A DNA stretch of 64,000 nt. It comes from an uncultured Phycisphaerales bacterium (lineage in GTDB: Bacteria; Planctomycetota; Phycisphaerae; Sedimentisphaerales; Anaerohalosphaeraceae). Position numbers and translations under genes: made by a program. The stretch spans positions 124,001 through 188,000 of the forward strand of contig CALMLO010000036.1 of assembly GCA_937868095.1 (NCBI GenBank). Reading direction: 5' to 3'. Shown in pieces: positions 1 to 64,000 of the stretch; position 1 is the first letter of the stretch, and each line of letters starts with the position of its first letter. The notes under the pieces are model-generated. The model was given only the letters and a program-made list of their open reading frames with translations. It was not told where the DNA came from and did no database searches.

Positions 1-1
1 G

Positions 2-244
2 GATATCCGGATCCCAGGTGTGTACCGGTTTATCATAAAGTATGTGACGCCGCTGTTTTTGACAGCCATTCTGGTTGTTTGGCTTATGCAGGACTGGACG
101 GATGTGATTCTGATGAAAAATGTTCGCGGCGATGATCGCCCCTTTCTGATTGTTACCCGTCTGAACCTGCTGGGGCTGTTTGTGTTTTTGTGCATGCTTG
201 TGTGGGTTGTTTGGCGCCGACGGCGTCTGCATGGGGAACAGTAG
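2..244 (+). CDS. C-terminal end of an SNF-family sodium-dependent transporter (5' truncated)
   Basis: The reading frame is open from base 2, so the gene starts left of the window. The visible 80 residues begin DIRIPGVYRFIIKYVTPLFL and contain two hydrophobic segments, the second ending in an Arg-rich cytoplasmic tail (WRRRRLHGEQ). The 'W/YRF..KYVTPLFL' segment followed by a last helix is typical of the end of bacterial neurotransmitter:sodium symporter (SNF/NSS) proteins, which import amino acids in the inner membrane using the Na+ gradient. The substrate cannot be told from this part. One base separates its stop from the next small membrane gene, a pairing seen for SNF transporters with a small partner subunit. 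Confidence 0.75.
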   Translation, partial: DIRIPGVYRFIIKYVTPLFLTAILVVWLMQDWTDVILMKNVRGDDRPFLIVTRLNLLGLFVFLCMLVWVVWRRRRLHGEQ

Positions 245-245
245 A

Positions 246-386
246 ATGAATGTGTACGGCTGGATTTTTATGCTGGGCAGTTTCGGAATTATCACCGGCT
301 TATGTGTGTTTTGTTTTTACCGGACTTTGACAAGCAACAGAAAAGGCAGAGAAAACTCGGCTTTCTCCGATTTTTCCGAAAAATAA
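246..386 (+). CDS. Small single-helix membrane protein, possible transporter small subunit (MetS-like)
   Basis: A 46-residue protein starting MNVYGWIFMLGSFGIITGL, with one N-terminal transmembrane helix and a basic, Ser-rich tail. The ATG at 246 lies one base after the transporter stop codon, so the two genes are almost certainly co-translated. SNF transporters such as MetP have a tiny one-helix partner (MetS). The size, topology and position fit that role, but residue-level similarity is weak, so the function is inferred from context. A terminator hairpin follows directly. Confidence 0.6.
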   Translation: MNVYGWIFMLGSFGIITGLCVFCFYRTLTSNRKGRENSAFSDFSEK

Positions 387-387
387 A

Positions 388-424
388 AACCCCTGAGTCT
401 GTTTGAGGCAGGGGCTTTTCTTGT
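388..424 (+). terminator. Rho-independent terminator after the transporter operon
   Basis: The stem CCCCTG (390-395) pairs with CAGGGG (409-414). It has an A-run on the 5' side and a T-rich tract, CTTTTCTTGTT, on the 3' side, and sits two bases after the stop codon of the small membrane protein. Confidence 0.7.
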
Positions 425-455
425 TCAAGCCAGCATTTTCTGCTTTCCAAGAAGT

Positions 456-719
456 TTACTTAAATCCCTGTATGCTGCCGCGGGTGTATTTCTCGATGGC
501 TTTCTCGAGGTCCACCTCATTGATGTTGGCCAAGGTGCACAGCCAGGCGAAGACGTCGGCAAACTCTTCGGATTTGTTTTGGGGGTCATTGCCTGCCAGT
601 GCGGTAGCCAGTTCGCCGACTTCTTCAATGAACCACAAAAAGGTTTCGGGTGTTCCCCGCTGGCGATCCCGCTTTTCATATCGGTCGCGAATCCACTGCT
701 GAAACTGTCGAATTTCCAT
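456..719 (-). CDS. MazG-like nucleotide pyrophosphohydrolase
   Basis: An 87-residue all-alpha protein of the MazG superfamily, which hydrolyses nucleoside triphosphates to monophosphates and pyrophosphate in the cytoplasm, often clearing damaged or non-canonical nucleotides. The Mg2+-binding signature is visible: a first EExGEL-type helix (FIEEVGELATAL, about residues 30-41) and a second ExxDVFAW helix (EEFADVFAW, about 51-59). The length matches single-domain MazG-like proteins rather than the two-domain E. coli MazG. It lies 21 bases downstream of the Rrf2 regulator on the same strand, so the two are probably co-transcribed. A second, unrelated-looking MazG-fold gene lies at 6746-7090. Confidence 0.85.
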   Translation of the reverse strand: MEIRQFQQWIRDRYEKRDRQRGTPETFLWFIEEVGELATALAGNDPQNKSEEFADVFAWLCTLANINEVDLEKAIEKYTRGSIQGFK

Positions 720-740
720 AGGAAGTTTGCGGTCTTGCTC

Positions 741-1136
741 CTATTCGAGCACACAGGAAAGTTTGGCCTTGTCATAGATGGCCCGGACTTCTTCGGTTGC
801 TTTGCGGCAAAGTTCTTCCATTTTTACGCTGAATGGAGCATTGTTTGTCTGTTCGGCCAGATGGAGATGGGTGAGCATAGGCCCATCGACCGCCTCGATG
901 ATTTCGAGCAACGAGATATTCTCAGCCGGTCGAGCCAGGAAGAAACCGCCGCGAGGGCCGCGTTTGCTTCGGAGGACATTGGCTCGAACGAGCTGCTGAA
1001 GAATTTTCAGCAGGTATTCCAGAGGGATATTGTATTCTTTTGAAATTCGGGCTGCCAGTACGGCGCCGTCTTTACAATTCTGGGCAATGTAGCCGACCGC
1101 AATAAGAGCGTACCCTGTTGATCTGCTGATTTTCAT
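741..1136 (-). CDS. Rrf2-family transcriptional regulator
   Basis: A 131-residue winged-helix regulator. The start MKISRSTGYALIAVGYIA is chosen because AGGAGG lies just upstream on the minus strand (about 1143-1148). The N-terminal wHTH shows the Rrf2 hallmarks: the 'I..YNIPLEYLLKILQQL' recognition-helix region and the wing 'SKRGPRGGFFLAR'. The three clustered cysteines that hold the Fe-S cluster in IscR and NsrR are missing; only Cys residues in 'LCRKA' and 'LSCVLE' remain. It is therefore unlikely to be an IscR-type cluster sensor. Its target genes are unknown. The AT-rich upstream region and the adjacent MazG-like gene are the obvious candidates. Confidence 0.85.
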   Translation of the reverse strand: MKISRSTGYALIAVGYIAQNCKDGAVLAARISKEYNIPLEYLLKILQQLVRANVLRSKRGPRGGFFLARPAENISLLEIIEAVDGPMLTHLHLAEQTNNAPFSVKMEELCRKATEEVRAIYDKAKLSCVLE

Positions 1137-1482
1137 AACGAAACCTCCTGTTAAAAATGGTTCATAATTGCTTTTTTTTTTACACACTCGAGCTGTTTTC
1201 TATTTTTACCTGAAACTGTATAATCTCACAAAACTATAGGTTTATTATCAATAAATGTTCAGGACTTGCAAGAGTAAAATTGTCGGTAAACAAAAAAGAA
1301 GTTTTTTAGGGGCGAGAAATGGGGTTTTTGAGATTGAGAACAAAAAGATATGGGTCTTGAATGTCCTGTTTAGTTCGCTGCCTTTTTAGACAGGTTTAGG
1401 CTTCTTTTTTGGGTCCGGTCTTGACAGAGGTGGGGGGATGGCATAGGATTCCGACAAAACAAAACTGGATATGGGAGGTTTT
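1137..1482. other. AT-rich intergenic region between divergent Rrf2 and STAS genes
   Basis: About 345 bases with no credible gene. The left part is strongly AT-rich and contains a TATAAT at 1219-1224 without a good -35 box. The right end carries the clear STAS promoter listed separately. An Rrf2 operator would be expected here, but no dyad could be assigned with confidence. Confidence 0.5.
1421..1449 (+). promoter_or_regulatory. Sigma-70-type promoter of the STAS/anti-sigma operon
   Basis: A perfect -35 TTGACA (1421-1426) and a -10 TAGGAT (1444-1449) are separated by 17 bases. Transcription would start near 1456, giving a leader of about 27 bases before the ATG at 1483. Confidence 0.65.
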
Positions 1483-1845
1483 ATGGACCAAAAAAGTCCT
1501 AATATGACGGTAGAATATGTGGGCGAAGATGTTATTGTGGCTACTCTTGTAGATGAAAAGATTCTGGAGGAGTCTCAAATCCAAGCCCTGGAAAGTTCGT
1601 TTCTGCCGCTGATTGAAGAAAATAATCCTGCAAAACTTGTGGTGGATTTTTCGAATGTTCGTTTTTTGACCAGTTCCGTGCTGGGGCTTCTGATACGGCT
1701 TAGCAAGAAGATTTATGAAGCGGGGGGTATATTGCGTCTTTGCGGGATACAGCCGAAGATTTATGAAATCTTCAAGATTACCCGGCTGGACAAGGTATTT
1801 GACATTTATCCTACCCGTGAAGAAGCCCTCGAAGGATTGGTTTGA
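1483..1845 (+). CDS. STAS-domain anti-sigma factor antagonist (RsbV/SpoIIAA-like)
   Basis: A 120-residue single STAS domain. Proteins of this family bind an RsbW-type kinase and release its partner when unphosphorylated. The core 'PAKLVVDFSNVRFLTSSVLGLL' region holds the Ser pair (TSS) at the place where family members are phosphorylated (D-S-x-G-L-G in RsbV). The start at 1483 is preferred over the upstream in-frame ATG at 1471 because GGGAGG (1473-1478) then serves as ribosome-binding site. The kinase-like partner is encoded 63 bases downstream, so together they look like a partner-switching module. No sigma factor or PP2C phosphatase lies next to it, so the output target is open. Confidence 0.85.
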   Translation: MDQKSPNMTVEYVGEDVIVATLVDEKILEESQIQALESSFLPLIEENNPAKLVVDFSNVRFLTSSVLGLLIRLSKKIYEAGGILRLCGIQPKIYEIFKITRLDKVFDIYPTREEALEGLV

Positions 1846-1908
1846 AAGGTCCTTCGGGAGTTTCCCTGCCGACGTCAGGGAGGGGTGGTTCTTAATTAAG
1901 GAAAGGGT

Positions 1909-2358
1909 ATGGCGAAAAATCTGAGAAGTTCGCGCAGGAAGCTGGAGTTGACCAGTACGATGGAAGCGGCTGAGCGACTGTGCAGCGAACTTCTCGAGGA
2001 GGCCAAAGAAAAGGGTTTTGAAGAAGAGGATTTGTTTGCGATTCATTTGGCTTTAGAGGAGGCCTTTGTCAATTCAATCCAGCATGGGAATCACTCTGAC
2101 CCGAGCAAGAAGGTTTATGTAGAGTATTCCATTACGCCGCAGCGGTTTGAGATTTCTATTGCGGATGAAGGGCCTGGGTTTGATCCGGGGACCCTGCCCG
2201 ATCCGCGCATGCCGGAAAATCTGTGCAAAACTTCCGGACGAGGGGTGCTGCTGATTCGGTCTTTTATGGATGAGGTGGAATACAACTCCAAGGGCAACCA
2301 AATCCGGATGGTCAAATTCAAGCGTGCAGGTGTCCCGTCGAAAGGGCAAAGGGGCTGA
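1909..2358 (+). CDS. Anti-sigma regulatory factor / serine-protein kinase (RsbW-like GHKL ATPase)
   Basis: A 149-residue HATPase domain of the SpoIIAB/RsbW type, which phosphorylates the STAS antagonist on Ser or Thr and sequesters a partner protein. The N box is ALEEAFVNSIQHGN (about residues 48-61), G1 is DEGPGFDP (about 86-93) and G2 is GRGVLLI (about 110-116). It lies downstream of the STAS gene and probably shares its promoter at 1421-1449. The ligand of the module (sigma factor or other effector) is not visible in the window. Confidence 0.85.
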   Translation: MAKNLRSSRRKLELTSTMEAAERLCSELLEEAKEKGFEEEDLFAIHLALEEAFVNSIQHGNHSDPSKKVYVEYSITPQRFEISIADEGPGFDPGTLPDPRMPENLCKTSGRGVLLIRSFMDEVEYNSKGNQIRMVKFKRAGVPSKGQRG

Positions 2359-2495
2359 ATCGTTTTCCTCTTTAACGTCTTATAACAGACGGCACATTTT
2401 CTAATTTTCATTTTTTTCGCGCGTTTTTCAGTCCGTTTGGGAAAGTCGGTCTCCCTTTGTGCCGAAACATTTTCGTTTTTGTGAAGGATTTGTGT

Positions 2496-2969
2496 ATGGA
2501 AGAGATTTACGAATCCCTTTTTTCGTCGAGCCGGTTTTTTGCGGAGCAGCTGGCCGGTCTGATTCTGCCGGAAGTTCCTGAGGAAGGCCCCTGGCTTGTG
2601 ATGGTGGGGCCGAATCAGGAGGTCCAGACGGATGACTGGCCGCGTTTTCAGCAAGTGTTTCCGGACCCGCAAGTACTGTTTTCCTATTGTGAGCGAATAG
2701 ATGACGGGCAGGACCCTGTTCTTGGGTCTATCGGGAAGGGCTGTCTGATTGGAAGCGAGCTTTACACGGAGCGGCTCAATGCGGGTTATCTTTTTGTGAT
2801 TCTTCCGGATTACAGCGCTGCGACTGCGCAGACCAATCTGGGGATTCTGGAACTGTTTTTTGCTGAAATGCGGCTTCTTTGCTCTCTTTTGGATAAAAAT
2901 AATCAGCTTCACCAACTTCATCTGAATCATCTAAGCCGGACTTCACCGGTTCTGGGCAAGCATTCTTAG
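2496..2969 (+). CDS. Conserved-looking hypothetical protein downstream of the partner-switch pair
   Basis: A 157-residue soluble protein starting MEEIYESLFSSSRFFAEQLA; GAAGGAT precedes the ATG at 2496. I recognise no family. The middle reads like an alternating alpha/beta fold (PWLVMVGPNQEV, GYLFVILPDYS), and the C-terminal half has a Leu-rich amphipathic stretch (LLCSLLDKNNQLHQLHLNHL) that may form a coiled coil. It has no signal peptide or transmembrane segment. Its position 137 bases after the RsbW-like gene suggests, but does not show, a role in the same switch. Residues 75-90 contain a 'GKGCLIGSELYTERLNAGYLF' surface that could be checked against GAF-like domains. Confidence 0.6.
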   Translation: MEEIYESLFSSSRFFAEQLAGLILPEVPEEGPWLVMVGPNQEVQTDDWPRFQQVFPDPQVLFSYCERIDDGQDPVLGSIGKGCLIGSELYTERLNAGYLFVILPDYSAATAQTNLGILELFFAEMRLLCSLLDKNNQLHQLHLNHLSRTSPVLGKHS

Positions 2970-3305
2970 TGAATTATCTTCCTTGTCTTTGTCTCTGCTG
3001 TTTGCATGTCCTCTGATGGTCCGATAAGATAGTTTTTCCCTATTCGCAGCACACTTCTCTCTTCATGTCTTTTATTGGGCTGGAAGGAGTTGTCTGTTTT
3101 TTCGGAAAGGTCTTCCCTGGCTGGATTTGCTGATTAAGTTCAGAAAAAAAGGTGTCGAAGTTCTTCTTACAGACCGAAAAGGAGGTCGGTATGTATGAAC
3201 GGGAATAAAGTGTTCGGTTAGAAAGGGGACAAGGGAGAAAATTTGGAATTGCACGGGCGGTAAGGCTGAAAAAAGAGGGAACGGCTGAATGGGTTAAGGC
3301 ATTGA
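2970..3305. other. Intergenic region with strong Shine-Dalgarno sites but only mini-ORFs
   Basis: About 336 bases before the YfiR-like gene. A perfect AAGGAGG (3179-3185) precedes ATG 3191, which opens only five codons (MYERE). ATG 3195 in another frame opens eight (MNGNKVFG). No known riboswitch core was recognised. The segment probably carries the promoter and an untranslated leader for the two-gene signalling operon downstream. Confidence 0.4.
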
Positions 3306-4115
3306 ATGCCGTCAAAGCGATGCTTAAAACCTGAGTGTGAACTACGATTGCAAAGGATAAACAGTTCTTCGGCGGGATGTACCGCGCAGAAATGGGCTGT
3401 GATTATTTGTATAGAGATGCTCTGTCTTCTGTTCTTGGGTGGAGTTGGGCGGGCCGATTCCTCTTCGGGTGCGCCAGGAGGTGTTCTGGCCAGTCAGGTG
3501 ATCACGGATTCGGGTAAATCTGCTGAAGAAGTTGAGTATCAAGTGAAGGCGGCATTTATTTACAACTTTATGAAGTTTACCGAATGGCCTCCAGAAAAGA
3601 TGGAAAACGGGGAGCATTTGGAGGGGGATTCTTCTCCTGGGCCGATGCAGATTGGGATTGTTGGGGAGAATCCTTTCGGGAAGGCCTTTGAACCGCTGAT
3701 GGGCAAGAAAATCAAGGAGCGTTCTCTGAAGCTGGTTTTTATTCCGAGTATGGCAGTCTATGTGAAGAAAAACTCCGACAAGAACGCTGCTGCCGAACAA
3801 TATTGGCAGGAGCAGGGAAAACTTCTGCGCAGCTGTCATGTGGTCTTTTACTGCAATTCTGAAAAAAGCTGGCTGACAGAACATCTGCGGGAAGCTCAGA
3901 AACACCCTTTGCTGACGGTGGGAGAGATGGAGGGTTTTCTGAGTTCCAAAGGGATTATCGGCTTTGTGAAAGAAGACAACAAAATTCGGTTTGAAATCCA
4001 TTTGACTCAGGCCGAAAAGCAAGGATTGAAGATCAGTTCGCAACTGCTGAAGCTGGCTCGACGAGTGATACAGGAGAAAGAAACGAATGGAAAAGGAAGT
4101 GCCAACCACTCCTAA
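3306..4115 (+). CDS. YfiR-family (DUF4154) periplasmic protein
   Basis: An exported protein of the YfiR/DUF4154 family, whose Pseudomonas member is a periplasmic redox-sensitive repressor of the diguanylate cyclase YfiN. The N terminus has a long basic lead and a hydrophobic core [19 protein letters not shown] ending in a likely Ala cleavage site. The family core starts at [20 protein letters not shown] and continues through [23 protein letters not shown] and [16 protein letters not shown] to a helix [14 protein letters not shown]. The start is uncertain because no strong ribosome-binding site precedes 3306. It overlaps the hybrid kinase by 29 bases, so it is likely the periplasmic regulator of that kinase's CHASE-type sensor. 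Confidence 0.8.
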
Positions 4116-6672
4116 TGGAGATACAACGGCCGCAGGGCAGAATCATTTCCGCTGGACCATCCGGCGCAAACTCATCTGCGTCATTATGGGGACGTCGGTG
4201 ACGGCTCTGATTCTGGCCGGCTTGATTTTTCTGTTCTGGGACTGGCAAGTGCAGCGTCAAGGTCTGATTCGTGATATGCGGGTGCAGGCAGAAATTGCTG
4301 CGGAAAACTGCAAGGCCGCGGTTCAGTTTGGGGATGTCGATGGGGCCAAGCAAACCCTTCAGGTTTTTCGGGTGAAACCGACGGTGGAGTATGTGTGCAT
4401 TCTGAACCAGGAAGATGAGATTTTTGCTGATTTTTATCAAGGGACCCTGCATAAGAATCATTCTCATGGGGGGGCGGAGAAACTGAAATGTTTGGGGATT
4501 GATTTGAAGGAACTGTCGGAGAAGGACTATTATTTTACGAAGGAGTTTCTGGTTTTATCGCAGAAGATTGTTCTGGATGGGGAGCCCATTGCCCGTATTC
4601 TGGTTTGTTCCAATCTGAAGCCGCTTCGGGAGGCCCTTCAGCGCAGTGCAGTGATTAATTTAAGCATTCTTTTGCTGGCTGCGGTTGCGGCTTATATTCT
4701 TTCGTCCAACCTTCAGCGGCTGATTTCGCGACCGATCCTTTTGCTGGCAGAAGCGGCCAAGCAGGTTTCCAAACGAAAAGATTATTCTGTACGGGCTGAG
4801 CAAAGCAGCCGTGATGAGGTTGGGATTCTGATTGAGGCCTTTAACGGGATGCTTGAGCAGATTCAAAAGGAAATTGAACAGCGTCAAAAGGCCCAGATTG
4901 AACTGATTCAGCACCGGGACCATCTTGAGGAGATGGTTAATGAGCGGACAGCCGAGCTCAGGCAAAGCAATCGGCAGCTCGAAGTGGCTGTGGAGAAGGC
5001 CAATCTGCTGGCCAGACAGGCCCAGGAGGCCAGCCGGGCCAAAAGTGAGTTTTTGGCCAATATGAGTCATGAGATTCGTACGCCGATGAACTCCATTATC
5101 GGCTTCAGCGATATTCTCAACGAAGAACCAGGCGTCGATCCGGAGCATCGGAAATACATCCAGCTGATTCTGAACAACGGCAGAATGCTTCTGCAGCTGA
5201 TTAATGATATTCTGGATTTCTCCAAAATCGAAGCCGGCAAACTGGATACCGAAATTGTAGAGATTTCGCTGCTGGAGTTTCTGGAAGACTTAAATTCGCT
5301 GCTTCGTCCGATGGCGCTGAATAAAGGGCTTGAGTTTGATATTCTGCAGTGCAGCGATTTGCCGTCTGTAATTTATTCGGATCCTGTGCGGGTTCGCCAG
5401 TGTCTGGTGAATCTGGTAAGCAATGCCATCAAATTCACGTCTGCTGGCCATGTCTTTGTTAATGTCTATGTTCAGCGGCAGGAGGACGGCGATTATATTC
5501 GTTTTGATGTGGAGGATACCGGTATTGGTATTCCCAAGGATAAGATTGAAAAGGTTTTTGAGGCCTTTACGCAGGCTGACGGCAGTACAACCCGAAAGTA
5601 CGGGGGTACAGGGCTGGGGCTGACGATCACTCGTCAGCTGGTTCAGCTGCTTGGCGGCAGCATCGAGGTCCGCAGCGAGGAGGGCAAAGGGTCTGTCTTT
5701 TCGATTATCCTGCCGGCGGGGGTGAAGGTAAGTGAGCAGCCGGTGATGAACCGGTATCAGCATTCTGAGTCGGTGGTTGAGGATTTGACCAAAGCCAAGC
5801 CGATACAGGAAGGGCCTCTGCGCGGGCATGTGCTGGTAGCGGAGGACGCCAAAGGCAATCAAGTCCTCATTCGGCTGCTGCTGGAGAAAATGGGGCTTGA
5901 GGTGGAGATTGTTGAAAACGGGCGGGAGGCCGTCGAACGAGCGCTTCAAGGAAAGTTTGATTTGATTTTTATGGATATGCAGATGCCGGTGATGAGTGGG
6001 TATGATGCTTCGCGGATGCTTCGGGAGCGAGGCTGCCGGCTGCCGATAATTGCACTGACTGCCCATGCTATGAAAGAAGATGAGAAGAAATGTGTGGCTG
6101 CCGGCTGCAGCGGCTATCTGCAGAAGCCGATAGACCGGGAAAAACTCAAAGAAGTGCTTTCTACCTACCTTGCCGGAAAGGAAGATGATATGGACAAACA
6201 GGTGGACCGGATACGTTCGGAAGTGGAAAACTTGACGGATTTGTGCCAGAGTGCGGTAGAGGGGCCTCAGGCGATTTCCGAGTCGAAGGCGGCCGACAGC
6301 ACGCCTCCTCCGATTCGATGGGAGGACCTGTCTAAAATTTGTGATGATTCAGAAATATTGCAGGTGGTGGCCCAAACAGTGCTTGAAGAGACTCCATCGG
6401 TGCTTGAGCAGCTTCAGAAGGCGGTGGATTGCCAAGACGTATCGAATGTTCAGCTGCTGGCCCATCGGATTAAGGGAACGGCTCGCAATATGGCGGCTGT
6501 GGAACTGGCTGAAAAGGCCTTTGCCCTTGAATTGGCGGCTAAGGGCAATCAGATGGCGAATGCTGCCTTTATGCTTGGGGAAATTCGGCAGGCCTTTGGG
6601 CGGCTGCGTGCGTTTCTGACGCAAGAAGACTGGATTGAACGGGTCAAAGGAGCAGACTCCGCCGGCTCATAG
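4087..6672 (+). CDS. Hybrid sensor histidine kinase with REC and HPt domains
   Basis: An 861-residue inner-membrane phosphorelay protein. Domain order: transmembrane helix about 29-50, CHASE8-like periplasmic domain to about 180, second helix about 185-208, HAMP to about 262, coiled coil, HisKA with MSHEIRTP (phospho-acceptor His328), HATPase with N box [15 protein letters not shown]1 DTGIGIP and G2 GGTGLGL, REC with [10 protein letters not shown] (Asp630) and LQKP, and a C-terminal HPt with AHRIKGTA (His793). All four phosphotransfer steps are thus in one chain. The start at 4087 lies inside the end of the YfiR-like gene and has a good CAGGAG site. No separate response regulator is adjacent, so the output protein is unknown. 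Confidence 0.92.
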
Positions 6673-6745
6673 GGGCTGTGTCCGCGTCCGTTCGTTTTTC
6701 ATCAGGGACGCGGTGTGTTTTTGAATAGGGCGGGCGGAAGGTCTC

Positions 6746-7090
6746 TTACAAATCGGTGTATTTGGTGCTTCGGCCTTTGGACTTTTCGACGGGATATTTT
6801 TGATTGTTTATCTCGATTTTCCGGCGGGCTGCTTCAAACAGGTCAATTTCTGTTTCATGACAGAAATAAATCAAAAAAGCAAAAACATCGGCGACTTCCT
6901 CTTCGACCCTTTTGCGTTCGATGTCGGTAAGGTGTCTGCTTTGCGAGGAGGATTTCCACAAAAAGTTTTCAAGGAGTTCAGCGACTTCGATTACCATGCC
7001 CTCCGCCAAGTTTTTGGGGTCGTGAAACTGCTGCCAGTCCCGCAGGCGGCGGAATTCGAGCAATTGGTTTTTGAGGTCTTGAAAGTCCAT
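6746..7090 (-). CDS. MazG-fold nucleotide pyrophosphohydrolase (dCTPase/iMazG-like)
   Basis: A 114-residue protein of the short MazG/RS21-C6 type, which hydrolyses (d)NTPs to monophosphates. Visible signatures are FRRLRDWQQFHDPKNLAEGM near the N terminus, IEVAELLENFLW (metal-binding EExxE-like helix, about residues 34-45) and EEEVADVFAFLIYFC (second acidic helix). This N-terminal 'RDW.QFH.PKNLA' pattern separates it from the MazG-like gene at 456-719. It starts ten bases after the cysK stop and is the last gene of the ACT-cysK-mazG run. Confidence 0.88.
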   Translation of the reverse strand: MDFQDLKNQLLEFRRLRDWQQFHDPKNLAEGMVIEVAELLENFLWKSSSQSRHLTDIERKRVEEEVADVFAFLIYFCHETEIDLFEAARRKIEINNQKYPVEKSKGRSTKYTDL

Positions 7091-7100
7091 TTTCTTTCTT

Positions 7101-7988
7101 TCAAAGCAGGGCGGTGCTGAAATATCGTTCGGCGCGGTCGGGCAGGACGGTGGCGATGCTGCCTTTGATTCGTCGGGCGAGCTGACGGGCCGCCCAGACG
7201 TTGGCTCCGGAGGAAATGCCTACCAAAAGCCCGTGCTGGACGCTGAGACGGCGGGTTTCTTCGATGGCATCGTCATCGCTGACTTCTATGACTTCATCCA
7301 CAAGAGAGACATCCAGAATATCGGGGATAAAGCCGTCGCCAATGCCCTGAATCTGATGAAGCCCCGGCTCGTGGCCGAGCAGGGCGGAAACATCCTTTGG
7401 TTCCACGGCGGCAATTCGCACATCGGGCTTGTGTTCTTTCAGGAAACGGCCAATGCCCTGAAGGGTGCCGCCGCTGCCGACACCTGCTGTAAAACAAGCG
7501 ATATCGCCGCTCATTTGTCTCCATAATTCCACGGCTGTCTGTTCATAATGAATGCGGGGATTATCAGGATTTTTGAATTGCTGGGGCACGAACACGCGGG
7601 GGTCTTCGGCTTGCATCTGTTCGACCTTTTCAATGGCTCCGGCAATGTTTTTGTCGGCGGGGGTGAGAATCAGGTCGGCGCCGAGGGCTTTGATGAGTTT
7701 TTTGCGTTCGACGCTCATATTTTCAGGCATGACGATGCAGACCTTGTATCCCATCAGTCGGCCTACGAGGGCGATGCCGATGCCGGTATTGCCGGAGGTG
7801 GGTTCGACGATGATAGAATCGGGCTTGAGTTTGTCGCTGCGCTGGGCCCCTTCGAGCATGGCGAGGGCTACCCGGTCTTTGATGCTGCCGCCTGGGTTGA
7901 GAAACTCAGCTTTGGCGTAAATGGGCTGGCCTCGAAGCTGAATCAGGGGCGTGTTTCCAATTAAATCGAGAATATTGTCTGTGAGCAT
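7101..7988 (-). CDS. cysK: Cysteine synthase A (O-acetylserine sulfhydrylase)
   Basis: A 295-residue PLP enzyme making L-cysteine from O-acetylserine and sulfide in the cytoplasm. The N-terminal IGNTPLIQL, the PLP lysine in GGSIKDR (about Lys41), the substrate loop PTSGNTGIGIA and the phosphate-binding GVGSGGTLQGIG are all present, as is SSGANVWAA near the end. The protein is slightly shorter than typical CysK (about 310). It starts three bases after the stop of the ACT-like gene, so the two are translationally linked. No serine acetyltransferase gene is in the window. Confidence 0.93.
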   Translation of the reverse strand: MLTDNILDLIGNTPLIQLRGQPIYAKAEFLNPGGSIKDRVALAMLEGAQRSDKLKPDSIIVEPTSGNTGIGIALVGRLMGYKVCIVMPENMSVERKKLIKALGADLILTPADKNIAGAIEKVEQMQAEDPRVFVPQQFKNPDNPRIHYEQTAVELWRQMSGDIACFTAGVGSGGTLQGIGRFLKEHKPDVRIAAVEPKDVSALLGHEPGLHQIQGIGDGFIPDILDVSLVDEVIEVSDDDAIEETRRLSVQHGLLVGISSGANVWAARQLARRIKGSIATVLPDRAERYFSTALL

Positions 7989-7991
7989 TTT

Positions 7992-8276
7992 TTAGGACTT
8001 TTTATTTGCTGCAGGATGGTCAAAGACCAGTTTTTTTACTTCGACGCCTTTGACGGCATTCAATTTGGCTGCCAGCTGGTCGGCTGATTTTTCGTCGTCG
8101 GTCATTTCGAGGATCAGCAAGCCGTTCGGAGAGCAGGAGCCGTCGTTGGCTTCGTGAAGGCCCAGCCGAGTTCGGATGCTGCAGCCGTATTCTGTGAGAA
8201 GACGCTGAACCGATTCGACCTGCTGGAGTCGGTCGGTAATATGTACCCCTAAAATGATATGCTTGGAGAGCGGCAT
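7992..8276 (-). CDS. Small ACT-like protein, possibly TM1266/NikR C-domain-like
   Basis: A 94-residue protein reading as one ferredoxin-like beta-alpha-beta fold: KHIILGVHITDR, an amphipathic helix VESVQRLLTEY, the strand SIRTRLGLHE, the strand NGLLILEMT, a second helix ADQLAAKLNAV, and the final strand GVEVKKLVFDH. This pattern matches small ACT/NikR-C-like proteins such as the TM1266 family of putative regulators. No DNA-binding domain is present. It directly precedes cysK with a three-base gap, so an amino-acid-sensing or regulatory role for cysteine synthesis is a reasonable guess, not shown by the sequence. Confidence 0.6.
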   Translation of the reverse strand: MPLSKHIILGVHITDRLQQVESVQRLLTEYGCSIRTRLGLHEANDGSCSPNGLLILEMTDDEKSADQLAAKLNAVKGVEVKKLVFDHPAANKKS

Positions 8277-8446
8277 AATCTTGTCCTTTCATAAAAAGAT
8301 GTCCATTGTCTGTTTTTGCCTGTTTCTCAATTATAATGGGGGATTCCTGCTTGGGTAAATCAGAAAATCTTTGTTTTGGACTGAGTCTATCCGTTCAGGC
8401 GAACAGCGAAAAACAGGTGAAAAAAGCAGGGAAATCTGAAGATGAT

Positions 8447-8884
8447 TTATTTTTCAAGGAAGTTTTCGAGCAGTTCGGCCGCCAGACGGACAAACTGAGG
8501 ACACTCCTCGAAGGCCCCTGGTCTTTTGGATGCAGCCAGGCCTTCCGGTGTGCTCAGGTCAAAGCCGAGCAGTTGGCGGCAGTACAAAGAGCCGGCGTTC
8601 GCCTTGAACTGCTCCATGAGGGTCTGTGTTTTCCGGTAGAGGTCATGTTTGGTATTTTTGTCTTTGGGATCGGCTGTGCCGTACCGTAGGCCGAGCACCA
8701 AAATTGCTCCGGTGAGTGCTCCGCAGATGCCGCCTGTGCGGCCGATTCCTCCGCCCAGGCCGGCGGCCATCTTTAGGGCCGTTTCTTCATCCAGTCCGAA
8801 GCGGCTGCACCAGGCCGCCAGAACGGACTGGGAACAGTTGAATCCTTCCTGAAACAAGGATACGGCTCGTTCTGCCGGGGTCAT
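8447..8884 (-). CDS. C_GCAxxG_C_C family redox protein
   Basis: A 145-residue protein of the C_GCAxxG_C_C family, thought to be redox-active and often found near metal or electron-transfer genes. The conserved cysteines are in order: FNCSQSVLAAWC near residue 17, GGICGALTGAILVLG in the middle, and YCRQLLGFDL plus FEECPQFV toward the C terminus. The Gly-rich AAGLGGGIGRTGG segment precedes the central Cys. It is soluble and has no signal peptide. Its gene sits 49 bases after hisD on the same strand, but a 170-base gap separates it from the ACT-cysK group. The substrate or partner is unknown. Confidence 0.85.
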   Translation of the reverse strand: MTPAERAVSLFQEGFNCSQSVLAAWCSRFGLDEETALKMAAGLGGGIGRTGGICGALTGAILVLGLRYGTADPKDKNTKHDLYRKTQTLMEQFKANAGSLYCRQLLGFDLSTPEGLAASKRPGAFEECPQFVRLAAELLENFLEK

Positions 8885-8933
8885 TGCTGTTTTCCTTTCT
8901 TGTTCTTTTTTGGTTGAGGGGCGGTGTTGCCGT

Positions 8934-10238
8934 TCAGCGGAGACGTTTTTGGATGCTGGCCGCGTGGGCGTCGAGTCCTTCCGTCAGGGCCAGTCTGATT
9001 ATATTTTCTGCACTGCGGCGCAGCTGTTCCTCGGAGTATTCAATTATGCTGATGGATTTGATAAAGTCGTTGCTGGTAAGGGCACTGAAGTATCGGCTGG
9101 TTTGTCGGGTGGGCAGGGTATGGCTGGGGCCGGCCCAATAGTCTCCGACAGCCACGGGCGAATAGGGGCCGATAAAGACAGCGCCGGCGTTCCGGAGCCG
9201 GTCGGCGATTTTTCGGCTTTGGGGGCCGCACTGCACCTGAACATGTTCGGCGGCAAATTCGTTGGCCCAGTCAACGGCGGCATCAAGGGATTGGAATACA
9301 AGGATTCCGCTGTACTCGAGGAGGCATCTGGCCGCTCCTTCAGCGCGGTTCAGCTGTGACAGCTGCTTTTCGAGTTCGGCCAGCACATTGCGGGCGAAAG
9401 GAAGCGAGTCGGTTGCGAGAATGCCGGCGCCGGGATTGTGTTCGGCCTGGCTGAGGATGTCGGCGGCAACCCACTCCGGCTCGGCCTGCGAGTCGGCAAT
9501 GATGAGTACATCGCTGGGGCCGGCAAAGGAATCGATATCGACCATGCCGTACACCTCTTTTTTGGCCAGTTGGACGACATCGTGGCCGGGGCCGACGATT
9601 TTATCCACTTTTGGAATGGTTTGGGTGCCGAAGGCCAGCGCGGCGACAGCGTGGGCTCCGCCGAGCCGGTACACTTCTGTGATATTCAGTTCATAACAGA
9701 GACCGAGGATGACCGGGTGGATACTTGCCTGCCAGCGGGGAGGCGAGACGACAACTATTTCCTGTACGCCTGCCGTCTGGGCGGGGACGGCTGTCATAAT
9801 GAGTGTGCTCGGCAGGGGAGCACTGGCGCCGGGAATGCAAAGCCCCACTCGCTGAAGGGGAAGATAGCGGATTCCCGGATGAGAGGTTCTGCCGCCGATG
9901 AAGATTTGCGACTGGTAAAGCCGCACATTTTCAATGGCTTTGCGAAGGGATTGCAGAAGGGCGGGTTCAAGGCGGCTGTGTGCTTTTTTCAATTCTTCCG
10001 CTGAAATTCGGAACTCTTCCGGCGATAAGCGGACACGATCGAAACGCTCGCTGTACTCAGAAACAGCCGCGTCGCCGCGTTTGCCGACATCGGCGACGAT
10101 GTGACGAACTGAAGCGGCCAATTCCTGCTTGTCCTCAAGAAATGCCCTCATTGAATGTTCTTTGAGAAGGCGGCTGATTTTTGTGTCAAAATCCGGCTGT
10201 CCGTGGATGAGCAGGATGGATTCCAATTCGATGTTCAC
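8934..10238 (-). CDS. hisD: Histidinol dehydrogenase
   Basis: A 434-residue Zn2+ enzyme catalysing the last two steps of histidine synthesis, L-histidinol to L-histidine with two NAD+. The family blocks are present: [51 protein letters not shown] (zinc Gln/His region), [10 protein letters not shown] (catalytic Glu-His) and [11 protein letters not shown] (zinc Asp/His region). Length equals the usual 430-440. The start codon is GTG at 10238. No other his genes are adjacent; it follows an unrelated secreted-protein gene by 23 bases. Confidence 0.93.
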
Positions 10239-10261
10239 CGGCAGTCTCCCGAAAGAAAAGA

Positions 10262-11086
10262 TTAGGGGGTAAAATTGCCATGGGTGTAGGTTGGCACCGC
10301 TCCCTGAAGAAGGAGGAAGTTTCGCCCGCGAAATGCTGTGATGATTCCGGAGACTCGATATCGGCGGCGCTCGAGGGATTGCTTGTGCTGATGTTCGATT
10401 TGTTCGAGGGTCCGGCAGGGCAGAAGGATGAAAGTGCGTTCCGAAATGTTTCGTCCGAAGCCGTCGAGGACAAACTCTCCTGCAGCGCCGAGGCGTGTGA
10501 AGCGTCCGGTGCGGCTGACCAGCATGGTGTCTTCCTGCACGGCGGCAGAGGCGGTTTTGGCCATTTGGCTGAAATCGGTTTTCTGGGCCGGCTTCATCCT
10601 TTGCAGGATATCAGGGGGAATTACCGATGATTCGTTGGGGTCGGCAGCGGTGCGGAGGATATTGACCATTTCTTTAGGGGCCGGTTTTGCGGTGTTTGTT
10701 TCTGCGTCAGGTTCGGGTGCGGTTTTTAGGGGAGCCGCATCGAAAACGTAAAGGAAATTGTTTTTTTGGTACTGGGTTACGACGGCGTCGATGCGGACAG
10801 CCACCTGTTTCTGTGATCCGGCATACGAGAGAATCTTCTCGAGGGCGCTGCTGGGCAGAATGGTCAGTTCGGTTCCAGCGGGGACGGTTACCTTGCCGGC
10901 GGTAAGGTCGATATTGGGGAGAAACCGCCAGGCCTTGGTTTTTTCGTTCAGACGGGCGATGCCCTCGATCTGACGAAACTCCAGCCCTTCCGGCAGAAGG
11001 CGCGGGGATGATTCAGCGGCCTGGAGGCAGGCCGTCTGAACGGCTAAGGCGAGCATCAAAGCAGGAATAAACGGTCGATTGGTCAT
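10262..11086 (-). CDS. Secreted protein of unknown function
   Basis: A 274-residue protein with a signal peptide (MTNRPFIPALMLALAVQTA, cleavage likely near AAES). A compact beta-rich N-terminal part follows (LEFRQIEGIARLNEKTKAWRF, TVPAGTELTILPSSALEKIL), which reads like a barrel-type small domain. Then come a Pro/Ala/Thr-rich linker (about residues 125-150) and a second beta-rich domain near the end (RRRYRVSGIITAFRGRNFLLL). The two 'V.A.V..YQK.NFLYV' and 'VSGIITAFRGRNFLLL' stretches resemble each other, hinting at a duplicated fold. I do not recognise a family. Its start overlaps the LOG-gene stop by one base, so translation is coupled. Confidence 0.65.
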   Translation of the reverse strand: MTNRPFIPALMLALAVQTACLQAAESSPRLLPEGLEFRQIEGIARLNEKTKAWRFLPNIDLTAGKVTVPAGTELTILPSSALEKILSYAGSQKQVAVRIDAVVTQYQKNNFLYVFDAAPLKTAPEPDAETNTAKPAPKEMVNILRTAADPNESSVIPPDILQRMKPAQKTDFSQMAKTASAAVQEDTMLVSRTGRFTRLGAAGEFVLDGFGRNISERTFILLPCRTLEQIEHQHKQSLERRRYRVSGIITAFRGRNFLLLQGAVPTYTHGNFTP

Positions 11087-11616
11087 TAAATCGCCTCTTG
11101 AAGAATGGTCAGAGCGCGGCGGGGAGTGTCGGCAATAGAGACACAGCGGGCGCTTTTGGAGTCGGCTTCGGCCATCATCTGCACCAGCGGCTGCCAGAAT
11201 GTTCCTATCAGAATAATGGGTTTGTCCGCTTCCCTGAATCCCTTGTTTTTGTGCTCCCAGACATCGGCCAGTTCGAGGAGGGTTCCTGTTCCGCCGGCAA
11301 AGACGATGTAAGCGCTGCCGAGACGGATCAGAGTTGTCAGCCGTTCGGTGAGCGTGTCGGTTTGGATTTCATCGGTGATGTATTCGTTTGGGCCGCTGCG
11401 TTTGAAGGCCCGGCAGGTTACGCCGATGACTTTGCCGCCGGCGGCCGCTGCCCCTTTGGCGGAGGCCCGCATGATTCCTTCATAGCCGCCGTTGGCAATG
11501 GCAAAACCGTGCTGCGCCAGCAAAGCCCCCATCTGCTCGGCTGTTTTAAAGACTTCTTCGTGTTCGGCGGCTCGGCCGCTTCCGAACAGCGTGATGATGG
11601 TCTGCTGACGATTCAT
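11086..11616 (-). CDS. LOG-family / SLOG protein (TIGR00725-like)
   Basis: A 176-residue Rossmann-fold protein of the LOG ('lysine decarboxylase-like') superfamily, whose members include cytokinin-activating phosphoribohydrolases that cleave nucleotide 5'-monophosphates. The nucleotide-binding motifs are IITLFGSGRA at the N terminus, IANGGYEGIMRASAKGA (about residues 40-57) and the catalytic-loop-like VFAGGTGTLLELADVW (about 104-119). The canonical PGGxGTxxE motif reads AGGTGTLLE here, so the first Pro is Ala. It overlaps the aconitase stop by four bases (ATGA) and the next gene by one base. The true substrate is unknown. Confidence 0.8.
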   Translation of the reverse strand: MNRQQTIITLFGSGRAAEHEEVFKTAEQMGALLAQHGFAIANGGYEGIMRASAKGAAAAGGKVIGVTCRAFKRSGPNEYITDEIQTDTLTERLTTLIRLGSAYIVFAGGTGTLLELADVWEHKNKGFREADKPIILIGTFWQPLVQMMAEADSKSARCVSIADTPRRALTILQEAI

Positions 11617-13589
11617 GATGGCCTGACCTTCTTTTTGATATAGTTCAGCAGTCCTGCTGAGAGGAGGATTTCACGTTCACGAGGTGAAAGCGCCAGACGC
11701 CCTTTGAAAACCTCACCTGTTGTACGATTGAAGATTTCTACCTCCTGTGCGTTTTGGATTGCGGCTGTCAAGTCCGGGATTTCAAGTTCGTCGCCTTCCT
11801 TAATTTTGTCATAGTCCGCCGGGTTGGTAAATTCGATGGGGACGATGGCAAAGTTAATAAGGTTGGCCTTGTGGATACGTTCGATGGACTTGGCCAGCAC
11901 GGCTCGCACGCCCAGATACATGGGGCATAAAGCGGCGTGTTCGCGGCTGGAACCCTGTCCGTAGCTTTCACCGGCTGCGACAATGCCCGCCAGACCCTGT
12001 TTTTTCAGGTCGAGACATCGCTGGGCAAAGGTTGGTTTGCCTTCTTCATTGAAGCAGTTAAAAACATATTTGGAATATTCGGGCACATTGGAGCGGTATT
12101 TGAGGAAAGTGCCGGCGGGCATAATGTGGTCTGTTGTGATTTTATCGCCGCATTTGAGCAGGACGCGACCCTTGAGGTTGTCCGGCAGCGGTGCGGGGGA
12201 TTCAGGCACGACGATGGTGGGGCCTCGCACGACCACGGCCGTTGAGATTCTGTCGGGGGGCAGCGGCGGGTCAATCATGGTGTCGTCGATGTGAAACTCT
12301 TTTGGGAATTTGACAGCAGGATATCGCAGACCGACCATTTCTTTGAGGGTTCGGGGGTCTGTAATTTCGCCGAGGATGGCGGAGGCGGCGGCGGTCTCCG
12401 GGCTGACAAGGTAGCACTGGTCGCCTTTGGTTCCAGTGCGGCCGGGGAAATTGCGGTTAAAGGTTCGCAGGGTAACGACGCCGTCGCCTGGGGAAAATCC
12501 CTGGCCAATGCAGGGACCGCAGGCACACTCGAGAATGCGTGCTCCGGCAGCGATGAGGTCGGCCAGCGCGCCATTGGAGGCGAGCATCTCAAGGACCTGG
12601 CGGCTGCCTGGGGCGATGCCGAGTTCGACGGAGGGGTCAATTTTGCGGCCTTTGAGGATTTCGGCGGCTGTCATTAAATCTGCATAACTTGAATTGGTGC
12701 AGCTGCCGAGAACGACCTGTCCGATTTTTCGTCCGGCGATTTCTTCGACGGGTACGACATTATCCGGCGAAGAGGGACAGGCCGCCATGGGTACCAAGTT
12801 GGATAAGTCGATTTCAATCAGCCGGTCATAGGCGGCGTCAGGATCCGCTTCCAGCGGACGATAATGATGAGAACGATGCTGGGCTTCCAGAAACTGTTCC
12901 GTCATTTGGTCGCTGGGGAAAATACTGGTGGTCACGCCTAACTCGGCACCCATATTGGTAATGGTTGCCCGCTGGGGTACGGTGAGTGCTGCCGCGCCCG
13001 GCCCGAAGTACTCTATGACAGAATCCACATTGCCTTTGGTTGTGAGGATACTGAGGAGTTTGAGAATCACGTCTTTGCTGGAGACCCAATCGTTGAGGCG
13101 GCCGGTCAGGCGGACGCCGATAACCCTTGGGCAGGTCATGTAAAAAGCCCCGCCGCCCATAGCCGAAGCAACGTCCAGCCCGCCGGCCCCAATGGCCAGC
13201 ATTCCCAGTCCGCCGCCGGTGGGAGTATGAGAATCGCTGCCCAGAAGGGTTGCTCCGGGTTTGCCGAAGCGTTCAAGATGGACCTGATGGCAGATTCCGT
13301 TGCCTGGGCGGGAGTGATAAACCCCCACCTTTCGGGCAATGCTCTGGAGATAGAGGTGGTCATTGTGATTTTCCGGTCCGAACTGGGCCATATTATGATC
13401 GACATAGCTGACAGACAGCTCCGTGCGAACGCGAGCGATGCCCATCGACTCAAAGAGCAGAAAGGCCGTTGTTCCGGTGGCGTCTTGGGTGAGGGTTTGG
13501 TCAATGCGGATTCCAATGGGCTCGCCCGGCTGAAGCCGACCTTCGAGCAGGTGGCTTTGAAGGATTTTGCAGGTGAGTGTTTGACTCAT
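11613..13589 (-). CDS. acnA: Aconitate hydratase
   Basis: A 658-residue [4Fe-4S] enzyme interconverting citrate and isocitrate in the TCA cycle. The cluster cysteines appear as LGSCTNSSYADL and ECACGPCIGQG; SDSHTPTGGGLG, SSREHAALCP and GDKITTDHIMPAG complete the active site. The length is that of the shorter, mitochondrial-like aconitases rather than the roughly 890-residue AcnA/IRP type. The swivel domain is at the C terminus (from about residue 470). It is the first gene of a minus-strand run with the LOG gene and a secreted protein, with an AT-rich upstream region of about 230 bases likely holding its promoter. Confidence 0.92.
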   Translation of the reverse strand: MSQTLTCKILQSHLLEGRLQPGEPIGIRIDQTLTQDATGTTAFLLFESMGIARVRTELSVSYVDHNMAQFGPENHNDHLYLQSIARKVGVYHSRPGNGICHQVHLERFGKPGATLLGSDSHTPTGGGLGMLAIGAGGLDVASAMGGGAFYMTCPRVIGVRLTGRLNDWVSSKDVILKLLSILTTKGNVDSVIEYFGPGAAALTVPQRATITNMGAELGVTTSIFPSDQMTEQFLEAQHRSHHYRPLEADPDAAYDRLIEIDLSNLVPMAACPSSPDNVVPVEEIAGRKIGQVVLGSCTNSSYADLMTAAEILKGRKIDPSVELGIAPGSRQVLEMLASNGALADLIAAGARILECACGPCIGQGFSPGDGVVTLRTFNRNFPGRTGTKGDQCYLVSPETAAASAILGEITDPRTLKEMVGLRYPAVKFPKEFHIDDTMIDPPLPPDRISTAVVVRGPTIVVPESPAPLPDNLKGRVLLKCGDKITTDHIMPAGTFLKYRSNVPEYSKYVFNCFNEEGKPTFAQRCLDLKKQGLAGIVAAGESYGQGSSREHAALCPMYLGVRAVLAKSIERIHKANLINFAIVPIEFTNPADYDKIKEGDELEIPDLTAAIQNAQEVEIFNRTTGEVFKGRLALSPREREILLSAGLLNYIKKKVRPS

Positions 13590-13823
13590 TCTAAGATCCT
13601 GTCAATTCAAAAGTTATATTTTTTGAACTTTCATCTTTCTAAACTTTTATAGCATAAATAAAGAGATTTTACAAGCAAGGGGATTGATTTGTTATTTTGA
13701 AAAGATTTTTTGAAAAGATTTGTGTAATAATAAGGGGCGTTTTTTGATGATGATTGTCCAAATATAGACAAAGTATCTCTGTAATGGAAAAAGTAGTTCT
13801 TATGGTTTTTGGGAAAAGAGGGT

Positions 13824-14729
13824 ATGGGACCAATTTCGGGAAATCGAGTTGAAATAGAACGAAAAACAGGGAAGTACAAACTTCGCCGGAAGGGCCTTGC
13901 CGGTTTTACGTGGGAGGATATGGAGCGGCTGGAGCGTCTGGTTGAAAAAGGGCTTCGAGCGGTCGGCCTGTACCAAGTCGGCTTTCAGAATCTTTTTGAC
14001 TTTCGCACAGAGCTGATTGAGACGGCTTTTGCGAGATTGCCGGACGCCTTTGACGGGTTTCGAGTGCTTTGGCTGTCGGATTTTCATATTGAGCCGCTGG
14101 AGGGGCTGGCGGAGGCGCTGATTTCACATCTTGCCCCCCTTTCTTTTGACATAGCCATCCTCGGCGGCGATTGTGCCTTTCATTATGACCTGACGGAGGC
14201 GGCGGTTGCGCGGATGCGGACGATTGCAGAGCCGCTGCTGAAACGGGCGCCTGTGTACGGGATTCTCGGCAATCACGACCGGTATGAAATGGGCAAAATC
14301 CTTGAGCAGTGGGGGGTGCGGATGCTTGTGAACGAGCATTGCCGGCTTGAACGCGACGGCCAGGTTCTTTATTTGGCGGGGGTGGACGATTGCCATTATT
14401 TCAAGGGAGATGATTTGGATACGGCGGCTGAAGGGATTCCTTCGGACAGTTTTTCGATCCTCTTGTCTCATTCTCCGGAAATAATTCACAAAACAGACGG
14501 GTATTCCATTGATTTGTGTCTGTGCGGACATACGCACGGAGGACAAGTCTGCCTGCCGGGGGGCTTCCCGCCGGTTATTTGTGCCTCGGTGAGTCGGAAA
14601 TATGCACGCGGACTATGGCAAAAAGGCCGTATGAAAGGGTATACCTCGCGAGGAATCGGTGTTTCCGGGATCCCGGTTCGCTTTTTTTGTCCGCCTGAGG
14701 TTACGCTGCTGACTTTACGGAAGGAATAG
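13824..14729 (+). CDS. Calcineurin-like metallophosphoesterase (YkuE/LpxG-like)
   Basis: An about 301-residue metallophosphoesterase. Metal-binding motifs in order: LWLSDFHIE (D-x-H), ILGGDCAFH (GGD, where GD is usual), GILGNHDRYE (GNHD), LLSHSPE and LCLCGHTHGGQ. This set and spacing match the YkuE/LpxG group, which acts on UDP-diacylglucosamine or other phosphodiesters. The N terminus lacks the usual membrane anchor and instead has a charged segment of about 70 residues. ATG 13824 is one choice; TTG 13809 and ATG 13920 (preceded by GGGAGG) are alternatives. A short tandem TGAAAAGATTTTT repeat lies upstream near 13695-13720. Confidence 0.82.
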   Translation: MGPISGNRVEIERKTGKYKLRRKGLAGFTWEDMERLERLVEKGLRAVGLYQVGFQNLFDFRTELIETAFARLPDAFDGFRVLWLSDFHIEPLEGLAEALISHLAPLSFDIAILGGDCAFHYDLTEAAVARMRTIAEPLLKRAPVYGILGNHDRYEMGKILEQWGVRMLVNEHCRLERDGQVLYLAGVDDCHYFKGDDLDTAAEGIPSDSFSILLSHSPEIIHKTDGYSIDLCLCGHTHGGQVCLPGGFPPVICASVSRKYARGLWQKGRMKGYTSRGIGVSGIPVRFFCPPEVTLLTLRKE

Positions 14730-14829
14730 ATACTTAAAGCGAGAGTTGCGCCTGCGGTGGATGGAACGAAACTGTAAGCTCTTTTCAGTTTGTTAAGTCG
14801 GTAAAACATTAACTTGGGAAGAATTGGGC

Positions 14830-14858
14830 TTGACGGATTTTTCCAAGGAAGGTATATT
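14830..14858 (+). promoter_or_regulatory. Promoter of tRNA-Leu(CAG)
   Basis: A -35 TTGACG (14830-14835), 17 bases of spacing and a -10 TATATT (14853-14858) lie just ahead of the tRNA. This puts the transcription start only a few bases before the mature 5' end at 14870. Confidence 0.65.
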
Positions 14859-14869
14859 TTGCTTTTGCT

Positions 14870-14954
14870 GCGGATGTGGCGGAATTGGCAGACGCGCAGG
14901 CTTCAGGTGCCTGTGGGCATTGCGCTCGTGGAGGTTCGACTCCTCTCATCCGCA
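14870..14954 (+). tRNA. tRNA-Leu (anticodon CAG)
   Basis: An 85-base class II tRNA. The acceptor GCGGATG pairs with CATCCGC, the discriminator is A, and the anticodon loop reads TTCAGGT with CAG. It has the leucine-type long variable arm and a T-arm GGTTCGACTCC. The 3' CCA is not encoded, and a run of five T follows. Confidence 0.93.
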
Positions 14955-15116
14955 TTTTTCACAAGGAGAGTTATTGAGTCTTTTTGTCGGCTATATTTGA
15001 CTGTTTATATCCTCTTTTTTTAACGATTTTCTGTGTTCAATTCCGATATTTTAGTAAAAGAAATGCTGAAATGGGTTGTTAAAATGGGGAATCTGTTGAG
15101 GTTTGGGAGATAAAAG

Positions 15117-15806
15117 ATGGTCAACTGGCTGCTTCTTGCTGCAGCGGCGGGGCCGGCTTCGGATGGTGAAAGTCTGGTGCGCCAGACCATTGATTTGCTG
15201 TGGGAGCAGATTACCGGGCTGACGTGGTTTCAGGCCGTGCTGGCTATTTCGTTTGGGGTGGTTTATTTGCTTTATGGCTGGCGAATCTTCCGAGTGCTGG
15301 TTGTAATCAGTTTTGGGATGATCGGGATGTTTGCCGGGATGAAGGCGGGGGAGCAGTTTGGAAATCTGGTTGTTGGCGGACTGGCAGGGACGGCGATCGC
15401 GGCCTTTTTGGCTGTGCCGCTGATGAAGTGGTGTGTGAGCATTCTTGGGGCCGCCGCAGGGGGGATTCTCACCAGCGGCATCTGGTATGCCTGTCAGCTG
15501 CCTGAACAATATATCTGGGCGGGGGCCATTATCGGAATTGTTGCGGGGGGAATGATTTCCTTTATTCTTCTGAAGGCAGCGGTGATGCTGTTTACCAGTT
15601 TGGGGGGCAGTCTGATTACGATGGTTGGGGTTTTGGCACTGCTTCATGAGTATGAGATGAGCCGGGCGGAGCCGACTCGCTATATTGAAGACTTAATTTA
15701 TCTTCATCCGTGGTTTCTTCCGACGGTAATTATTGTGCCGACGCTGATTGGGATGTTTATTCAGCACAAGTTTATTCAGCACTCCTCCAAGTGGGATTTG
15801 AAGTAA
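15117..15806 (+). CDS. Polytopic membrane protein of unknown function (DUF4203-like)
   Basis: A 229-residue protein with about six hydrophobic segments (roughly residues 38-58, 60-76, 84-101, 105-122, 132-152, 158-175) and a last one near 200-218. Many Gly and Ala fill the segments, as in TMEM198/DUF4203-type proteins. Both N and C ends are short, and the tail is basic (HKFIQHSSKWDLK). A GGGAGAT site precedes the ATG. No catalytic motif is visible, and neither neighbour suggests a function. It lies alone between tRNA-Leu and the convergent glnS. Confidence 0.65.
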   Translation: MVNWLLLAAAAGPASDGESLVRQTIDLLWEQITGLTWFQAVLAISFGVVYLLYGWRIFRVLVVISFGMIGMFAGMKAGEQFGNLVVGGLAGTAIAAFLAVPLMKWCVSILGAAAGGILTSGIWYACQLPEQYIWAGAIIGIVAGGMISFILLKAAVMLFTSLGGSLITMVGVLALLHEYEMSRAEPTRYIEDLIYLHPWFLPTVIIVPTLIGMFIQHKFIQHSSKWDLK

Positions 15807-15868
15807 GCTGTCTGTTGGGCAGGCATTTTTGGTTTGAATGATTCCGTTTTGCTGCCGGTTTGGTGTTT

Positions 15869-17581
15869 CTACGGATTTGCGTCAGTCTGGGATTTCTGCT
15901 GAATTTTGGACCAGGTATCTTTGAGGATGACGGTTCGGTTGAAAACGAGCCGGCCTTCGGATGTGTCGGAGTCAGTGCAGAAATAGCCGAGCCGTTCAAA
16001 CTGCCAGCGGTCGAGGGGTTTGGTGTTTTTTAAAGAGGGTTCGACCTTGCAGCCGGTCAGGATTTTGAGGGAATCCGGATTGATATTGACGGTGAAATCC
16101 TGCTCTTCGGGTGCGTCTTCGGGGTTTTCTTTTGTAAAGAGATGCTCATAGAGCCGCACTTCGGCATCGAGGGCGTGGGCAGCGCTGACCCAGTGGATTG
16201 TGGCCTTGACTTTTCGTCCGTCGGGGGCTTCTCCGCCTCGGGTGGCCGGGTCATAGGTACAGTGAAGTTCGAGGATATTGCCGGCGGAATCTTTGACGAC
16301 GTTTTCACATTTGATGAAATAACCGTAGCGCAGACGGACTTCCCGGCCGGGCGCCAGGCGGTAAAACTTTTTGGGCGGGTTTTCCATGAAGTCATCCTGC
16401 TCGATGTACAGTACTTTGGAGAAGGGGACCTGGCGTGTTCCGGCGGCTGGATCTTCGGGGTTGTTAATCGCTTCGAGCATTTCAGTCTGTCCGTCGGGAT
16501 AATTGGTCAGGACGACTTTGAGAGGATTGAGGACGGCCATGACACGCGGCGAGGTTTTGTTGAGGTCTTCGCGCAGGCAGTGTTCGAGGAGGGCATAATC
16601 GACGGTGCTGTTGAATTTGTTGACGCCGATGACCTTGCAGAAATTGCGGATAGCCTCTGGGGAATAGCCGCGTCGCCGCAGCCCGCTCAGGGTAGGCATT
16701 CGAGGGTCATCCCAGCCGCGGACGTAGTTTTCTTTGACCAGCCGCAGCAGTTTTCGTTTGCTCATCAGGGTATAGGTGAGATTGAGACGGGCAAACTCAA
16801 TCTGACGGGGATGATGGATGCCCAACTGGTCCAGAAACCAGTCGTAAAGCGGCCGGTGATTTTCAAACTCGAGGGTACAAATTGAATGGGTGATTCCCTC
16901 GATGGAATCCTCCAGGCCGTGCGCCCAGTCATACATTGGGTAAATGCACCACTGATCGCCGGTGCGGTGATGAGTGGCGTGAAGGATGCGGTACATCACA
17001 GGGTCGCGCATGTTCAGGTTGGGATGGGCCATATCGATTTTGGCTTTGAGGGTTCGCGAGCCGTCGGGAAATTCGCCTTTTTTCATCCGTTCAAACAGGT
17101 CGAGATTTTCTTCGACACTTCGGCTGCGATAGGGGCTGTTTTTGCCCGGCTCGATGAGGGTGCCTCGGTATTGGCGGGTTTCCTCGGCGGACAGGTCGCA
17201 GACATAGGCCTTGCCTTTTTTGATGAGTTCTACAGCCCAATCATACATTTGCTGAAAATAATCGGAGGCGAAATAGAGACGGTCTTCCCAGTCCCATCCC
17301 AGCCAGCGGACGTCTTCAATAATGGCATCGACATATTCCTGGTCTTCTTTGGAGGGATTGGTGTCGTCAAAACGCAGGTTGCATTTGCCGCCAAACTCCT
17401 GAGCAATACCGAAGTTCAGGCAGATACTTTTGGCATGGCCGATGTGGAGATAGCCGTTGGGTTCTGGGGGGAAGCGTGTGTGGACCCGTCCGCCCCAGGT
17501 GCCTTTGGCACAGTCTTCTGCAACGATTTGGCGGATAAAATCCATCCGCTGGATTGAGTTTTCCTGGTTTTGTGTATCCAT
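15869..17581 (-). CDS. glnS: Glutaminyl-tRNA synthetase
   Basis: A 570-residue class I synthetase charging tRNA-Gln directly. The HIGH region [15 protein letters not shown] (about residues 35-49) and the KMSKS loop LMSKRKL mark the catalytic domain. FDDTNP and the C-terminal beta-barrel anticodon-binding region (from about 355, ending in the family-typical [14 protein letters not shown]) follow. MDTQNQEN is chosen as start because the open frame upstream lacks family residues. It is divergent from gltX, and the two coding starts are 255 bases apart. Together they indicate that this organism has both a GluRS and a dedicated GlnRS. Confidence 0.94.
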
Positions 17582-17836
17582 TACTGCAATTTTCTTTTTC
17601 TGGAGCTGTCTTGTTCTGAAATCACAGGTCTTTGTAAAGCACACTTGGATTATGGAGTTATAACCTTATATTTGTTTGTGTTTTTTTCAACAAAAAGTTT
17701 TCAGAATCCTGCCCGGCAGAAGATTTTTGAGTGTGCGTCTGTTTTTGAGGGGGGAGGATTGAAGTTTCTTGACTTCTTGTGCAGGATGACCTACCTTGTT
17801 GGGTTTACTGCAGAAACTGAAAATAGAGGTCATTCT

Positions 17837-19459
17837 ATGGTTGTAACACGATTTGCCCCTTCGCCGACAGGGTATCTGCATGTTGGGGGGGCGCGGACAG
17901 CCCTGTTTAACTGGCTTTTGGCCCGCAAAACCGGCGGCAAGTTTATTCTGCGCATTGAGGATACGGACTTGAAACGGAATACTCCCTCGGCCACCCAGCA
18001 GGTTTTGGCGGATTTACACTGGCTGGGGATTGATTGGGATGAAGGGCCGGAGGTGGGGGGGCCAAACGGGCCGTATTTCCAGTCGCAGCGGAAGGAAATC
18101 TATGATTATTATGTCCAGAAACTGATTGCCGAAAAAAAGGCCTACTACTGTTTTGATACAGCGGAAGAAATTGAGCGGCTTCGGAAAGAGGCCCAAACCA
18201 ACAAGCAAACTTTTCTTTATCCTCGGCCTCAGCGTTTTCCGGAGCCGGAGGAGGCCCGCCGGGCGGCTGCGGAAGGTCGGCCTGTTACGGTACGGCTGGC
18301 GGTAACGGAAACGGAGCCGATTGTTGTGAAGGATTTGCTGCGGGGAGAGGTGGTTTTTAACCCGGCGGAGATTGGGGATTTTGTGATTTTGAAGTCGGAC
18401 GGCCTGCCGACTTATCATCTGGCGGTGGTGGTGGATGATGAGTTGATGGGAGTTACGCATGTGATACGGGGTCAGGAGCATCTGATGAATACCCCCAGTC
18501 ATATGCTGCTCCAAAAGGCCCTTGGGTTTCGTACGCCGCAATACCTGCATCTGTCCGTGACTGTCAGCGAAAGCGGGGGTAAACTTTCGAAACGGGAACG
18601 CCCCGAAACCCTGCGGAAGGCGATTCTCCAGTCGGATGCTGACCTGGATGCCTTAGCTTGGGCGGGCGGCTTGAGCCGGCAGGAACTGGATTTGTTTTTG
18701 TCTGGGGAGAAGATTCCGGATATGCCGGCCATTGATGCGATGGCGACCTATCTGGGCATTCATTTGCCGGAAATTAATGTTGTAGATTTTCTGAAAAGCG
18801 GCTATCTGCCGGAAACGATGGTCAATTTTCTGGCCCTTTTGGGGTGGAGTCCGGCTGACGGACAGGAGATTATGGACCGGCAGACGCTGATTGCGTCTTT
18901 CGATTTAAACCGGCTTAATAAGTCTAACAGTTTTTTTGATCGGAAAAAGCTGCTGGCTTTTAATACGGAACATATCAAGCGGGTGCCTGCCGATATGCTC
19001 GTGAAGCATTTTCGAGTTTTCCTGGAGACGGTCGGCTCGCCGGCAGCCGCGGCTGACGATGCGATGCTGGGCCATCTGCTCCGCATTAATGAAGGGGCGC
19101 GAACACTGGCTCAGATTGAGGAAAAATGCCGGTTTGCCTTTGTCGCTGATGAGGCGATTGAGTATGACCCGGAGGCAGTCAAAAAGGTATTGCGAAAAGA
19201 GGGGGCAATCGATATTCTTAAGACGATTGCCCAGCGTCTCCAAATGCTCGAGACGTTTACGGCTGAATCGCTGGAGGCGATGCTTCGGCATCTGGCGGAG
19301 GAAAAGCAGGCCGGCTTGGGGAAGATTGCCCAGCCGCTTCGGGTGGCAATCACCGGCACCACCATCAGCCCGCCGATTTTTGATGCCGTAAACTTGCTGG
19401 GACTGGAACGGACAATAAAACGGATTGAGCGGGCGGTTCAGCTTTTTGGTCAGGCGTAA
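17837..19459 (+). CDS. gltX: Glutamyl-tRNA synthetase with a post-KMSKS insertion
   Basis: A 540-residue class I synthetase charging tRNA-Glu. The HIGH motif lies in PSPTGYLHVGGARTALF (about residues 8-24) and the KMSKS loop in GGKLSKRERPETLR (about 250). AGAGGT (17825-17830) supports the ATG at 17837. Between the KLSKR loop and the conserved 'VDFLKSGYLPETMVNFLALLGWSP' there is an insert of roughly 60 residues, while most bacterial GluRS need only a dozen residues there. I recall similar inserts in planctomycete GluRS. The C-terminal helical anticodon-binding domain follows. The PfkB-type kinase gene begins 14 bases after the stop. Confidence 0.93.
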   Translation: MVVTRFAPSPTGYLHVGGARTALFNWLLARKTGGKFILRIEDTDLKRNTPSATQQVLADLHWLGIDWDEGPEVGGPNGPYFQSQRKEIYDYYVQKLIAEKKAYYCFDTAEEIERLRKEAQTNKQTFLYPRPQRFPEPEEARRAAAEGRPVTVRLAVTETEPIVVKDLLRGEVVFNPAEIGDFVILKSDGLPTYHLAVVVDDELMGVTHVIRGQEHLMNTPSHMLLQKALGFRTPQYLHLSVTVSESGGKLSKRERPETLRKAILQSDADLDALAWAGGLSRQELDLFLSGEKIPDMPAIDAMATYLGIHLPEINVVDFLKSGYLPETMVNFLALLGWSPADGQEIMDRQTLIASFDLNRLNKSNSFFDRKKLLAFNTEHIKRVPADMLVKHFRVFLETVGSPAAAADDAMLGHLLRINEGARTLAQIEEKCRFAFVADEAIEYDPEAVKKVLRKEGAIDILKTIAQRLQMLETFTAESLEAMLRHLAEEKQAGLGKIAQPLRVAITGTTISPPIFDAVNLLGLERTIKRIERAVQLFGQA

Positions 19460-19473
19460 AGAAAGGGCAGGCA

Positions 19474-20379
19474 ATGTCATTGCTGGTGACTGGTTCAGTG
19501 GGGATTGATACGGTGCGTACACCGTTCGGGTACAATGAAGACTGCATTGGCGGTTCGGCAGTGCATTTTACCATGGGGGCGGGGATATTTACGGATGTGA
19601 AGTTTTTGGGTGTGGTTGGAGAGGATTTTCCATTTGACCTGGAAGAAATCTTTCAGGGTCGACAGGTGGATTTGAGCGGTCTGGAGGTGCGAACGGGCAG
19701 CAAGACGTTTCGCTGGTGCGGTTCGTATCAGGGAGATATGAATGAGGCCCGCACGGAGTCGGTGGAGCTGAATGTGCTGGCGGAGGAGCCGCCGCGGATT
19801 CCCGAAAGTTATCGGGATTGCGAATATGTCTTTCTGGCTAATACGGCGCCGGCGCTGCAGATGGAACTGCTCAGTCAGCTGGGCAGTCCGGCCTTTGTGG
19901 CGGCTGATACGATGAATCATTGGATTGTAACGGCCAATGATGACCTTAAAGAACTGCTGGGGCGGATTGATATGCTGATTCTCAACGATGGAGAAGCGCG
20001 TCTTCTGACGGGCCAGCAGAATCTGATTACGGCTGCCAAGCAGATTCTTGAAATGGGACCGCGGTTTGTGGTGATTAAGAAGGGCGAACATGGCTCGATG
20101 ATGCATACGCGGGAGGGAGACTGTTTTATTCTGCCGGCCTACCCGACCAAGGTGGTTATTGACCCGACGGGAGCGGGGGATTCCTTTGCCGGCGGAATGA
20201 TGGGATATTTGGCTCAATCGAACCGCGTCGATGTGATTACGCTGCGGAATGCGATTGTGTACGGGACGGTGGTGGCGTCGTTTACGATCGGAGATTTTTC
20301 GATTTATGGGATTCGGTCTGCGACGCAGGAGATGATTGAGGAACGGTTTGACTTTCTGCGGAAGGTGACGCAGTTTTAA
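19474..20379 (+). CDS. PfkB-family sugar/nucleoside kinase
   Basis: A 301-residue ribokinase-like kinase. The N-terminal VTGSVGIDT, the di-Gly GGSAVHFTMGA substrate motif and the C-terminal signature DPTGAGDSFAGGMMGYL (catalytic Asp in GAGD) are clear. The lid region is short, as in adenosine or 2-dehydro-3-deoxygluconate kinase-like members, so the substrate cannot be assigned. The gene sits 14 bases after gltX and is followed 25 bases on by thpR, forming a loose plus-strand run gltX-kinase-thpR-recA-alaS. Confidence 0.88.
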   Translation: MSLLVTGSVGIDTVRTPFGYNEDCIGGSAVHFTMGAGIFTDVKFLGVVGEDFPFDLEEIFQGRQVDLSGLEVRTGSKTFRWCGSYQGDMNEARTESVELNVLAEEPPRIPESYRDCEYVFLANTAPALQMELLSQLGSPAFVAADTMNHWIVTANDDLKELLGRIDMLILNDGEARLLTGQQNLITAAKQILEMGPRFVVIKKGEHGSMMHTREGDCFILPAYPTKVVIDPTGAGDSFAGGMMGYLAQSNRVDVITLRNAIVYGTVVASFTIGDFSIYGIRSATQEMIEERFDFLRKVTQF

Positions 20380-20404
20380 TCGGCTGATGCTGGCAGGAAC
20401 TTGG

Positions 20405-20962
20405 ATGCGGCTTTTTATCGCGGTGGATATAGATGCTTCAGTTCGTCGGGAGTTGGAGGCCGTTCAGCGGCGTCTGCGTCAGAATTTGTCGGGCCGAGGG
20501 TTCAAGTGGGTTCATCCGGATTTGATTCATTTAACCCTGAAGTTTCTGGGTGAGGTGCCGGATGCGTCGGTGCCGCAGGTTTGCCAGGTGGCGCGGGAGA
20601 CGGCTGCCAGGCATGGGGCCTTTGAACTGCGGGTGCAGGGACTTGGGACCTTCGGAAGGCCGCCGCGGGTGTTCTGGGCGGGGGTGCAGATATCGGAGGC
20701 GTTGTCGCTGCTTCAGGAAGACCTGGAGAGGGGTTTTGAGAATGCCGGCTGGCCTCGGGAGGAGAAATCGTTCAGCGGACATTTGACGCTGGCACGGCTC
20801 CAGGACCCGAAGGCAGGCAGTGAGATAGCACGGTTTGTCCAGCAGCAGCCGTCTTCGGTTTTCGGAGATGTGTGGGTGGACGAGCTGATTGTTTATGAAA
20901 GTCAGCTATCTTCGAAAGGGCCGGTTTATACACCTGTTGGCAGATATGATTTGATCGGATAA
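20405..20962 (+). CDS. thpR: RNA 2',3'-cyclic phosphodiesterase (2H family)
   Basis: A 185-residue two-histidine phosphodiesterase of the LigT/ThpR group, which opens 2',3'-cyclic phosphates on RNA ends. The two HxT/SxL motifs are HLTLKFLGE (about residue 44) and SGHLTLARL (about 125). MRLFIAVDID is chosen as start, with AGGA ahead of ATG 20405. The C terminus (GPVYTPVGRYDL) matches the family 'Y..L..F.L' end. It lies 29 bases upstream of recA. Confidence 0.88.
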   Translation: MRLFIAVDIDASVRRELEAVQRRLRQNLSGRGFKWVHPDLIHLTLKFLGEVPDASVPQVCQVARETAARHGAFELRVQGLGTFGRPPRVFWAGVQISEALSLLQEDLERGFENAGWPREEKSFSGHLTLARLQDPKAGSEIARFVQQQPSSVFGDVWVDELIVYESQLSSKGPVYTPVGRYDLIG

Positions 20963-20991
20963 GAACAACCGTCTGGAAAAGGGGAAATTGA

Positions 20992-22050
20992 ATGGCGAAA
21001 AAGAAGACATCAGAAAAAAAAGAGGCGTCGGCTGGTCCTGAAAAGCCGGCTACGAAATCAGACGCCCTCGATCGGGCAATTGCTCAGATTGAAAAGCAGT
21101 ACGGCGCCGGTTCGATTATGAAGATGGATGACAGCAGCCGCTGCCGGATTGAAGGGATTTCCACCGGTGCGCTGTCGCTGGATTTGGCCTTGGGCGGGTC
21201 GGGGGTTCCTCGGGGCCGTGTGATTGAATTTTATGGGCCGGAATCCTCCGGCAAAACGACGCTGGCCCTGCATGCGATTGCCAATGCTCAGAAAGCCGGC
21301 GGTGTGGCGGCCTTTATTGATGCTGAGCATGCCCTGGATCCGACATGGGCCAGAAAATTGGGGGTTGATATTTCCTCGCTTTTGATCAGCCAGCCCGACA
21401 CGGGTGAGCAGGCGCTGGATATTGCGGAGATGCTGATTAAATCCAACGCGGTGGATATTATTGTGATTGATTCGGTGGCGGCCTTGGTGCCGGCGGCGGA
21501 GCTGCAGGGGGAAATGGGGCAAAGTCATGTCGGCTTGCAGGCCCGCCTGATGAGCCAGGCACTGCGGAAACTGACAGGAGCTATCAGCAAAAGCAAAACC
21601 TGTCTGATTTTTATTAATCAGATTCGGATGAAAATCGGCGTGATGTTCGGCAATCCGGAAACGACGCCGGGCGGCAATGCCCTGAAGTTTTATGCCTCTG
21701 TGCGTGTCGATATTCGGCGAGTGGAGACCCTCAAGAACTCCAAAGGGGAGGCCATCGGAAATCGGGTGCGGGCACGGGTGGTCAAGAACAAACTGGCTGC
21801 TCCGTTCAAAGCAGCGGAGTTTGATATTCTTTTTGACCGCGGAATTTGTGCGATGGGAGATTTGCTGGATTTGGCTGCGGAGTGCAATGTGCTTACCAAA
21901 AGCGGGGCTTGGTATCTGTACGGCGATCGCAAACTCGGTCAGGGCCGCGACAACGCCAAACTTTATCTGGAGCAAAATCCGGATTTTGCAGAGGAGTTGA
22001 AAGAAAAAATCCTTGCCGCCAGGGGATTGGCGGAAACTCAGACGGAATAA
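20992..22050 (+). CDS. recA: Recombinase A
   Basis: A 352-residue RecA, the ATP-dependent strand-exchange protein and SOS co-protease. Walker A is GPESSGKTT (residues 82-90), Walker B is [13 protein letters not shown], and the L2 region [22 protein letters not shown] is intact. A Lys-rich N terminus ([12 protein letters not shown]) and an acidic C terminus are present. No LexA box of a familiar type was recognised ahead of it. alaS follows after 15 bases, as recA-alaS pairs do in several phyla. Confidence 0.96.
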
Positions 22051-22065
22051 GCAGAGAGAACAAAC

Positions 22066-24783
22066 GTGCACAGTTCCAACGACATTCGAAAGACCTTTAT
22101 TGAATTCTTTCAAGAGCGCGAACATCAGTTTGTCCCGAGCTGGCCGGTTGTGCCGGTCGGCGATGATACGCTGCTGTTTACCAATGCAGGGATGAACCAG
22201 TTTAAGGATATTTTTCTTGGCTTTCGCCAGCCGGCGTACAGCCGGGCAGTGAACAGCCAGAAATGCATCCGTGTCAGCGGCAAGCACAACGACTTGGAAG
22301 AAGTCGGTCTGGATACCTATCACCATACCTTCTTTGAGATGCTGGGCAACTGGTCGTTTAACGACTATTTCAAGGCCGAGGCAATCGAGTGGGCATGGGA
22401 GCTTCTGACGAAGGGCTATGGAATTGACCCGAACCGGCTTTGGGCGACGGTGTTTGCCGGAGATAAAGAAGAGGGCTCTGAACCCGATGAAGAGTCAGCG
22501 GAACTTTGGAGGAAGATTACACTGCTTCCAAAGGAGCGGATTCTGTTCTGCGGTCGCAAGGATAATTTCTGGGAAATGGGCACGAGCGGGCCGTGCGGGC
22601 CGTGCAGCGAAATTCATATTGATTTGGGGCCGGACCGGTGTGATATGCGGGATGTGAGCGGTCATCTGTGCCGGGTCAACGGCGGCTGCTCCCGGTTTAT
22701 TGAATTGTGGAATCTGGTTTTTATTCAGTTCAATCGGCGGGCGGACGGTGTGCTTGAGCGGCTGGGGGCCAATTATGTGGATACCGGTGCCGGTCTGGAG
22801 CGCATTACGGCTGTTCTGCAAAACAAGCGGAGTAATTATGATACGGATTTGTTTTTGCCGCTGATTCGGGCAGCGGAAGAGCTGGCAAAGATTCCTTACA
22901 CGTCGCAGCTGGGCAAGAAAACGGATAATGCCTATCGGGTGATCGCCGATCATATTCGCACCCTCACCTTTGCGATTACAGACGGCGTTACGCCGAGCAA
23001 TGAAGGCAGAGGATATGTCATCCGGCGGCTTCTGCGTCGGGCGGCTCGATTCGGGAGGATGCTTAATTTACGTGAGCCGTTTCTTTATAAATTTGTCGGG
23101 GTGCTGGTCGAAATGATGGGTCAGGCCTATCCGGAACTGAAGGAGCGGAGAGAATTTGTCAGCGAGGTTATCGAGGCAGAAGAAAAATCGTTCGGCAGGA
23201 CCCTTGACCGCGGGCTGGAGTTGTTTGCGGCAGCCGCAGAAAAAGCGGCCTCAACCGCCGAGCGGATGATTTCCGGCGAGGATGCTTTCCGGCTTTATGA
23301 TACCTATGGTTTTCCGCTGGACCTGACGGAATTGATGGCCCGCGAGCAGGGCTTGAAGGTGGATAAAGAAGGGTTTGAGCGGCTGATGGAACAGCAGCGT
23401 TCGCAAGCCCGCGCAGCGCAGAAAGGCACTTCGCTGAACGCTTTTCTCAGCGGGGTTCAACTGCCTTGTACGGATGATTCCCTGAAGTATGAGACAGAAC
23501 AATGTACAGCGCAGATTACGGGCTGGATTGACGAAGAAGGACTGCATACGGAGGGAAAAATTCCGGCACAGTCGGGTTCGCTGGGGCTGATTCTTGACCG
23601 CACGTGTTTTTATGCGGAATCGGGCGGCCAGGTGGCCGACAGCGGGCGAATTGAGACGCCAGAAGGAATTTTTACGGTGGAGACAACGGAGAAAATCGCT
23701 GATTGCGTCATTCACCGCGGCAGGATGACGGCTGGTGTTCTGGAGGTGGGCCGGACGGTGACGGCGATTGTGGATGCCGGACGCAGGCAAACACGGAAAA
23801 ATCATACGGCAACCCATCTGCTTCAGTGGGCGCTGCGGCAGGTGCTTAGTGAATCGGTTCACCAGCAGGGCTCGCTGGTTTGTCCGGATTATTTCCGATT
23901 TGATTTTACCTGGCCGAAGGCGCTGACAAAGGACGAAATTCGCCGGGTTGAAGAACTGGTGCAGATGCGGATTGACGAAGATCATCCGGTTTATACGGCG
24001 GTGCTTCCGCTGGAAGAGGCCAAAAAGGTCGGCGCTACGGCCTTGTTCGGCGAAAAATACGGGCAGGAGGTGCGAGTTATTGCGATTGGAGCCCATTCCA
24101 AGGAAACGCTGCCGCAGGCCTTCAGCAAGGAGTTTTGCGGAGGGACGCATGTAGAACGGACGGGCTTGATCGGCGGTTTTGCGATTCTTAAGGAAGAAAG
24201 TATTTCGGCGGGTGTTCGAAGGATTACGGGTTTGACAGGGCGGGCCTTGATGGAGTATCTGCACAGCCGCAGTCGAATTGTGGATGAGTTGACGGAGATG
24301 CTTAAGACGCCTGCCCAGGAGATTGCGGCCCGTGTAAGAAAACTGCTGGAAGAGAATAAAAATCTGCAAAAGCAGATGAAAACAGCCGGCGGGCGGGGCG
24401 GCACGGACGTGCTCTCAGAGGCGCGCACGCTCCTCGAGAAGGCCCAGCGAATCGGGCAAACGGCGGTTGTTGTGGGGACTGTGCCGGCGGCACCGGTTGA
24501 GCAGCTTCGTGCCGCAATCGACAGCATCAAGAAAAAGGCCGGTTCTGCGGTGGTGGTTTTGGCGGCAGCGGAAGAAGACAGCAAAGTGCTGCTGCTGGCA
24601 GGGGTTACGGATGACTTGATTGAGAAGGGGCTGAAAGCGGTAGAGCTGGTTCGCCATATTGCTCCAATTGTCGGGGGGGGCGGCGGCGGCAGGGAGCAGA
24701 TGGCTCAGGCCGGCGGCAAAGACCCATCCAAACTTCCAGAAGCTCTCGAGAAAGCCAGAGAGTATATCATGGAACGACTTTAA
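22066..24783 (+). CDS. alaS: Alanyl-tRNA synthetase
   Basis: A 905-residue class II synthetase charging tRNA-Ala, with aminoacylation, editing and C-Ala domains. Motif 1 region TLLFTNAGMNQFKDIFLG, motif 2 EMLGNWSFNDYFK, motif 3 GRGYVIRRLLRRAAR, the editing-site HTATHLLQWALR and FCGGTHVERTG, and the C-terminal Gly-rich IVGGGGGGREQMAQAGG are visible. The start codon is GTG at 22066 with AGAGAG upstream. It follows recA by 15 bases. Confidence 0.95.
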   Translation: MHSSNDIRKTFIEFFQEREHQFVPSWPVVPVGDDTLLFTNAGMNQFKDIFLGFRQPAYSRAVNSQKCIRVSGKHNDLEEVGLDTYHHTFFEMLGNWSFNDYFKAEAIEWAWELLTKGYGIDPNRLWATVFAGDKEEGSEPDEESAELWRKITLLPKERILFCGRKDNFWEMGTSGPCGPCSEIHIDLGPDRCDMRDVSGHLCRVNGGCSRFIELWNLVFIQFNRRADGVLERLGANYVDTGAGLERITAVLQNKRSNYDTDLFLPLIRAAEELAKIPYTSQLGKKTDNAYRVIADHIRTLTFAITDGVTPSNEGRGYVIRRLLRRAARFGRMLNLREPFLYKFVGVLVEMMGQAYPELKERREFVSEVIEAEEKSFGRTLDRGLELFAAAAEKAASTAERMISGEDAFRLYDTYGFPLDLTELMAREQGLKVDKEGFERLMEQQRSQARAAQKGTSLNAFLSGVQLPCTDDSLKYETEQCTAQITGWIDEEGLHTEGKIPAQSGSLGLILDRTCFYAESGGQVADSGRIETPEGIFTVETTEKIADCVIHRGRMTAGVLEVGRTVTAIVDAGRRQTRKNHTATHLLQWALRQVLSESVHQQGSLVCPDYFRFDFTWPKALTKDEIRRVEELVQMRIDEDHPVYTAVLPLEEAKKVGATALFGEKYGQEVRVIAIGAHSKETLPQAFSKEFCGGTHVERTGLIGGFAILKEESISAGVRRITGLTGRALMEYLHSRSRIVDELTEMLKTPAQEIAARVRKLLEENKNLQKQMKTAGGRGGTDVLSEARTLLEKAQRIGQTAVVVGTVPAAPVEQLRAAIDSIKKKAGSAVVVLAAAEEDSKVLLLAGVTDDLIEKGLKAVELVRHIAPIVGGGGGGREQMAQAGGKDPSKLPEALEKAREYIMERL

Positions 24784-24868
24784 AACCGTTTCGAGGTGGG
24801 TTTTTCGCGGCAGCATTCGAAACAATGAGGGTACGGCTATTTCATCTGCCATTCAGCAATATCGGCTT

Positions 24869-25366
24869 TTGCGGCAAGAGGTGGACCGCATTGCGGCAGG
24901 TCTCCTGTCGATTCATAGAGGGGAGATTGTCTGTCGGGCGGGGTGTACGGACTGCTGCCGAAATTTGTCGGTCTGGCCCGTTGAGTTTTGTGCGATTTTG
25001 GACGAGCTGCGGGCGGAAAGTACTGCCAAACTGATATTTGATGGGTCGGCTTCCTGCGGTTTTCTTAAAGATGGCTTCTGTCAGATTTATCCGGTTCGTC
25101 CGCTGATTTGCCGCACTCACGGGCTTCCTGCGGCATTTGAGGATGACTCGGCGGCGGAACCGGAGATGGCTGTCTCCTTTTGTCCGAAGAATTTTGCAGG
25201 ACGCGACAGGCAGACGCTGACATTCGGCCCTGACAATACCCTTAATCTCGACTGGCTCAACGAGCAGTTGAGCCGGATTCATACTATGTTTCTGGAGGAG
25301 TTGGCACAGGAGAACCTGCCGGCGCATTGTCGGGTGGAATTGAGGGAACTGATTGATTTTCTCTGA
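24869..25366 (+). CDS. YkgJ-family cysteine-cluster protein (start uncertain)
   Basis: A soluble protein with the zinc/iron-binding cysteine pattern CRAGCTDCC near the N terminus, then CGFLKDGFCQIYPVRPLICRTHG and a last FCP. This is the YkgJ/UPF0153 layout of a small metal cluster of unknown function. Family resemblance starts a little before QQYRLLRQEVDRI, yet no in-frame ATG, GTG or TTG lies between the alaS stop (24783) and TTG 24869. The frame stays open leftward into alaS. An ATT at 24839 preceded by GAGGG is a non-standard alternative. Its stop abuts the convergent HAD gene with no spacer. Confidence 0.75.
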   Translation: MRQEVDRIAAGLLSIHRGEIVCRAGCTDCCRNLSVWPVEFCAILDELRAESTAKLIFDGSASCGFLKDGFCQIYPVRPLICRTHGLPAAFEDDSAAEPEMAVSFCPKNFAGRDRQTLTFGPDNTLNLDWLNEQLSRIHTMFLEELAQENLPAHCRVELRELIDFL

Positions 25367-26077
25367 TCAGGCAGTTTTGGATTCCCTGTTTTTTCTGCAG
25401 AGAAGGGCCTCCAGATCCTTGACGCCCACGGCGGTAAAGTCCTTGAATACGGCGGCTGCATCCCAGGCCTCTTTCTCTTCCTGAGGGCTGCCGTCGGCGG
25501 TAATGACAATGTAAGGCATACCGGCCGCCCGGGCGGCTTTGAAGCCGGAAGGGGAGTCTTCAAATAAGATGCAGCGGGTGGGCGGCAGGCCCAGTCCTTC
25601 GGCGGTTTTCAGGAGTACTTCCGGGTCCGGTTTGCCCTGGCGGACGTCACTGCGGCAAAAAACAGCTTTGAAATAAGGCCTTATGTTCAGGCCGTCGAGG
25701 ATAAAATCTACGTTTTCCGTGGGTGAGTTGGATGCGGTTCCGCAGGGAACACCGGCGGACCGAAGGGCTTCGAGGAGGTCGAGCAGGCCGGCGGCGGGCT
25801 TCATAACAGGCCGATAGAGCCGGCGGTAGAGAGTTTCCTTTTCCTGTTCAATTTGTCGGATAAACGATTCATCCACATTGGGCCCGAAAAGATTCTGAAC
25901 AATCTTGTCATTGCTGCGGGCGTGGATTTTCTGATAATATAATTCGGGATTCATTGGGATATTGTATCGCTTGCACAATTCAAACCACGCCTGGCAATGG
26001 GAGGCCGTGTTCGGCACCATGGTCCCATCCAGGTCAAAAATAACGCCCCACTTGGCTGGGGTTTGCTTATTCTGCAT
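25367..26077 (-). CDS. HAD-superfamily phosphatase (beta-phosphoglucomutase-like)
   Basis: A 236-residue haloacid-dehalogenase-like hydrolase. Motif I is IFDLDGTMV (nucleophile Asp), motif II is TASNS, motif III is KPDPEVLL and motif IV is ILFEDSPSG. The four-helix cap sits between motifs I and II, as in beta-phosphoglucomutase and phosphoglycolate-type phosphatases. The substrate cannot be fixed. It is convergent with the YkgJ-like gene; the two stop codons are adjacent (25366/25367). Confidence 0.87.
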   Translation of the reverse strand: MQNKQTPAKWGVIFDLDGTMVPNTASHCQAWFELCKRYNIPMNPELYYQKIHARSNDKIVQNLFGPNVDESFIRQIEQEKETLYRRLYRPVMKPAAGLLDLLEALRSAGVPCGTASNSPTENVDFILDGLNIRPYFKAVFCRSDVRQGKPDPEVLLKTAEGLGLPPTRCILFEDSPSGFKAARAAGMPYIVITADGSPQEEKEAWDAAAVFKDFTAVGVKDLEALLCRKNRESKTA

Positions 26078-26152
26078 AGTATGGCTCCAGTATTTCGTAA
26101 GAAAAGAACAATATTTTATCTTATTGTGCTGTCGAATGCAAGGGGGAGAAGG

Positions 26153-27118
26153 TCAGAGTCGACTCTTTATGTCTTCAATGATCAAGCGGAGGGTGTTTTC
26201 AAGAGTATAGGTTGGCTGAAAGCCGATTGCCTGGCGAATCCTGTCTAATGCAGGTACTCGGCGAGACATATCATCAAAGGGCCGTCCGAAAGCCTCCTCG
26301 TAGCTTCGATAGACCTTGATGCTGCGGCTTGCGGTCATCGAAATAATCCGGTCAGCAAGGTCTTCAATAGAAATTTCCTCGTCTGAACCGACGTTAAAAA
26401 CCAGGCCGGGAGCGGCAGGGCAATTCAGGAGGTCCTCGAGGGCCCGGACAACATCAAAAACACAGCAAAAACAACGCGTCTGCTTGCCGCTTCCGTAAAT
26501 TTCGACAGGTTCATTGCGAAGGGCTCTTTCGATAAATCGGGGGATTACCATTCCGTATTGTCCGGTCTGACGAGGCCCTACTGTATTGAAGAGCCGAACA
26601 ATCACAACGGGCAGGTTGTACTGCTGATGATAAGCCAGGCCTAAAAACTCGTCGATGGCCTTGCTGCACGCATAAGACCAGCGGCTGAATCGCGTGCTGC
26701 CGAGAACAGTATCATCGTCCTCGTGAAAAGGGATTGCCTCGCTTTTGCCATAGACCTCGCTGCTCGAAGCCAGCAGTACTTTCTTGCGAAAACGGTTGGC
26801 GGCTGCCAGAACCACCTCTGTGCCGTGGATGTTGGTCTCGATTGTGTGAACGGGGCGTTCGACAATTAAACGGACGCCGACAGCGGCGGCCAGGTGGACA
26901 ATGACATCGCAGGATTCGGCCAGCTGATTCATCAGGGCTTCGTTGCAGACTGAATCGAAGACAAACCGGAATTGGGGATTCGGCAAGACGGCCTGAATGT
27001 TCCGAAGATTGCCGGTGCTTAAATCGTCGAGAGCGGTAACGGTATGGCCGCCCGAGAGAAGCGACTCTGCCAGATGGGAACCAATGAACCCTGCTCCGCC
27101 TGTAATTAAATAGTGCAT
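26153..27118 (-). CDS. NAD-dependent nucleotide-sugar epimerase/dehydratase
   Basis: A 321-residue extended short-chain dehydrogenase acting on nucleotide sugars. The NAD-binding TGGAGFIGSHLAESL is at the N terminus, the catalytic Ser is in LASSSEVYG, and the Tyr/Lys pair is in YACSKAIDE (YxxxK). RLFNTVGPRQTGQYGMVIPRF is the substrate-side motif typical of UDP-glucose/UDP-glucuronate epimerases and decarboxylases. Exact specificity is not readable. It stands alone, 150 bases from DUF503 and 75 bases upstream of the HAD gene. Confidence 0.88.
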   Translation of the reverse strand: MHYLITGGAGFIGSHLAESLLSGGHTVTALDDLSTGNLRNIQAVLPNPQFRFVFDSVCNEALMNQLAESCDVIVHLAAAVGVRLIVERPVHTIETNIHGTEVVLAAANRFRKKVLLASSSEVYGKSEAIPFHEDDDTVLGSTRFSRWSYACSKAIDEFLGLAYHQQYNLPVVIVRLFNTVGPRQTGQYGMVIPRFIERALRNEPVEIYGSGKQTRCFCCVFDVVRALEDLLNCPAAPGLVFNVGSDEEISIEDLADRIISMTASRSIKVYRSYEEAFGRPFDDMSRRVPALDRIRQAIGFQPTYTLENTLRLIIEDIKSRL

Positions 27119-27271
27119 ATTTGCCCAATCAGAACCAATACCGATAAAATCAAGTTATTCAACAGATATAAAAATCTTTACCCTACCTGCGGGCAAAAAT
27201 CAAGAAATCCTTGAAATTGAGGGGGGCGGCGTCCGGATTAAAAACCGGTCCGGCGGGGCAGGTTTTATGGG

Positions 27272-27580
27272 TTAGATGAGCGGGACTTCGTAATGGGAGC
27301 AGAATAACTCACGCTGGATGGGGCCGAGGAAAAATCGGCCGTCCTGGCCGATAAAGTTGGCAATCTGGTCAATCTGCTCTTCGACAAAGCGGCTCTCGTT
27401 GGAGACAACGGCGATCCCTATCAGGGCGAGGCGTTTGTTGTCGTGGGCGGCAATTTCTGAAACAGAGGCGTTAAAGCGGCTGCGAAGACGTTCGATGACG
27501 CTTTTGACGATGCGGCGTTTGTCTTTCAGCGAGCCGAGGCCGTGCAGATGGATTGGAACTGTCATGGTCCCGATAATCAT
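27272..27580 (-). CDS. DUF503 (YlxP-like) protein
   Basis: A 102-residue protein of the DUF503 family, a small ferredoxin-like fold often encoded near translation and ribosome-maturation genes. The signature HLHGLGSLKDKRRIVKSVIERLRSRFNASVSE..A.DN..LA.IGIA is complete, followed by the conserved Ser/Asn-rich strand. Here it is not next to rbfA, infB or nusA. It borders a long non-coding stretch to its right. Function in this organism is unknown. Confidence 0.85.
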   Translation of the reverse strand: MIIGTMTVPIHLHGLGSLKDKRRIVKSVIERLRSRFNASVSEIAAHDNKRLALIGIAVVSNESRFVEEQIDQIANFIGQDGRFFLGPIQRELFCSHYEVPLI

Positions 27581-28935
27581 TCGTTCGGTTCTCCTGCGGT
27601 ATTTTGGGGGGGAATAGGGGGTTGGCGAAAAGAAGAGGGCAGATGGAAATCACGAGTTGGTTTTTGGTCAATGCCGCTGCGGGCATGGCGAATCTGGTTG
27701 GCGGTCGGGTTGAGTGCCGCTGCCGTGTCTTTCGGCTGATAACTGTGATTGAAACCATTAAACATAGAGCCATTTTATCCTAAGAGGGAGGGGAAAGTAA
27801 AATTCCTTCTGGTTTTGAGGTGTTCGATAGAAATTGCATAGGAAGATGAGGGGAAGGTGTTTTTGGTGAGGTTTTGGGGCTGGTGCATCGTGGGGGGCTG
27901 GGTTTTCCAAGGGTGTTTGGCGGGGGTGTTGTCAAAAATGGCTGTTTTGCGGGTTTTTGGGCTGAAAATGGGGTTTTTGGGGAAATTTGCGCACCGCGGC
28001 GCGCAGGCGGCGCGCATTTTAAAGCCACCTGAAAACGGCCGCGCGCATTTTAAAGCCGGATTTTGGACCTGCGGAGGCGTCGGCGCGCATTTTTGAGCCA
28101 GTTGAAAAGGGCTGCCGAGGGGGTTTGGGGGAAATTGCTGATAATTCAATTGATGCACAGATTTTTGAACCAGTTGGAAAGGATTAAGGGGCAATTGGGG
28201 ATAATTCAATGGAGACGGGGATTCTTGAGCCAAGTGGGAATGACTGAGAGGGAGCAATGGAGAGGAAGTGGAGGGGAAAAGCCGGAAACAATGGGGCAAA
28301 TGGAGAGGGTTTTGGGCGGATAAGTGCTGTCGGGTTTTGCTCCTTCTGCTGCCCATTTTAATTCCTTTAGTTCCTATACCTTGCGGCTCCTTGGGGCCGG
28401 ATGTCTGCTCCTTTGTCATTCAAGCGGGTATTATACCATAAATGATTTTGAAATCAAGGAAATGTTTGGTGATTATCAAACTTTTTTTGCGTGCAGGCGG
28501 AGCCGCAGTTTTGGAAAGAATGAAGAGTGAAAAGGGGAATAGTCGAGGAAGCGGGTCGGGTTTTTTGGGGTTTTGGGTGAAAAATTAAACAGAAAATGGG
28601 GGAATGGCTTGCCGGAGGGGGTTGGTAGGGTATAATAAGGGGCGGTGTACGGCTGCTTTGGAAAGACATCGAAAAATCGGAAGGAAATAAACAAGGGGTC
28701 TGCTGGGTTTTGGAAGGATGCCGGAGTTTCTGGGGCTGAGGATAGTTCTATGGTAAATTGATTTGAGGAGGATGAAAAGCAGATGATTATTCTGATCTTT
28801 TCACAGAAGCATTGCAGGGGACGCCCATTACTTGACGAAAAGCTAAAAAACATATCATATTGTTGGAAGTCCTAAACATAGAAATGCTCTAATGAACGAG
28901 GGTGCATTTAATAGGACATATACAGGAGAATCGCT
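27581..28935. repeat. Gene-poor region with degenerate tandem-like repeats
   Basis: About 1.35 kb without a credible gene, G-rich on the plus strand. Between roughly 28010 and 28260 a degenerate unit built on ATTTTTGAGCCAGTTGAAAAGG recurs: starts near 28016, 28047, 28089, 28161 and 28221. The last two copies are exactly 60 bases apart and include an identical ATAATTCAAT (28141 and 28201). The first two carry GCGCGCATTTTAAAGCC. A minus-strand frame (28419-27775) spans the repeats but is Pro/Gln-rich low complexity. The segment 28324-28935 becomes AT-rich toward the restriction genes; TATAAT at 28631-28636 has a TTGCCG 16 bases upstream. Confidence 0.55.
28832..28858 (+). promoter_or_regulatory. 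Possible promoter of the restriction-modification operon
   Basis: A -35-like TTGACG (28832-28837) is followed by TATCAT (28853-28858) with 15 bases of spacing, about 80 bases ahead of the endonuclease start. Spacing is short, so the call is tentative. Confidence 0.35.
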
Positions 28936-30732
28936 GTGAAAAAACTATGGTCCATATCAACAACAGTTAGAAATCCTGAAAGATTGCGAGCTTTTTTAAG
29001 TGTATTAAAACAACTTGAAGGTTCAATCTTTAACAAGGAAACGCAGAGCAAGTACCAAATTTTGCTGATCAAAGAGAGAGTGTATAAACCCAAGAATATT
29101 CCTGAAAGATATCGTAGAATATTTGATGATTATGCAAAAGAACTGCCTCTTGATATAGCTGAGGCTATTTTCAGGAATCAGCAATATGAAGATCCGCCCA
29201 TGAGAGGTCGCCAGTCAGTTAACCCCTTAAATAAATTAGGTTTTTGTATTGCTAAAGAATCATGTGGGCCTATCATAATAACAGAGCTTGGAAATAGGTT
29301 TATTGCTGAAGATGCGGATATAAGTTATGTGCTCTTTAAAAGCCTTTTAAAATTGCAGTTTCCCAATCCCATCTCCCCTGCTTTTAATGAAAATATCGGT
29401 TTCAATATAAGGCCAATGATTGCTGCTATGCACTTGCTGCGACAAACAAATGGCTTAACCCAAGAGGAATTTTCTTTGTTTATCCCAACACTCATTAATT
29501 ACCAATACATAGATACATATCATGCCAAAATTATGGAATTGAGAGGGATAAAATCTGCAACCCAACGCGCAGAATATATAGAGAAATTTTTGACTGATTT
29601 TTATGGCGTAGAGAATTTAAGCGAAACACAGAAGAAAAATCCCTCCGAATACGGAGACAATATCATGCGCTATTTTAGGTTAACAAAATATTTTAGAGTT
29701 GATAAAGGGATAATTGGACCTTGGAAAATTATTTTAGAGCCTACAAGAAAAAAAGAAATTGAACAAATTTTAACGATTTATGATGGGAAGGCATTAAAGT
29801 TTGACTTAAAGGGGTATATTGGTTATATGTCAGACATAAACAAACCCGAATTGCCGTGGGAACTTGATGCTGAGAAGTCGATAGAGGTAATTACGTCATT
29901 AAGAAGCCTCATACAAAATCAATATGAACATGGCCCTTCTTGCCTAAAGAAGCAGTTTCAGGAAAGATATGGAACCATTATGAATATAAAGGTAGAAGAA
30001 TTACCGCTTTTGCAAAAAGAAAAATATATAAATGATCTAAGACGCCTCCATCTTGATTTTATTCAGTTTGATAAAGATATTAGGATTAAAAGAAACGCGG
30101 ATGAATTAAAAAAATATATATGCATATTAAATAGCCCAAGAGAATATCGTGCTCTTGAGCCGGTAGATCTTGAGTTTGTGATTTCGCAATGTTTTAAAAT
30201 CATTAATGACGAAATTAGCATTAAGCCTAATTTTATTACGGATGATGAAGGGAATCCTATTGGACATGCTCCAGGCAACAGGGCTGACATTGAAGGCTAT
30301 TATCGTAGTTTTAATATTATTTTTGAAGTGACATTAGATGTTTCAAGAGCACAGGTGTATCGTGAGAGCGTTCCGGTTATGAGACATTTAAAGAATTTTG
30401 AAGAAAACAATCAGGACAAGCGGAATTTTTGCGTTTTTATTGCACCGAAAATCCATGATGACACGGTGAACTATTTTTGGATAGCATTAAGATATGGATT
30501 TGAGGGGACTAGACAAAGAATCGTACCATTAAATTTCAGCAGTTTTTTAATGGTATTGGATTCTATTGTCAGTGTTATCGAAAACGGAGAAGGATTTAGT
30601 CATCAATCTTTATATGATCTGTTTGATAATATCGTTTCGTTCGCAGATACCGTTAGTACTAGCGTTGAATGGGTAAGAGGCATCCCTCGTTGCATCAATG
30701 ATTGGAAGTTGCTGATAGCACAAAGGAATTAA
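28936..30732 (+). CDS. AlwI-family type II(S) restriction endonuclease
   Basis: A 598-residue protein resembling the AlwI endonuclease family (RE_AlwI), which cuts a fixed distance outside an asymmetric site; known members recognise GGATC or GAGTC. The family start KKLWSISTTVRNPERLRAFL is very clear. The middle has PMRGRQSVNPLNKLGF, and the C-terminal half has a catalytic-like region NRADIEGYYRSFNIIFEVTLDVSRAQVYRESVPVMRHL in which a PD-(D/E)xK-type site is expected. The start is GTG 28936 with AGGAGA upstream. The gene is AT-rich compared with its neighbours and is followed two bases later by two methyltransferase genes. The recognition sequence is not proven. Confidence 0.85.
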   Translation: MKKLWSISTTVRNPERLRAFLSVLKQLEGSIFNKETQSKYQILLIKERVYKPKNIPERYRRIFDDYAKELPLDIAEAIFRNQQYEDPPMRGRQSVNPLNKLGFCIAKESCGPIIITELGNRFIAEDADISYVLFKSLLKLQFPNPISPAFNENIGFNIRPMIAAMHLLRQTNGLTQEEFSLFIPTLINYQYIDTYHAKIMELRGIKSATQRAEYIEKFLTDFYGVENLSETQKKNPSEYGDNIMRYFRLTKYFRVDKGIIGPWKIILEPTRKKEIEQILTIYDGKALKFDLKGYIGYMSDINKPELPWELDAEKSIEVITSLRSLIQNQYEHGPSCLKKQFQERYGTIMNIKVEELPLLQKEKYINDLRRLHLDFIQFDKDIRIKRNADELKKYICILNSPREYRALEPVDLEFVISQCFKIINDEISIKPNFITDDEGNPIGHAPGNRADIEGYYRSFNIIFEVTLDVSRAQVYRESVPVMRHLKNFEENNQDKRNFCVFIAPKIHDDTVNYFWIALRYGFEGTRQRIVPLNFSSFLMVLDSIVSVIENGEGFSHQSLYDLFDNIVSFADTVSTSVEWVRGIPRCINDWKLLIAQRN

Positions 30733-30734
30733 GA

Positions 30735-31511
30735 ATGCTAAACCATATATTCGTCGGAGATTGTATTACAATCATGGATGAAAAGATTCCTAAAAGTAGT
30801 ATAAATTTAATATATGCAGACCCCCCCTATAATTTATCCGGAAAATCTCTCTCTTTAATTAACAACAAGACAGGCGGTCCTTTTTATAAAATGAACAAAG
30901 ATTGGGATATATGGACTGAGGAAGAATATGTCAATTTTACTCATCTCTGGATTCAAAAGGCTTGGGATGTTCTAAAATCCAATGGAAGCTTGTATGTATC
31001 TTGCACTTATCATAATATAGGTGAAGTAATAGTTGTTGCTAAAAAGATTGGATTCCGCCTCAATAATATCCTAACATGGTATAAAACTAACGCTATGCCA
31101 AGTATAACAAAAAGGACGTTTACGCATTCAACTGAATATGTATGTTGGTTTGTAAAAGGGAAAAACTGGGTATATAATTATGATATGTTAAAAGAATTAA
31201 ACCCTTATAAAACTAAGACAGGCCAAAAAAAGCAGATGCGTGATTTTATTGAAATGCCTATAGTGCAAGGTAGAGAACGATTGAAGGGTAGTGATGGGCG
31301 AGCATTTCATCCTACACAAAAACCTGAGAAATTGTTAGAATTAATAATTACCGCTTCTTCAAATAAGGGTGATGTCATACTTGATCCCTTTTTTGGCACT
31401 GGCACAACGGGGGTGGTAGCGCAACGATTAAGAAGGTGCTGGGTAGGTATTGAAAAAGATAAAGATTATGCTCATATAGCTGAGAAAAGAATAAAGGGAT
31501 ATTATGATTGA
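30735..31511 (+). CDS. DNA methyltransferase M1 of the AlwI-like system (beta class)
   Basis: A 258-residue S-adenosylmethionine-dependent DNA methyltransferase protecting host DNA. The catalytic motif IV ADPPYNLSG comes first (about residue 33) and the AdoMet motif I DPFFGTGTTGVVAQ comes near the C terminus, which is the beta-class order (N6-adenine or N4-cytosine). The HPTQKPEKLLELII segment is typical. ATG 30735 follows the endonuclease stop by two bases, with AAAGGA upstream. An asymmetric site needs modification on both strands, and a second methyltransferase overlaps this gene. Confidence 0.9.
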   Translation: MLNHIFVGDCITIMDEKIPKSSINLIYADPPYNLSGKSLSLINNKTGGPFYKMNKDWDIWTEEEYVNFTHLWIQKAWDVLKSNGSLYVSCTYHNIGEVIVVAKKIGFRLNNILTWYKTNAMPSITKRTFTHSTEYVCWFVKGKNWVYNYDMLKELNPYKTKTGQKKQMRDFIEMPIVQGRERLKGSDGRAFHPTQKPEKLLELIITASSNKGDVILDPFFGTGTTGVVAQRLRRCWVGIEKDKDYAHIAEKRIKGYYD

Positions 31512-32268
31512 AGATTTTTCTTTATTTAATGATGATTGTATCAACGTGCTTAATGCGATGGCACCTCAAAGTATCGATTTGATATTTGCCGATCCTCCCT
31601 ATAATTTATCTGGCAATAATAATTTGACGGTTCGTTCTGGCAAGCCCGTTTTGTGTAATAAGGGTTCTTGGGATGAAGTTGAAAATCTTCACAGTTTTAA
31701 TCTAGAATGGATTAAAGCATGCGAAAGAGTTTTAAAACCTCAGGGAACAATATGGATTTCGGGAACGTTGCATAATCATCCCTCAATAGGGGTAGCACTT
31801 AAAGAGATAGGAATGTGGATAATTAACGATATTATATGGTATAAACCAAATGCTACACCTTTATTGTCTCGGAATCGCTTGGCCCCTTCAACCGAATTGA
31901 TATGGGTTGCTAGCAAAACAAAAAAATATTATTTTAATTATGATGTTGCAAGAGCGTTAAATAATGGCAAGCAAATGCGTAATTTGTGGATTTTACCAGC
32001 GAAAAAGCACGTTACCAGCCATCCAACAGAAAAACCACTTGATTTACTGGAGCGAATAATCCAAATTGGTTCCAAGGAAGATGATGTTATTTTAGATCCA
32101 TTTTTGGGCTCTGGTACAACTGGGGTTGCTGCAAGGAAATTAAAGAGGAAATTTATTGGTATAGAGATTGATGAGAATTATTGCAGGATTGCTCATGAAA
32201 GGATTATTGGGGCTTACAGCGAAATAGGGACAGGCTCTCTTTATGATGAACCTCTCCCCCTTGTCTAG
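31504..32268 (+). CDS. DNA methyltransferase M2 of the AlwI-like system (beta class)
   Basis: A 254-residue beta-class DNA methyltransferase, paralogous in layout to M1. Motif IV is ADPPYNLSGNNN (about residues 30-41), then SHPTEKPLDLLERII, and motif I is DPFLGSGTTGVAARK. It overlaps the end of M1 by eight bases, so the two are translated together. The pair probably methylates the two different strands of one asymmetric target, as two separate methyltransferases do in many type IIS systems. AT-rich like the rest of the operon. Confidence 0.9.
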   Translation: MIEDFSLFNDDCINVLNAMAPQSIDLIFADPPYNLSGNNNLTVRSGKPVLCNKGSWDEVENLHSFNLEWIKACERVLKPQGTIWISGTLHNHPSIGVALKEIGMWIINDIIWYKPNATPLLSRNRLAPSTELIWVASKTKKYYFNYDVARALNNGKQMRNLWILPAKKHVTSHPTEKPLDLLERIIQIGSKEDDVILDPFLGSGTTGVAARKLKRKFIGIEIDENYCRIAHERIIGAYSEIGTGSLYDEPLPLV

Positions 32269-32613
32269 GCAGGAAAACGGTTTTATTTGGTTTTTCCAAC
32301 GCCTGCTTGTGGATATCAGAATGGTGTTTTGGTATCCACAAAGGTTTTTGAGGGTCATACAATATCCGCTAAAGAGAACATAAGAGATATTTTTTGCCAT
32401 TTGCAAAGAGGCCTTTCCTGAGGCGAGGGGTGGCGAAATAATCTGTATACGTGCGAAAGATTTCTGACATTCCCCAGCAAAGTTCCCTTGGCTCAGAGGT
32501 CAGCGGTTCAAAACCGCAGGGGGGATGTCTTTTTATTCTGCGGTTTTGGGGTGATTGTGCTTGCAGTCTTTGTGGTGAGCGTGTAAGTTAGTTTTGTTGT
32601 TTGGTTTTGTTCA
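32269..32613. other. Right flank of the restriction island, no protein gene
   Basis: 345 bases between the second methyltransferase and tRNA-Ser. The left part is AT-rich and carries no credible gene. The tRNA-like hairpin at 32466-32534 is listed separately. A weak promoter-like TTGCAG (32561-32566) with TAAGTT 17 bases on lies 25 bases ahead of tRNA-Ser. Confidence 0.45.
32466..32534 (+). other. tRNA-like hairpin followed by T-run (tRNA remnant or terminator)
   Basis: GACATTCCCC (32466-32475) pairs with GGGGGATGTC (about 32520-32529) apart from a T-G wobble. Inside, GCGG-TTCAAAA-CCGC has a canonical T-loop (TTCRA) with G-C closing, and TGGCTCAGAGGTCA looks like a D-arm. The anticodon arm is missing and only about 64 bases separate the ends, so it cannot be a working tRNA. 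TTTTT follows at 32530-32534. It could act as terminator of the restriction operon, or be the scar of a tRNA used as an integration site. Confidence 0.45.
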
Positions 32614-32704
32614 GGAGAGGTGGCCGAGAGGCTGAAGGCAACGGTTTGCTAAACCGTCGTACGGGTGCTAGCCCGTACCGCGGGTTCGAATCCCGCCCTC
32701 TCCG
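32614..32704 (+). tRNA. tRNA-Ser (anticodon GCT)
   Basis: A 91-base class II tRNA. The acceptor GGAGAGG pairs with CCTCTCC, the discriminator is G, and the anticodon loop TTGCTAA gives GCT (reads AGC/AGU). The long variable arm ACGGGTGCTAGCCCGT is a clean hairpin, and the T-arm is GGGTTCGAATCCC. CCA is not encoded. Confidence 0.94.
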
Positions 32705-32742
32705 TTGATTTTGGGGGTGCGTTTTTTGGAGTTCGCTTTATT

Positions 32743-33420
32743 GTGAGGATTGTGGAGTTATTTTATTCGCTTCAGGGTGAGGGGCGCCTGGCGGGTGTTC
32801 CGAGTGTTTTTGTCCGATTGGCTGGGTGCCCTGTCCGCTGCCGATGGTGCGATACGCGGTATGCGTGGGATTTTGAAGCGGGGCAGGAATCTACGGCCGA
32901 GGCGGTTGAGAAAGAGGGGGCGAAGTTCGACACCCGCTATTGGGTTCTTACCGGCGGAGAGCCGATGGTTCAGCGGGGTTTTGAGCCGTTTGCGGGTGCA
33001 ATCGGGCGGGCGGGGCGGCATATTACGATTGAAACGGCGGGGATTTGCTATGTTCCGAATTTGCGGTGTGATTTGATGAGCATCAGCCCGAAATTGTCTA
33101 ATTCAAGAGGGGGAATGTCCGGCCAAGGAGATGGGGCGGGGTCATGGCTTCGTTTGGATGTTTTGAAGAGGTTGATTGGCGAGTATGATTATCAGTTGAA
33201 GTTTGTTGTGGAGCGGCCGGCGGATTTTGATGAAATTGCGGATTGTCTGGAGAAAGTGGGGGATGTGGACCCTTATAAGGTTTATCTGATGCCGCAGGCG
33301 GCCAGCCGGACGGAGTATCTTGAAAAATCGGAATGGATTGCTGAAACCTGTCTGAAAACGGGTTTTTCGTTTTCGCCGCGGCTTCAGATTATGCTTTGGG
33401 ACGGGCGGGCCGGCCGATAG
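32743..33420 (+). CDS. queE: 7-carboxy-7-deazaguanine synthase (radical SAM)
   Basis: A 225-residue radical SAM enzyme converting 6-carboxy-tetrahydropterin to 7-carboxy-7-deazaguanine in queuosine (or deazapurine) synthesis. The N terminus RIVELFYSLQGEGRLAGVPSVFVRL and the cluster motif CPVRCRWCDT are diagnostic of QueE. WVLTGGEPM, ITIETAG and MSISPKLSNS follow. GTG 32743 is chosen because residues upstream are not family-like; the frame begins inside tRNA-Ser. No queC, queD or queF is nearby, and no preQ1 riboswitch was recognised. Confidence 0.9.
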   Translation: MRIVELFYSLQGEGRLAGVPSVFVRLAGCPVRCRWCDTRYAWDFEAGQESTAEAVEKEGAKFDTRYWVLTGGEPMVQRGFEPFAGAIGRAGRHITIETAGICYVPNLRCDLMSISPKLSNSRGGMSGQGDGAGSWLRLDVLKRLIGEYDYQLKFVVERPADFDEIADCLEKVGDVDPYKVYLMPQAASRTEYLEKSEWIAETCLKTGFSFSPRLQIMLWDGRAGR

Positions 33421-33445
33421 AATCGGGCGGATTTGCGAAAAATAC

Positions 33446-33473
33446 TTGCCAAAATCGGCGAGCGGCGTACAAT
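33446..33473 (+). promoter_or_regulatory. Promoter of tRNA-Leu(GAG)
   Basis: A -35 TTGCCA (33446-33451) and a -10 TACAAT (33468-33473) with 16 bases of spacing stand nine bases ahead of the mature tRNA 5' end. Confidence 0.6.
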
Positions 33474-33482
33474 TAGGATAAA

Positions 33483-33568
33483 GCCCAGGTGGCGGAATTG
33501 GCAGACGCGTCAGGTTGAGGGCCTGATGGGGGTTACACCTCGTGCTGGTTCGACTCCAGTCCTGGGCA
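33483..33568 (+). tRNA. tRNA-Leu (anticodon GAG)
   Basis: An 86-base class II tRNA. The acceptor GCCCAGG pairs with CCTGGGC, the discriminator is A, and the anticodon loop TTGAGGG gives GAG. The long variable arm and T-arm GGTTCGACTCC are as in the other leucine tRNA at 14870. An eight-base T-run follows immediately and may serve as terminator. Confidence 0.93.
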
Positions 33569-33737
33569 TTTTTTTTGGTTGGGGGGTTTAAGCGGACATT
33601 TCATATCCTTTTGTGCGGGGGCTAATGGGGGAGTTCCTGAACAAAGTGCGGATTTTTTTGGTAAAAACAGGGGGGCTGGGGATAGATATTCCTAAGGGGG
33701 AGCGGCGATATATGCGGCAATCTATAAGGAAATGAGA

Positions 33738-34268
33738 ATGCAGGAACAGGAGCAAAATCAGGAGCAGTTTTTGCGGCTGCTGATGCTGAATGACCGGCGT
33801 ATTTATGCCTATATTCTGTCGCTGGTTCCGAATGCGGCCGACGCGGATGATATTATGCAGGAGGTGTCGGCTGTGATGTGGCGGAAGTTTTCGAGTTTTC
33901 GTTCGGGGATGGATTTTGTGGGGTGGGCGCTGACGATTGCGCGGTATCAGATTCTGTCTTATTTCAAGAAGAAGAAAAGCAGCCGGCTGCGTTTCAGCGA
34001 GTCTCTGGTGAAGGAGCTGGAAGAGGAGGTTCAGCGGGTTATTCCTGAGATGGACCAGCGGATGGGCGCGATGAAGCGGTGTATGGATAAACTGGTTGGT
34101 GCGGATCGGTATATTCTGAAACTTCGTTACGAGAAGGATTTGACTCTTGAGAATATCGGGGCTCATATTTCGAAGTCCACGCGGGCGACGTATTATGCTC
34201 TGGTTCGGATTCATCGGATGCTTTTGCAGTGCATTAAGCAAACCCTTGCGGAGGAGGCGGTGCAATGA
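33738..34268 (+). CDS. ECF-type RNA polymerase sigma factor (Rhodopirellula/Verrucomicrobium family)
   Basis: A 176-residue sigma factor with region 2 (LNDRRIYAYILSLVPNAADADDIMQEVSAVMW, about residues 20-50, then FVGWALTIARYQILSYFKK) and region 4 (LKLRYEKDLTLENIGAHISKSTRATYYALVRIHRMLLQCI). These short ECF factors are abundant in planctomycetes. ATG 33738 is preferred over 33732 because AAGGA is then at a proper distance. It overlaps the FecR/LamG protein by four bases (ATGA), which suggests that protein is its anti-sigma or signal partner. Targets are likely the secreted genes downstream, by position only. Confidence 0.9.
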   Translation: MQEQEQNQEQFLRLLMLNDRRIYAYILSLVPNAADADDIMQEVSAVMWRKFSSFRSGMDFVGWALTIARYQILSYFKKKKSSRLRFSESLVKELEEEVQRVIPEMDQRMGAMKRCMDKLVGADRYILKLRYEKDLTLENIGAHISKSTRATYYALVRIHRMLLQCIKQTLAEEAVQ

Positions 34269-35977
34269 GCGGGCTGCCGAATCACTTTTATGATTTGGTT
34301 CTTGCGTGCCTTTACGGGCTGGCGGATGAGGAGCAGGCGGCGGAATTGTCGGCTCTTCTGGAAAAGGATGCGGGGGCACGTCAGGAATATATTGATTTTC
34401 TCTGCATGTATGCGCATCTTCACCGCCGGAAAGGGGCTTGTTTGTTTGTGGAGCCGTCGACGGATGAGACTCTTCTGAATGAGTATGCGTGGAAGGTGCT
34501 GGCGGAAGAAGAGAAGAGGGCTGAGGCGGTTTTGGTGGAGCGGTTTGCGGAGGAGCCGGTGCCTGCGGCGGCCGGCGGGCGTGAGGGGTCGCGGCGTGCT
34601 CCGGTGAGCAAGTTGTCGATTTATTCGCTGATTTTGTCCACGGCGGCTCTGATTTTTCTGATTGCGTATGCTTATCTTTCTCCGGATCGGGGCGAGGCGG
34701 CGAGTGTGGGCAGGTTGAACCGGACGGCCGATGCGGTGTGGCAGGGTGTGTCGGGGCATAATATGGCGGAGGGCTGCGAGGTGTATCCCGGGCCGCTGAA
34801 ACTGGTGAAGGGGCTGGCGGAAATTACGCTGGAGACCGGGGCGAGGGTTGTTTTGGAAGGCCCTTGCTTGGTTACGGTTGAGACGCCGCTGCAGGTGTAT
34901 CTTGCGGAAGGGCGGCTGTCGGCGCTGGTGAAGGGGGGCAGCAAGCAGGCGTTTGTGGTTCGTTCGCCGACGGCCAGCGTGGTGGACTACGGGACGGAGT
35001 TTGGGGTTTTTGTGAAGCCGGACGGGCAGACGGAGGCGTATGTTTATGAGGGAATGGTTCAGATGCGGGATTCGTCTGATCCGGTGCGGTTTTCGAAGAG
35101 TATGCTGCTGAAGAAGGGGCAAAGCGGTGTTTCGGATGGGCAGGGGCGGTTGTCTGATTTGCCGGTGAATCCGTATCATTTTGTTCGGGCCGGGGATATG
35201 GAGGTGTTTGAGCAGGCCCGCAACATCGGGGGTTATTACCGGTGGCGGTCGTGGGTTTACCGTGTTCATCGGGAGGATTCTTCGCTGGCGGCCCATTACT
35301 TTTTTGAGCGGGATGGGGGGGATGAGGACTGTCTGATCAATGCGGCGGGCCAAGGCGGGGCGGCGTCGGGACGGTTTGGTGATGCGGGGCGGAATAAGCC
35401 GATCTGGGTGCCGGGTCGGTGGCCGCAGAAGGAAGGGGTTCGTTTTGAGCGCGGGCGCAACCAGGCGATTGTGATTCCTGCGGAGCCGTCTTTGTCGTTT
35501 GTGCAGCCGCTAACGATTTCGACGTGGGTTTATTTTCCGGAGAAGGGACGGTGGGGAGGGCATTTGATTTCGTGCCGTGAGAAGCACCGGATTAACTATC
35601 AGTTTTCGCTGTTTGATGATAAGTATGTCTATCGGTATCAGCAGAATCGCTTTGAGTTTCGGCAATACGACGGGGCCGGCAAGGCCGGTTTTTACAGTCA
35701 GGTTTTTGTGCCGCAGGACGGGATGTGGTATCACTTTGCGATGGTTTTTGACGGGCGGGAGGTTCGCTTTTATGTGAACGGGGAATTGTTCCAGGCGGCT
35801 CCGTACGCGGGGATGGATAAGGCGGCTCCTGCGGAGATTGTGCTGGGAGCGATGAAAATCGACGGTTATGTTCTGCCGGAGGGGGATTTTGACGGGGTGG
35901 TGGATGAACTGATGCTTTTCCGACGCTGTCTGTCGGGTGCGGAAATACGGGATATTTATGAAAATGGGAAACCATAG
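34265..35977 (+). CDS. FecR- and LamG-domain membrane protein, putative anti-sigma partner
   Basis: A 570-residue protein. The N-terminal cytoplasmic part (about 1-112) has an anti-sigma-like zone with L..CLYGLADEEQAAELSALL. One transmembrane helix follows (SIYSLILSTAALIFLIAYAYL, about 118-138), then a periplasmic FecR domain (about 175-290, with GARVVLEGPCLVTVETP and VRSPTASVVDYGTEFGV). The C-terminal LamG/concanavalin-like jelly roll (about 390-565, with LTISTWVYFPEKG and WYHFAMVFDGREVRFYVNG) may bind glycans outside. It is translationally coupled to the sigma factor, so extracellular polysaccharide sensing with release of the sigma factor is a sound but unproven model. Confidence 0.85.
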   Translation: MSGLPNHFYDLVLACLYGLADEEQAAELSALLEKDAGARQEYIDFLCMYAHLHRRKGACLFVEPSTDETLLNEYAWKVLAEEEKRAEAVLVERFAEEPVPAAAGGREGSRRAPVSKLSIYSLILSTAALIFLIAYAYLSPDRGEAASVGRLNRTADAVWQGVSGHNMAEGCEVYPGPLKLVKGLAEITLETGARVVLEGPCLVTVETPLQVYLAEGRLSALVKGGSKQAFVVRSPTASVVDYGTEFGVFVKPDGQTEAYVYEGMVQMRDSSDPVRFSKSMLLKKGQSGVSDGQGRLSDLPVNPYHFVRAGDMEVFEQARNIGGYYRWRSWVYRVHREDSSLAAHYFFERDGGDEDCLINAAGQGGAASGRFGDAGRNKPIWVPGRWPQKEGVRFERGRNQAIVIPAEPSLSFVQPLTISTWVYFPEKGRWGGHLISCREKHRINYQFSLFDDKYVYRYQQNRFEFRQYDGAGKAGFYSQVFVPQDGMWYHFAMVFDGREVRFYVNGELFQAAPYAGMDKAAPAEIVLGAMKIDGYVLPEGDFDGVVDELMLFRRCLSGAEIRDIYENGKP

Positions 35978-35990
35978 GAAGGAAGAAACG

Positions 35991-36836
35991 ATGTTTCGAG
36001 AACACTCTGTCAGGAGGGGTTTTACTCTGATTGAGCTTTTGGTGGTGATTGCGATTATCAGTCTGCTGCTGTCTATTCTTATTCCGGCCATTGGGAAGGC
36101 GAAAGATTATGCCAAGCGGATTGTCTGCTGCAGCAATGTTCGGCAGGTAGGGCTGGCGCTTCGGAGCTATACCAATGATTATGATGATAAGATGATGCCG
36201 CTGTATTATATGGGCGGAAGCGTTACGCCCGGGACGCTGTATGATCCGTCGGCGAGCGGCTCCTCCAGCGGTGTGACCAATGTAAAACCGCAGCCCTATA
36301 ATGGGGTGATTACCCATCAGGGCAGTCTGATTAGGAACGGGCGGCCGATTTCGTATCATCTGGGGGTTCTGCATGAGTTGAATTATTTTGCGGATCCGAA
36401 GGGGTTTTATTGTCCGGCACAGCCCGAAATCACGGATTATCCGTATCCCTATTATTATGAGGCCTATACCCGAGAGGGTTTGTGGGGGTCGTATGTTCCG
36501 GTGTATAGCGGGAATGCTTTCGTGAGGACGTCGTACAATTACTGGATTTATGACAAGAAGCGCTACAGCCAGTTGGGGATTCGGCCGGTGGTGGTGGATA
36601 ATCTGCAGGAATGGGAAGTGATTCCGCATCGGCAGAATCGCAATTCGAATTCGGCTCCGCAGGGGGTTTCGGCCCTGTTTGGCGACGGGCATGTGAGTTT
36701 CTGCATGAACAGGGATATTTTCAGTGATGATACGTGGAATAACAAGAATCGAAGCGGAGACGGCTACTCCAACGGTCCGGGCGATGATGTTGCAACCTTT
36801 GAAAAAATTCTGCGGGCTATTCAGGGAAATCAGTGA
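35991..36836 (+). CDS. Pseudopilin-like protein (prepilin N-terminal methylation motif)
   Basis: A 281-residue protein with a type IV prepilin leader: SVRRGFTLIELLVVIAIISL, i.e. a basic lead, cleavage after Gly, N-methylated Phe and Glu at +5, then a hydrophobic helix. The rest is a beta-rich globular part ending with ALFGDGHVSFCMNRDIF, the 'DGH' motif typical of planctomycete 'H-X9-DG' proteins. It would be processed by a prepilin peptidase such as the one at 52726-53910. ATG 35991 has AAGGAAG upstream. It follows the FecR/LamG gene by 13 bases. In this phylum hundreds of such paralogs often occur, with unknown roles. Confidence 0.85.
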   Translation: MFREHSVRRGFTLIELLVVIAIISLLLSILIPAIGKAKDYAKRIVCCSNVRQVGLALRSYTNDYDDKMMPLYYMGGSVTPGTLYDPSASGSSSGVTNVKPQPYNGVITHQGSLIRNGRPISYHLGVLHELNYFADPKGFYCPAQPEITDYPYPYYYEAYTREGLWGSYVPVYSGNAFVRTSYNYWIYDKKRYSQLGIRPVVVDNLQEWEVIPHRQNRNSNSAPQGVSALFGDGHVSFCMNRDIFSDDTWNNKNRSGDGYSNGPGDDVATFEKILRAIQGNQ

Positions 36837-36987
36837 GAATCGGATTGTTCCCTGAGGCAAATGAATGGGAATGTGAAGTGTGTGCTGTGTGTGATGAAAT
36901 GTATGGACGAGAGCTGTCTTTGTAATCCTGGAGCAAAGGCAGTGTGCTGATGAGCCAGGAAAAACCTAAATTTCGGAGGAAAGTGTG

Positions 36988-37755
36988 ATGAAACGTATTG
37001 TTGTGCTGTGTCTGGCAGCCGGACTGATTGGTTTGAGTCAGGCGGCATTGATCGATGATTTTCAAAGTTATCAGGCAGGTCTGATTCGAGATGGGGTGAC
37101 GGGAGGGGTTTGGAAGGAAATTACGGCGGGCTCGGCGTTTGCCAAGATTGGAGAAGAGGACGGCAACCGCTTTCTGCAGACCGGCTGGAAAGAGGGCGGG
37201 CGAGGGGCCTACCGTTCGATTCCGGCGATTGCGAATACCTGCTCTGCGGCAACCTTGTTTATGCAAATCTACGCCATCACCAGTTCTCAGGATACGAGTA
37301 TCGGATTGGCCGATGTGGTGACCACTTCTGCTGCAACGTGGGGAGATTATGAGGTTCAGATTGCGCTGGGCAATGGAGATGATGCAGAGCATATTAACCT
37401 GCGGGCTCGGGACGGGGGTACGGTGGAAACCTACATGGCGCTGGAACTCGGCCAATGGTATAACATTTGGGCGGTGATTGACCAGACGAACGATTGGTTT
37501 GACCTGTATGTGACTACCGGTAAGGATTCCGCCCGGGGGAAATCTCCTATTAATCCTGATCCGATCAACTTTCGAAATGGGACGACGGCGGATTTGGCCT
37601 ATTTTCTGGCCTTGACAAACAATCGGGATATGAATTATCGGCTGGACAACATTTATTTGACGGAAGGGGTTGATTTGATCAATCCGACGCCCGAACCGTG
37701 CTCGCTGGTGCTGCTTGGGATTGGAGGACTGGCTGCGGGGATGCGGAAACGGTAA
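36988..37755 (+). CDS. PEP-CTERM sorted secreted protein with jelly-roll-like domain
   Basis: A 255-residue secreted protein. The signal peptide is MKRIVVLCLAAGLIGLSQA, then ALIDDFQSYQAG opens a concanavalin-like domain also seen at the start of the next gene (VLVDDFESY). The C terminus is a PEP-CTERM tag: TPEP, a hydrophobic helix CSLVLLGIGGLAAGM and basic RKR. Such tags are cut by exosortase and often link to exopolysaccharide. GGAGGAAA (36975-36982) supports ATG 36988. No exosortase gene is in the window. Confidence 0.85.
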   Translation: MKRIVVLCLAAGLIGLSQAALIDDFQSYQAGLIRDGVTGGVWKEITAGSAFAKIGEEDGNRFLQTGWKEGGRGAYRSIPAIANTCSAATLFMQIYAITSSQDTSIGLADVVTTSAATWGDYEVQIALGNGDDAEHINLRARDGGTVETYMALELGQWYNIWAVIDQTNDWFDLYVTTGKDSARGKSPINPDPINFRNGTTADLAYFLALTNNRDMNYRLDNIYLTEGVDLINPTPEPCSLVLLGIGGLAAGMRKR

Positions 37756-37944
37756 AAACGGCTGCGGGAGGATTCCGGAAAGGCCTTTAGAAGGGGGCTG
37801 TTTCCGTCGAAAAAAGATGACGGATTGTGTTTGGCGGTAAAGAGAACAGCAGGAGAAATTTGCAGAGGGGTGTGAGCGCAATGGCTGCTGTTTGGAAATC
37901 GGATTTGGTAAAGAGACGGATAGTTCGTTAGGAAAGGGAAAACT

Positions 37945-40185
37945 ATGAGAGAAAAAATTTTCGTAATGATGCTGTTATTGGGGCTGATCGGTTCCGTGCA
38001 GGCAGTCCTTGTGGATGATTTTGAAAGTTATCTGCCGGGTGTGATTACCCAGGTAACGGGTGGGAAATGGGTTCCTGTTTTTGGAGGGGTCGGCACGGAC
38101 CCCGGTGCGGATTCGACTGTTCGGCAGATTGCCGCGGACCCGACCAATCCGATGAACCAGGTTATCTACGTGGAAACAAACAATGCCGGGCAGTATGGGA
38201 TGTACGGTGTTATTCCTGCCGAGGCGGCGATTAAAGACAATACGGTGGGGACGCTGTTCCTCCAGTTCTATGTGACGACGACGGCACTGGATGAGTCTTT
38301 CGGGTTGACTTCTATTGATGCACCGACATCCGGCGGGTTCGGCAATTTCAATTGTCAGGTGGCGCTGGTTCGCGGGAATCTTCTGGTTCGCAATGGCGGA
38401 AGTTCCACGACGGTGGGGACATTTCAGGCCAATACGTGGTACTATATCTGGATTGTTGTGAATAACACGGCGAATACCTATTCGGTTTATATCAAGAATA
38501 CGCCCTCTGACGCGACGGCGGCCGACCGTGTGGCTCAGGACTTTGCCTTCCGCTCCGGCAGTACCGATGGGGACCTGGACCGCTTTTACACCATTGCGAA
38601 TTATGGGTCTAACATTACATCGGGTACGCGGCTGCATTTTGATAATATTGTTACCAGTCCTGGGCAGAATTTGTCCATTTATGTTCCGGGGTCGGCGTAC
38701 AATCCCTATCCGGCTAATGGGGCCACCCAGGTTCCTTTGGATGTGACGCTGTCGTGGAATACAGGTATGGATCCGAGCAATCCGTCGCAGTTTAATCCCA
38801 ACATTACGCGGCACTATTTGTATCTTCGGTACACGGAGCCCAACTTTTTGGATGTGACACCGATTGTGATTCCTGCTGCGGGGGCCACCGCTTCTTATAC
38901 CCCTCCGCTTCCGCTGGAGGCAGACAGGACTTATTACTGGCGCGTGGATGAAAGCATTCTTGATTCCTCTCCGAGGGATCCGAACACGATTACGGGTCCA
39001 GTTTGGAGATTCAACACGATTCCGGCAGTTCCGTTTATTGAGGTTCAACCGATGGAGGCACGGGTTGACGGTTCGAATCCGACCCCGCCGGCGGCCGAGT
39101 TTACAGTGGTTTACCGCAGCGAGCTTTCGCCGGCGAATTCGACGTGGAAGAAATATGTGGATGGTGTGAATGACGTGGAACTTACGTCCGGCAGCAAATA
39201 CACTATTGTCCACACGGATACGACTTCTACGCTGCTTATTCATAATCCGGGTCTTGATGATCAGGGCTGGTATTATTGCGAACTGAAGAATCCTGAGGGG
39301 ACCCGTGTTACCGAGCGTGCGGCTCTGATTGTCAATCGCGTGCTGGCGCAGTATGATTTCGAGAACAATTTCAACGATATGATGGGTGAGAATCACGGAG
39401 TGGGCAAGGACTATGCCGATCCGAATAATCCTCTGGCCGGCCCGACTTTTGACAGTGTTGACGGGATTGACGGGGCTTATGGTGTTTTCAACGGCCTTGG
39501 GGAATATGTGGACCTTGGGAGTTCTGCTTATCCGAAAGCCGGCTTTACCAATGGTATGGCCGAAGGGACGATTCTGTGCTGGGTGAAGCCGACGCAGGCG
39601 GGTACCGTTCTGCTGAACTATAATGACGGGGCGACGACGGGCTTCGGTTTTTCCGTGAATGCGTCCTCGAATGCCCGTCTGAACATTCGCGGTGAAGGTT
39701 TGCAGCAGGAGTATCAGGAAATCGGGACGGCGGAAGGCCGGCCCGGCATGACCGGCTTCAGTCTCTATGACGGGCGGTGGCATTTGGTCGGTGCGACGTG
39801 GAAAGAAGGGGATACGCTGCGGATTTATGTTGACGGTGAGCAAGTGGCTTCTGTGACAGCCGGCAAGCCCGATCAATATCTGCCGTGGCAGTACGGTGTT
39901 CTGATTGGCGCCAGCCGAACCTCGGATAATCGGACTGTTTTGACCAACTTCTTCGGCGGTGCTGTGGATAACCTGCGGGTCTATAACTATGTTGTTTCCG
40001 GCACTACGATTGCGCAGGAATATGCGGACAAATCGGGTTTTCGACCTTGCCTGACACCGTCTTTTGATGGCAATGCGTACAATTTTGACAATACGATTGA
40101 TTCGTATTGCCGAGTGGACCTGGTTGATTTTGCGATTTTTGCTCAGAATTGGCTGGCTTGCGGTCTGTATCCGGATTGCCAGTAA
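37945..40185 (+). CDS. Large secreted LamG/Ig-like protein with dockerin-like C-terminal tail
   Basis: A 746-residue exported protein. Order: signal peptide (about 1-20), a beta-sandwich beginning VLVDDFESY (about 21-225), a fibronectin/Ig-like part (about 230-365, with YNPYPANGATQVPLDVTLSW), a second Ig-like domain with YYCELKNPEGTRVTERAALIV (about 370-465), and a LamG domain (about 470-690, with ILCWVKPTQAGTV and RWHLVGATWKEGDTLRIYVDGE). The tail CRVDLVDFAIFAQNWLACG is the dockerin-like repeat common at the end of Phycisphaerae secreted proteins. It probably binds polysaccharide. No catalytic residues were recognised. A clear terminator follows. Confidence 0.82.
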   Translation: MREKIFVMMLLLGLIGSVQAVLVDDFESYLPGVITQVTGGKWVPVFGGVGTDPGADSTVRQIAADPTNPMNQVIYVETNNAGQYGMYGVIPAEAAIKDNTVGTLFLQFYVTTTALDESFGLTSIDAPTSGGFGNFNCQVALVRGNLLVRNGGSSTTVGTFQANTWYYIWIVVNNTANTYSVYIKNTPSDATAADRVAQDFAFRSGSTDGDLDRFYTIANYGSNITSGTRLHFDNIVTSPGQNLSIYVPGSAYNPYPANGATQVPLDVTLSWNTGMDPSNPSQFNPNITRHYLYLRYTEPNFLDVTPIVIPAAGATASYTPPLPLEADRTYYWRVDESILDSSPRDPNTITGPVWRFNTIPAVPFIEVQPMEARVDGSNPTPPAAEFTVVYRSELSPANSTWKKYVDGVNDVELTSGSKYTIVHTDTTSTLLIHNPGLDDQGWYYCELKNPEGTRVTERAALIVNRVLAQYDFENNFNDMMGENHGVGKDYADPNNPLAGPTFDSVDGIDGAYGVFNGLGEYVDLGSSAYPKAGFTNGMAEGTILCWVKPTQAGTVLLNYNDGATTGFGFSVNASSNARLNIRGEGLQQEYQEIGTAEGRPGMTGFSLYDGRWHLVGATWKEGDTLRIYVDGEQVASVTAGKPDQYLPWQYGVLIGASRTSDNRTVLTNFFGGAVDNLRVYNYVVSGTTIAQEYADKSGFRPCLTPSFDGNAYNFDNTIDSYCRVDLVDFAIFAQNWLACGLYPDCQ

Positions 40186-40197
40186 GGTTTTAAGATG

Positions 40198-40240
40198 AAA
40201 GGGCAGGCGGGATTATGAGATTCCTGTCTGCCCTTTTTTT
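40198..40240 (+). terminator. Rho-independent terminator
   Basis: GGGCAGGCGGGA (40201-40212) pairs with TTCCTGTCTGCCC (40221-40233), followed by seven T. It ends the LamG/Ig protein transcript and separates it from the glucanase gene. Confidence 0.85.
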
Positions 40241-40253
40241 GTATTAAAAACAC

Positions 40254-40283
40254 TTGCGGAAAGAAAGAGGAAAATTATATAAT
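40254..40283 (+). promoter_or_regulatory. Promoter of the GH128-like glucanase gene
   Basis: A -35 TTGCGG (40254-40259) and a perfect -10 TATAAT (40278-40283) with 18 bases of spacing stand right after the preceding terminator, about 130 bases ahead of the ATG at 40412. Confidence 0.6.
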
Positions 40284-40411
40284 CAGGTTTTCCGTTGGTG
40301 AAGAGATTCAACGATTTGGTTGGTTTTTTGGGGTATTTGGGGGGTTCGGAAATCCAGCGATCCTGCCTTTGGGGGGTCGGACAATAGCGATTTATCAGAA
40401 AGGGTGCAGGA

Positions 40412-43400
40412 ATGCGAAAGACCGCTGTAATTTTAGTTATTCTGGGTCTATTCTGTCTTTTGCGGGCCGTTTCCACAGCCGATATTTTTATTGAGAACGG
40501 CGTTCAAACCTATCCAAGTCTAAGTAATACGACGGTTTCTATGAGCGGCCGGTCGGAGCTTCATCTGACCAGCGGCACGGCTCCCTTGACGAATTGTGTG
40601 ATTCATCTGAATTCGGCGGATGCGTGGCTTTTTCTGGAGTCTATTAAGCCCTCTACTGTGAACAGCAGCGCCTATCTGAGCCAGATTCGGGTTAATGGTG
40701 CGTCGGCGGTTCTGAACAGCAACATCCGGATTGTCGAGTATGAGATGGGGTCGGTTGTGATTCCGCATTCGCCGAGTTATCAGCCGCTTCAGGTGTTCAG
40801 CAATGTCTATTTTACCGGCAGCACGATGAAAATGGGGCTTTATACTTATTATCGGACGTCGCAACTTGGTTCGATGAATGATTCGATTCGTTCTTTCCGT
40901 CTGAAGCGTGGCTATATGGCGACTTTTGCCGCCAATGAAAACGGGACGGGGGCGAGCCGGGTGTATGCGGCCAAGGATAAAGACCTTGAAATCGGGGTTA
41001 TGCCGGCGGATTTGGAGGATGGGGTTTCGTTTGTGCGGGTGATTCCGTGGCGATGGCCCACTAAGAAGGGCTGGTGCGGCGGCATAACAGAAGCAGCGGC
41101 TTTGGACTGCACGTGGCGGTATGACTGGGATAACGCGGCCAGTTCGACGCTGGATGTTGAGTATGTTCCGATGCGTCACAACAGCAACTGGAACAGTTAT
41201 GCCAACATCAACAACAAGCAGAACAGCACGCATGTGCTGGCGTTCAATGAACCGGACAAAAGCGATCAGGCCAATATGAGCGTTGAGGATGTGATTCAAG
41301 CGTGGCCGAATCTTCTGGCGTCGGGGCTTCGGCTTGGCTCGCCGGCACCGAGCGACGGCGGCTTGAGCTGGGTGTATAATTTTATTGACCAGGCGGATGC
41401 GCTGAATCTGCGGGTGGATTTTGTGGCGGTGCATTATTACAAAAATAACTGGACGGCAGACCAGCTGGAAAACTGGCTGCGGGGGATTCACGAGCGGACG
41501 GGGCGGCCGCTTTGGGTTACGGAGTTCAATAACGGCTGCAACTGGACTACACCGCATCCGACGTATGAACAGAATGCTGCGAAGATGAATGAACTGATTA
41601 CGCGGATGGCTGCTCTTCCTTATGTGGAGCGGTATGCGGTTTATCAGTGGTGTACTAATCGGGAGATGTTTTATTCGGACAGTTCGCTGACGCCGGCGGG
41701 TATCGTTTACCGCGACCATGTTTGTCCGGCGGCTAATTCGCTGGATGTGAATTTTGAGTGTATCGGCTATTACCGGTTTGATGAGACAAGCGGCACGAGT
41801 GCAGCAGACCTTTCCGGGAAAGAAAATACGGGGACTCTGAAGAACGGGCTGAGTTTTGATTCGAACCGGGTGGGGGGTGTTTTGGGGACGGCTTTGCGGT
41901 TTGACGGGGTGGATGATTATGTTCAGCTGCCGAGCGGGTATTATGAATTTGACAATGGGTTTTCTGTTTCTTTCTGGGCGTATCCGACGGCGGTGAAGAA
42001 TTATGCCCGATTTATTGATTTGGGCAGCGGGCCGAACGCCGACAATATTTTTGTAGGGCGGTATGGGACGACGAATGATTTGTTTGTGAAGGTTTATAAC
42101 GGTTCGAGCGGCGGGGCGACGGTGCAGGCCGCCGGCGCTATTGCCCTGAATACGTGGCAGCATTTTGCTGTGTCCGTCAGCAGGCGTTCGAGCAATAATG
42201 TAAAGATTTATAAAAACGGCGAATTGATTCTGACGGCTACGACGAGTGTTCCTCGAAGTGCGACGCGTACCGCCAATTATATCGGCCGGAGCAATTGGAG
42301 TGCGGATGCTTATTACCAGGGGGATATGGATGATGTGCGGATTTTTGATTATCCGCTGAGCCAAAGCGAGGTGTCGGCTCTTTATCTGGCCAGGGGGAGC
42401 AGCCGGCCTTACGGCGGGGCGCCGGCGGTGATTCCGGGACGGATTGAGGCCGAGCAGTTTGATGTTGGTGCGGCGGGGGCGGCTTATTGGGATACGACGA
42501 TTGGAAACAGCGGGGGGGCTTTCCGGACGGATGCGGATGCTGACATTCGGAGTATTTCGGATTACGGCAAGGGGTCGGCGGTTTACCAGATTGCCGGCGG
42601 CGAGTGGCTTCATTATACGGTAAGCGTTGCCGAGACGGGTGTTTATTGTTTGTATTTTCGGGCGTCGTCGGTGTCGGATTCGATTCCGGTGACGGTCAAA
42701 CTGGATGGAACGGTCCTTGGGACGGTGCAGGTTACCAATACCGGTTCGCTGGACACGTTTCAGACTTTTATGCTGAATGATTTGCCTTTGACGGCAGGCA
42801 GCTGGCAGGTGCTGAGACTTGAGTTTCCGGCGGGCGGGCTGGAGGTTAACTGGATGGAATTTCAGAAACAGAATAGTCCGTGGAATGGGGTTGTCCACAC
42901 GCTGCCCGGTCGGATTCAGGCGGAGGATTTTGACTATGGGGGGCCCGGCTATGCGTATGCTGATACGACGGCGGGCAATTCCGGCGGGGCTTATCGAACT
43001 TATGAATCGGTGGATATTGCTGCGATTACGGATAACGGGGCCGGCTATGCGGTGGAAGATGTGGAGAGCGGGGAGTGGCTGAGTTATACGGTCAGCAGCC
43101 GTGCTGATGTGAAGGATTTGTATGTGCGGGCTGCTTCTGTTCAGGATGGGGGGCAGGTTCTGGTTTGGCTTGATGATGAACTTCTGGCGACGGTGGATGT
43201 GCCGAATACCGGTTCACTGGATAGGTGGAGAAATGTTGTTGTGCCATCGGTGGTGCTGCCGGAAAAGGCCCAGGCCGTTCTGAAACTTGAGTTTGCCGGG
43301 AGCGGCTTTCGAGTGAACTGGATTGATTTCTGCAATCGGATACCCTATAAGGGCGAGCCGATTGTCCTGCCGGGGATTCTGGAGTTTGAAGATTTTGACA

Positions 43401-43987
43401 TTGGCGGATTGAATGTGTCTTATTATGACACTTCGGTCGGGAACGGTTATGAGTTATACCGGCCGGACGAAGATGTGGAGGTTATGTCGATTATGGACGG
43501 GGTGAGCGGCTATGGGGTGTATACCGTGGGGGGCGAATGGCTGGAGTACACGTGCTCTGCGGAGCCGGGTTTTTATACTCTGCGGATTCGATGTGCGACT
43601 TACCGCTATACCGTGCAGTCGTTTACGGTGTCGGATGAGACGGGGGTTATAGCGACGGCTACGCTTCCGCCGACGGGGGGCTGGAGCACGTGGCAGGATG
43701 TAATTATTCCGGATGTGTATCTTTCGGGCGGTTCGGAGAAGGTTCTGCGATTTACTGTCGGCGATGGTGTGGTTATATTGAATTATGCGGAGTTTGTGCG
43801 GCAGTATCATGCGGCGGATTTGGATCGGACGGGGATAGTGGACCTGGAGGACTTTTCGGTGCTGTCGAGCCAGTGGCTGGGCGAGCCGAATGAGCCGTCG
43901 GCTGATATTGCTCCGGCAGGAGGCGACGGGTGGGTGGATTTGCTGGATTTTGCGGAACTGGCTGAAAACTGGCTGATTATGCAATAG
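40412..43987 (+). CDS. Secreted GH128-like glycoside hydrolase with LamG, CBM6 and dockerin modules
   Basis: A 1191-residue exported, modular polysaccharide-degrading protein. After a signal peptide (about 1-23) and a beta-rich region (to about 190) comes an (alpha/beta)8 domain with THVLAFNEPD (Glu280) and LWVTEFNNG (Glu371). These motifs fit the GH128/Asl1 endo-beta-1,3-glucanase group, with the two Glu as acid/base and nucleophile. Then follow LamG (about 450-665), three CBM6-like modules (starting near 670 with IPGRIEAEQFD, 827 with LPGRIQAEDFD, and 982 with LPGILEFEDFD) and a dockerin-type C terminus (ADLDRTGIVDLEDFSVLSSQWL plus a second repeat). Its last 597 bases are almost identical to the end of the next gene. 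Confidence 0.82.
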   Translation: MRKTAVILVILGLFCLLRAVSTADIFIENGVQTYPSLSNTTVSMSGRSELHLTSGTAPLTNCVIHLNSADAWLFLESIKPSTVNSSAYLSQIRVNGASAVLNSNIRIVEYEMGSVVIPHSPSYQPLQVFSNVYFTGSTMKMGLYTYYRTSQLGSMNDSIRSFRLKRGYMATFAANENGTGASRVYAAKDKDLEIGVMPADLEDGVSFVRVIPWRWPTKKGWCGGITEAAALDCTWRYDWDNAASSTLDVEYVPMRHNSNWNSYANINNKQNSTHVLAFNEPDKSDQANMSVEDVIQAWPNLLASGLRLGSPAPSDGGLSWVYNFIDQADALNLRVDFVAVHYYKNNWTADQLENWLRGIHERTGRPLWVTEFNNGCNWTTPHPTYEQNAAKMNELITRMAALPYVERYAVYQWCTNREMFYSDSSLTPAGIVYRDHVCPAANSLDVNFECIGYYRFDETSGTSAADLSGKENTGTLKNGLSFDSNRVGGVLGTALRFDGVDDYVQLPSGYYEFDNGFSVSFWAYPTAVKNYARFIDLGSGPNADNIFVGRYGTTNDLFVKVYNGSSGGATVQAAGAIALNTWQHFAVSVSRRSSNNVKIYKNGELILTATTSVPRSATRTANYIGRSNWSADAYYQGDMDDVRIFDYPLSQSEVSALYLARGSSRPYGGAPAVIPGRIEAEQFDVGAAGAAYWDTTIGNSGGAFRTDADADIRSISDYGKGSAVYQIAGGEWLHYTVSVAETGVYCLYFRASSVSDSIPVTVKLDGTVLGTVQVTNTGSLDTFQTFMLNDLPLTAGSWQVLRLEFPAGGLEVNWMEFQKQNSPWNGVVHTLPGRIQAEDFDYGGPGYAYADTTAGNSGGAYRTYESVDIAAITDNGAGYAVEDVESGEWLSYTVSSRADVKDLYVRAASVQDGGQVLVWLDDELLATVDVPNTGSLDRWRNVVVPSVVLPEKAQAVLKLEFAGSGFRVNWIDFCNRIPYKGEPIVLPGILEFEDFDIGGLNVSYYDTSVGNGYELYRPDEDVEVMSIMDGVSGYGVYTVGGEWLEYTCSAEPGFYTLRIRCATYRYTVQSFTVSDETGVIATATLPPTGGWSTWQDVIIPDVYLSGGSEKVLRFTVGDGVVILNYAEFVRQYHAADLDRTGIVDLEDFSVLSSQWLGEPNEPSADIAPAGGDGWVDLLDFAELAENWLIMQ
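43379..43975 (+). repeat. 597-bp direct repeat, copy 1
   Basis: Encodes the last CBM6-like module and the dockerin-type tail of the glucanase. It matches 46691-47287 at an offset of exactly 3312 bases. By eye only two differences were found (43402 T/C and 43951 T/G). Confidence 0.9.
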
Positions 43988-44038
43988 GTGAAGTTGCGGG
44001 GAAACGAAAGGCATGGTTTGCTTGTAAGGGCATCTTTG

Positions 44039-47000
44039 ATGAAAACGGCAAAAACTCTGATGGTTGTGTGGCTTATTGCTGCGGCGGTGAGTGTTGGGAC
44101 GGCGTGGGGGGCGAAAGTGCGGGTTTTTACAGCCGGCCGACAGGGGGGACAGATGGAGACGCGGCCGGTTGAGTTTCATCGAGGGGAGCGGGGTTCCTAT
44201 CGGGCGGTCGCGGAAGAGGCCTTCTTTCCAAGTGAAGCGGGGGAGCCGGATATTCCGTGGCAGGTGGTTCGTGTGCTTCTGCCGCCGCAGGCGGAGATGG
44301 ATGATTGGACGCTTTATGTTGAAGGGCGTTATGAACTGATTGAGGGGAGTTGGGAGATTCAGCCGAAGGCGCCTTTGGGGACGTGGGACCCGGAGGGCAA
44401 TCCTATTTTTCTTTGGCCGGAGGGGCGTCTGATTGCGGATGGGTATGACGTTGATATTTACCGTCGTGATGCTTTCTGGCCGCAGGAGGGGTATCGGCTG
44501 GTTCATCAGGGGCGGCTGGAGGACTGGCAGTTTGTCGAGGCGGCGATACCGCTGGTGCAGTACAATCCTGCAACCGGACAGGTTAAAGAACTTCAGGGGG
44601 CGGATGTTTGGGTGGATTGGAACCGGCAGGTGAAGGGGCGAGAGATACAGGCGGGCCATGCCGGCAGGAAAATCGATGTCCGTCGGGGCCGCGAGCGCGC
44701 ACGGGCTTTGGCGATCAATTTTGCAGCAGCGGCGGCGGACTATGATGCAGCGGCAGAAGAGACTGCGGCGGCGTCGGCGGAGTCGTCTGTTTCTTCGGAA
44801 GAGGGTCAGATTGGTACGGCCGGCGTCAGCTCGAAGGGGTATGTGATTCTTACGACTTCATCGATTGTGAACAGTTCGAGCAAACTGGCGGATTTTGCTG
44901 CTCATAAGAGAGGCCGCGGGTGGACTGTATCTATTGTAACGGAAGATATATGGGGGGGAGGGACGGGACCGACGGCGGCTGTTAATATCCGCAACTGGCT
45001 GCGGGCGAATTATGTTTCTAAAGATATTCTGTATGTGCTGCTGATCGGCGATCCGCATCCGGATACGGGGACGGTGCCGATGCGATGGTATGATGACGGT
45101 CGCGATGGGGGTGCTCCTACGGATGCGATGTATTCGGATTTGAGTTTGGCGGACGGGTGGGATAAATACTGGGAGGTGGTTGTCGGCCGCATTCCGAATT
45201 ACGGCACTATCTCGATTCTGGATGCTATTCTTCAAAAGACGATGGATTATGAAAATTCTCATCAGGTTGTGTGGCGCCGCAACGGCTTGCTGCCGATGGT
45301 TCCGCTGGACGATACGACGCCCGCCTATCAATGCGGGGAGCAGATTCGGGCTCATTTTTACACGCCCAACGGGATTTCTTCGACGCGGATTTACAGGAGT
45401 GATTACGGGTTGAATCCGGCGCCGGAGTATTTGCTGTCTAACCGTTATCCGGCGACGGAGTGGGGCAGCCGGCCCTATGGATTTGTGACGTGGCTGACCC
45501 ATGGGAATGAGACGCTTGCCAGTGAGGTGATTGATACGGGCAATGTGTGGCGTCTGAATGATGCTTATCCGAGTGCGGTGTATCAGGGCTCCTGTCAGAA
45601 TGCCTGGCCTGAGAACAATGCGAATCTGGCTTACCGGATTCTTCAGCGCGGGGGGATTACGACGGTGGCGGCGACGCGGAACAGTTTTTATGATGTGGCG
45701 CAGACGGATTTTGCCGGGGGCGGCAGTATCGGTACGCTGGCGTATCGTTATACGCGAAATATGGTGGTGAACCGGCAGACCTGCGGGCTGGCGCTGGCCA
45801 ATGCCAAGCAGCAGGATTATATTTATCCGCCGAATGCCACGCGGATGACGCTGTACGGGGACCCGTCTGTTTTTGTGCTGGTGGATCCGGATTTCACTTC
45901 GCCGACGCCGAATCCGATGACCTGGCAAACCGAGCCGTATGAGAGCGGGATGGGTTCGGTGACGATGGAGGCGTCCACGGCGGTGGACGGGGAAGGTGCG
46001 GATGTGCAGTATTATTTCCAATGTACCGCCGGCGGCGGCTCTGACAGCGGCTGGCAAAGCAGCCCGGTTTATACTGATACTTCCGTTGTTGCGGTGAGCA
46101 GCACCTACCGGGTTAAGGCCAGAGACTGCAGCGATAATCTCAACGAAACCGGTTATTCCGCTCCGGCTACGGCGGTGCTGCAGCCCTATCCCTATGGGAA
46201 ACAATTCCGTGCGATACCGGGCAAGATTCAGGCCGAACATTTTGATGTCGGCGGTCAGGGTATTACGTATTTTGATACAACCAGCGGCAACTCGGGCGGT
46301 CAGTTTCGCACGCGGGAGGATGTGGATATTGTTTCTATCAAGGATGGGATTTCGGATTATGCGATAGACAATATTGACGACGGGGAGCGGCTGCTCTATA
46401 CGGTCAACTGTTCGGGCGGCACGACTGATTTGTATCTTCGTCTGGCTTCGGCGCAGGATGGGGGGCAGGTTCTGGTTTGGCTTGATGATGAACTTCTGGC
46501 GAGGGTGGATGTGCCGAATACGGGCTCGCTGACCGTGTGGCAGAATGCGGTTGTTCATGATGTTGTGCTGCCTGAATCGGCTGGTGTGCCGCTGAAACTT
46601 GAGTTTACGGGCGGCGGCTTTCGGGTGAACTGGATTGCACTGGTGAAACAGATGCCTTATTCCGGCAGTCCCATTCCGCTTCCCGGGCGGCTGGAGTTTG
46701 AAGATTTTGACATCGGCGGATTGAATGTGTCTTATTATGACACTTCGGTCGGGAACGGTTATGAGTTATACCGGCCGGACGAAGATGTGGAGGTTATGTC
46801 GATTATGGACGGGGTGAGCGGCTATGGGGTGTATACCGTGGGGGGCGAATGGCTGGAGTACACGTGCTCTGCGGAGCCGGGTTTTTATACTCTGCGGATT
46901 CGATGTGCGACTTACCGCTATACCGTGCAGTCGTTTACGGTGTCGGATGAGACGGGGGTTATAGCGACGGCTACGCTTCCGCCGACGGGGGGCTGGAGCA

Positions 47001-47299
47001 CGTGGCAGGATGTAATTATTCCGGATGTGTATCTTTCGGGCGGTTCGGAGAAGGTTCTGCGATTTACTGTCGGCGATGGTGTGGTTATATTGAATTATGC
47101 GGAGTTTGTGCGGCAGTATCATGCGGCGGATTTGGATCGGACGGGGATAGTGGACCTGGAGGACTTTTCGGTGCTGTCGAGCCAGTGGCTGGGCGAGCCG
47201 AATGAGCCGTCGGCTGATATTGCTCCGGCAGGAGGCGACGGGTGGGTGGATTTGCTGGATTTGGCGGAACTGGCTGAAAACTGGCTGGTGATGCAGTAG
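44039..47299 (+). CDS. Secreted C25 (gingipain-type) cysteine protease with CBM6 and dockerin modules
   Basis: A 1086-residue exported protease. After the signal peptide (KTLMVVWLIAAAVSVGTAWG) comes a C25 propeptide-like beta region (to about 265) with an Ala/Glu-rich linker. The caspase-fold C25 domain (about 270-610) has the catalytic His in WLTHGN (His488) and Cys in YQGSCQNAWPE (Cys519). An Ig-like part, two CBM6-like modules (from about 724 and 877) and a dockerin-type tail (from about 1027) follow. The last 597 bases duplicate those of the upstream glucanase. ATG 44039 with AAGGG upstream is preferred to GTG 43988. A protease carrying carbohydrate-binding modules suggests glycoprotein or matrix targets. 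Confidence 0.85.
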   Translation: MKTAKTLMVVWLIAAAVSVGTAWGAKVRVFTAGRQGGQMETRPVEFHRGERGSYRAVAEEAFFPSEAGEPDIPWQVVRVLLPPQAEMDDWTLYVEGRYELIEGSWEIQPKAPLGTWDPEGNPIFLWPEGRLIADGYDVDIYRRDAFWPQEGYRLVHQGRLEDWQFVEAAIPLVQYNPATGQVKELQGADVWVDWNRQVKGREIQAGHAGRKIDVRRGRERARALAINFAAAAADYDAAAEETAAASAESSVSSEEGQIGTAGVSSKGYVILTTSSIVNSSSKLADFAAHKRGRGWTVSIVTEDIWGGGTGPTAAVNIRNWLRANYVSKDILYVLLIGDPHPDTGTVPMRWYDDGRDGGAPTDAMYSDLSLADGWDKYWEVVVGRIPNYGTISILDAILQKTMDYENSHQVVWRRNGLLPMVPLDDTTPAYQCGEQIRAHFYTPNGISSTRIYRSDYGLNPAPEYLLSNRYPATEWGSRPYGFVTWLTHGNETLASEVIDTGNVWRLNDAYPSAVYQGSCQNAWPENNANLAYRILQRGGITTVAATRNSFYDVAQTDFAGGGSIGTLAYRYTRNMVVNRQTCGLALANAKQQDYIYPPNATRMTLYGDPSVFVLVDPDFTSPTPNPMTWQTEPYESGMGSVTMEASTAVDGEGADVQYYFQCTAGGGSDSGWQSSPVYTDTSVVAVSSTYRVKARDCSDNLNETGYSAPATAVLQPYPYGKQFRAIPGKIQAEHFDVGGQGITYFDTTSGNSGGQFRTREDVDIVSIKDGISDYAIDNIDDGERLLYTVNCSGGTTDLYLRLASAQDGGQVLVWLDDELLARVDVPNTGSLTVWQNAVVHDVVLPESAGVPLKLEFTGGGFRVNWIALVKQMPYSGSPIPLPGRLEFEDFDIGGLNVSYYDTSVGNGYELYRPDEDVEVMSIMDGVSGYGVYTVGGEWLEYTCSAEPGFYTLRIRCATYRYTVQSFTVSDETGVIATATLPPTGGWSTWQDVIIPDVYLSGGSEKVLRFTVGDGVVILNYAEFVRQYHAADLDRTGIVDLEDFSVLSSQWLGEPNEPSADIAPAGGDGWVDLLDLAELAENWLVMQ
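46691..47287 (+). repeat. 597-bp direct repeat, copy 2
   Basis: Second copy of the CBM6-plus-dockerin cassette found at 43379-43975, in the same frame at the end of the C25 protease gene. A shorter shared stretch (AGGATGGGGGGCAGGTTCTG and following, near 43142 and 46456) shows that the preceding CBM6 modules are related too. Confidence 0.9.
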
Positions 47300-47426
47300 A
47301 TGCTGATTCCATTTTGAACTTGAGAAAGTTTGGTGTTTCTGAGAAGATCCAATGCCTCCGGCGGATGGAGGAGATTGTCTGCGGCTGTACGAAAGAACTT
47401 CAGGCAGAGAAAAAACGAGGTGAGCG

Positions 47427-48047
47427 GTGGCGTTGGATTGGTTTGATATAGCCAAACGGCTGAAGGCCATTTCGCAGGCGGGGCGTGCTTTTGCTCAAAA
47501 CGAGTATGAGCGGGCCCGTCATGAGGAAATTGAGAGGATTTGTGCGGAGATTCTGGCTGGTTATACGGGGCTGGAGCCGGAGAAAATTGTTTATCAACTT
47601 CAGGAAGACATCGGTTATCCGACGCCGAAGGTTGATTGCCGGGGTGTTTGTTTTCGGGAGAATAAGATCCTTCTGGTTCGTGAGGTGTCCGACGGGGGCT
47701 GGACGCTTCCGGGCGGCTGGTGCGATATAGGGCTGACGGCCAGCGAGAACTGCATTCGGGAGATTTGGGAAGAATCGGGTTTTGAGGCGCGGCCGATTCG
47801 GCTTCTGGCGGTGTATGACCGTGATCGTCAGGGGCATACTCCGCCGTATCCCTTCAATATTTATAAACTCTTCTTTTTGTGCGAGATTATCGGGGGCGAG
47901 GCGAAAACAAGTTCTGAAACATCTGCTGTGGGATTTTTTGGGGAGGATGAAATCCCTCCGCTTTCCAAGGGGCGCACGCTGCCTGCTCAAATCCACCGGT
48001 TTTTTCAGCAGTATCGGGACCCATCCCTGCCGACGGATTTTGACTGA
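47427..48047 (+). CDS. NUDIX hydrolase with N-terminal Nudix_hydro_N domain
   Basis: A 206-residue protein: an N-terminal helical domain (about 1-60, WFDIAKRLKAISQAGRAFAQNEYERARHEEIERI), then a Nudix fold, likely hydrolysing ADP-ribose or another nucleoside diphosphate derivative. The Nudix box reads GWCDIGLTASENCIREIWEESGF (about residues 96-118). The REIWEESG core is intact, but the first Glu of G-x5-E-x7-REUxEExGU is Leu. The start codon is GTG 47427, preceded by GAGGTGAGC. It stands apart, 127 bases after the protease gene. Confidence 0.87.
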   Translation: MALDWFDIAKRLKAISQAGRAFAQNEYERARHEEIERICAEILAGYTGLEPEKIVYQLQEDIGYPTPKVDCRGVCFRENKILLVREVSDGGWTLPGGWCDIGLTASENCIREIWEESGFEARPIRLLAVYDRDRQGHTPPYPFNIYKLFFLCEIIGGEAKTSSETSAVGFFGEDEIPPLSKGRTLPAQIHRFFQQYRDPSLPTDFD

Positions 48048-48059
48048 AGAGGGCGGGGA

Positions 48060-48833
48060 TTAGGGGAACGTGATAAAGTCGAGGACGGCTTTGCCGTATT
48101 TGTCCCATATCTGGGAAGGAGAGAGGGCCGCATCTTCCGCCGTCAGTTCGAGTGTGATGGTGGGAATCCCTTTTGTTTCGCCGGCCCATGTGCCGAGGGA
48201 GCCCGGAAGGGCACCAATCCGCCGAAGCGGCAGAGGACACCAGAGGGCCATACGTCTGGCGAGCATTTCGCCCGGTCCATCAAAATCAATACAGCCGTAG
48301 GGCTGGTGGATGGTGAGGATGCGGTCGGGTTTTTCCGTTTCAATCAGATGGTAAAGAATCCGGGATTCAGGTTCTGAAAGGGGCTGGAGGCCGAATTTTT
48401 CGTTGTTGAGCCGGTTGTCGGTCGGGAAATTGCGGTTGAGGTCGATTTGGTTTGCATTGTCGCGAGTGCCGGCGGCCAGGCCATCGGGATTGGCGACAGG
48501 GATTATCAGGATTCTCTGGCAGAGAGCACAAGGCCGATGGCTGATTAGATACTCCCGCAGGGTGTCGGCGAGGACGAAGCCGGCCGGCTCATTGCCGTGG
48601 ATGGCTCCTATTACAAGGGCTGTCGGGCCGGTATGTCCAAATTGAATGCATTCGATGGGACGATTTTGAACGGAATAGCCAAGGGTTTTTATCTGAACCG
48701 CCGGCGGGGTAACAATCTGGGGGGCGTAACGGTCAACTGGTGCACGGCAGCCAGCAGTTAAAATGGGTAATGCTGCAAGAATGGTGAAGGTTGTCTGGAT
48801 GTTGATGCGATGTATAATTTTCCAATGCTTCAT
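48060..48833 (-). CDS. M14-family zinc carboxypeptidase lipoprotein (MpaA-like)
   Basis: A 257-residue exported peptidase. The N terminus has a signal helix ending in the lipobox LTAGC (cleavage before Cys), so it is probably a lipoprotein. The zinc site is HGNEP (His and Glu, about residue 73), then NPDGLAAGTRDNANQIDLNRNFP (substrate Arg/Asn region) and TIHQPYG (third zinc His). ITLELT near the end carries the catalytic Glu. The pattern resembles murein-peptide amidase MpaA, which cleaves gamma-glutamyl-diaminopimelate. ATG 48833 (MKHWKIIH) is preferred over the far upstream ATG at 48992, which lies inside the opposite gene. Confidence 0.85.
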   Translation of the reverse strand: MKHWKIIHRINIQTTFTILAALPILTAGCRAPVDRYAPQIVTPPAVQIKTLGYSVQNRPIECIQFGHTGPTALVIGAIHGNEPAGFVLADTLREYLISHRPCALCQRILIIPVANPDGLAAGTRDNANQIDLNRNFPTDNRLNNEKFGLQPLSEPESRILYHLIETEKPDRILTIHQPYGCIDFDGPGEMLARRMALWCPLPLRRIGALPGSLGTWAGETKGIPTITLELTAEDAALSPSQIWDKYGKAVLDFITFP

Positions 48834-48961
48834 AGGGAAAAACAGTCCAATCCAAGAAAAATCAATCTTTGTGAGTAAAACTTCGTATAAATTGGTAATT
48901 ACCGTATAGGAGAAGAGGGATTTTGTCAAAGAGCAAATACAAAAATGGAAAGGAATCAGCG

Positions 48962-49648
48962 ATGTTGACCTGGAAAAAAATTCTGACGGCATCAGCGGTG
49001 GTTCTGGCGGGAGCGGCGGCTGTGAGTTTTGTATTCGCAGGTCAGGAAGGGGGGCAGACGGCGGAGGAGAAAGGGCATTCGTGCAGCGAGGAAAAATGCC
49101 CCGGCGCAGCTCCTGATTTTGTGCTGACGGACCAGAACGGGAAGGAAGTGAAGTTGTCTGATTTTGTCGGCAAGAAAATTGTGGTGCTTGAGTGGGCGAA
49201 TTGGGATTGTCCTTATGTTAAGCCCCACTATGAAAACAAAACCTTTGCGAAACTGATTGAAAAGTATGTTCGGCGCCAGAAGGAAGAGGAGCCCGAGAAA
49301 AAAGTGGTGTGGCTGACCATCAACAGCACTTATTACGCCAAGCCGGAAGACCATAAGGCCTGGGCTGAGAAGTATGCCCTGACGCATCCGATTCTGGCGG
49401 ATCCTAACGGGAAGGCGGGGCGTTTGTATAAGGCCACCAATACGCCGCAGATGTTCGTGATTGATTTGGAAGGGCATATTGCTTATCAGGGGGCTATTGA
49501 CAATGCTCCGCTGGGCAAGGTGCCGGAAAATCAGACATACGTCAACTATGTGGAGCAGGCGCTGGAGGCGCTGCTGGCGGGGAAAGAACCGCCTGTCAAA
49601 CAGACGAAGCCCTATGGGTGCACGGTGAAATATCCTCCCGGCAAGTGA
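48962..49648 (+). CDS. Exported thioredoxin-like (redoxin) protein
   Basis: A 228-residue protein with a signal peptide (KKILTASAVVLAGAAAVSFVFA), a Cys-containing linker (HSCSEEKCPGAAPDF) and a peroxiredoxin/AhpC-TSA-type thioredoxin fold. The active-site segment is WANWDCPYVKPHY with a single Cys followed by Pro-Tyr-Val, where thioredoxins have CxxC. The cis-Pro loop TNTPQMFVID and LADPNGKAGRLYKA follow. It ends YGCTVKY, adding another Cys. This group is common in planctomycetes and is taken to act on periplasmic thiols. ATG 48962 with AAAGGAAT upstream was chosen over TTG 48923. Confidence 0.8.
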   Translation: MLTWKKILTASAVVLAGAAAVSFVFAGQEGGQTAEEKGHSCSEEKCPGAAPDFVLTDQNGKEVKLSDFVGKKIVVLEWANWDCPYVKPHYENKTFAKLIEKYVRRQKEEEPEKKVVWLTINSTYYAKPEDHKAWAEKYALTHPILADPNGKAGRLYKATNTPQMFVIDLEGHIAYQGAIDNAPLGKVPENQTYVNYVEQALEALLAGKEPPVKQTKPYGCTVKYPPGK

Positions 49649-49708
49649 GCTGCGGGGAAGCGGGCGATTGGTGTTGAATAATTTTCGGCCGACGGTTATT
49701 GTTATGTT

Positions 49709-51268
49709 ATGACAATACTGGCGGTTTCTATTTCAGCGGATACTCCTGAGCGGGCGTGTTTGCAGATTGAGCAGGCGGTGCGGCAGGGTGCGGAGGCCGT
49801 GGAGCTGCGGCTGGATTTTCTGCGCGCGCCGGATGCGCCGTCGGCAGCGGGTCTGGTTCGTTTTGCGAAATCAAAAGGGGTCGGAGTGGTTGCGACCTGC
49901 CGACATCCGTCGGAAGGGGGAGCGGCGGCGCTGCCTGAGGACAAGCGGCTTGCGGTGCTGACGGCTTCGCTGGAGAGCGGGGCTGATTTTGCGGATTGGG
50001 AGTTTGCTCACTATCTTCCAGTGCGGGAGGCGCTTTCGGCGGCGCTGCGGCGAAATCCGGCCAGCCGTCTGATTCTTTCGGTTCATAATTTTAAGGGGCC
50101 TTTTGAGGATTTGACGGCTCGGTATGAGGCGGTGCGTGCGGTTTGTCCGACGGCTGTTGTGAAACTGGCTTATGCGGCGCGCCATATCCATGACTGTTTT
50201 GAGGGGTTGGACCTGCTGGAGCGGGAGAAGTCGGGGGCGATTGTGCTTGGGATGGGGCCGGCAGGGGCGATCACGCGCGTTTTGGCTAAGAAATTGGGGG
50301 GCTTTTTGACGTTTGCCTGTCTTGATGAGGGGTCGGCGGCGGCGCCGGGGCAGATTCCTCTGGAGAAGATGAAAACGCTGTATCGCTGGGATGCGATTGA
50401 TGGGCAGACGGAGGTTTACGGGATTGTGGGGTTTCCGCTGGGGCATTCGCTCAGTCCGATGGTGTATAACGGCTGCTTTGAAGCAGAGGGGAGGAATGCG
50501 ATTTTTCTTCCTTTTGAGGTGGAAGGCGGACCATCGGAACTGAATGAATTTTTTCAATCTGTGCTGGAGCGGCCATGGCTTCACTGCCGAGGGTTTAGTG
50601 TAACGCTGCCGCATAAGACGTCGATGCTGGAGTTTGTGCGGCGGGAAGGGGGATTTGCGGATGGACCGGCTGAGCGAATCGGGGCGGCTAATACGCTGAA
50701 AATCGGCTATAACGGGATGCTGAGTGCTTATAATACCGACTGTGTCGGTGCTATGGATGCTTTAACGCAGACGCTGGGGCTTGATAGGCATCAGTTGAGA
50801 AATCTGGAGGTCGCTGTGCTTGGGGCCGGCGGGGCGGCGCGGGCGGTTGTTGCGGGGCTGCGGGAGGCCGGCTGCCGGGTGACGGTTTATAACCGGACGG
50901 TTCAGAAGGCCGTTGCGCTGGCGGAGGAGTTTGGGTGCCGGGCGGCGCCGCTGGAGGAAGTGCGAAATAGTTCTGCCGCTGTTTTTATCAACTGTACGAG
51001 CATTGGGATGACTCCTCATACCGATGCTTCGCCTGTGCCTGCGGAGGTTTTCGGGCCGGATAAGGCGGCCTTTGATACGGTCTATAATCCTTTGCGCACC
51101 CGCTTTTTGCGGGAGGCGGAGGCCGCCGGTGCCAGAATCGTTTATGGGGCGGAAATGTTCATTCGGCAGGCCGTTGCACAATATCGGCATCTGGTGGGAG
51201 CGGAGCCGGATGAAGAGCGGATTCGACAGATTGTTTTCCGGCATTTACAGCCGGAGGGTTGTTCGTAA
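49709..51268 (+). CDS. aroDE: Bifunctional 3-dehydroquinate dehydratase / shikimate dehydrogenase
   Basis: A 519-residue fusion doing two successive shikimate-pathway steps. Residues about 1-225 are a type I dehydroquinate dehydratase (AEAVELRLDFLR, ILSVHNFKG, and the Schiff-base Lys in VVKLAYAARH). Residues about 230-519 are AroE (YGIVGFPLGHSLSPMVYN, TLPHKTSMLEF with the catalytic Lys, NTDCVGAMDAL, NADP site VLGAGGAARAVVAGL and FINCTSIGM). The fusion is known from plants, chlamydiae and several planctomycetes. No other aro gene is adjacent. Confidence 0.94.
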   Translation: MTILAVSISADTPERACLQIEQAVRQGAEAVELRLDFLRAPDAPSAAGLVRFAKSKGVGVVATCRHPSEGGAAALPEDKRLAVLTASLESGADFADWEFAHYLPVREALSAALRRNPASRLILSVHNFKGPFEDLTARYEAVRAVCPTAVVKLAYAARHIHDCFEGLDLLEREKSGAIVLGMGPAGAITRVLAKKLGGFLTFACLDEGSAAAPGQIPLEKMKTLYRWDAIDGQTEVYGIVGFPLGHSLSPMVYNGCFEAEGRNAIFLPFEVEGGPSELNEFFQSVLERPWLHCRGFSVTLPHKTSMLEFVRREGGFADGPAERIGAANTLKIGYNGMLSAYNTDCVGAMDALTQTLGLDRHQLRNLEVAVLGAGGAARAVVAGLREAGCRVTVYNRTVQKAVALAEEFGCRAAPLEEVRNSSAAVFINCTSIGMTPHTDASPVPAEVFGPDKAAFDTVYNPLRTRFLREAEAAGARIVYGAEMFIRQAVAQYRHLVGAEPDEERIRQIVFRHLQPEGCS

Positions 51269-51364
51269 ATGACGGCAGGGGTCGGCTGGATGCAGTGAGC
51301 CGATGTTTTGCGGGGCTTTGCGCCGGCGCGGGGGCTCTTGAAAACCAAGAGCGGGAAAAATGAC

Positions 51365-51393
51365 TTGTTCTGCGGGGAGTGTATCTGTAGAAT
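51365..51393 (+). promoter_or_regulatory. Promoter of argG
   Basis: A -35 TTGTTC (51365-51370) and a -10 TAGAAT (51388-51393) with 17 bases of spacing lie about 48 bases ahead of the argG start. No arginine operator was recognised. Confidence 0.5.
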
Positions 51394-51441
51394 GCCTCTT
51401 TTTCAGGAAAAAAGACAGGATAAAGAAGAAAAGGGATTGTG

Positions 51442-52692
51442 ATGGCTATGAAAAAAGCGGAAAAGGTTGTGCTGGCTTACAGCGGGGGGTTGGATACGAG
51501 TGTTATTTTGCCGTGGCTGAAGGAGACCTACGGTTATGATGTTGTGGCGTTTGCGGCTGAACTGGGGCAGGGAGATGAGTTGAAGGGGATTCAGAAGAAG
51601 GCGCTGGCGACGGGGGCTGTGCAGTGCATCGTTCGGGATTTGCGGAAGGAATTTGTGGAGGATTTTCTTTGGCCGATGCTGAAGGCCGGGGCGGTTTATG
51701 AAAACGGCTATCTGCTGGGGACCAGCATTGCGCGGCCGCTGATTGCCAAGCATCAGGTGGATGCGGCTCACCAGACCGGTGCGACGGCGGTTGCTCATGG
51801 TGCGACCGGCAAGGGCAATGATCAGGTGCGGTTTGAACTGACTTATATGGCGCTGGATCCGAGTTTGAAGATTATCTCGCCGTGGAAGGATCCGAATTTT
51901 ACGCTGACCAGCCGGGAGGCGGCGGTGGAATATGCGAGGAAGCATAAGATTCCCATTGAGCAGACGAAGAAGAAAATCTATTCCCGCGACCGCAACCTTT
52001 GGCATATCAGTCATGAGGGGGCGGATCTGGAAGACCCGTGGAATGAGCCGAAGGAGAATTTGTTTGTCATTTCCCGGCCTGTTTCCAAGACTCCCAATCG
52101 TCCGGATTATGTTCAGATTGAGTTTGAGAAGGGGATTCCGGTGAAACTGGACGGACGAGCGGTCGGGGGGGTTCGGATGATTGAGCGGCTTAATGAAATC
52201 GGCGGTCTGCATGGCATCGGGCAGGTGGATATTGTTGAAAATCGTCTGGTGGGGATGAAATCTCGCGGGGTGTATGAGACGCCCGGCGGGACGATTCTGT
52301 ACACGGCTCATCGTGCACTGGAGATGCTTACGCTGGAACGGGAAACGATGCATTACAAGCAGCAGGCGGCGCTGCGGTATGCTGAATTGGTCTATTACGG
52401 GCAATGGTATTCGCCTCTGCGGGAGGCGCTGGATGCGTTTGTAAATGTTACTCAGGAAACGGTCAGCGGCACGGTTCGTCTGAAACTATTTAAAGGGCAG
52501 GCGACGCCGGCCGGTGTGAAAAGCCCGATGAGTTTGTATAATCCGAAACTGGCCAGTTTTACAATGGGCGAGGAATACAATCCGACTGATGCAACGGGCT
52601 TTATCCGGCTGTTCGGGCTTCCGCTGAAGGTGTCTGCGATTGTCCGCCGGCAAAGCGGGAAGGTGCGGTCGCGGAAATCCAAGCGGCGCTAA
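51442..52692 (+). CDS. argG: Argininosuccinate synthase
   Basis: A 416-residue enzyme joining citrulline and aspartate with ATP to argininosuccinate in arginine synthesis. The ATP-binding [18 protein letters not shown] is at the N terminus, followed by [30 protein letters not shown] and [26 protein letters not shown]. The length is normal for the family. ATG 51442 is used; ATG 51448 would serve equally. It is a single gene, followed by the prepilin peptidase after 33 bases. Confidence 0.95.
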
Positions 52693-52725
52693 TCCGGGAA
52701 GAACCCTCAGGAAGAAGGATGGTCC

Positions 52726-53910
52726 ATGACGGCGGAAGGGATTTGGCTTCTTTTTGTTTTTGCGTTCGGGGCTTGCGTGGGCAGTTTTCTGAACGTGGTG
52801 ATTTATCGGGTTCCTCGGGATAAATCCATCGTATCTCCGCCGTCTTCGTGTCCTTCGTGCGGCATGCCGATTGCCTTTTATGACAATGTTCCTGTGATTT
52901 CGTGGCTTCTGCTGCGCGGCCGCTGCCGGGGATGCCGTGCTCCTATATCGCTTCGGTATCCTGTGGTTGAACTTTTGACGGCTGTGCTTTTTGCGGGTTT
53001 TTATCTGTGGTTTTTTGTGTGGGAATATCGGGATACAAACCTGGCGGGCAGCGGGCCTCTTGAGCGGTTCTTTTTTTCGGGGGGCTGGCTTTTTTATGTG
53101 AATGTGATGGTGCTTGCGTCTGCATTTCTGGCGGCGTCGGCTATTGATCTGGAGTTGTGGGTGATTCCTCTGTCGCTGTGCTGGGTTGTGACGGCGACGG
53201 GTTTGCTGACATCGGCGGCGGCGCCGTGGGTGCTGAAGACGGGGGATTTGGGCGGGGCAGGCGGTCTGTTTCCGCGTGTTTCGCCTGTTTGGGGCGGTGT
53301 TTCGGTGGGGGCGGCGGCTGGGCTGCTGGTTTCGCTGGCAGGGGTGCGGAAGGGGTGGATTCGGCCGAGTTATTCCCTGGCTGAGGGGGAAAAAATAGAA
53401 GTCGAGACAGTCAAAGAAGTCCTAAAAGAGCCCGAATATGATGACCGGCGGGAGATTTTGAAGGAGATTTTGTTTCTGCTGCCGGTGGCGGCGGGAGCGG
53501 GTCTTGCTTTTGTGCTTTTGAGGATACCGGCGGTTGGGGAACGGTGGAGTGTTTTTTCGCAACTTCCTTTGGTATCTGGAGTTATGGGTTCTTTGACGGG
53601 GTATTTTGCCGGCTGCGGTGTTGTGTGGGCGACGCGGATTTTCGGGACGCTGGTGTTTGGCCGGGAGGCGATGGGGCTGGGGGATGTTCATCTGATGGGT
53701 GCAGCGGGGGCGGTGATTGGGCCTGCGGGGGTTATTCTTGCTTTTTTCATTGCGCCGTTTTTCGGTCTGGCGTGGGCGCTCTATCAATGGCTATGCCGGA
53801 AAACACGACAAATTCCGTATGGTCCTTTCTTGTCATTGGCCGTCCTGCTGGTTATACTTTTCCATGATTGGATAGTTGGTTATCTGAATCACTTGTACGG
53901 GTTGAAATAG
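52726..53910 (+). CDS. pilD: Prepilin peptidase (A24) with a long internal insert
   Basis: A 394-residue inner-membrane aspartic peptidase that cuts and usually N-methylates type IV prepilins. [18 protein letters not shown] and the double CxxC zinc loop (CPSCGMPI and CRGCRAPIS) are at the N terminus. The two catalytic Asp regions are [10 protein letters not shown] and [12 protein letters not shown]. Family members usually have 250-290 residues. Here about 110 extra residues lie between the two Asp helices, including a charged loop [23 protein letters not shown] and two extra helices. It is the likely processor of the pseudopilin-like protein at 35991-36836. Confidence 0.88.
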
Positions 53911-53944
53911 GAACGTCGCACTGGAAGCGAAAGGAAGGTCGAGT

Positions 53945-54628
53945 ATGCAGACAAAAAAGTGGGTGGTTTTCAAAATGGCAGCGGTTGTTTCGGCGGCGGT
54001 TCTGCTGAGCGGCTGCACAAACTGGCAAAAGAAGTACAAATCTCTGGAGGTGGAGCATCAGAACCTGAAGGGGCTGTACGAAAACTGTGTGGCTTCTTTG
54101 GACAGTTCGTCGGGGAAACAGAACGAGCTGAGCCAGCAGCTTAGTCAATGCCAGACGACAGTGGAAGATCTCCGCAAGCAGCTTTCACAGAAGGGGGCAA
54201 CCGCATCTTCGGCCACTGGTTTTGAGGTTGGCGAAGTATCGGTTGATGAAAAGGCCGGTACGATTACCGTTACGCTTGAAAACACAATTCTTTTTGCTCC
54301 GGGCAGTGCTAAGCTGAAGGGGACGACGAGTTCGGAATTGAACCATATTTACGGAGTGATTCAAGAGCGGTATGCAGGCAAGGAGATTGATGTAGTCGGA
54401 CATACGGATTCAGACCCGATCCGCAAGACTAAAAATCTATGGCAGGATAACTGGGAATTGTCTGCGGAACGTGCGCTGACGGTTCTTCGGTATCTGGTCA
54501 ATCAGGGGATTCCTCCCAAGCAGATTCGGGCGGTTGCGTGCGGGGAGAGCCGTCCGGTTGCTTCGAATGCGACGCCTGCTGGGAAGGCCAAGAACCGGCG
54601 TGTTGAGATTGTAGTGCATATGCGGTAA
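53945..54628 (+). CDS. OmpA-family peptidoglycan-binding lipoprotein
   Basis: A 227-residue outer-membrane lipoprotein. The signal peptide ends in the lipobox LLSGC, then comes a Gln/Glu-rich coiled coil (about 25-80, with YKSLEVEHQNLKGLYENC and QNELSQQLSQC). The C-terminal OmpA-C domain (about 95-227) has ILFAPGSAKLKG, VVGHTDSDPIR, LSAERALTVLRYLVNQGI and KNRRVEIVV, the residues that bind diaminopimelate in peptidoglycan. It is followed by a strong hairpin at 54664-54697 that lies within the convergent comEC. Confidence 0.9.
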   Translation: MQTKKWVVFKMAAVVSAAVLLSGCTNWQKKYKSLEVEHQNLKGLYENCVASLDSSSGKQNELSQQLSQCQTTVEDLRKQLSQKGATASSATGFEVGEVSVDEKAGTITVTLENTILFAPGSAKLKGTTSSELNHIYGVIQERYAGKEIDVVGHTDSDPIRKTKNLWQDNWELSAERALTVLRYLVNQGIPPKQIRAVACGESRPVASNATPAGKAKNRRVEIVVHMR

Positions 54629-54648
54629 GGCCGGCGAGCCGTTTTTAT

Positions 54649-57018
54649 TTACCTGTTGTCATGAAAGCCGACGGTACGGAGTGTGCCGTCGGCTTTTATT
54701 ATGACGGAAACAGCGCCGTCTTTGGGGGTATATCGGTTGATGCCGCTGTCATCGAGCGTGAGGACGGCGGCCAGTCGGCGCTGGGCACAACTGACGAGGC
54801 GGACGGCCGGCTGCAATTGCCGAATCCAGCCGGGGAGGTTGTTTCTGCCGGAGCCGTGGTGAGGCAGGAGGAGTACATCTGCTTTCAAATGGGGATAGCG
54901 TTCCCAAATCTTCCGCTGGGCCGTTTCTTCGATGTCGCCGCAGAGCAGTACGGTTCGGCCGGCGTATTCGAGCCGCAGGACTTCGGATAGATTGTTATCC
55001 GACAGTGCGGAATCTTGCAGGGCGTCCGTGTGCGGCCACAGACGGCTGAGCCGGACAGTGCCCAGGGTGTTCGGCAGTTCGAAGGAAGAGTGCAGGAGTC
55101 CTTCGCTTTCGAGGATACTTTTCATGGCGGCTGCCGCCCGCGAACGCTGGGCCCGCTGGAGCAGTCCCGGATTGGCGTAAACGGCTTTGACCTGAATGGA
55201 GGAGAGGATTTCGGGCAGGCCGTTGTAGTGGTCTAAATCTCCGTGGCTGAGGATGACGGCATCGAGGGAATCAATGCCCTGGGAGAGGAGATAGGGGACG
55301 ATGATTCGGCCGCCCGGATTTTTGCGGGTGATAGAGCCGGCATCAAATAAAAATGTGTGTCCGCCCGGGAATCGTCCGACGACGGCCAGACCGTGGCCGA
55401 CGGACAGGCAGGTGAGTTTCAAGTCGGAGGAGAAGGTTCGGCTGAGCCGGGCGCCGACAGGGGCCAGCAGAAGAATGAGGACTCCAAGGCGGATAAGAAG
55501 CCGTTTGCCGGTGATGCCGGCGGGCAGAAAACGGGCGAAAGCCAGCCACAGGTAATAGAGCAGAATGAGTCCCAGCCATGGCCGGCCGAATTGGAATGAT
55601 AAGGCATCTGCCGCCGACATCTTCAGGGTTGCCGTGCAGAATCCGTCGCTGAGGATATCCAGCAAAACACTGCATCCGGCAGCAACGGTGGGCAAAAGAG
55701 GCAGCAGAAGAATCTTGAGAAAACCGGTCAGCAGGAGCAGAAAGACCAAAGGAAAAAGCAGGACTGTCCATACAGGGGAAAGAGGGGTCAAGGAGCCGAA
55801 GTGATAGAGCAAAATCCCTGCTCCTCCAAGCCAGGCGGCCATGCCGACGGAAAGAAGTTTGGTGACGGATTCGATGAATGACTGTACGAGCCCTAAGGCG
55901 GCGGACTCAGAAAGAAACGAAAGGGAGAAGACCTTCAGGAGGTATCGATTGAGGTGGAAGAAGATGGGGTCGTAAAAGAGCAGAATGCCTAAGACACAGG
56001 CGTAGGATAACTGCCAGCCGGCGGTAAACAGTTCGGTCGGGCGGAACAGCAGCATTACCATTGCCGTCAGGGAGAGCGTATTGAGCGACCGGCAGCGGCG
56101 ATGGAGAAGGAGGGACAGCAAGACAAACTCTGCAAGGAAAATTGCCCGGAGGGTTGGCGCTCGCGGCGGCAGGAGCAAGGCATAGGCCAGCAGCAAAACC
56201 ATACATACGAGGGCACGGGGCCGTCTGCCGAGTCCGAGGATTCGTCCGGTGCGCCAGAAGATGCCGGCGAGGATTCCGACATGCATCCCTGAGAGACTGA
56301 TATAGTGTGCCAGGCCGGTTTTTCGAAAGGCCGTTTGAAGGCGGCTGTCCAGTCCGCTGCGTTGGCCCAGGAGCAGGGTATCCGGGAGGGAGGAATATTC
56401 TGTATATTGGCCGCCATAGGCGTCGAGGGCTTCGAAGACCCATCGGCGGAATCGGTCGAGCCGGATGCTGAGGCGGCTTTTGGGGGCGGATGGGAGCTGT
56501 TCGATTGCTTCGGGAGCCGGGATGGAGGCGGTTAGGTAAATGCCTTGATTGGCAAGGGCCGCCCGACTGTCAGCCATGCCGGGGTTGTCCGGCGGCAGCG
56601 GCGACTGAAGGGTGCAGTGGAATCGGAGCCGGCTGCCGGCGGACAGGAAGCGGAGCGGCTGATTGATGGATACGGCAATTGCGCCGCAGGCGGACTGCCA
56701 GCCGGCGCTGGTCTGCGCCTCTTCAACTGCAAAGTGAAAGGATGTTGACGGTTCCGTCCATTGATAGCGGCCAAAGACCCAGCGGCTGCGGTCTTCGATT
56801 TGGGGTTCGGTGAGAATTGTCCCGCTCAATGCGGCGAAGGTTGGATCGGCGGTTATCTTTCGGCGGATGTCAAGCGGCGAAGGGGTGTGAAAGAGCTTCA
56901 GGCGGATGGCGCCGACCTCCAGCCCGCAAAAGAAACTTAGCAGGAGAAAGAACGAAAGTTTGTGAGAGGGCTGGTGCACTTTTCGTGTGAAAAGCGCGGC
57001 TGCGGACAGGATTGCCAA
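54649..57018 (-). CDS. comEC: ComEC/Rec2-family DNA-uptake channel protein (true start upstream, unclear)
   Basis: A 789-residue minimum reading: OB-like periplasmic N domain, multi-helix competence channel with LAHYISLSGMHVGILAG and PPRAPTLRAIFLAEFVLL, and a C-terminal metallo-beta-lactamase-like domain with TFLFDAGSI, AVILSHGDLDHYNGLPE (HxDxDH), DVLLLPHHGSG. It would carry incoming single-stranded DNA across the inner membrane. The TTG at 57018 is only the first standard start. The frame stays open to a stop at 57253-57255, and the missing part encodes a typical first ComEC helix (CPLLPLACGLLAGLTL). None of the 78 codons in that stretch is ATG, GTG or TTG. serS lies just upstream. Confidence 0.88.
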   Translation of the reverse strand: MAILSAAALFTRKVHQPSHKLSFFLLLSFFCGLEVGAIRLKLFHTPSPLDIRRKITADPTFAALSGTILTEPQIEDRSRWVFGRYQWTEPSTSFHFAVEEAQTSAGWQSACGAIAVSINQPLRFLSAGSRLRFHCTLQSPLPPDNPGMADSRAALANQGIYLTASIPAPEAIEQLPSAPKSRLSIRLDRFRRWVFEALDAYGGQYTEYSSLPDTLLLGQRSGLDSRLQTAFRKTGLAHYISLSGMHVGILAGIFWRTGRILGLGRRPRALVCMVLLLAYALLLPPRAPTLRAIFLAEFVLLSLLLHRRCRSLNTLSLTAMVMLLFRPTELFTAGWQLSYACVLGILLFYDPIFFHLNRYLLKVFSLSFLSESAALGLVQSFIESVTKLLSVGMAAWLGGAGILLYHFGSLTPLSPVWTVLLFPLVFLLLLTGFLKILLLPLLPTVAAGCSVLLDILSDGFCTATLKMSAADALSFQFGRPWLGLILLYYLWLAFARFLPAGITGKRLLIRLGVLILLLAPVGARLSRTFSSDLKLTCLSVGHGLAVVGRFPGGHTFLFDAGSITRKNPGGRIIVPYLLSQGIDSLDAVILSHGDLDHYNGLPEILSSIQVKAVYANPGLLQRAQRSRAAAAMKSILESEGLLHSSFELPNTLGTVRLSRLWPHTDALQDSALSDNNLSEVLRLEYAGRTVLLCGDIEETAQRKIWERYPHLKADVLLLPHHGSGRNNLPGWIRQLQPAVRLVSCAQRRLAAVLTLDDSGINRYTPKDGAVSVIIKADGTLRTVGFHDNR
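54664..54700 (+). terminator. Terminator of the OmpA gene, embedded in the comEC coding end
   Basis: AAAGCCGACGG pairs with CCGTCGGCTTTT around an 11-base loop and continues into TTATT on the plus strand. It starts 36 bases after the OmpA stop. The same bases encode the last residues of comEC on the other strand (comEC stop at 54649). Confidence 0.7.
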
Positions 57019-57279
57019 GCCGAGTGCCCAAGCGGATAGGGGGATGTTTGTTTGCTGCTGAAGGGTTAGTCCTGCGAGCAGGCCGCAGGCGAGCGGCAGA
57101 AGCGGGCAGGTCTGGAGAATCTGTTCTGAAAGAGGGGGTGGTTCTCTCAGTCTTTTCTGAAGGGCTTCTATTTCCAGCCGAATGGGGTCGGCTGAGGGCC
57201 TTTGCTTTTTGACGGTACGGGATTTTTCTTTTGCCTTTTCTCCTTCTGTTTTTCAGGCAGGCCGTCGCGGCTGGAGTGA

Positions 57280-58551
57280 TTATTTGGGTTCGATGCGTTC
57301 CCGATTGCCCATGTAGGGACGGAGGACGGGCGGGATTGTGATGGAGCCGTCGTCGTTCTGATAGAGTTCGAGAATGGGAATCAGAATGCGCGGGGAGGCG
57401 ATGACGGTATTGTTCAAGGTGTGGCAGTACAAGATTTGCTTGTCGGCGGTTCGATAGCGCAGGTTCATCCGCCGTGCCTGAAATTCATAAAAGCGGCTGG
57501 CGGAGTGTGTTTCGCCGAATGCGTTGCGGGAGGGCATCCATGTTTCAATGTCGAACTTCTGGACCTGGCCTCTGCCGAGGTCGCCTGTGCAGACATTGAC
57601 CACTCGATAGGGCAGATTGAGGGCCTGCAGGACGGCTTCTGAGTTGGCCAGGATTTCCTGGTGGTAGGCGATGCTTTTGGCCTCGTCGTTTTCTCCGATG
57701 ATGACCTGTTCGACCTTGTCGAACTGGTGGATTCGATAGAGTCCGTAGGTGTCTTTTCCGGCGGCGCCGGCCTCCCGCCGAAAACAGCTGCTCATGGCCA
57801 CCAATTTGATGGGGAGCGTTTCTTCGGTGAGCGTTTCTCCCATATAATAGGCGGTGAGTGGGACTTCGGCGGTGCCGACCAGATTCAGTTCGTCCCGTTC
57901 CATGCGATAGGTCTGCTCTTCGGCGCCGGGGTAATAGCCGGTGCCCTGCATGGCCTCATCCCGCATCAGGAGGGGGACGACCATAGGGGTATAGCCGCGC
58001 TGAATCATAAAATCGAGGGCGAATTGGAGGACAGCGCGATGGAGCAGGGCGCCTTCGCCTTTGAGGAAGTAATTGCGGGTTCCGGCGAGTTTGACGCCTC
58101 GTTCGACATCGATAATGTCGAGGGCCTGGCCGAGCTGGATGTGATCCTTCGGCTCAAAATCGAACCGGCGAATGGTGCCCCATCGGCGAATCTCTACGTT
58201 TTGGGTGTCGTCCTCTCCATAGGGCACGTCGGGGGAGGGGGGCTGGGGGACCTGAAGCATGAGGGCATCAAACTGCGGCTGGAGTTCCTTGGCTTTGGCT
58301 TCCAACTCTGCTTCGAGGGTTTTCAGCTCACTGAGCGTCTTCAGGAAGGCCTGTTTTTGTTCCGGCGGAAGGCGCGGGATTTCTTTGCCGAGCCGGTTTT
58401 TTTCGGTTGCGATCTCCTGCCGTTTCTTTTTGACATCCATTAAGACGGCATCGATGGCCAGCAGTTCATCGATATCCACGTCAAACTTTTTGGCCTTGGC
58501 GCCGTCTTTAAACAATTGCGGATTTTGGCGTATCAGTTTGATATCAATCAT
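57280..58551 (-). CDS. serS: Seryl-tRNA synthetase
   Basis: A 423-residue class II synthetase charging tRNA-Ser (and tRNA-Sec where present). The N-terminal long helical hairpin (about 25-110, with KKKRQEIATEKNRLGKEIPRL) contacts the long variable arm. Class II motifs are present: motif 2 region SSCFRREAGAAGKDTYGLYRIHQFDKVE and motif 3 region HTLNNTVIASPRILIPILE. It is 36 bases downstream of the ketosynthase gene on the same strand and upstream of comEC, so it may be carried on the same transcript as the lipid-type operon. Confidence 0.95.
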   Translation of the reverse strand: MIDIKLIRQNPQLFKDGAKAKKFDVDIDELLAIDAVLMDVKKKRQEIATEKNRLGKEIPRLPPEQKQAFLKTLSELKTLEAELEAKAKELQPQFDALMLQVPQPPSPDVPYGEDDTQNVEIRRWGTIRRFDFEPKDHIQLGQALDIIDVERGVKLAGTRNYFLKGEGALLHRAVLQFALDFMIQRGYTPMVVPLLMRDEAMQGTGYYPGAEEQTYRMERDELNLVGTAEVPLTAYYMGETLTEETLPIKLVAMSSCFRREAGAAGKDTYGLYRIHQFDKVEQVIIGENDEAKSIAYHQEILANSEAVLQALNLPYRVVNVCTGDLGRGQVQKFDIETWMPSRNAFGETHSASRFYEFQARRMNLRYRTADKQILYCHTLNNTVIASPRILIPILELYQNDDGSITIPPVLRPYMGNRERIEPK

Positions 58552-58587
58552 GGTTTCCTCTGCAAAAGGGGCTTGTGCTGAAGAAGT

Positions 58588-59895
58588 TTACGAAGAAAAA
58601 CGGCGAATGACAAGAACATTATTCTGCCCGCCGAAACCGAATGATTCTTTGAGGACGGTGTGCACGGCGGCCTTTCGTGGGTGGTTGGGCACATAGTCGA
58701 GGTCGAGGGCGGGGTCGGGGTCGTTGAGGTTCATTGTCGGCGGCAGGGTTTGGGTGAGAATGGCCATGACGCAGGTAATCAGTTCTGCGCAGCCGGTTGC
58801 TCCGATTAAGTGGCCGAATTGACTTTTGGGGCTGCTGCAAGGGATTTGATAGGCACGGGGGCCGAAGACGGTTTTGATGGCCAGCGTTTCGATGGCGTCG
58901 TTTTCGGCGGTGCTGGTGCCGTGGGTGCTGATGTAGTCGATATCCTCTGTGCCGATGCCGGCATCCTGAAGGGCGGCCTTGATGGCCTGAACGGCTCCTC
59001 GGGCTTCTTCGTGCATGTCGGTAACCCGAAAGGCGTCGCTGCTGCTGCCGAAGCCGATGATTTCGGCGAGGATTTTGGCTCCGCGTTTTTGGGCGGAGGT
59101 GAGCGATTCGAGGATGACGATGGCGCCGCCTTCGCCGAGGACGAAGCCGTCGCGGCTGGCTGTAAATGGGCGTGAGGCCGTGCCCGGGCTGTCGTTGCGG
59201 GTTGAAAGGGCGGTGAGCCGATTGAAGCCCATTACGCCGAGGGGATGAATCATGGAATGGGCTCCGCCGGCAATCATGATGTCCGCCTTGCCGTGTCGGA
59301 TGAGCATGGCGGCTTCTCCGACGGCCTGGGTGCTGGCGGCGCAGGCGGTCAGGCAGCTTCGGATGACGCCGCGTGCTCCCGTCAGAACGGCCAGATGAGC
59401 GGAAGGCATGTTGGTTTCCTGCTGGAGTTCATGTTCGGGGTTCATCATTGCAAAGGCGGTATCCGTCCAGGCGGCCCAATCCATCTGCTGATTTTGACTG
59501 TTCCAGCCCTTGAGGATTGCCGTAAAAAATGCGTCGCTGTTCATGGCCCCTTCGCCGGCGCCCAGATAGATGCCCATGCGTCTTCGGTCGATGCCGTCGG
59601 CTGGGCTGTCGGTTTCTGTTTCAATGCCGGCCTGACGGCAGGCCTCTTTGGCGGCTCCTAATGCGAAGGAGCTGCCTCGATTGCATTGTTTGTGTCGATC
59701 GGGGTATTTGAGGATTTTGTTTACGTCAAAATTTTTGACTTCTGCATCGAAGGTGGTGGGGTAGGTGGAGGCATCGAACAGTGTTATATAGTTCATGCCG
59801 TGGCGGCCGGTCATCAGCCCTTCCCATGCTGAAGCAACGTCGTTGCCCAGCGGGCAAACAAGCCCCATTCCGGTGATGACGACCCGTTCCTTCAT
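58588..59895 (-). CDS. Beta-ketoacyl-ACP synthase, catalytic (KS-alpha/FabF-like)
   Basis: A 435-residue thiolase-fold condensing enzyme extending an ACP-bound acyl chain by two carbons. The active site is complete: Cys185 in SCLTACAASTQAVG, His in STHGTSTAENDAIE and His in SPKSQFGHLIGATG. It has about 25 more residues than FabF (usually 412), mostly between residues 120 and 165. It begins one base after the stop of a second ketosynthase-like gene that lacks the Cys, as KS-alpha and chain-length-factor subunits do. It may also be an ordinary FabF, but the pairing argues for a heterodimer. Confidence 0.9.
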   Translation of the reverse strand: MKERVVITGMGLVCPLGNDVASAWEGLMTGRHGMNYITLFDASTYPTTFDAEVKNFDVNKILKYPDRHKQCNRGSSFALGAAKEACRQAGIETETDSPADGIDRRRMGIYLGAGEGAMNSDAFFTAILKGWNSQNQQMDWAAWTDTAFAMMNPEHELQQETNMPSAHLAVLTGARGVIRSCLTACAASTQAVGEAAMLIRHGKADIMIAGGAHSMIHPLGVMGFNRLTALSTRNDSPGTASRPFTASRDGFVLGEGGAIVILESLTSAQKRGAKILAEIIGFGSSSDAFRVTDMHEEARGAVQAIKAALQDAGIGTEDIDYISTHGTSTAENDAIETLAIKTVFGPRAYQIPCSSPKSQFGHLIGATGCAELITCVMAILTQTLPPTMNLNDPDPALDLDYVPNHPRKAAVHTVLKESFGFGGQNNVLVIRRFSS

Positions 59896-59896
59896 T

Positions 59897-61216
59897 TTAC
59901 TCTGTCTCCTCGTATCGTTTTAGGACTACGGCGGCTGTGTGGCCTCCAAAACTATAGCCGCAGCAAAGGACCGTGCGAATGGGATGCTTCATCGGCTGTT
60001 TCGGGAAAGAAAGGGCGCATCCTTCGGCTGGTGTCTGGAGGTTGTAAGCGGCGCCGAGCATTTGGTTTTGAATGGCCATTACGGCGGCGGCCATGTCCAA
60101 CGCACCGGCTGCTGAGCCGGTATGGCTCAACTGGCCTTTGAGCGGCCAGACGGGCACGGCGGGGGCGGCCTTGCCGAGTATTTTTTGAAGGGCAGCTGCC
60201 TCTATGCGGTCATCGTGAGGAATCCCTGTGCCGTGAGGGATGATTAAATCCAGCTGGTCGGGGCGGATTTGGGCCTGGGCGAGTGCTTCTTCGATGGCAA
60301 TTTCGAGTCCGCGGCTATTTTTCAGGTGGATGTAGTCGTCTGTATCGGAGACGCTGGAGAAACCGCCGGCAAACTCTGCAAGAATGGGAGCATTGCGCTG
60401 CTTTGCGAAGTTGAGTTCTTCGAGCATCAAAGCGGCGGCGCCTTCGCCGAAAACGGAACCGCCGGCGCCGGCGTCGAAGGGCCGACAGGCGGCTGAGGGG
60501 TTGTCATTGCCGGAAAATGTCGAACGCTTCAGGAGGCATTGGCGAACCATCAGAAGGGGGTTTACTTTGGCCTCGCCGCCGCCGGCCAGCACGACGTCGG
60601 CGTGTTCGCGCTGAATCATTTCGGCTGCTTCGGTGACGGCGATATGTGAGCTTACTTCGCCGGAGGTGATGGTATTGCTGGGGCCCTGAATATCGTGAAT
60701 GATGCCGATATGGCAGGCGAGCATATTGGGCAGGTACTTCAGCAGCCAAAGGGGCGTTACCGTCGGGATGCCCTCGCGTCCCCATTTTTTCATGTCAAAA
60801 CGTCCGTTTTCGGCGGAGACGGCTACGGAAGGGGCGATTTCGAGCAGGTCGCAGCTGATAATGCCGGCGCCAAATTCGATTCCGGTGCGTTGGGACGGAA
60901 GGGTGGGGTGGTCGGGGTCGATGGCCTTGCTGCGGAGCCCGCTGTTTCGCATGGCCTCATCAGCCGCTATGACTGACAATTCAATATCGCGGCACATGAG
61001 TTTGGCGGCTTTTCGATATGCTTTGGGGACATAGTCACGGATGTTGTAATCCGGCACTTCCCCGGCAATTTGGCAGGGCATTTTTACGGGGTCGAAGGCG
61101 CGAATGCGTGCGATTCCGCAACGGCCCTGGAGCAGACCCTCCCACATCTGACGGCTGCTCAATCCGAGGGGGCTGACCGCCCCGACCGCCGTAATTACCG
61201 TACGCCGGTCTGCCAT
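59897..61216 (-). CDS. Ketosynthase-like subunit lacking the active-site Cys (chain-length-factor-like)
   Basis: A 439-residue protein with the ketosynthase fold. Where the catalytic TAC motif should be it reads GPSNTITSGEVSS, with Glu187 at the Cys position. It keeps IIPHGTGIPHDDRIEA and LKGQLSHTGSAAGA, so the two His regions remain. In type II polyketide and aryl-polyene systems the partner subunit (KS-beta/CLF) also lacks the Cys, usually with Gln, and sets chain length or decarboxylates malonyl-ACP. Its start codon overlaps the upstream dehydratase stop by one base (TGATG). The intact ketosynthase follows after one base. Confidence 0.88.
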   Translation of the reverse strand: MADRRTVITAVGAVSPLGLSSRQMWEGLLQGRCGIARIRAFDPVKMPCQIAGEVPDYNIRDYVPKAYRKAAKLMCRDIELSVIAADEAMRNSGLRSKAIDPDHPTLPSQRTGIEFGAGIISCDLLEIAPSVAVSAENGRFDMKKWGREGIPTVTPLWLLKYLPNMLACHIGIIHDIQGPSNTITSGEVSSHIAVTEAAEMIQREHADVVLAGGGEAKVNPLLMVRQCLLKRSTFSGNDNPSAACRPFDAGAGGSVFGEGAAALMLEELNFAKQRNAPILAEFAGGFSSVSDTDDYIHLKNSRGLEIAIEEALAQAQIRPDQLDLIIPHGTGIPHDDRIEAAALQKILGKAAPAVPVWPLKGQLSHTGSAAGALDMAAAVMAIQNQMLGAAYNLQTPAEGCALSFPKQPMKHPIRTVLCCGYSFGGHTAAVVLKRYEETE

Positions 61217-61704
61217 CAGGATTGGTCCTCCGAAGAGTCCTGCTGAACGAATCCCTCCAGCAGTGAACGGAAGGTGTCGGTGAAAACGAAGTTCTCTTCG
61301 GGGAAGCGTTTGCCGGCCAGATTTTTGTCGATATGGCTGAACATCAAACTGATGCCGGCGATGAGGTCCTGGCCGCGTCGGATTTCTCCGTCGGTGCTGG
61401 CGGCCTCCGGGGAGATGTGATCAATTTCGGCGTGGATGGTGATTGTATCTCCCGGGCGGACATAGTGATAAAAGGCGGCCTTTTTAATCTTGGCGAGTAT
61501 TACTTTTTCCTGAAAATTGCGTGCCTGGCCGACTAATATGCCTGCGGTCTGGGCCATTGCCTCGATCATGAGGCATTCGGGCATGACTGGAAAACCCGGA
61601 AAATGGTCATGCAGATGCTCTTCGGCAAGGGTTACGTTTTTGAGGGCAACGGCCCGCTTGCCGCTTTCAAACTCGAGAAATTTGTCAATCCAAATCCACC
61701 GCAT
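61216..61704 (-). CDS. FabZ-like 3-hydroxyacyl-ACP dehydratase (hotdog fold)
   Basis: A 162-residue hotdog protein resembling FabZ, which removes water from 3-hydroxyacyl-ACP. The central signature HDHFPGFPVMPECLMIEAMAQTAG holds the catalytic His (HFPG) and Glu (IEAMAQ); FabZ has MPGVLMIEAMAQ, so Gly-Val is Glu-Cys here. A C-terminal extension of about 25 residues after the hotdog core is acidic. It is the gene directly before the chain-length-factor-like subunit and overlaps it by one base. Confidence 0.85.
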   Translation of the reverse strand: MRWIWIDKFLEFESGKRAVALKNVTLAEEHLHDHFPGFPVMPECLMIEAMAQTAGILVGQARNFQEKVILAKIKKAAFYHYVRPGDTITIHAEIDHISPEAASTDGEIRRGQDLIAGISLMFSHIDKNLAGKRFPEENFVFTDTFRSLLEGFVQQDSSEDQS

Positions 61705-61820
61705 TTGCTGAGCTTTAAATCAAACAGTGTTTGTTTAGCACTTTTCGCGGCGTTCCGCCTTTGCGAAGGTGCGGGCGGCCGGCCTGCTGATGCTGTTTTT
61801 TCATCTGCGGCCGCGATTTT

Positions 61821-62213
61821 TTAACTGTTCAGTTTGGTCTCGAGGAAGTTGACGATTGCGCCGACGTTAAACAGGTCTGCGATTTTGTTTACGTCGGGGT
61901 CTTTTTCGAACTCCGTCAAGTCTGTATGGGGCATGCGGGCTTTGAGTTCCGCCAGACCCTTGGGCGTTAATTTTCCTCCGCTGACAAACTCGGGATTGTT
62001 CAGGATACTTTCGGCCGGAAACAACTCCTCTCGCGGCACTTTGATATTGAAGGTCTTTTCAAGACGGAATACGATGTCGAGAAAATCGATGCTTTCGGCT
62101 CCTAAATCGCCCATGAGGGTGGCGTCTTCGGTTACCTCTTCTTCATCCAGCCCCAAGGCATCGACTAAGACTTCCTGCACCTTTTTGAAAATTTCTTCGC
62201 GGCTGATAGCCAT
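61821..62213 (-). CDS. Long acyl carrier protein
   Basis: A 130-residue acyl carrier protein, against about 78 for housekeeping AcpP. The first half is standard: ALGLDEEEVTEDATLMGDLGAES with the phosphopantetheine Ser41 in GAESIDFLD. After helix 3 there is an insert of about 45 residues (GGKLTPKGLAELKARMPHTDLTEFEKDP) before the last helix VGAIVNFLETKL. Similar long ACPs are known to me from specialised operons in planctomycetes and relatives. It lies between two hotdog dehydratase genes, so it probably carries the growing chain of this pathway only. Confidence 0.87.
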   Translation of the reverse strand: MAISREEIFKKVQEVLVDALGLDEEEVTEDATLMGDLGAESIDFLDIVFRLEKTFNIKVPREELFPAESILNNPEFVSGGKLTPKGLAELKARMPHTDLTEFEKDPDVNKIADLFNVGAIVNFLETKLNS

Positions 62214-62281
62214 AATTTCCTTTCTCCAGTATTAAAACCCTGCTTGCGTTCCCGCTGTCTCCGTATGGCGGGGTGCTGATT

Positions 62282-62755
62282 TTATTCTTCCGAGTATAGA
62301 AGTTTCCACCGGTTTTTTAACTGTTCAATGATTGTTCCGTCCAGTCGGGCCATCTTCGGGTTCTCATCGCCGAGATTAAAATGGCGAAGGGAGAATTTTG
62401 CCTCGACAATGGAGTCCTCGCCGCAGATTCCTTCTCCGCTGAAACTGCTCGCATTCGGCTCGAGGGTGTTGGCCTGCACGTGGTAGTGAATCTGCATTCC
62501 CGGTGCCGCAAAACTTTTATAGCGGACATTGCGGGCCGATTCGAGCAGAATCATGCTGTGCGCGAAATCTTCCGCCTGCCGTACCAGCCAGGAGGCCGAC
62601 TCAATAAGCCCTTCGAGCAGGAGCACTCCCGGCAGGACCGGAAAAATCGGAAAATGGTCCGCCAGGTATTCTTCAGCCAGCGAAACGCTTTTGACAGCCG
62701 AGAGCGATTCCCGCGGTTTCAGAGCCGTAATTTTATCAATTAAGATAAACTTCAT
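62282..62755 (-). CDS. Second FabZ/FabA-like hotdog protein
   Basis: A 157-residue hotdog protein, first gene of the operon-like run. The motif EYLADHFPIFPVLPGVLLLEGLIESA keeps the catalytic-type His (DHFP) and Glu (LLLEGL). It differs from the other dehydratase in the active-site helix, which may mean a different chain length or a dehydratase/isomerase split. The N terminus MKFILIDKITALKPRESL matches the start pattern of the other hotdog gene (MRWIWIDKFLEFESGKRA), indicating an ancient duplication. 68 bases separate it from the ACP gene. Confidence 0.83.
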   Translation of the reverse strand: MKFILIDKITALKPRESLSAVKSVSLAEEYLADHFPIFPVLPGVLLLEGLIESASWLVRQAEDFAHSMILLESARNVRYKSFAAPGMQIHYHVQANTLEPNASSFSGEGICGEDSIVEAKFSLRHFNLGDENPKMARLDGTIIEQLKNRWKLLYSEE

Positions 62756-62875
62756 TTCTCAGGATTGTAGTGAGATTCAGACTATTTTCCAGCATTTTTT
62801 ATAGTTATTTCGCCTGAAAATACAAGTAATTCAGGGTCTTTTTGCGCAAGTACTGGGGGTTTGTCTGAAAACTAC

Positions 62876-62949
62876 AGGCGGCGGTCGGATTCGAACCGAC
62901 GGATAACGGTTTTGCAAACCGTCCCCTTAGACCGCTTGGGTACGCCGCC
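62876..62949 (-). tRNA. tRNA-Cys (anticodon GCA)
   Basis: A 74-base tRNA on the minus strand. The acceptor GGCGGCG pairs with CGCCGCC, the discriminator is U as is usual for cysteine tRNA, and the anticodon loop TTGCAAA gives GCA. The T-arm is GGTTCGAATCC. CCA is not encoded. Confidence 0.94.
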
Positions 62950-63299
62950 AAAGACATCGTTTCAGAGGAAAACTTTACCTTTCTGTGCTGTTTTTTTCAA
63001 GAAGAAATTCTTTGGGTTTTTTTCGGTTTATGCGGCCGGCGTACTGAGGCCGGGGTGTTCTTGGTGCTTCAAGGGATGGGCGAGGATTTTGGATTTATTC
63101 TAAGTTCGTATTTTCAAGGGAGTTGCGGCGAGTTTGCTTTCTTTTCTTTTTTATTTTTTTCTATTCCGGATGAATTGCTTGCAAATTTTGGCAGGGGGAT
63201 GTATATTTACCGAGTATTTGTTCTATGTTAATCGCTGAGAGGAGGCCCTGTTGGCGAGAGTGGGTGTCTTGTTCCTGTATTTTTTGCGGACAGGTTTTT
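62950..63299. other. Leader region of the Cas3 gene
   Basis: 350 bases between tRNA-Cys and cas3. It is T-rich in the middle (CTTTTCTTTTTTATTTTTTTC near 63140-63163). It contains the promoter listed below but no credible gene and no CRISPR repeat. Confidence 0.45.
63179..63207 (+). promoter_or_regulatory. Promoter of the cas3 operon
   Basis: A -35 TTGCAA (63179-63184), 17 bases of spacing and a -10 TATATT (63202-63207) lie about 90 bases ahead of the cas3 ATG at 63300. Confidence 0.55.
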
Positions 63300-64000
63300 A
63301 TGGGCAAGGAGGAGTATTACGCGCATTCAGACCCGTCCGGCGCAAGGCCGGATGAGGGAGGCCGATGGCAGCCGTTGGGTGAGCATCTTGAACAAACGGC
63401 TCAATTGGCTCGGGACTTCGCAGAGGCGTTTGAGGCGGGCGAGTGGGGGTATTTAGCGGGGCTGTGGCATGACAGCGGCAAATTCAGCGAAGAATTTCAA
63501 CGTTTTCTCAGAGAGTCATGCAATGCGCACATTGAGCAGCGGAGCCGGGTCGATCATTCCACGTATGGTGCCCAGAAGGCCTATCAGAAATGGCCGCAAG
63601 GAGAAGGCAAAACCCTTGCTTATGTGATTGCGGGACATCATGCCGGCCTTCCTGACGGCCGTTCTAACGAAGAGTCTTGCCTGACAAGAAGGATTGAAAG
63701 AAGATTACCCTATCAGTTCCACTGTCCGGAATCACTGTTTGAGCAAAAACAGCCAACTCTGCCCTTTGCTCTGGACAGGCAAAGGTTTTGTTTTGAACTT
63801 GTTTTCTTTATCCGAATGCTGTTTTCCTGTCTGGCTGACGGCGATTTTCTGGATACGGAAAAGCATATAGCCCCTGAAAAGGCCGGCATTCGCGAGAAAG
63901 ATAAGGTTGAATTCAACAGGTTATACGAGAAGCTGGAAAGCCATCTTTCCACATTGCAGGAACAATCTGCTAAGACATGGGTCAATGCTATCCGCTCCGG
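63300..64000 (+). CDS. cas3: CRISPR-associated Cas3, N-terminal HD nuclease part (3' truncated by the window)
   Basis: An open frame from ATG 63300 runs off the right edge (233 full codons visible). It reads as the HD-nuclease domain of type I Cas3, which degrades DNA selected by Cascade. Motifs in order: YYAHSDPSG (His9), LGEHLEQTA (His29), GLWHDSGKFSEEFQ (His57-Asp58), VDHSTYGAQ (His86), AGHHAGLPDG (His113-His114) and LFSCLADGDFLDTE. The helicase half is expected beyond 64000. The pattern 'GLWHD.GKFSEEFQ' with 'H.GLPDG' fits I-C-like and related Cas3, but the subtype cannot be fixed. ACAGG stands a few bases before the ATG. Confidence 0.88.
   Translation, partial: MGKEEYYAHSDPSGARPDEGGRWQPLGEHLEQTAQLARDFAEAFEAGEWGYLAGLWHDSGKFSEEFQRFLRESCNAHIEQRSRVDHSTYGAQKAYQKWPQGEGKTLAYVIAGHHAGLPDGRSNEESCLTRRIERRLPYQFHCPESLFEQKQPTLPFALDRQRFCFELVFFIRMLFSCLADGDFLDTEKHIAPEKAGIREKDKVEFNRLYEKLESHLSTLQEQSAKTWVNAIRS

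What the first reader, a model, noticed from the sequence alone, without database searches (positions are those of the whole stretch)
63300..64000. Type I CRISPR-Cas locus begins at the right edge
The frame from ATG 63300 shows a full HD-nuclease motif set of Cas3 and is still open at the last base. Cas3 is often the first gene of a type I cas operon, and a good promoter stands before it. The rest of the operon and the array should lie to the right.
Basis: partly seen in the sequence, partly recalled or inferred. Interest (0 to 1): 0.6.

Follow-up and report, generated by a model that had tools for sequence, protein, structure and literature searches.

The report
Ordinary type I-C CRISPR-Cas locus

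Summary
The frame from ATG 63300 stays open to window-equivalent 65507 and encodes a 735-aa Cas3 with an HD nuclease half and a superfamily 2 helicase half. It is followed in one orientation by cas5c, cas8c (csd1), cas7c (csd2), cas4, cas1c and cas2. Then come three copies of an identical 32-nt type I-C repeat, which run into the contig end. Cas5c, Cas7c, Cas8c and Cas1c each exceed the curated cut-off of their subtype I-C NCBIfam model, and the best solved-structure relatives are type I-C proteins. Same-genus Phycisphaerae genomes carry the same operon in the same order at mostly 68-92% protein identity, with arrays of a similar repeat. An internal ATG behind a GGAGG at Cas8c residue 449 fits the known hidden Cas11c small subunit. 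Two details of the reading need correction: the helicase box is DEVQ rather than DEAH, and the promoter is only a 9-of-12 consensus match. Verdict: observation confirmed, interpretation supported, nothing novel. The same genome also holds a type III-A locus on another contig.

The parts
63300..64000 (+). cas3, first 233 codons (HD nuclease domain). The gene continues beyond the window to window-equivalent 65507 (735 aa in all).
   Evidence: TIGR01596 3.5e-27. Full protein: TIGR01587 cas3 helicase core 1.8e-36; Cas3 structures 8zns and 8g9u at 4e-142 and 9e-141.
63179..63207 (+). promoter-like site (TTGCAA-17-TATATT) upstream of cas3; a weak consensus match only
62876..62949 (-). tRNA-Cys (GCA), the nearest gene upstream of cas3, in the opposite orientation; marks the left border of the locus

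Best explanation
This is a complete type I-C CRISPR-Cas locus: cas3-cas5c-cas8c-cas7c-cas4-cas1-cas2 followed by a CRISPR array. By homology, Cas1, Cas2 and Cas4 insert spacers; Cas5c cuts the array transcript at the repeat hairpin; and Cas5c, seven Cas7c, Cas8c and an internally translated Cas11c form the Cascade that finds the target. Cas3 is then recruited to unwind and degrade the target DNA. Shown here: the genes, their intact frames, their order, the repeats and the predicted repeat hairpin. Inferred from family knowledge: every biochemical step.
For: All seven genes are open and pass curated family cut-offs, with subtype I-C models for cas5, cas8, cas7 and cas1. The best solved relatives are D. 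vulgaris and other type I-C Cascade chains, and the 8d3l Cas4-Cas1 chains. Three identical 32-nt repeats at 65-66 nt spacing follow cas2, and none occur elsewhere in the genome. The repeat folds into a 7-bp hairpin at -14 kcal/mol. Relatives carry the same gene order. An internal ATG preceded by GGAGG lies at Cas8c residue 449, where solved Cas11c chains begin (Cas11c described in PMC7684278).
Against: The array is cut by the contig end after the third repeat, so its length is unknown. No convincing protospacer was found for the two complete spacers, so activity is not shown.
Confidence: 0.98

Rival explanations
1. The locus is a type I-C system that has lost activity: genes intact but silent, or with a small decaying array.
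For: Only three repeats are visible and no protospacers were found.
Against: All seven frames are intact. The repeats are identical, and the array is cut by the assembly rather than ended by degenerate repeats.
Confidence: 0.1
2. The frame at 63300 is a stand-alone HD-domain protein or a different helicase-nuclease, not Cas3 of a CRISPR operon.
For: From the window alone only the HD domain can be seen.
Against: The helicase half, six further cas genes and the repeats all follow on the same contig.
Confidence: 0.005

Closest known systems
Type I-C (Dvulg) CRISPR-Cas of Desulfovibrio vulgaris
   Same: Cascade made of Cas5c, Cas8c and Cas7c only, no Cas6, an internal Cas11c start (PMC7684278), and a 32-nt repeat ending in GTGGATTGAAAC (the D. 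vulgaris repeat is from my own knowledge). Best solved-structure matches for Cas5, Cas8 and Cas7 are this system.
   Different: Sequence divergence only. No difference in gene content was seen.
Type I-C loci of Phycisphaerae/Planctomycetota MAGs (L006 CALEDR010000010.1, L007 JAKPDO010000047.1, L012 DLFY01000018.1, L027)
   Same: Same seven genes in the same order with about 65-92% protein identity (one Cas4 segment of L007 at 55%). L006, L007 and L027 also have an array after cas2.
   Different: Different repeat loop (GCCCGCTTCACGCGGGC in L006 and L007 against GCCCGCCGTGTGCGGGC here), and a different tRNA or no tRNA upstream.

Membership tests
CRISPR-Cas subtype I-C | Cas3 with HD nuclease and superfamily 2 helicase domains in one chain | tested here: met
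CRISPR-Cas subtype I-C | cas8c (csd1), the signature gene of the subtype | tested here: met
   TIGR01863 1.9e-167, 558 bits against cut-off 218.65
CRISPR-Cas subtype I-C | cas5c that replaces cas6; no cas6 in the operon | tested here: met
   TIGR01876 2.7e-59; the operon is fully accounted for by seven genes and no cas6 is among them
CRISPR-Cas subtype I-C | cas7c (csd2) | tested here: met
   TIGR02589 1.1e-108
CRISPR-Cas subtype I-C | adaptation genes cas4, cas1c and cas2 downstream | tested here: met
   TIGR00372, TIGR03640 and TIGR01573, each above its cut-off
CRISPR-Cas subtype I-C | adjacent array with a hairpin-forming repeat of about 32 nt | tested here: met
   three identical copies at 65-66 nt spacing; hairpin -14 kcal/mol
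CRISPR-Cas subtype I-C | Cas11c made from an internal start in cas8c | tested here: inconclusive
   ATG at residue 449 behind GGAGG, matching where Cas11c chains begin; translation not testable here
CRISPR-Cas subtype I-C | interference against a matching target with PAM | not testable with these tools
   needs an assay

The most novel reading that the evidence does not exclude
The type I-C and type III-A systems of this genome might cooperate, for example by sharing crRNAs or acting on the same invaders. Nothing here tests it, and the two use different repeats.
Probability: 0.05. Interest if true: 0.3.

Novelty: already known. Interest (0 to 1): 0.08.

Why it matters
It matters mainly as annotation: an intact, canonical type I-C immune locus in a Phycisphaerae genome, and a case where a window-edge prediction made from sequence alone proved right when tested.

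Tried and rejected
The continuation of the array on another contig was sought and not found: only three repeat copies exist in the assembly with up to 3 mismatches. Targets for spacers 1 and 2 were sought in viral contigs (exact 24- and 26-mers, none), in phage records (one 86% match over 29 bases to an Escherichia phage, E 0.3, taken as chance) and in the own genome (only the array itself). I considered a tRNA-borne island: a tRNA-Cys stands upstream of cas3. Two relatives (L007, L027) have a tRNA-Gly a few hundred bases upstream instead, but L006 and L012 have none, and I did not look for attachment-site repeats, so I do not claim an island.

Full report
Observation. The ATG at window 63300 opens a frame that runs to the last base. 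Its 233 residues match the Cas3 HD endonuclease domain (TIGR01596, 3.5e-27, above the curated cut-off) and Pfam Cas3_HD and HD. The candidate metal-binding motifs lie at 63381, 63468, 63552, 63630 and 63834.

What lies beyond. The window is G000:C36:124001-188000 and the contig runs to 195194. The 8395-base stretch L002 holds seven genes in one orientation. L002 position plus 62799 gives the window-equivalent position. The genes are cas3 501-2708, cas5c 2729-3388, cas8c 3385-5094, cas7c 5127-6008, cas4 6014-6688, cas1 6685-7716 and cas2 7735-8025. In window numbering, cas3 ends at 65507, cas5c starts at 65528, cas8c at 66184, cas7c at 67926, cas4 at 68813, cas1 at 69484 and cas2 at 70534. The cas8c and cas1 starts overlap the stop codon of the gene before by 4 bases, as expected of one operon.

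Identity. NCBIfam names Cas5c, Cas8c/Csd1, Cas7/Csd2 and Cas1c of type I-C, each above its cut-off. Cas4, Cas2 and the Cas3 HD and helicase-core domains also pass their cut-offs, and Pfam agrees. Full-length Cas3 scores below the cut-off of TIGR02621, which is the type I-G model and so not expected to fit. Sequence comparison with solved structures finds Cas3 of 8zns and 8g9u, the D. vulgaris type I-C Cascade subunits, and the 8d3l Cas4-Cas1 chains as the best matches. Cas3 carries helicase motifs PTGGGKT, LDEVQ, CSATQ and QAAGRCNREG.

Array. After cas2 there are three identical copies of GTCGCCCGCCGTGTGCGGGCGTGGATTGAAAC at 65-66 nt spacing. The third spacer is cut by the contig end, and no other copies exist in the assembly. 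CC precedes all three copies, so the repeat unit may be one or two bases longer. The repeat RNA is predicted to fold into a 7-bp stem. The spacers have no match elsewhere in the genome and no convincing match in the viral or phage sequences searched.

Cas11c. Solved Cas11c chains align to Cas8c residues from 450-451 on. This cas8c has an internal ATG at residue 449 with GGAGG five bases before it. That fits the internal start described for D. vulgaris (PMC7684278). Translation from it is inferred, not shown.

Relatives. Loci L006, L007 and L012 (records titled Phycisphaerae, Planctomycetota and Phycisphaerales MAGs) and the same-genus genome behind L027 carry the same seven genes in the same order. 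L006, L007 and L027 are followed by arrays; L007 has 12 repeats in view and L027 has 44 motif matches. Ten of 59 genomes searched (the own genome included), among them four of six in the same genus, have cas8c. The four planctomycete alignments to Cas3 begin at residue 1 or 2, supporting the ATG at 63300.

Mechanism. From established knowledge of type I-C systems: adaptation by Cas1-Cas2-Cas4, crRNA processing by Cas5c, target recognition by Cascade, and target degradation by Cas3. None of these steps was tested here.

Verdict. The locus is a canonical member of a well-studied subtype with no unusual feature found.

Noticed in passing
L025 (G000:C18:1-8312), outside the window: A second CRISPR-Cas system in the same genome: type III-A (Cas10/Csm1, Csm2, Csm3, Csm4, Csm5, Cas1, Cas2) with at least 13 repeats (GTTGATGAATTTCCCTGATGAATAAGGGATTGAAAC), cut by both contig ends.
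   Followed up: partly
58588-62755, strand -: A run of genes that reads like a fatty-acid or polyketide-type cluster: two FabZ-like dehydratases, an acyl-carrier-like protein and two ketosynthase-like proteins, left of the tRNA-Cys. Read from the translations only.
   Followed up: no
L010 4474 and 13546-15338: In the Melioribacteraceae relative, the array has at least 28 repeats, and one further ATTGAAAC match stands about 150 bases before the cas3 alignment begins. It may be chance.
   Followed up: no
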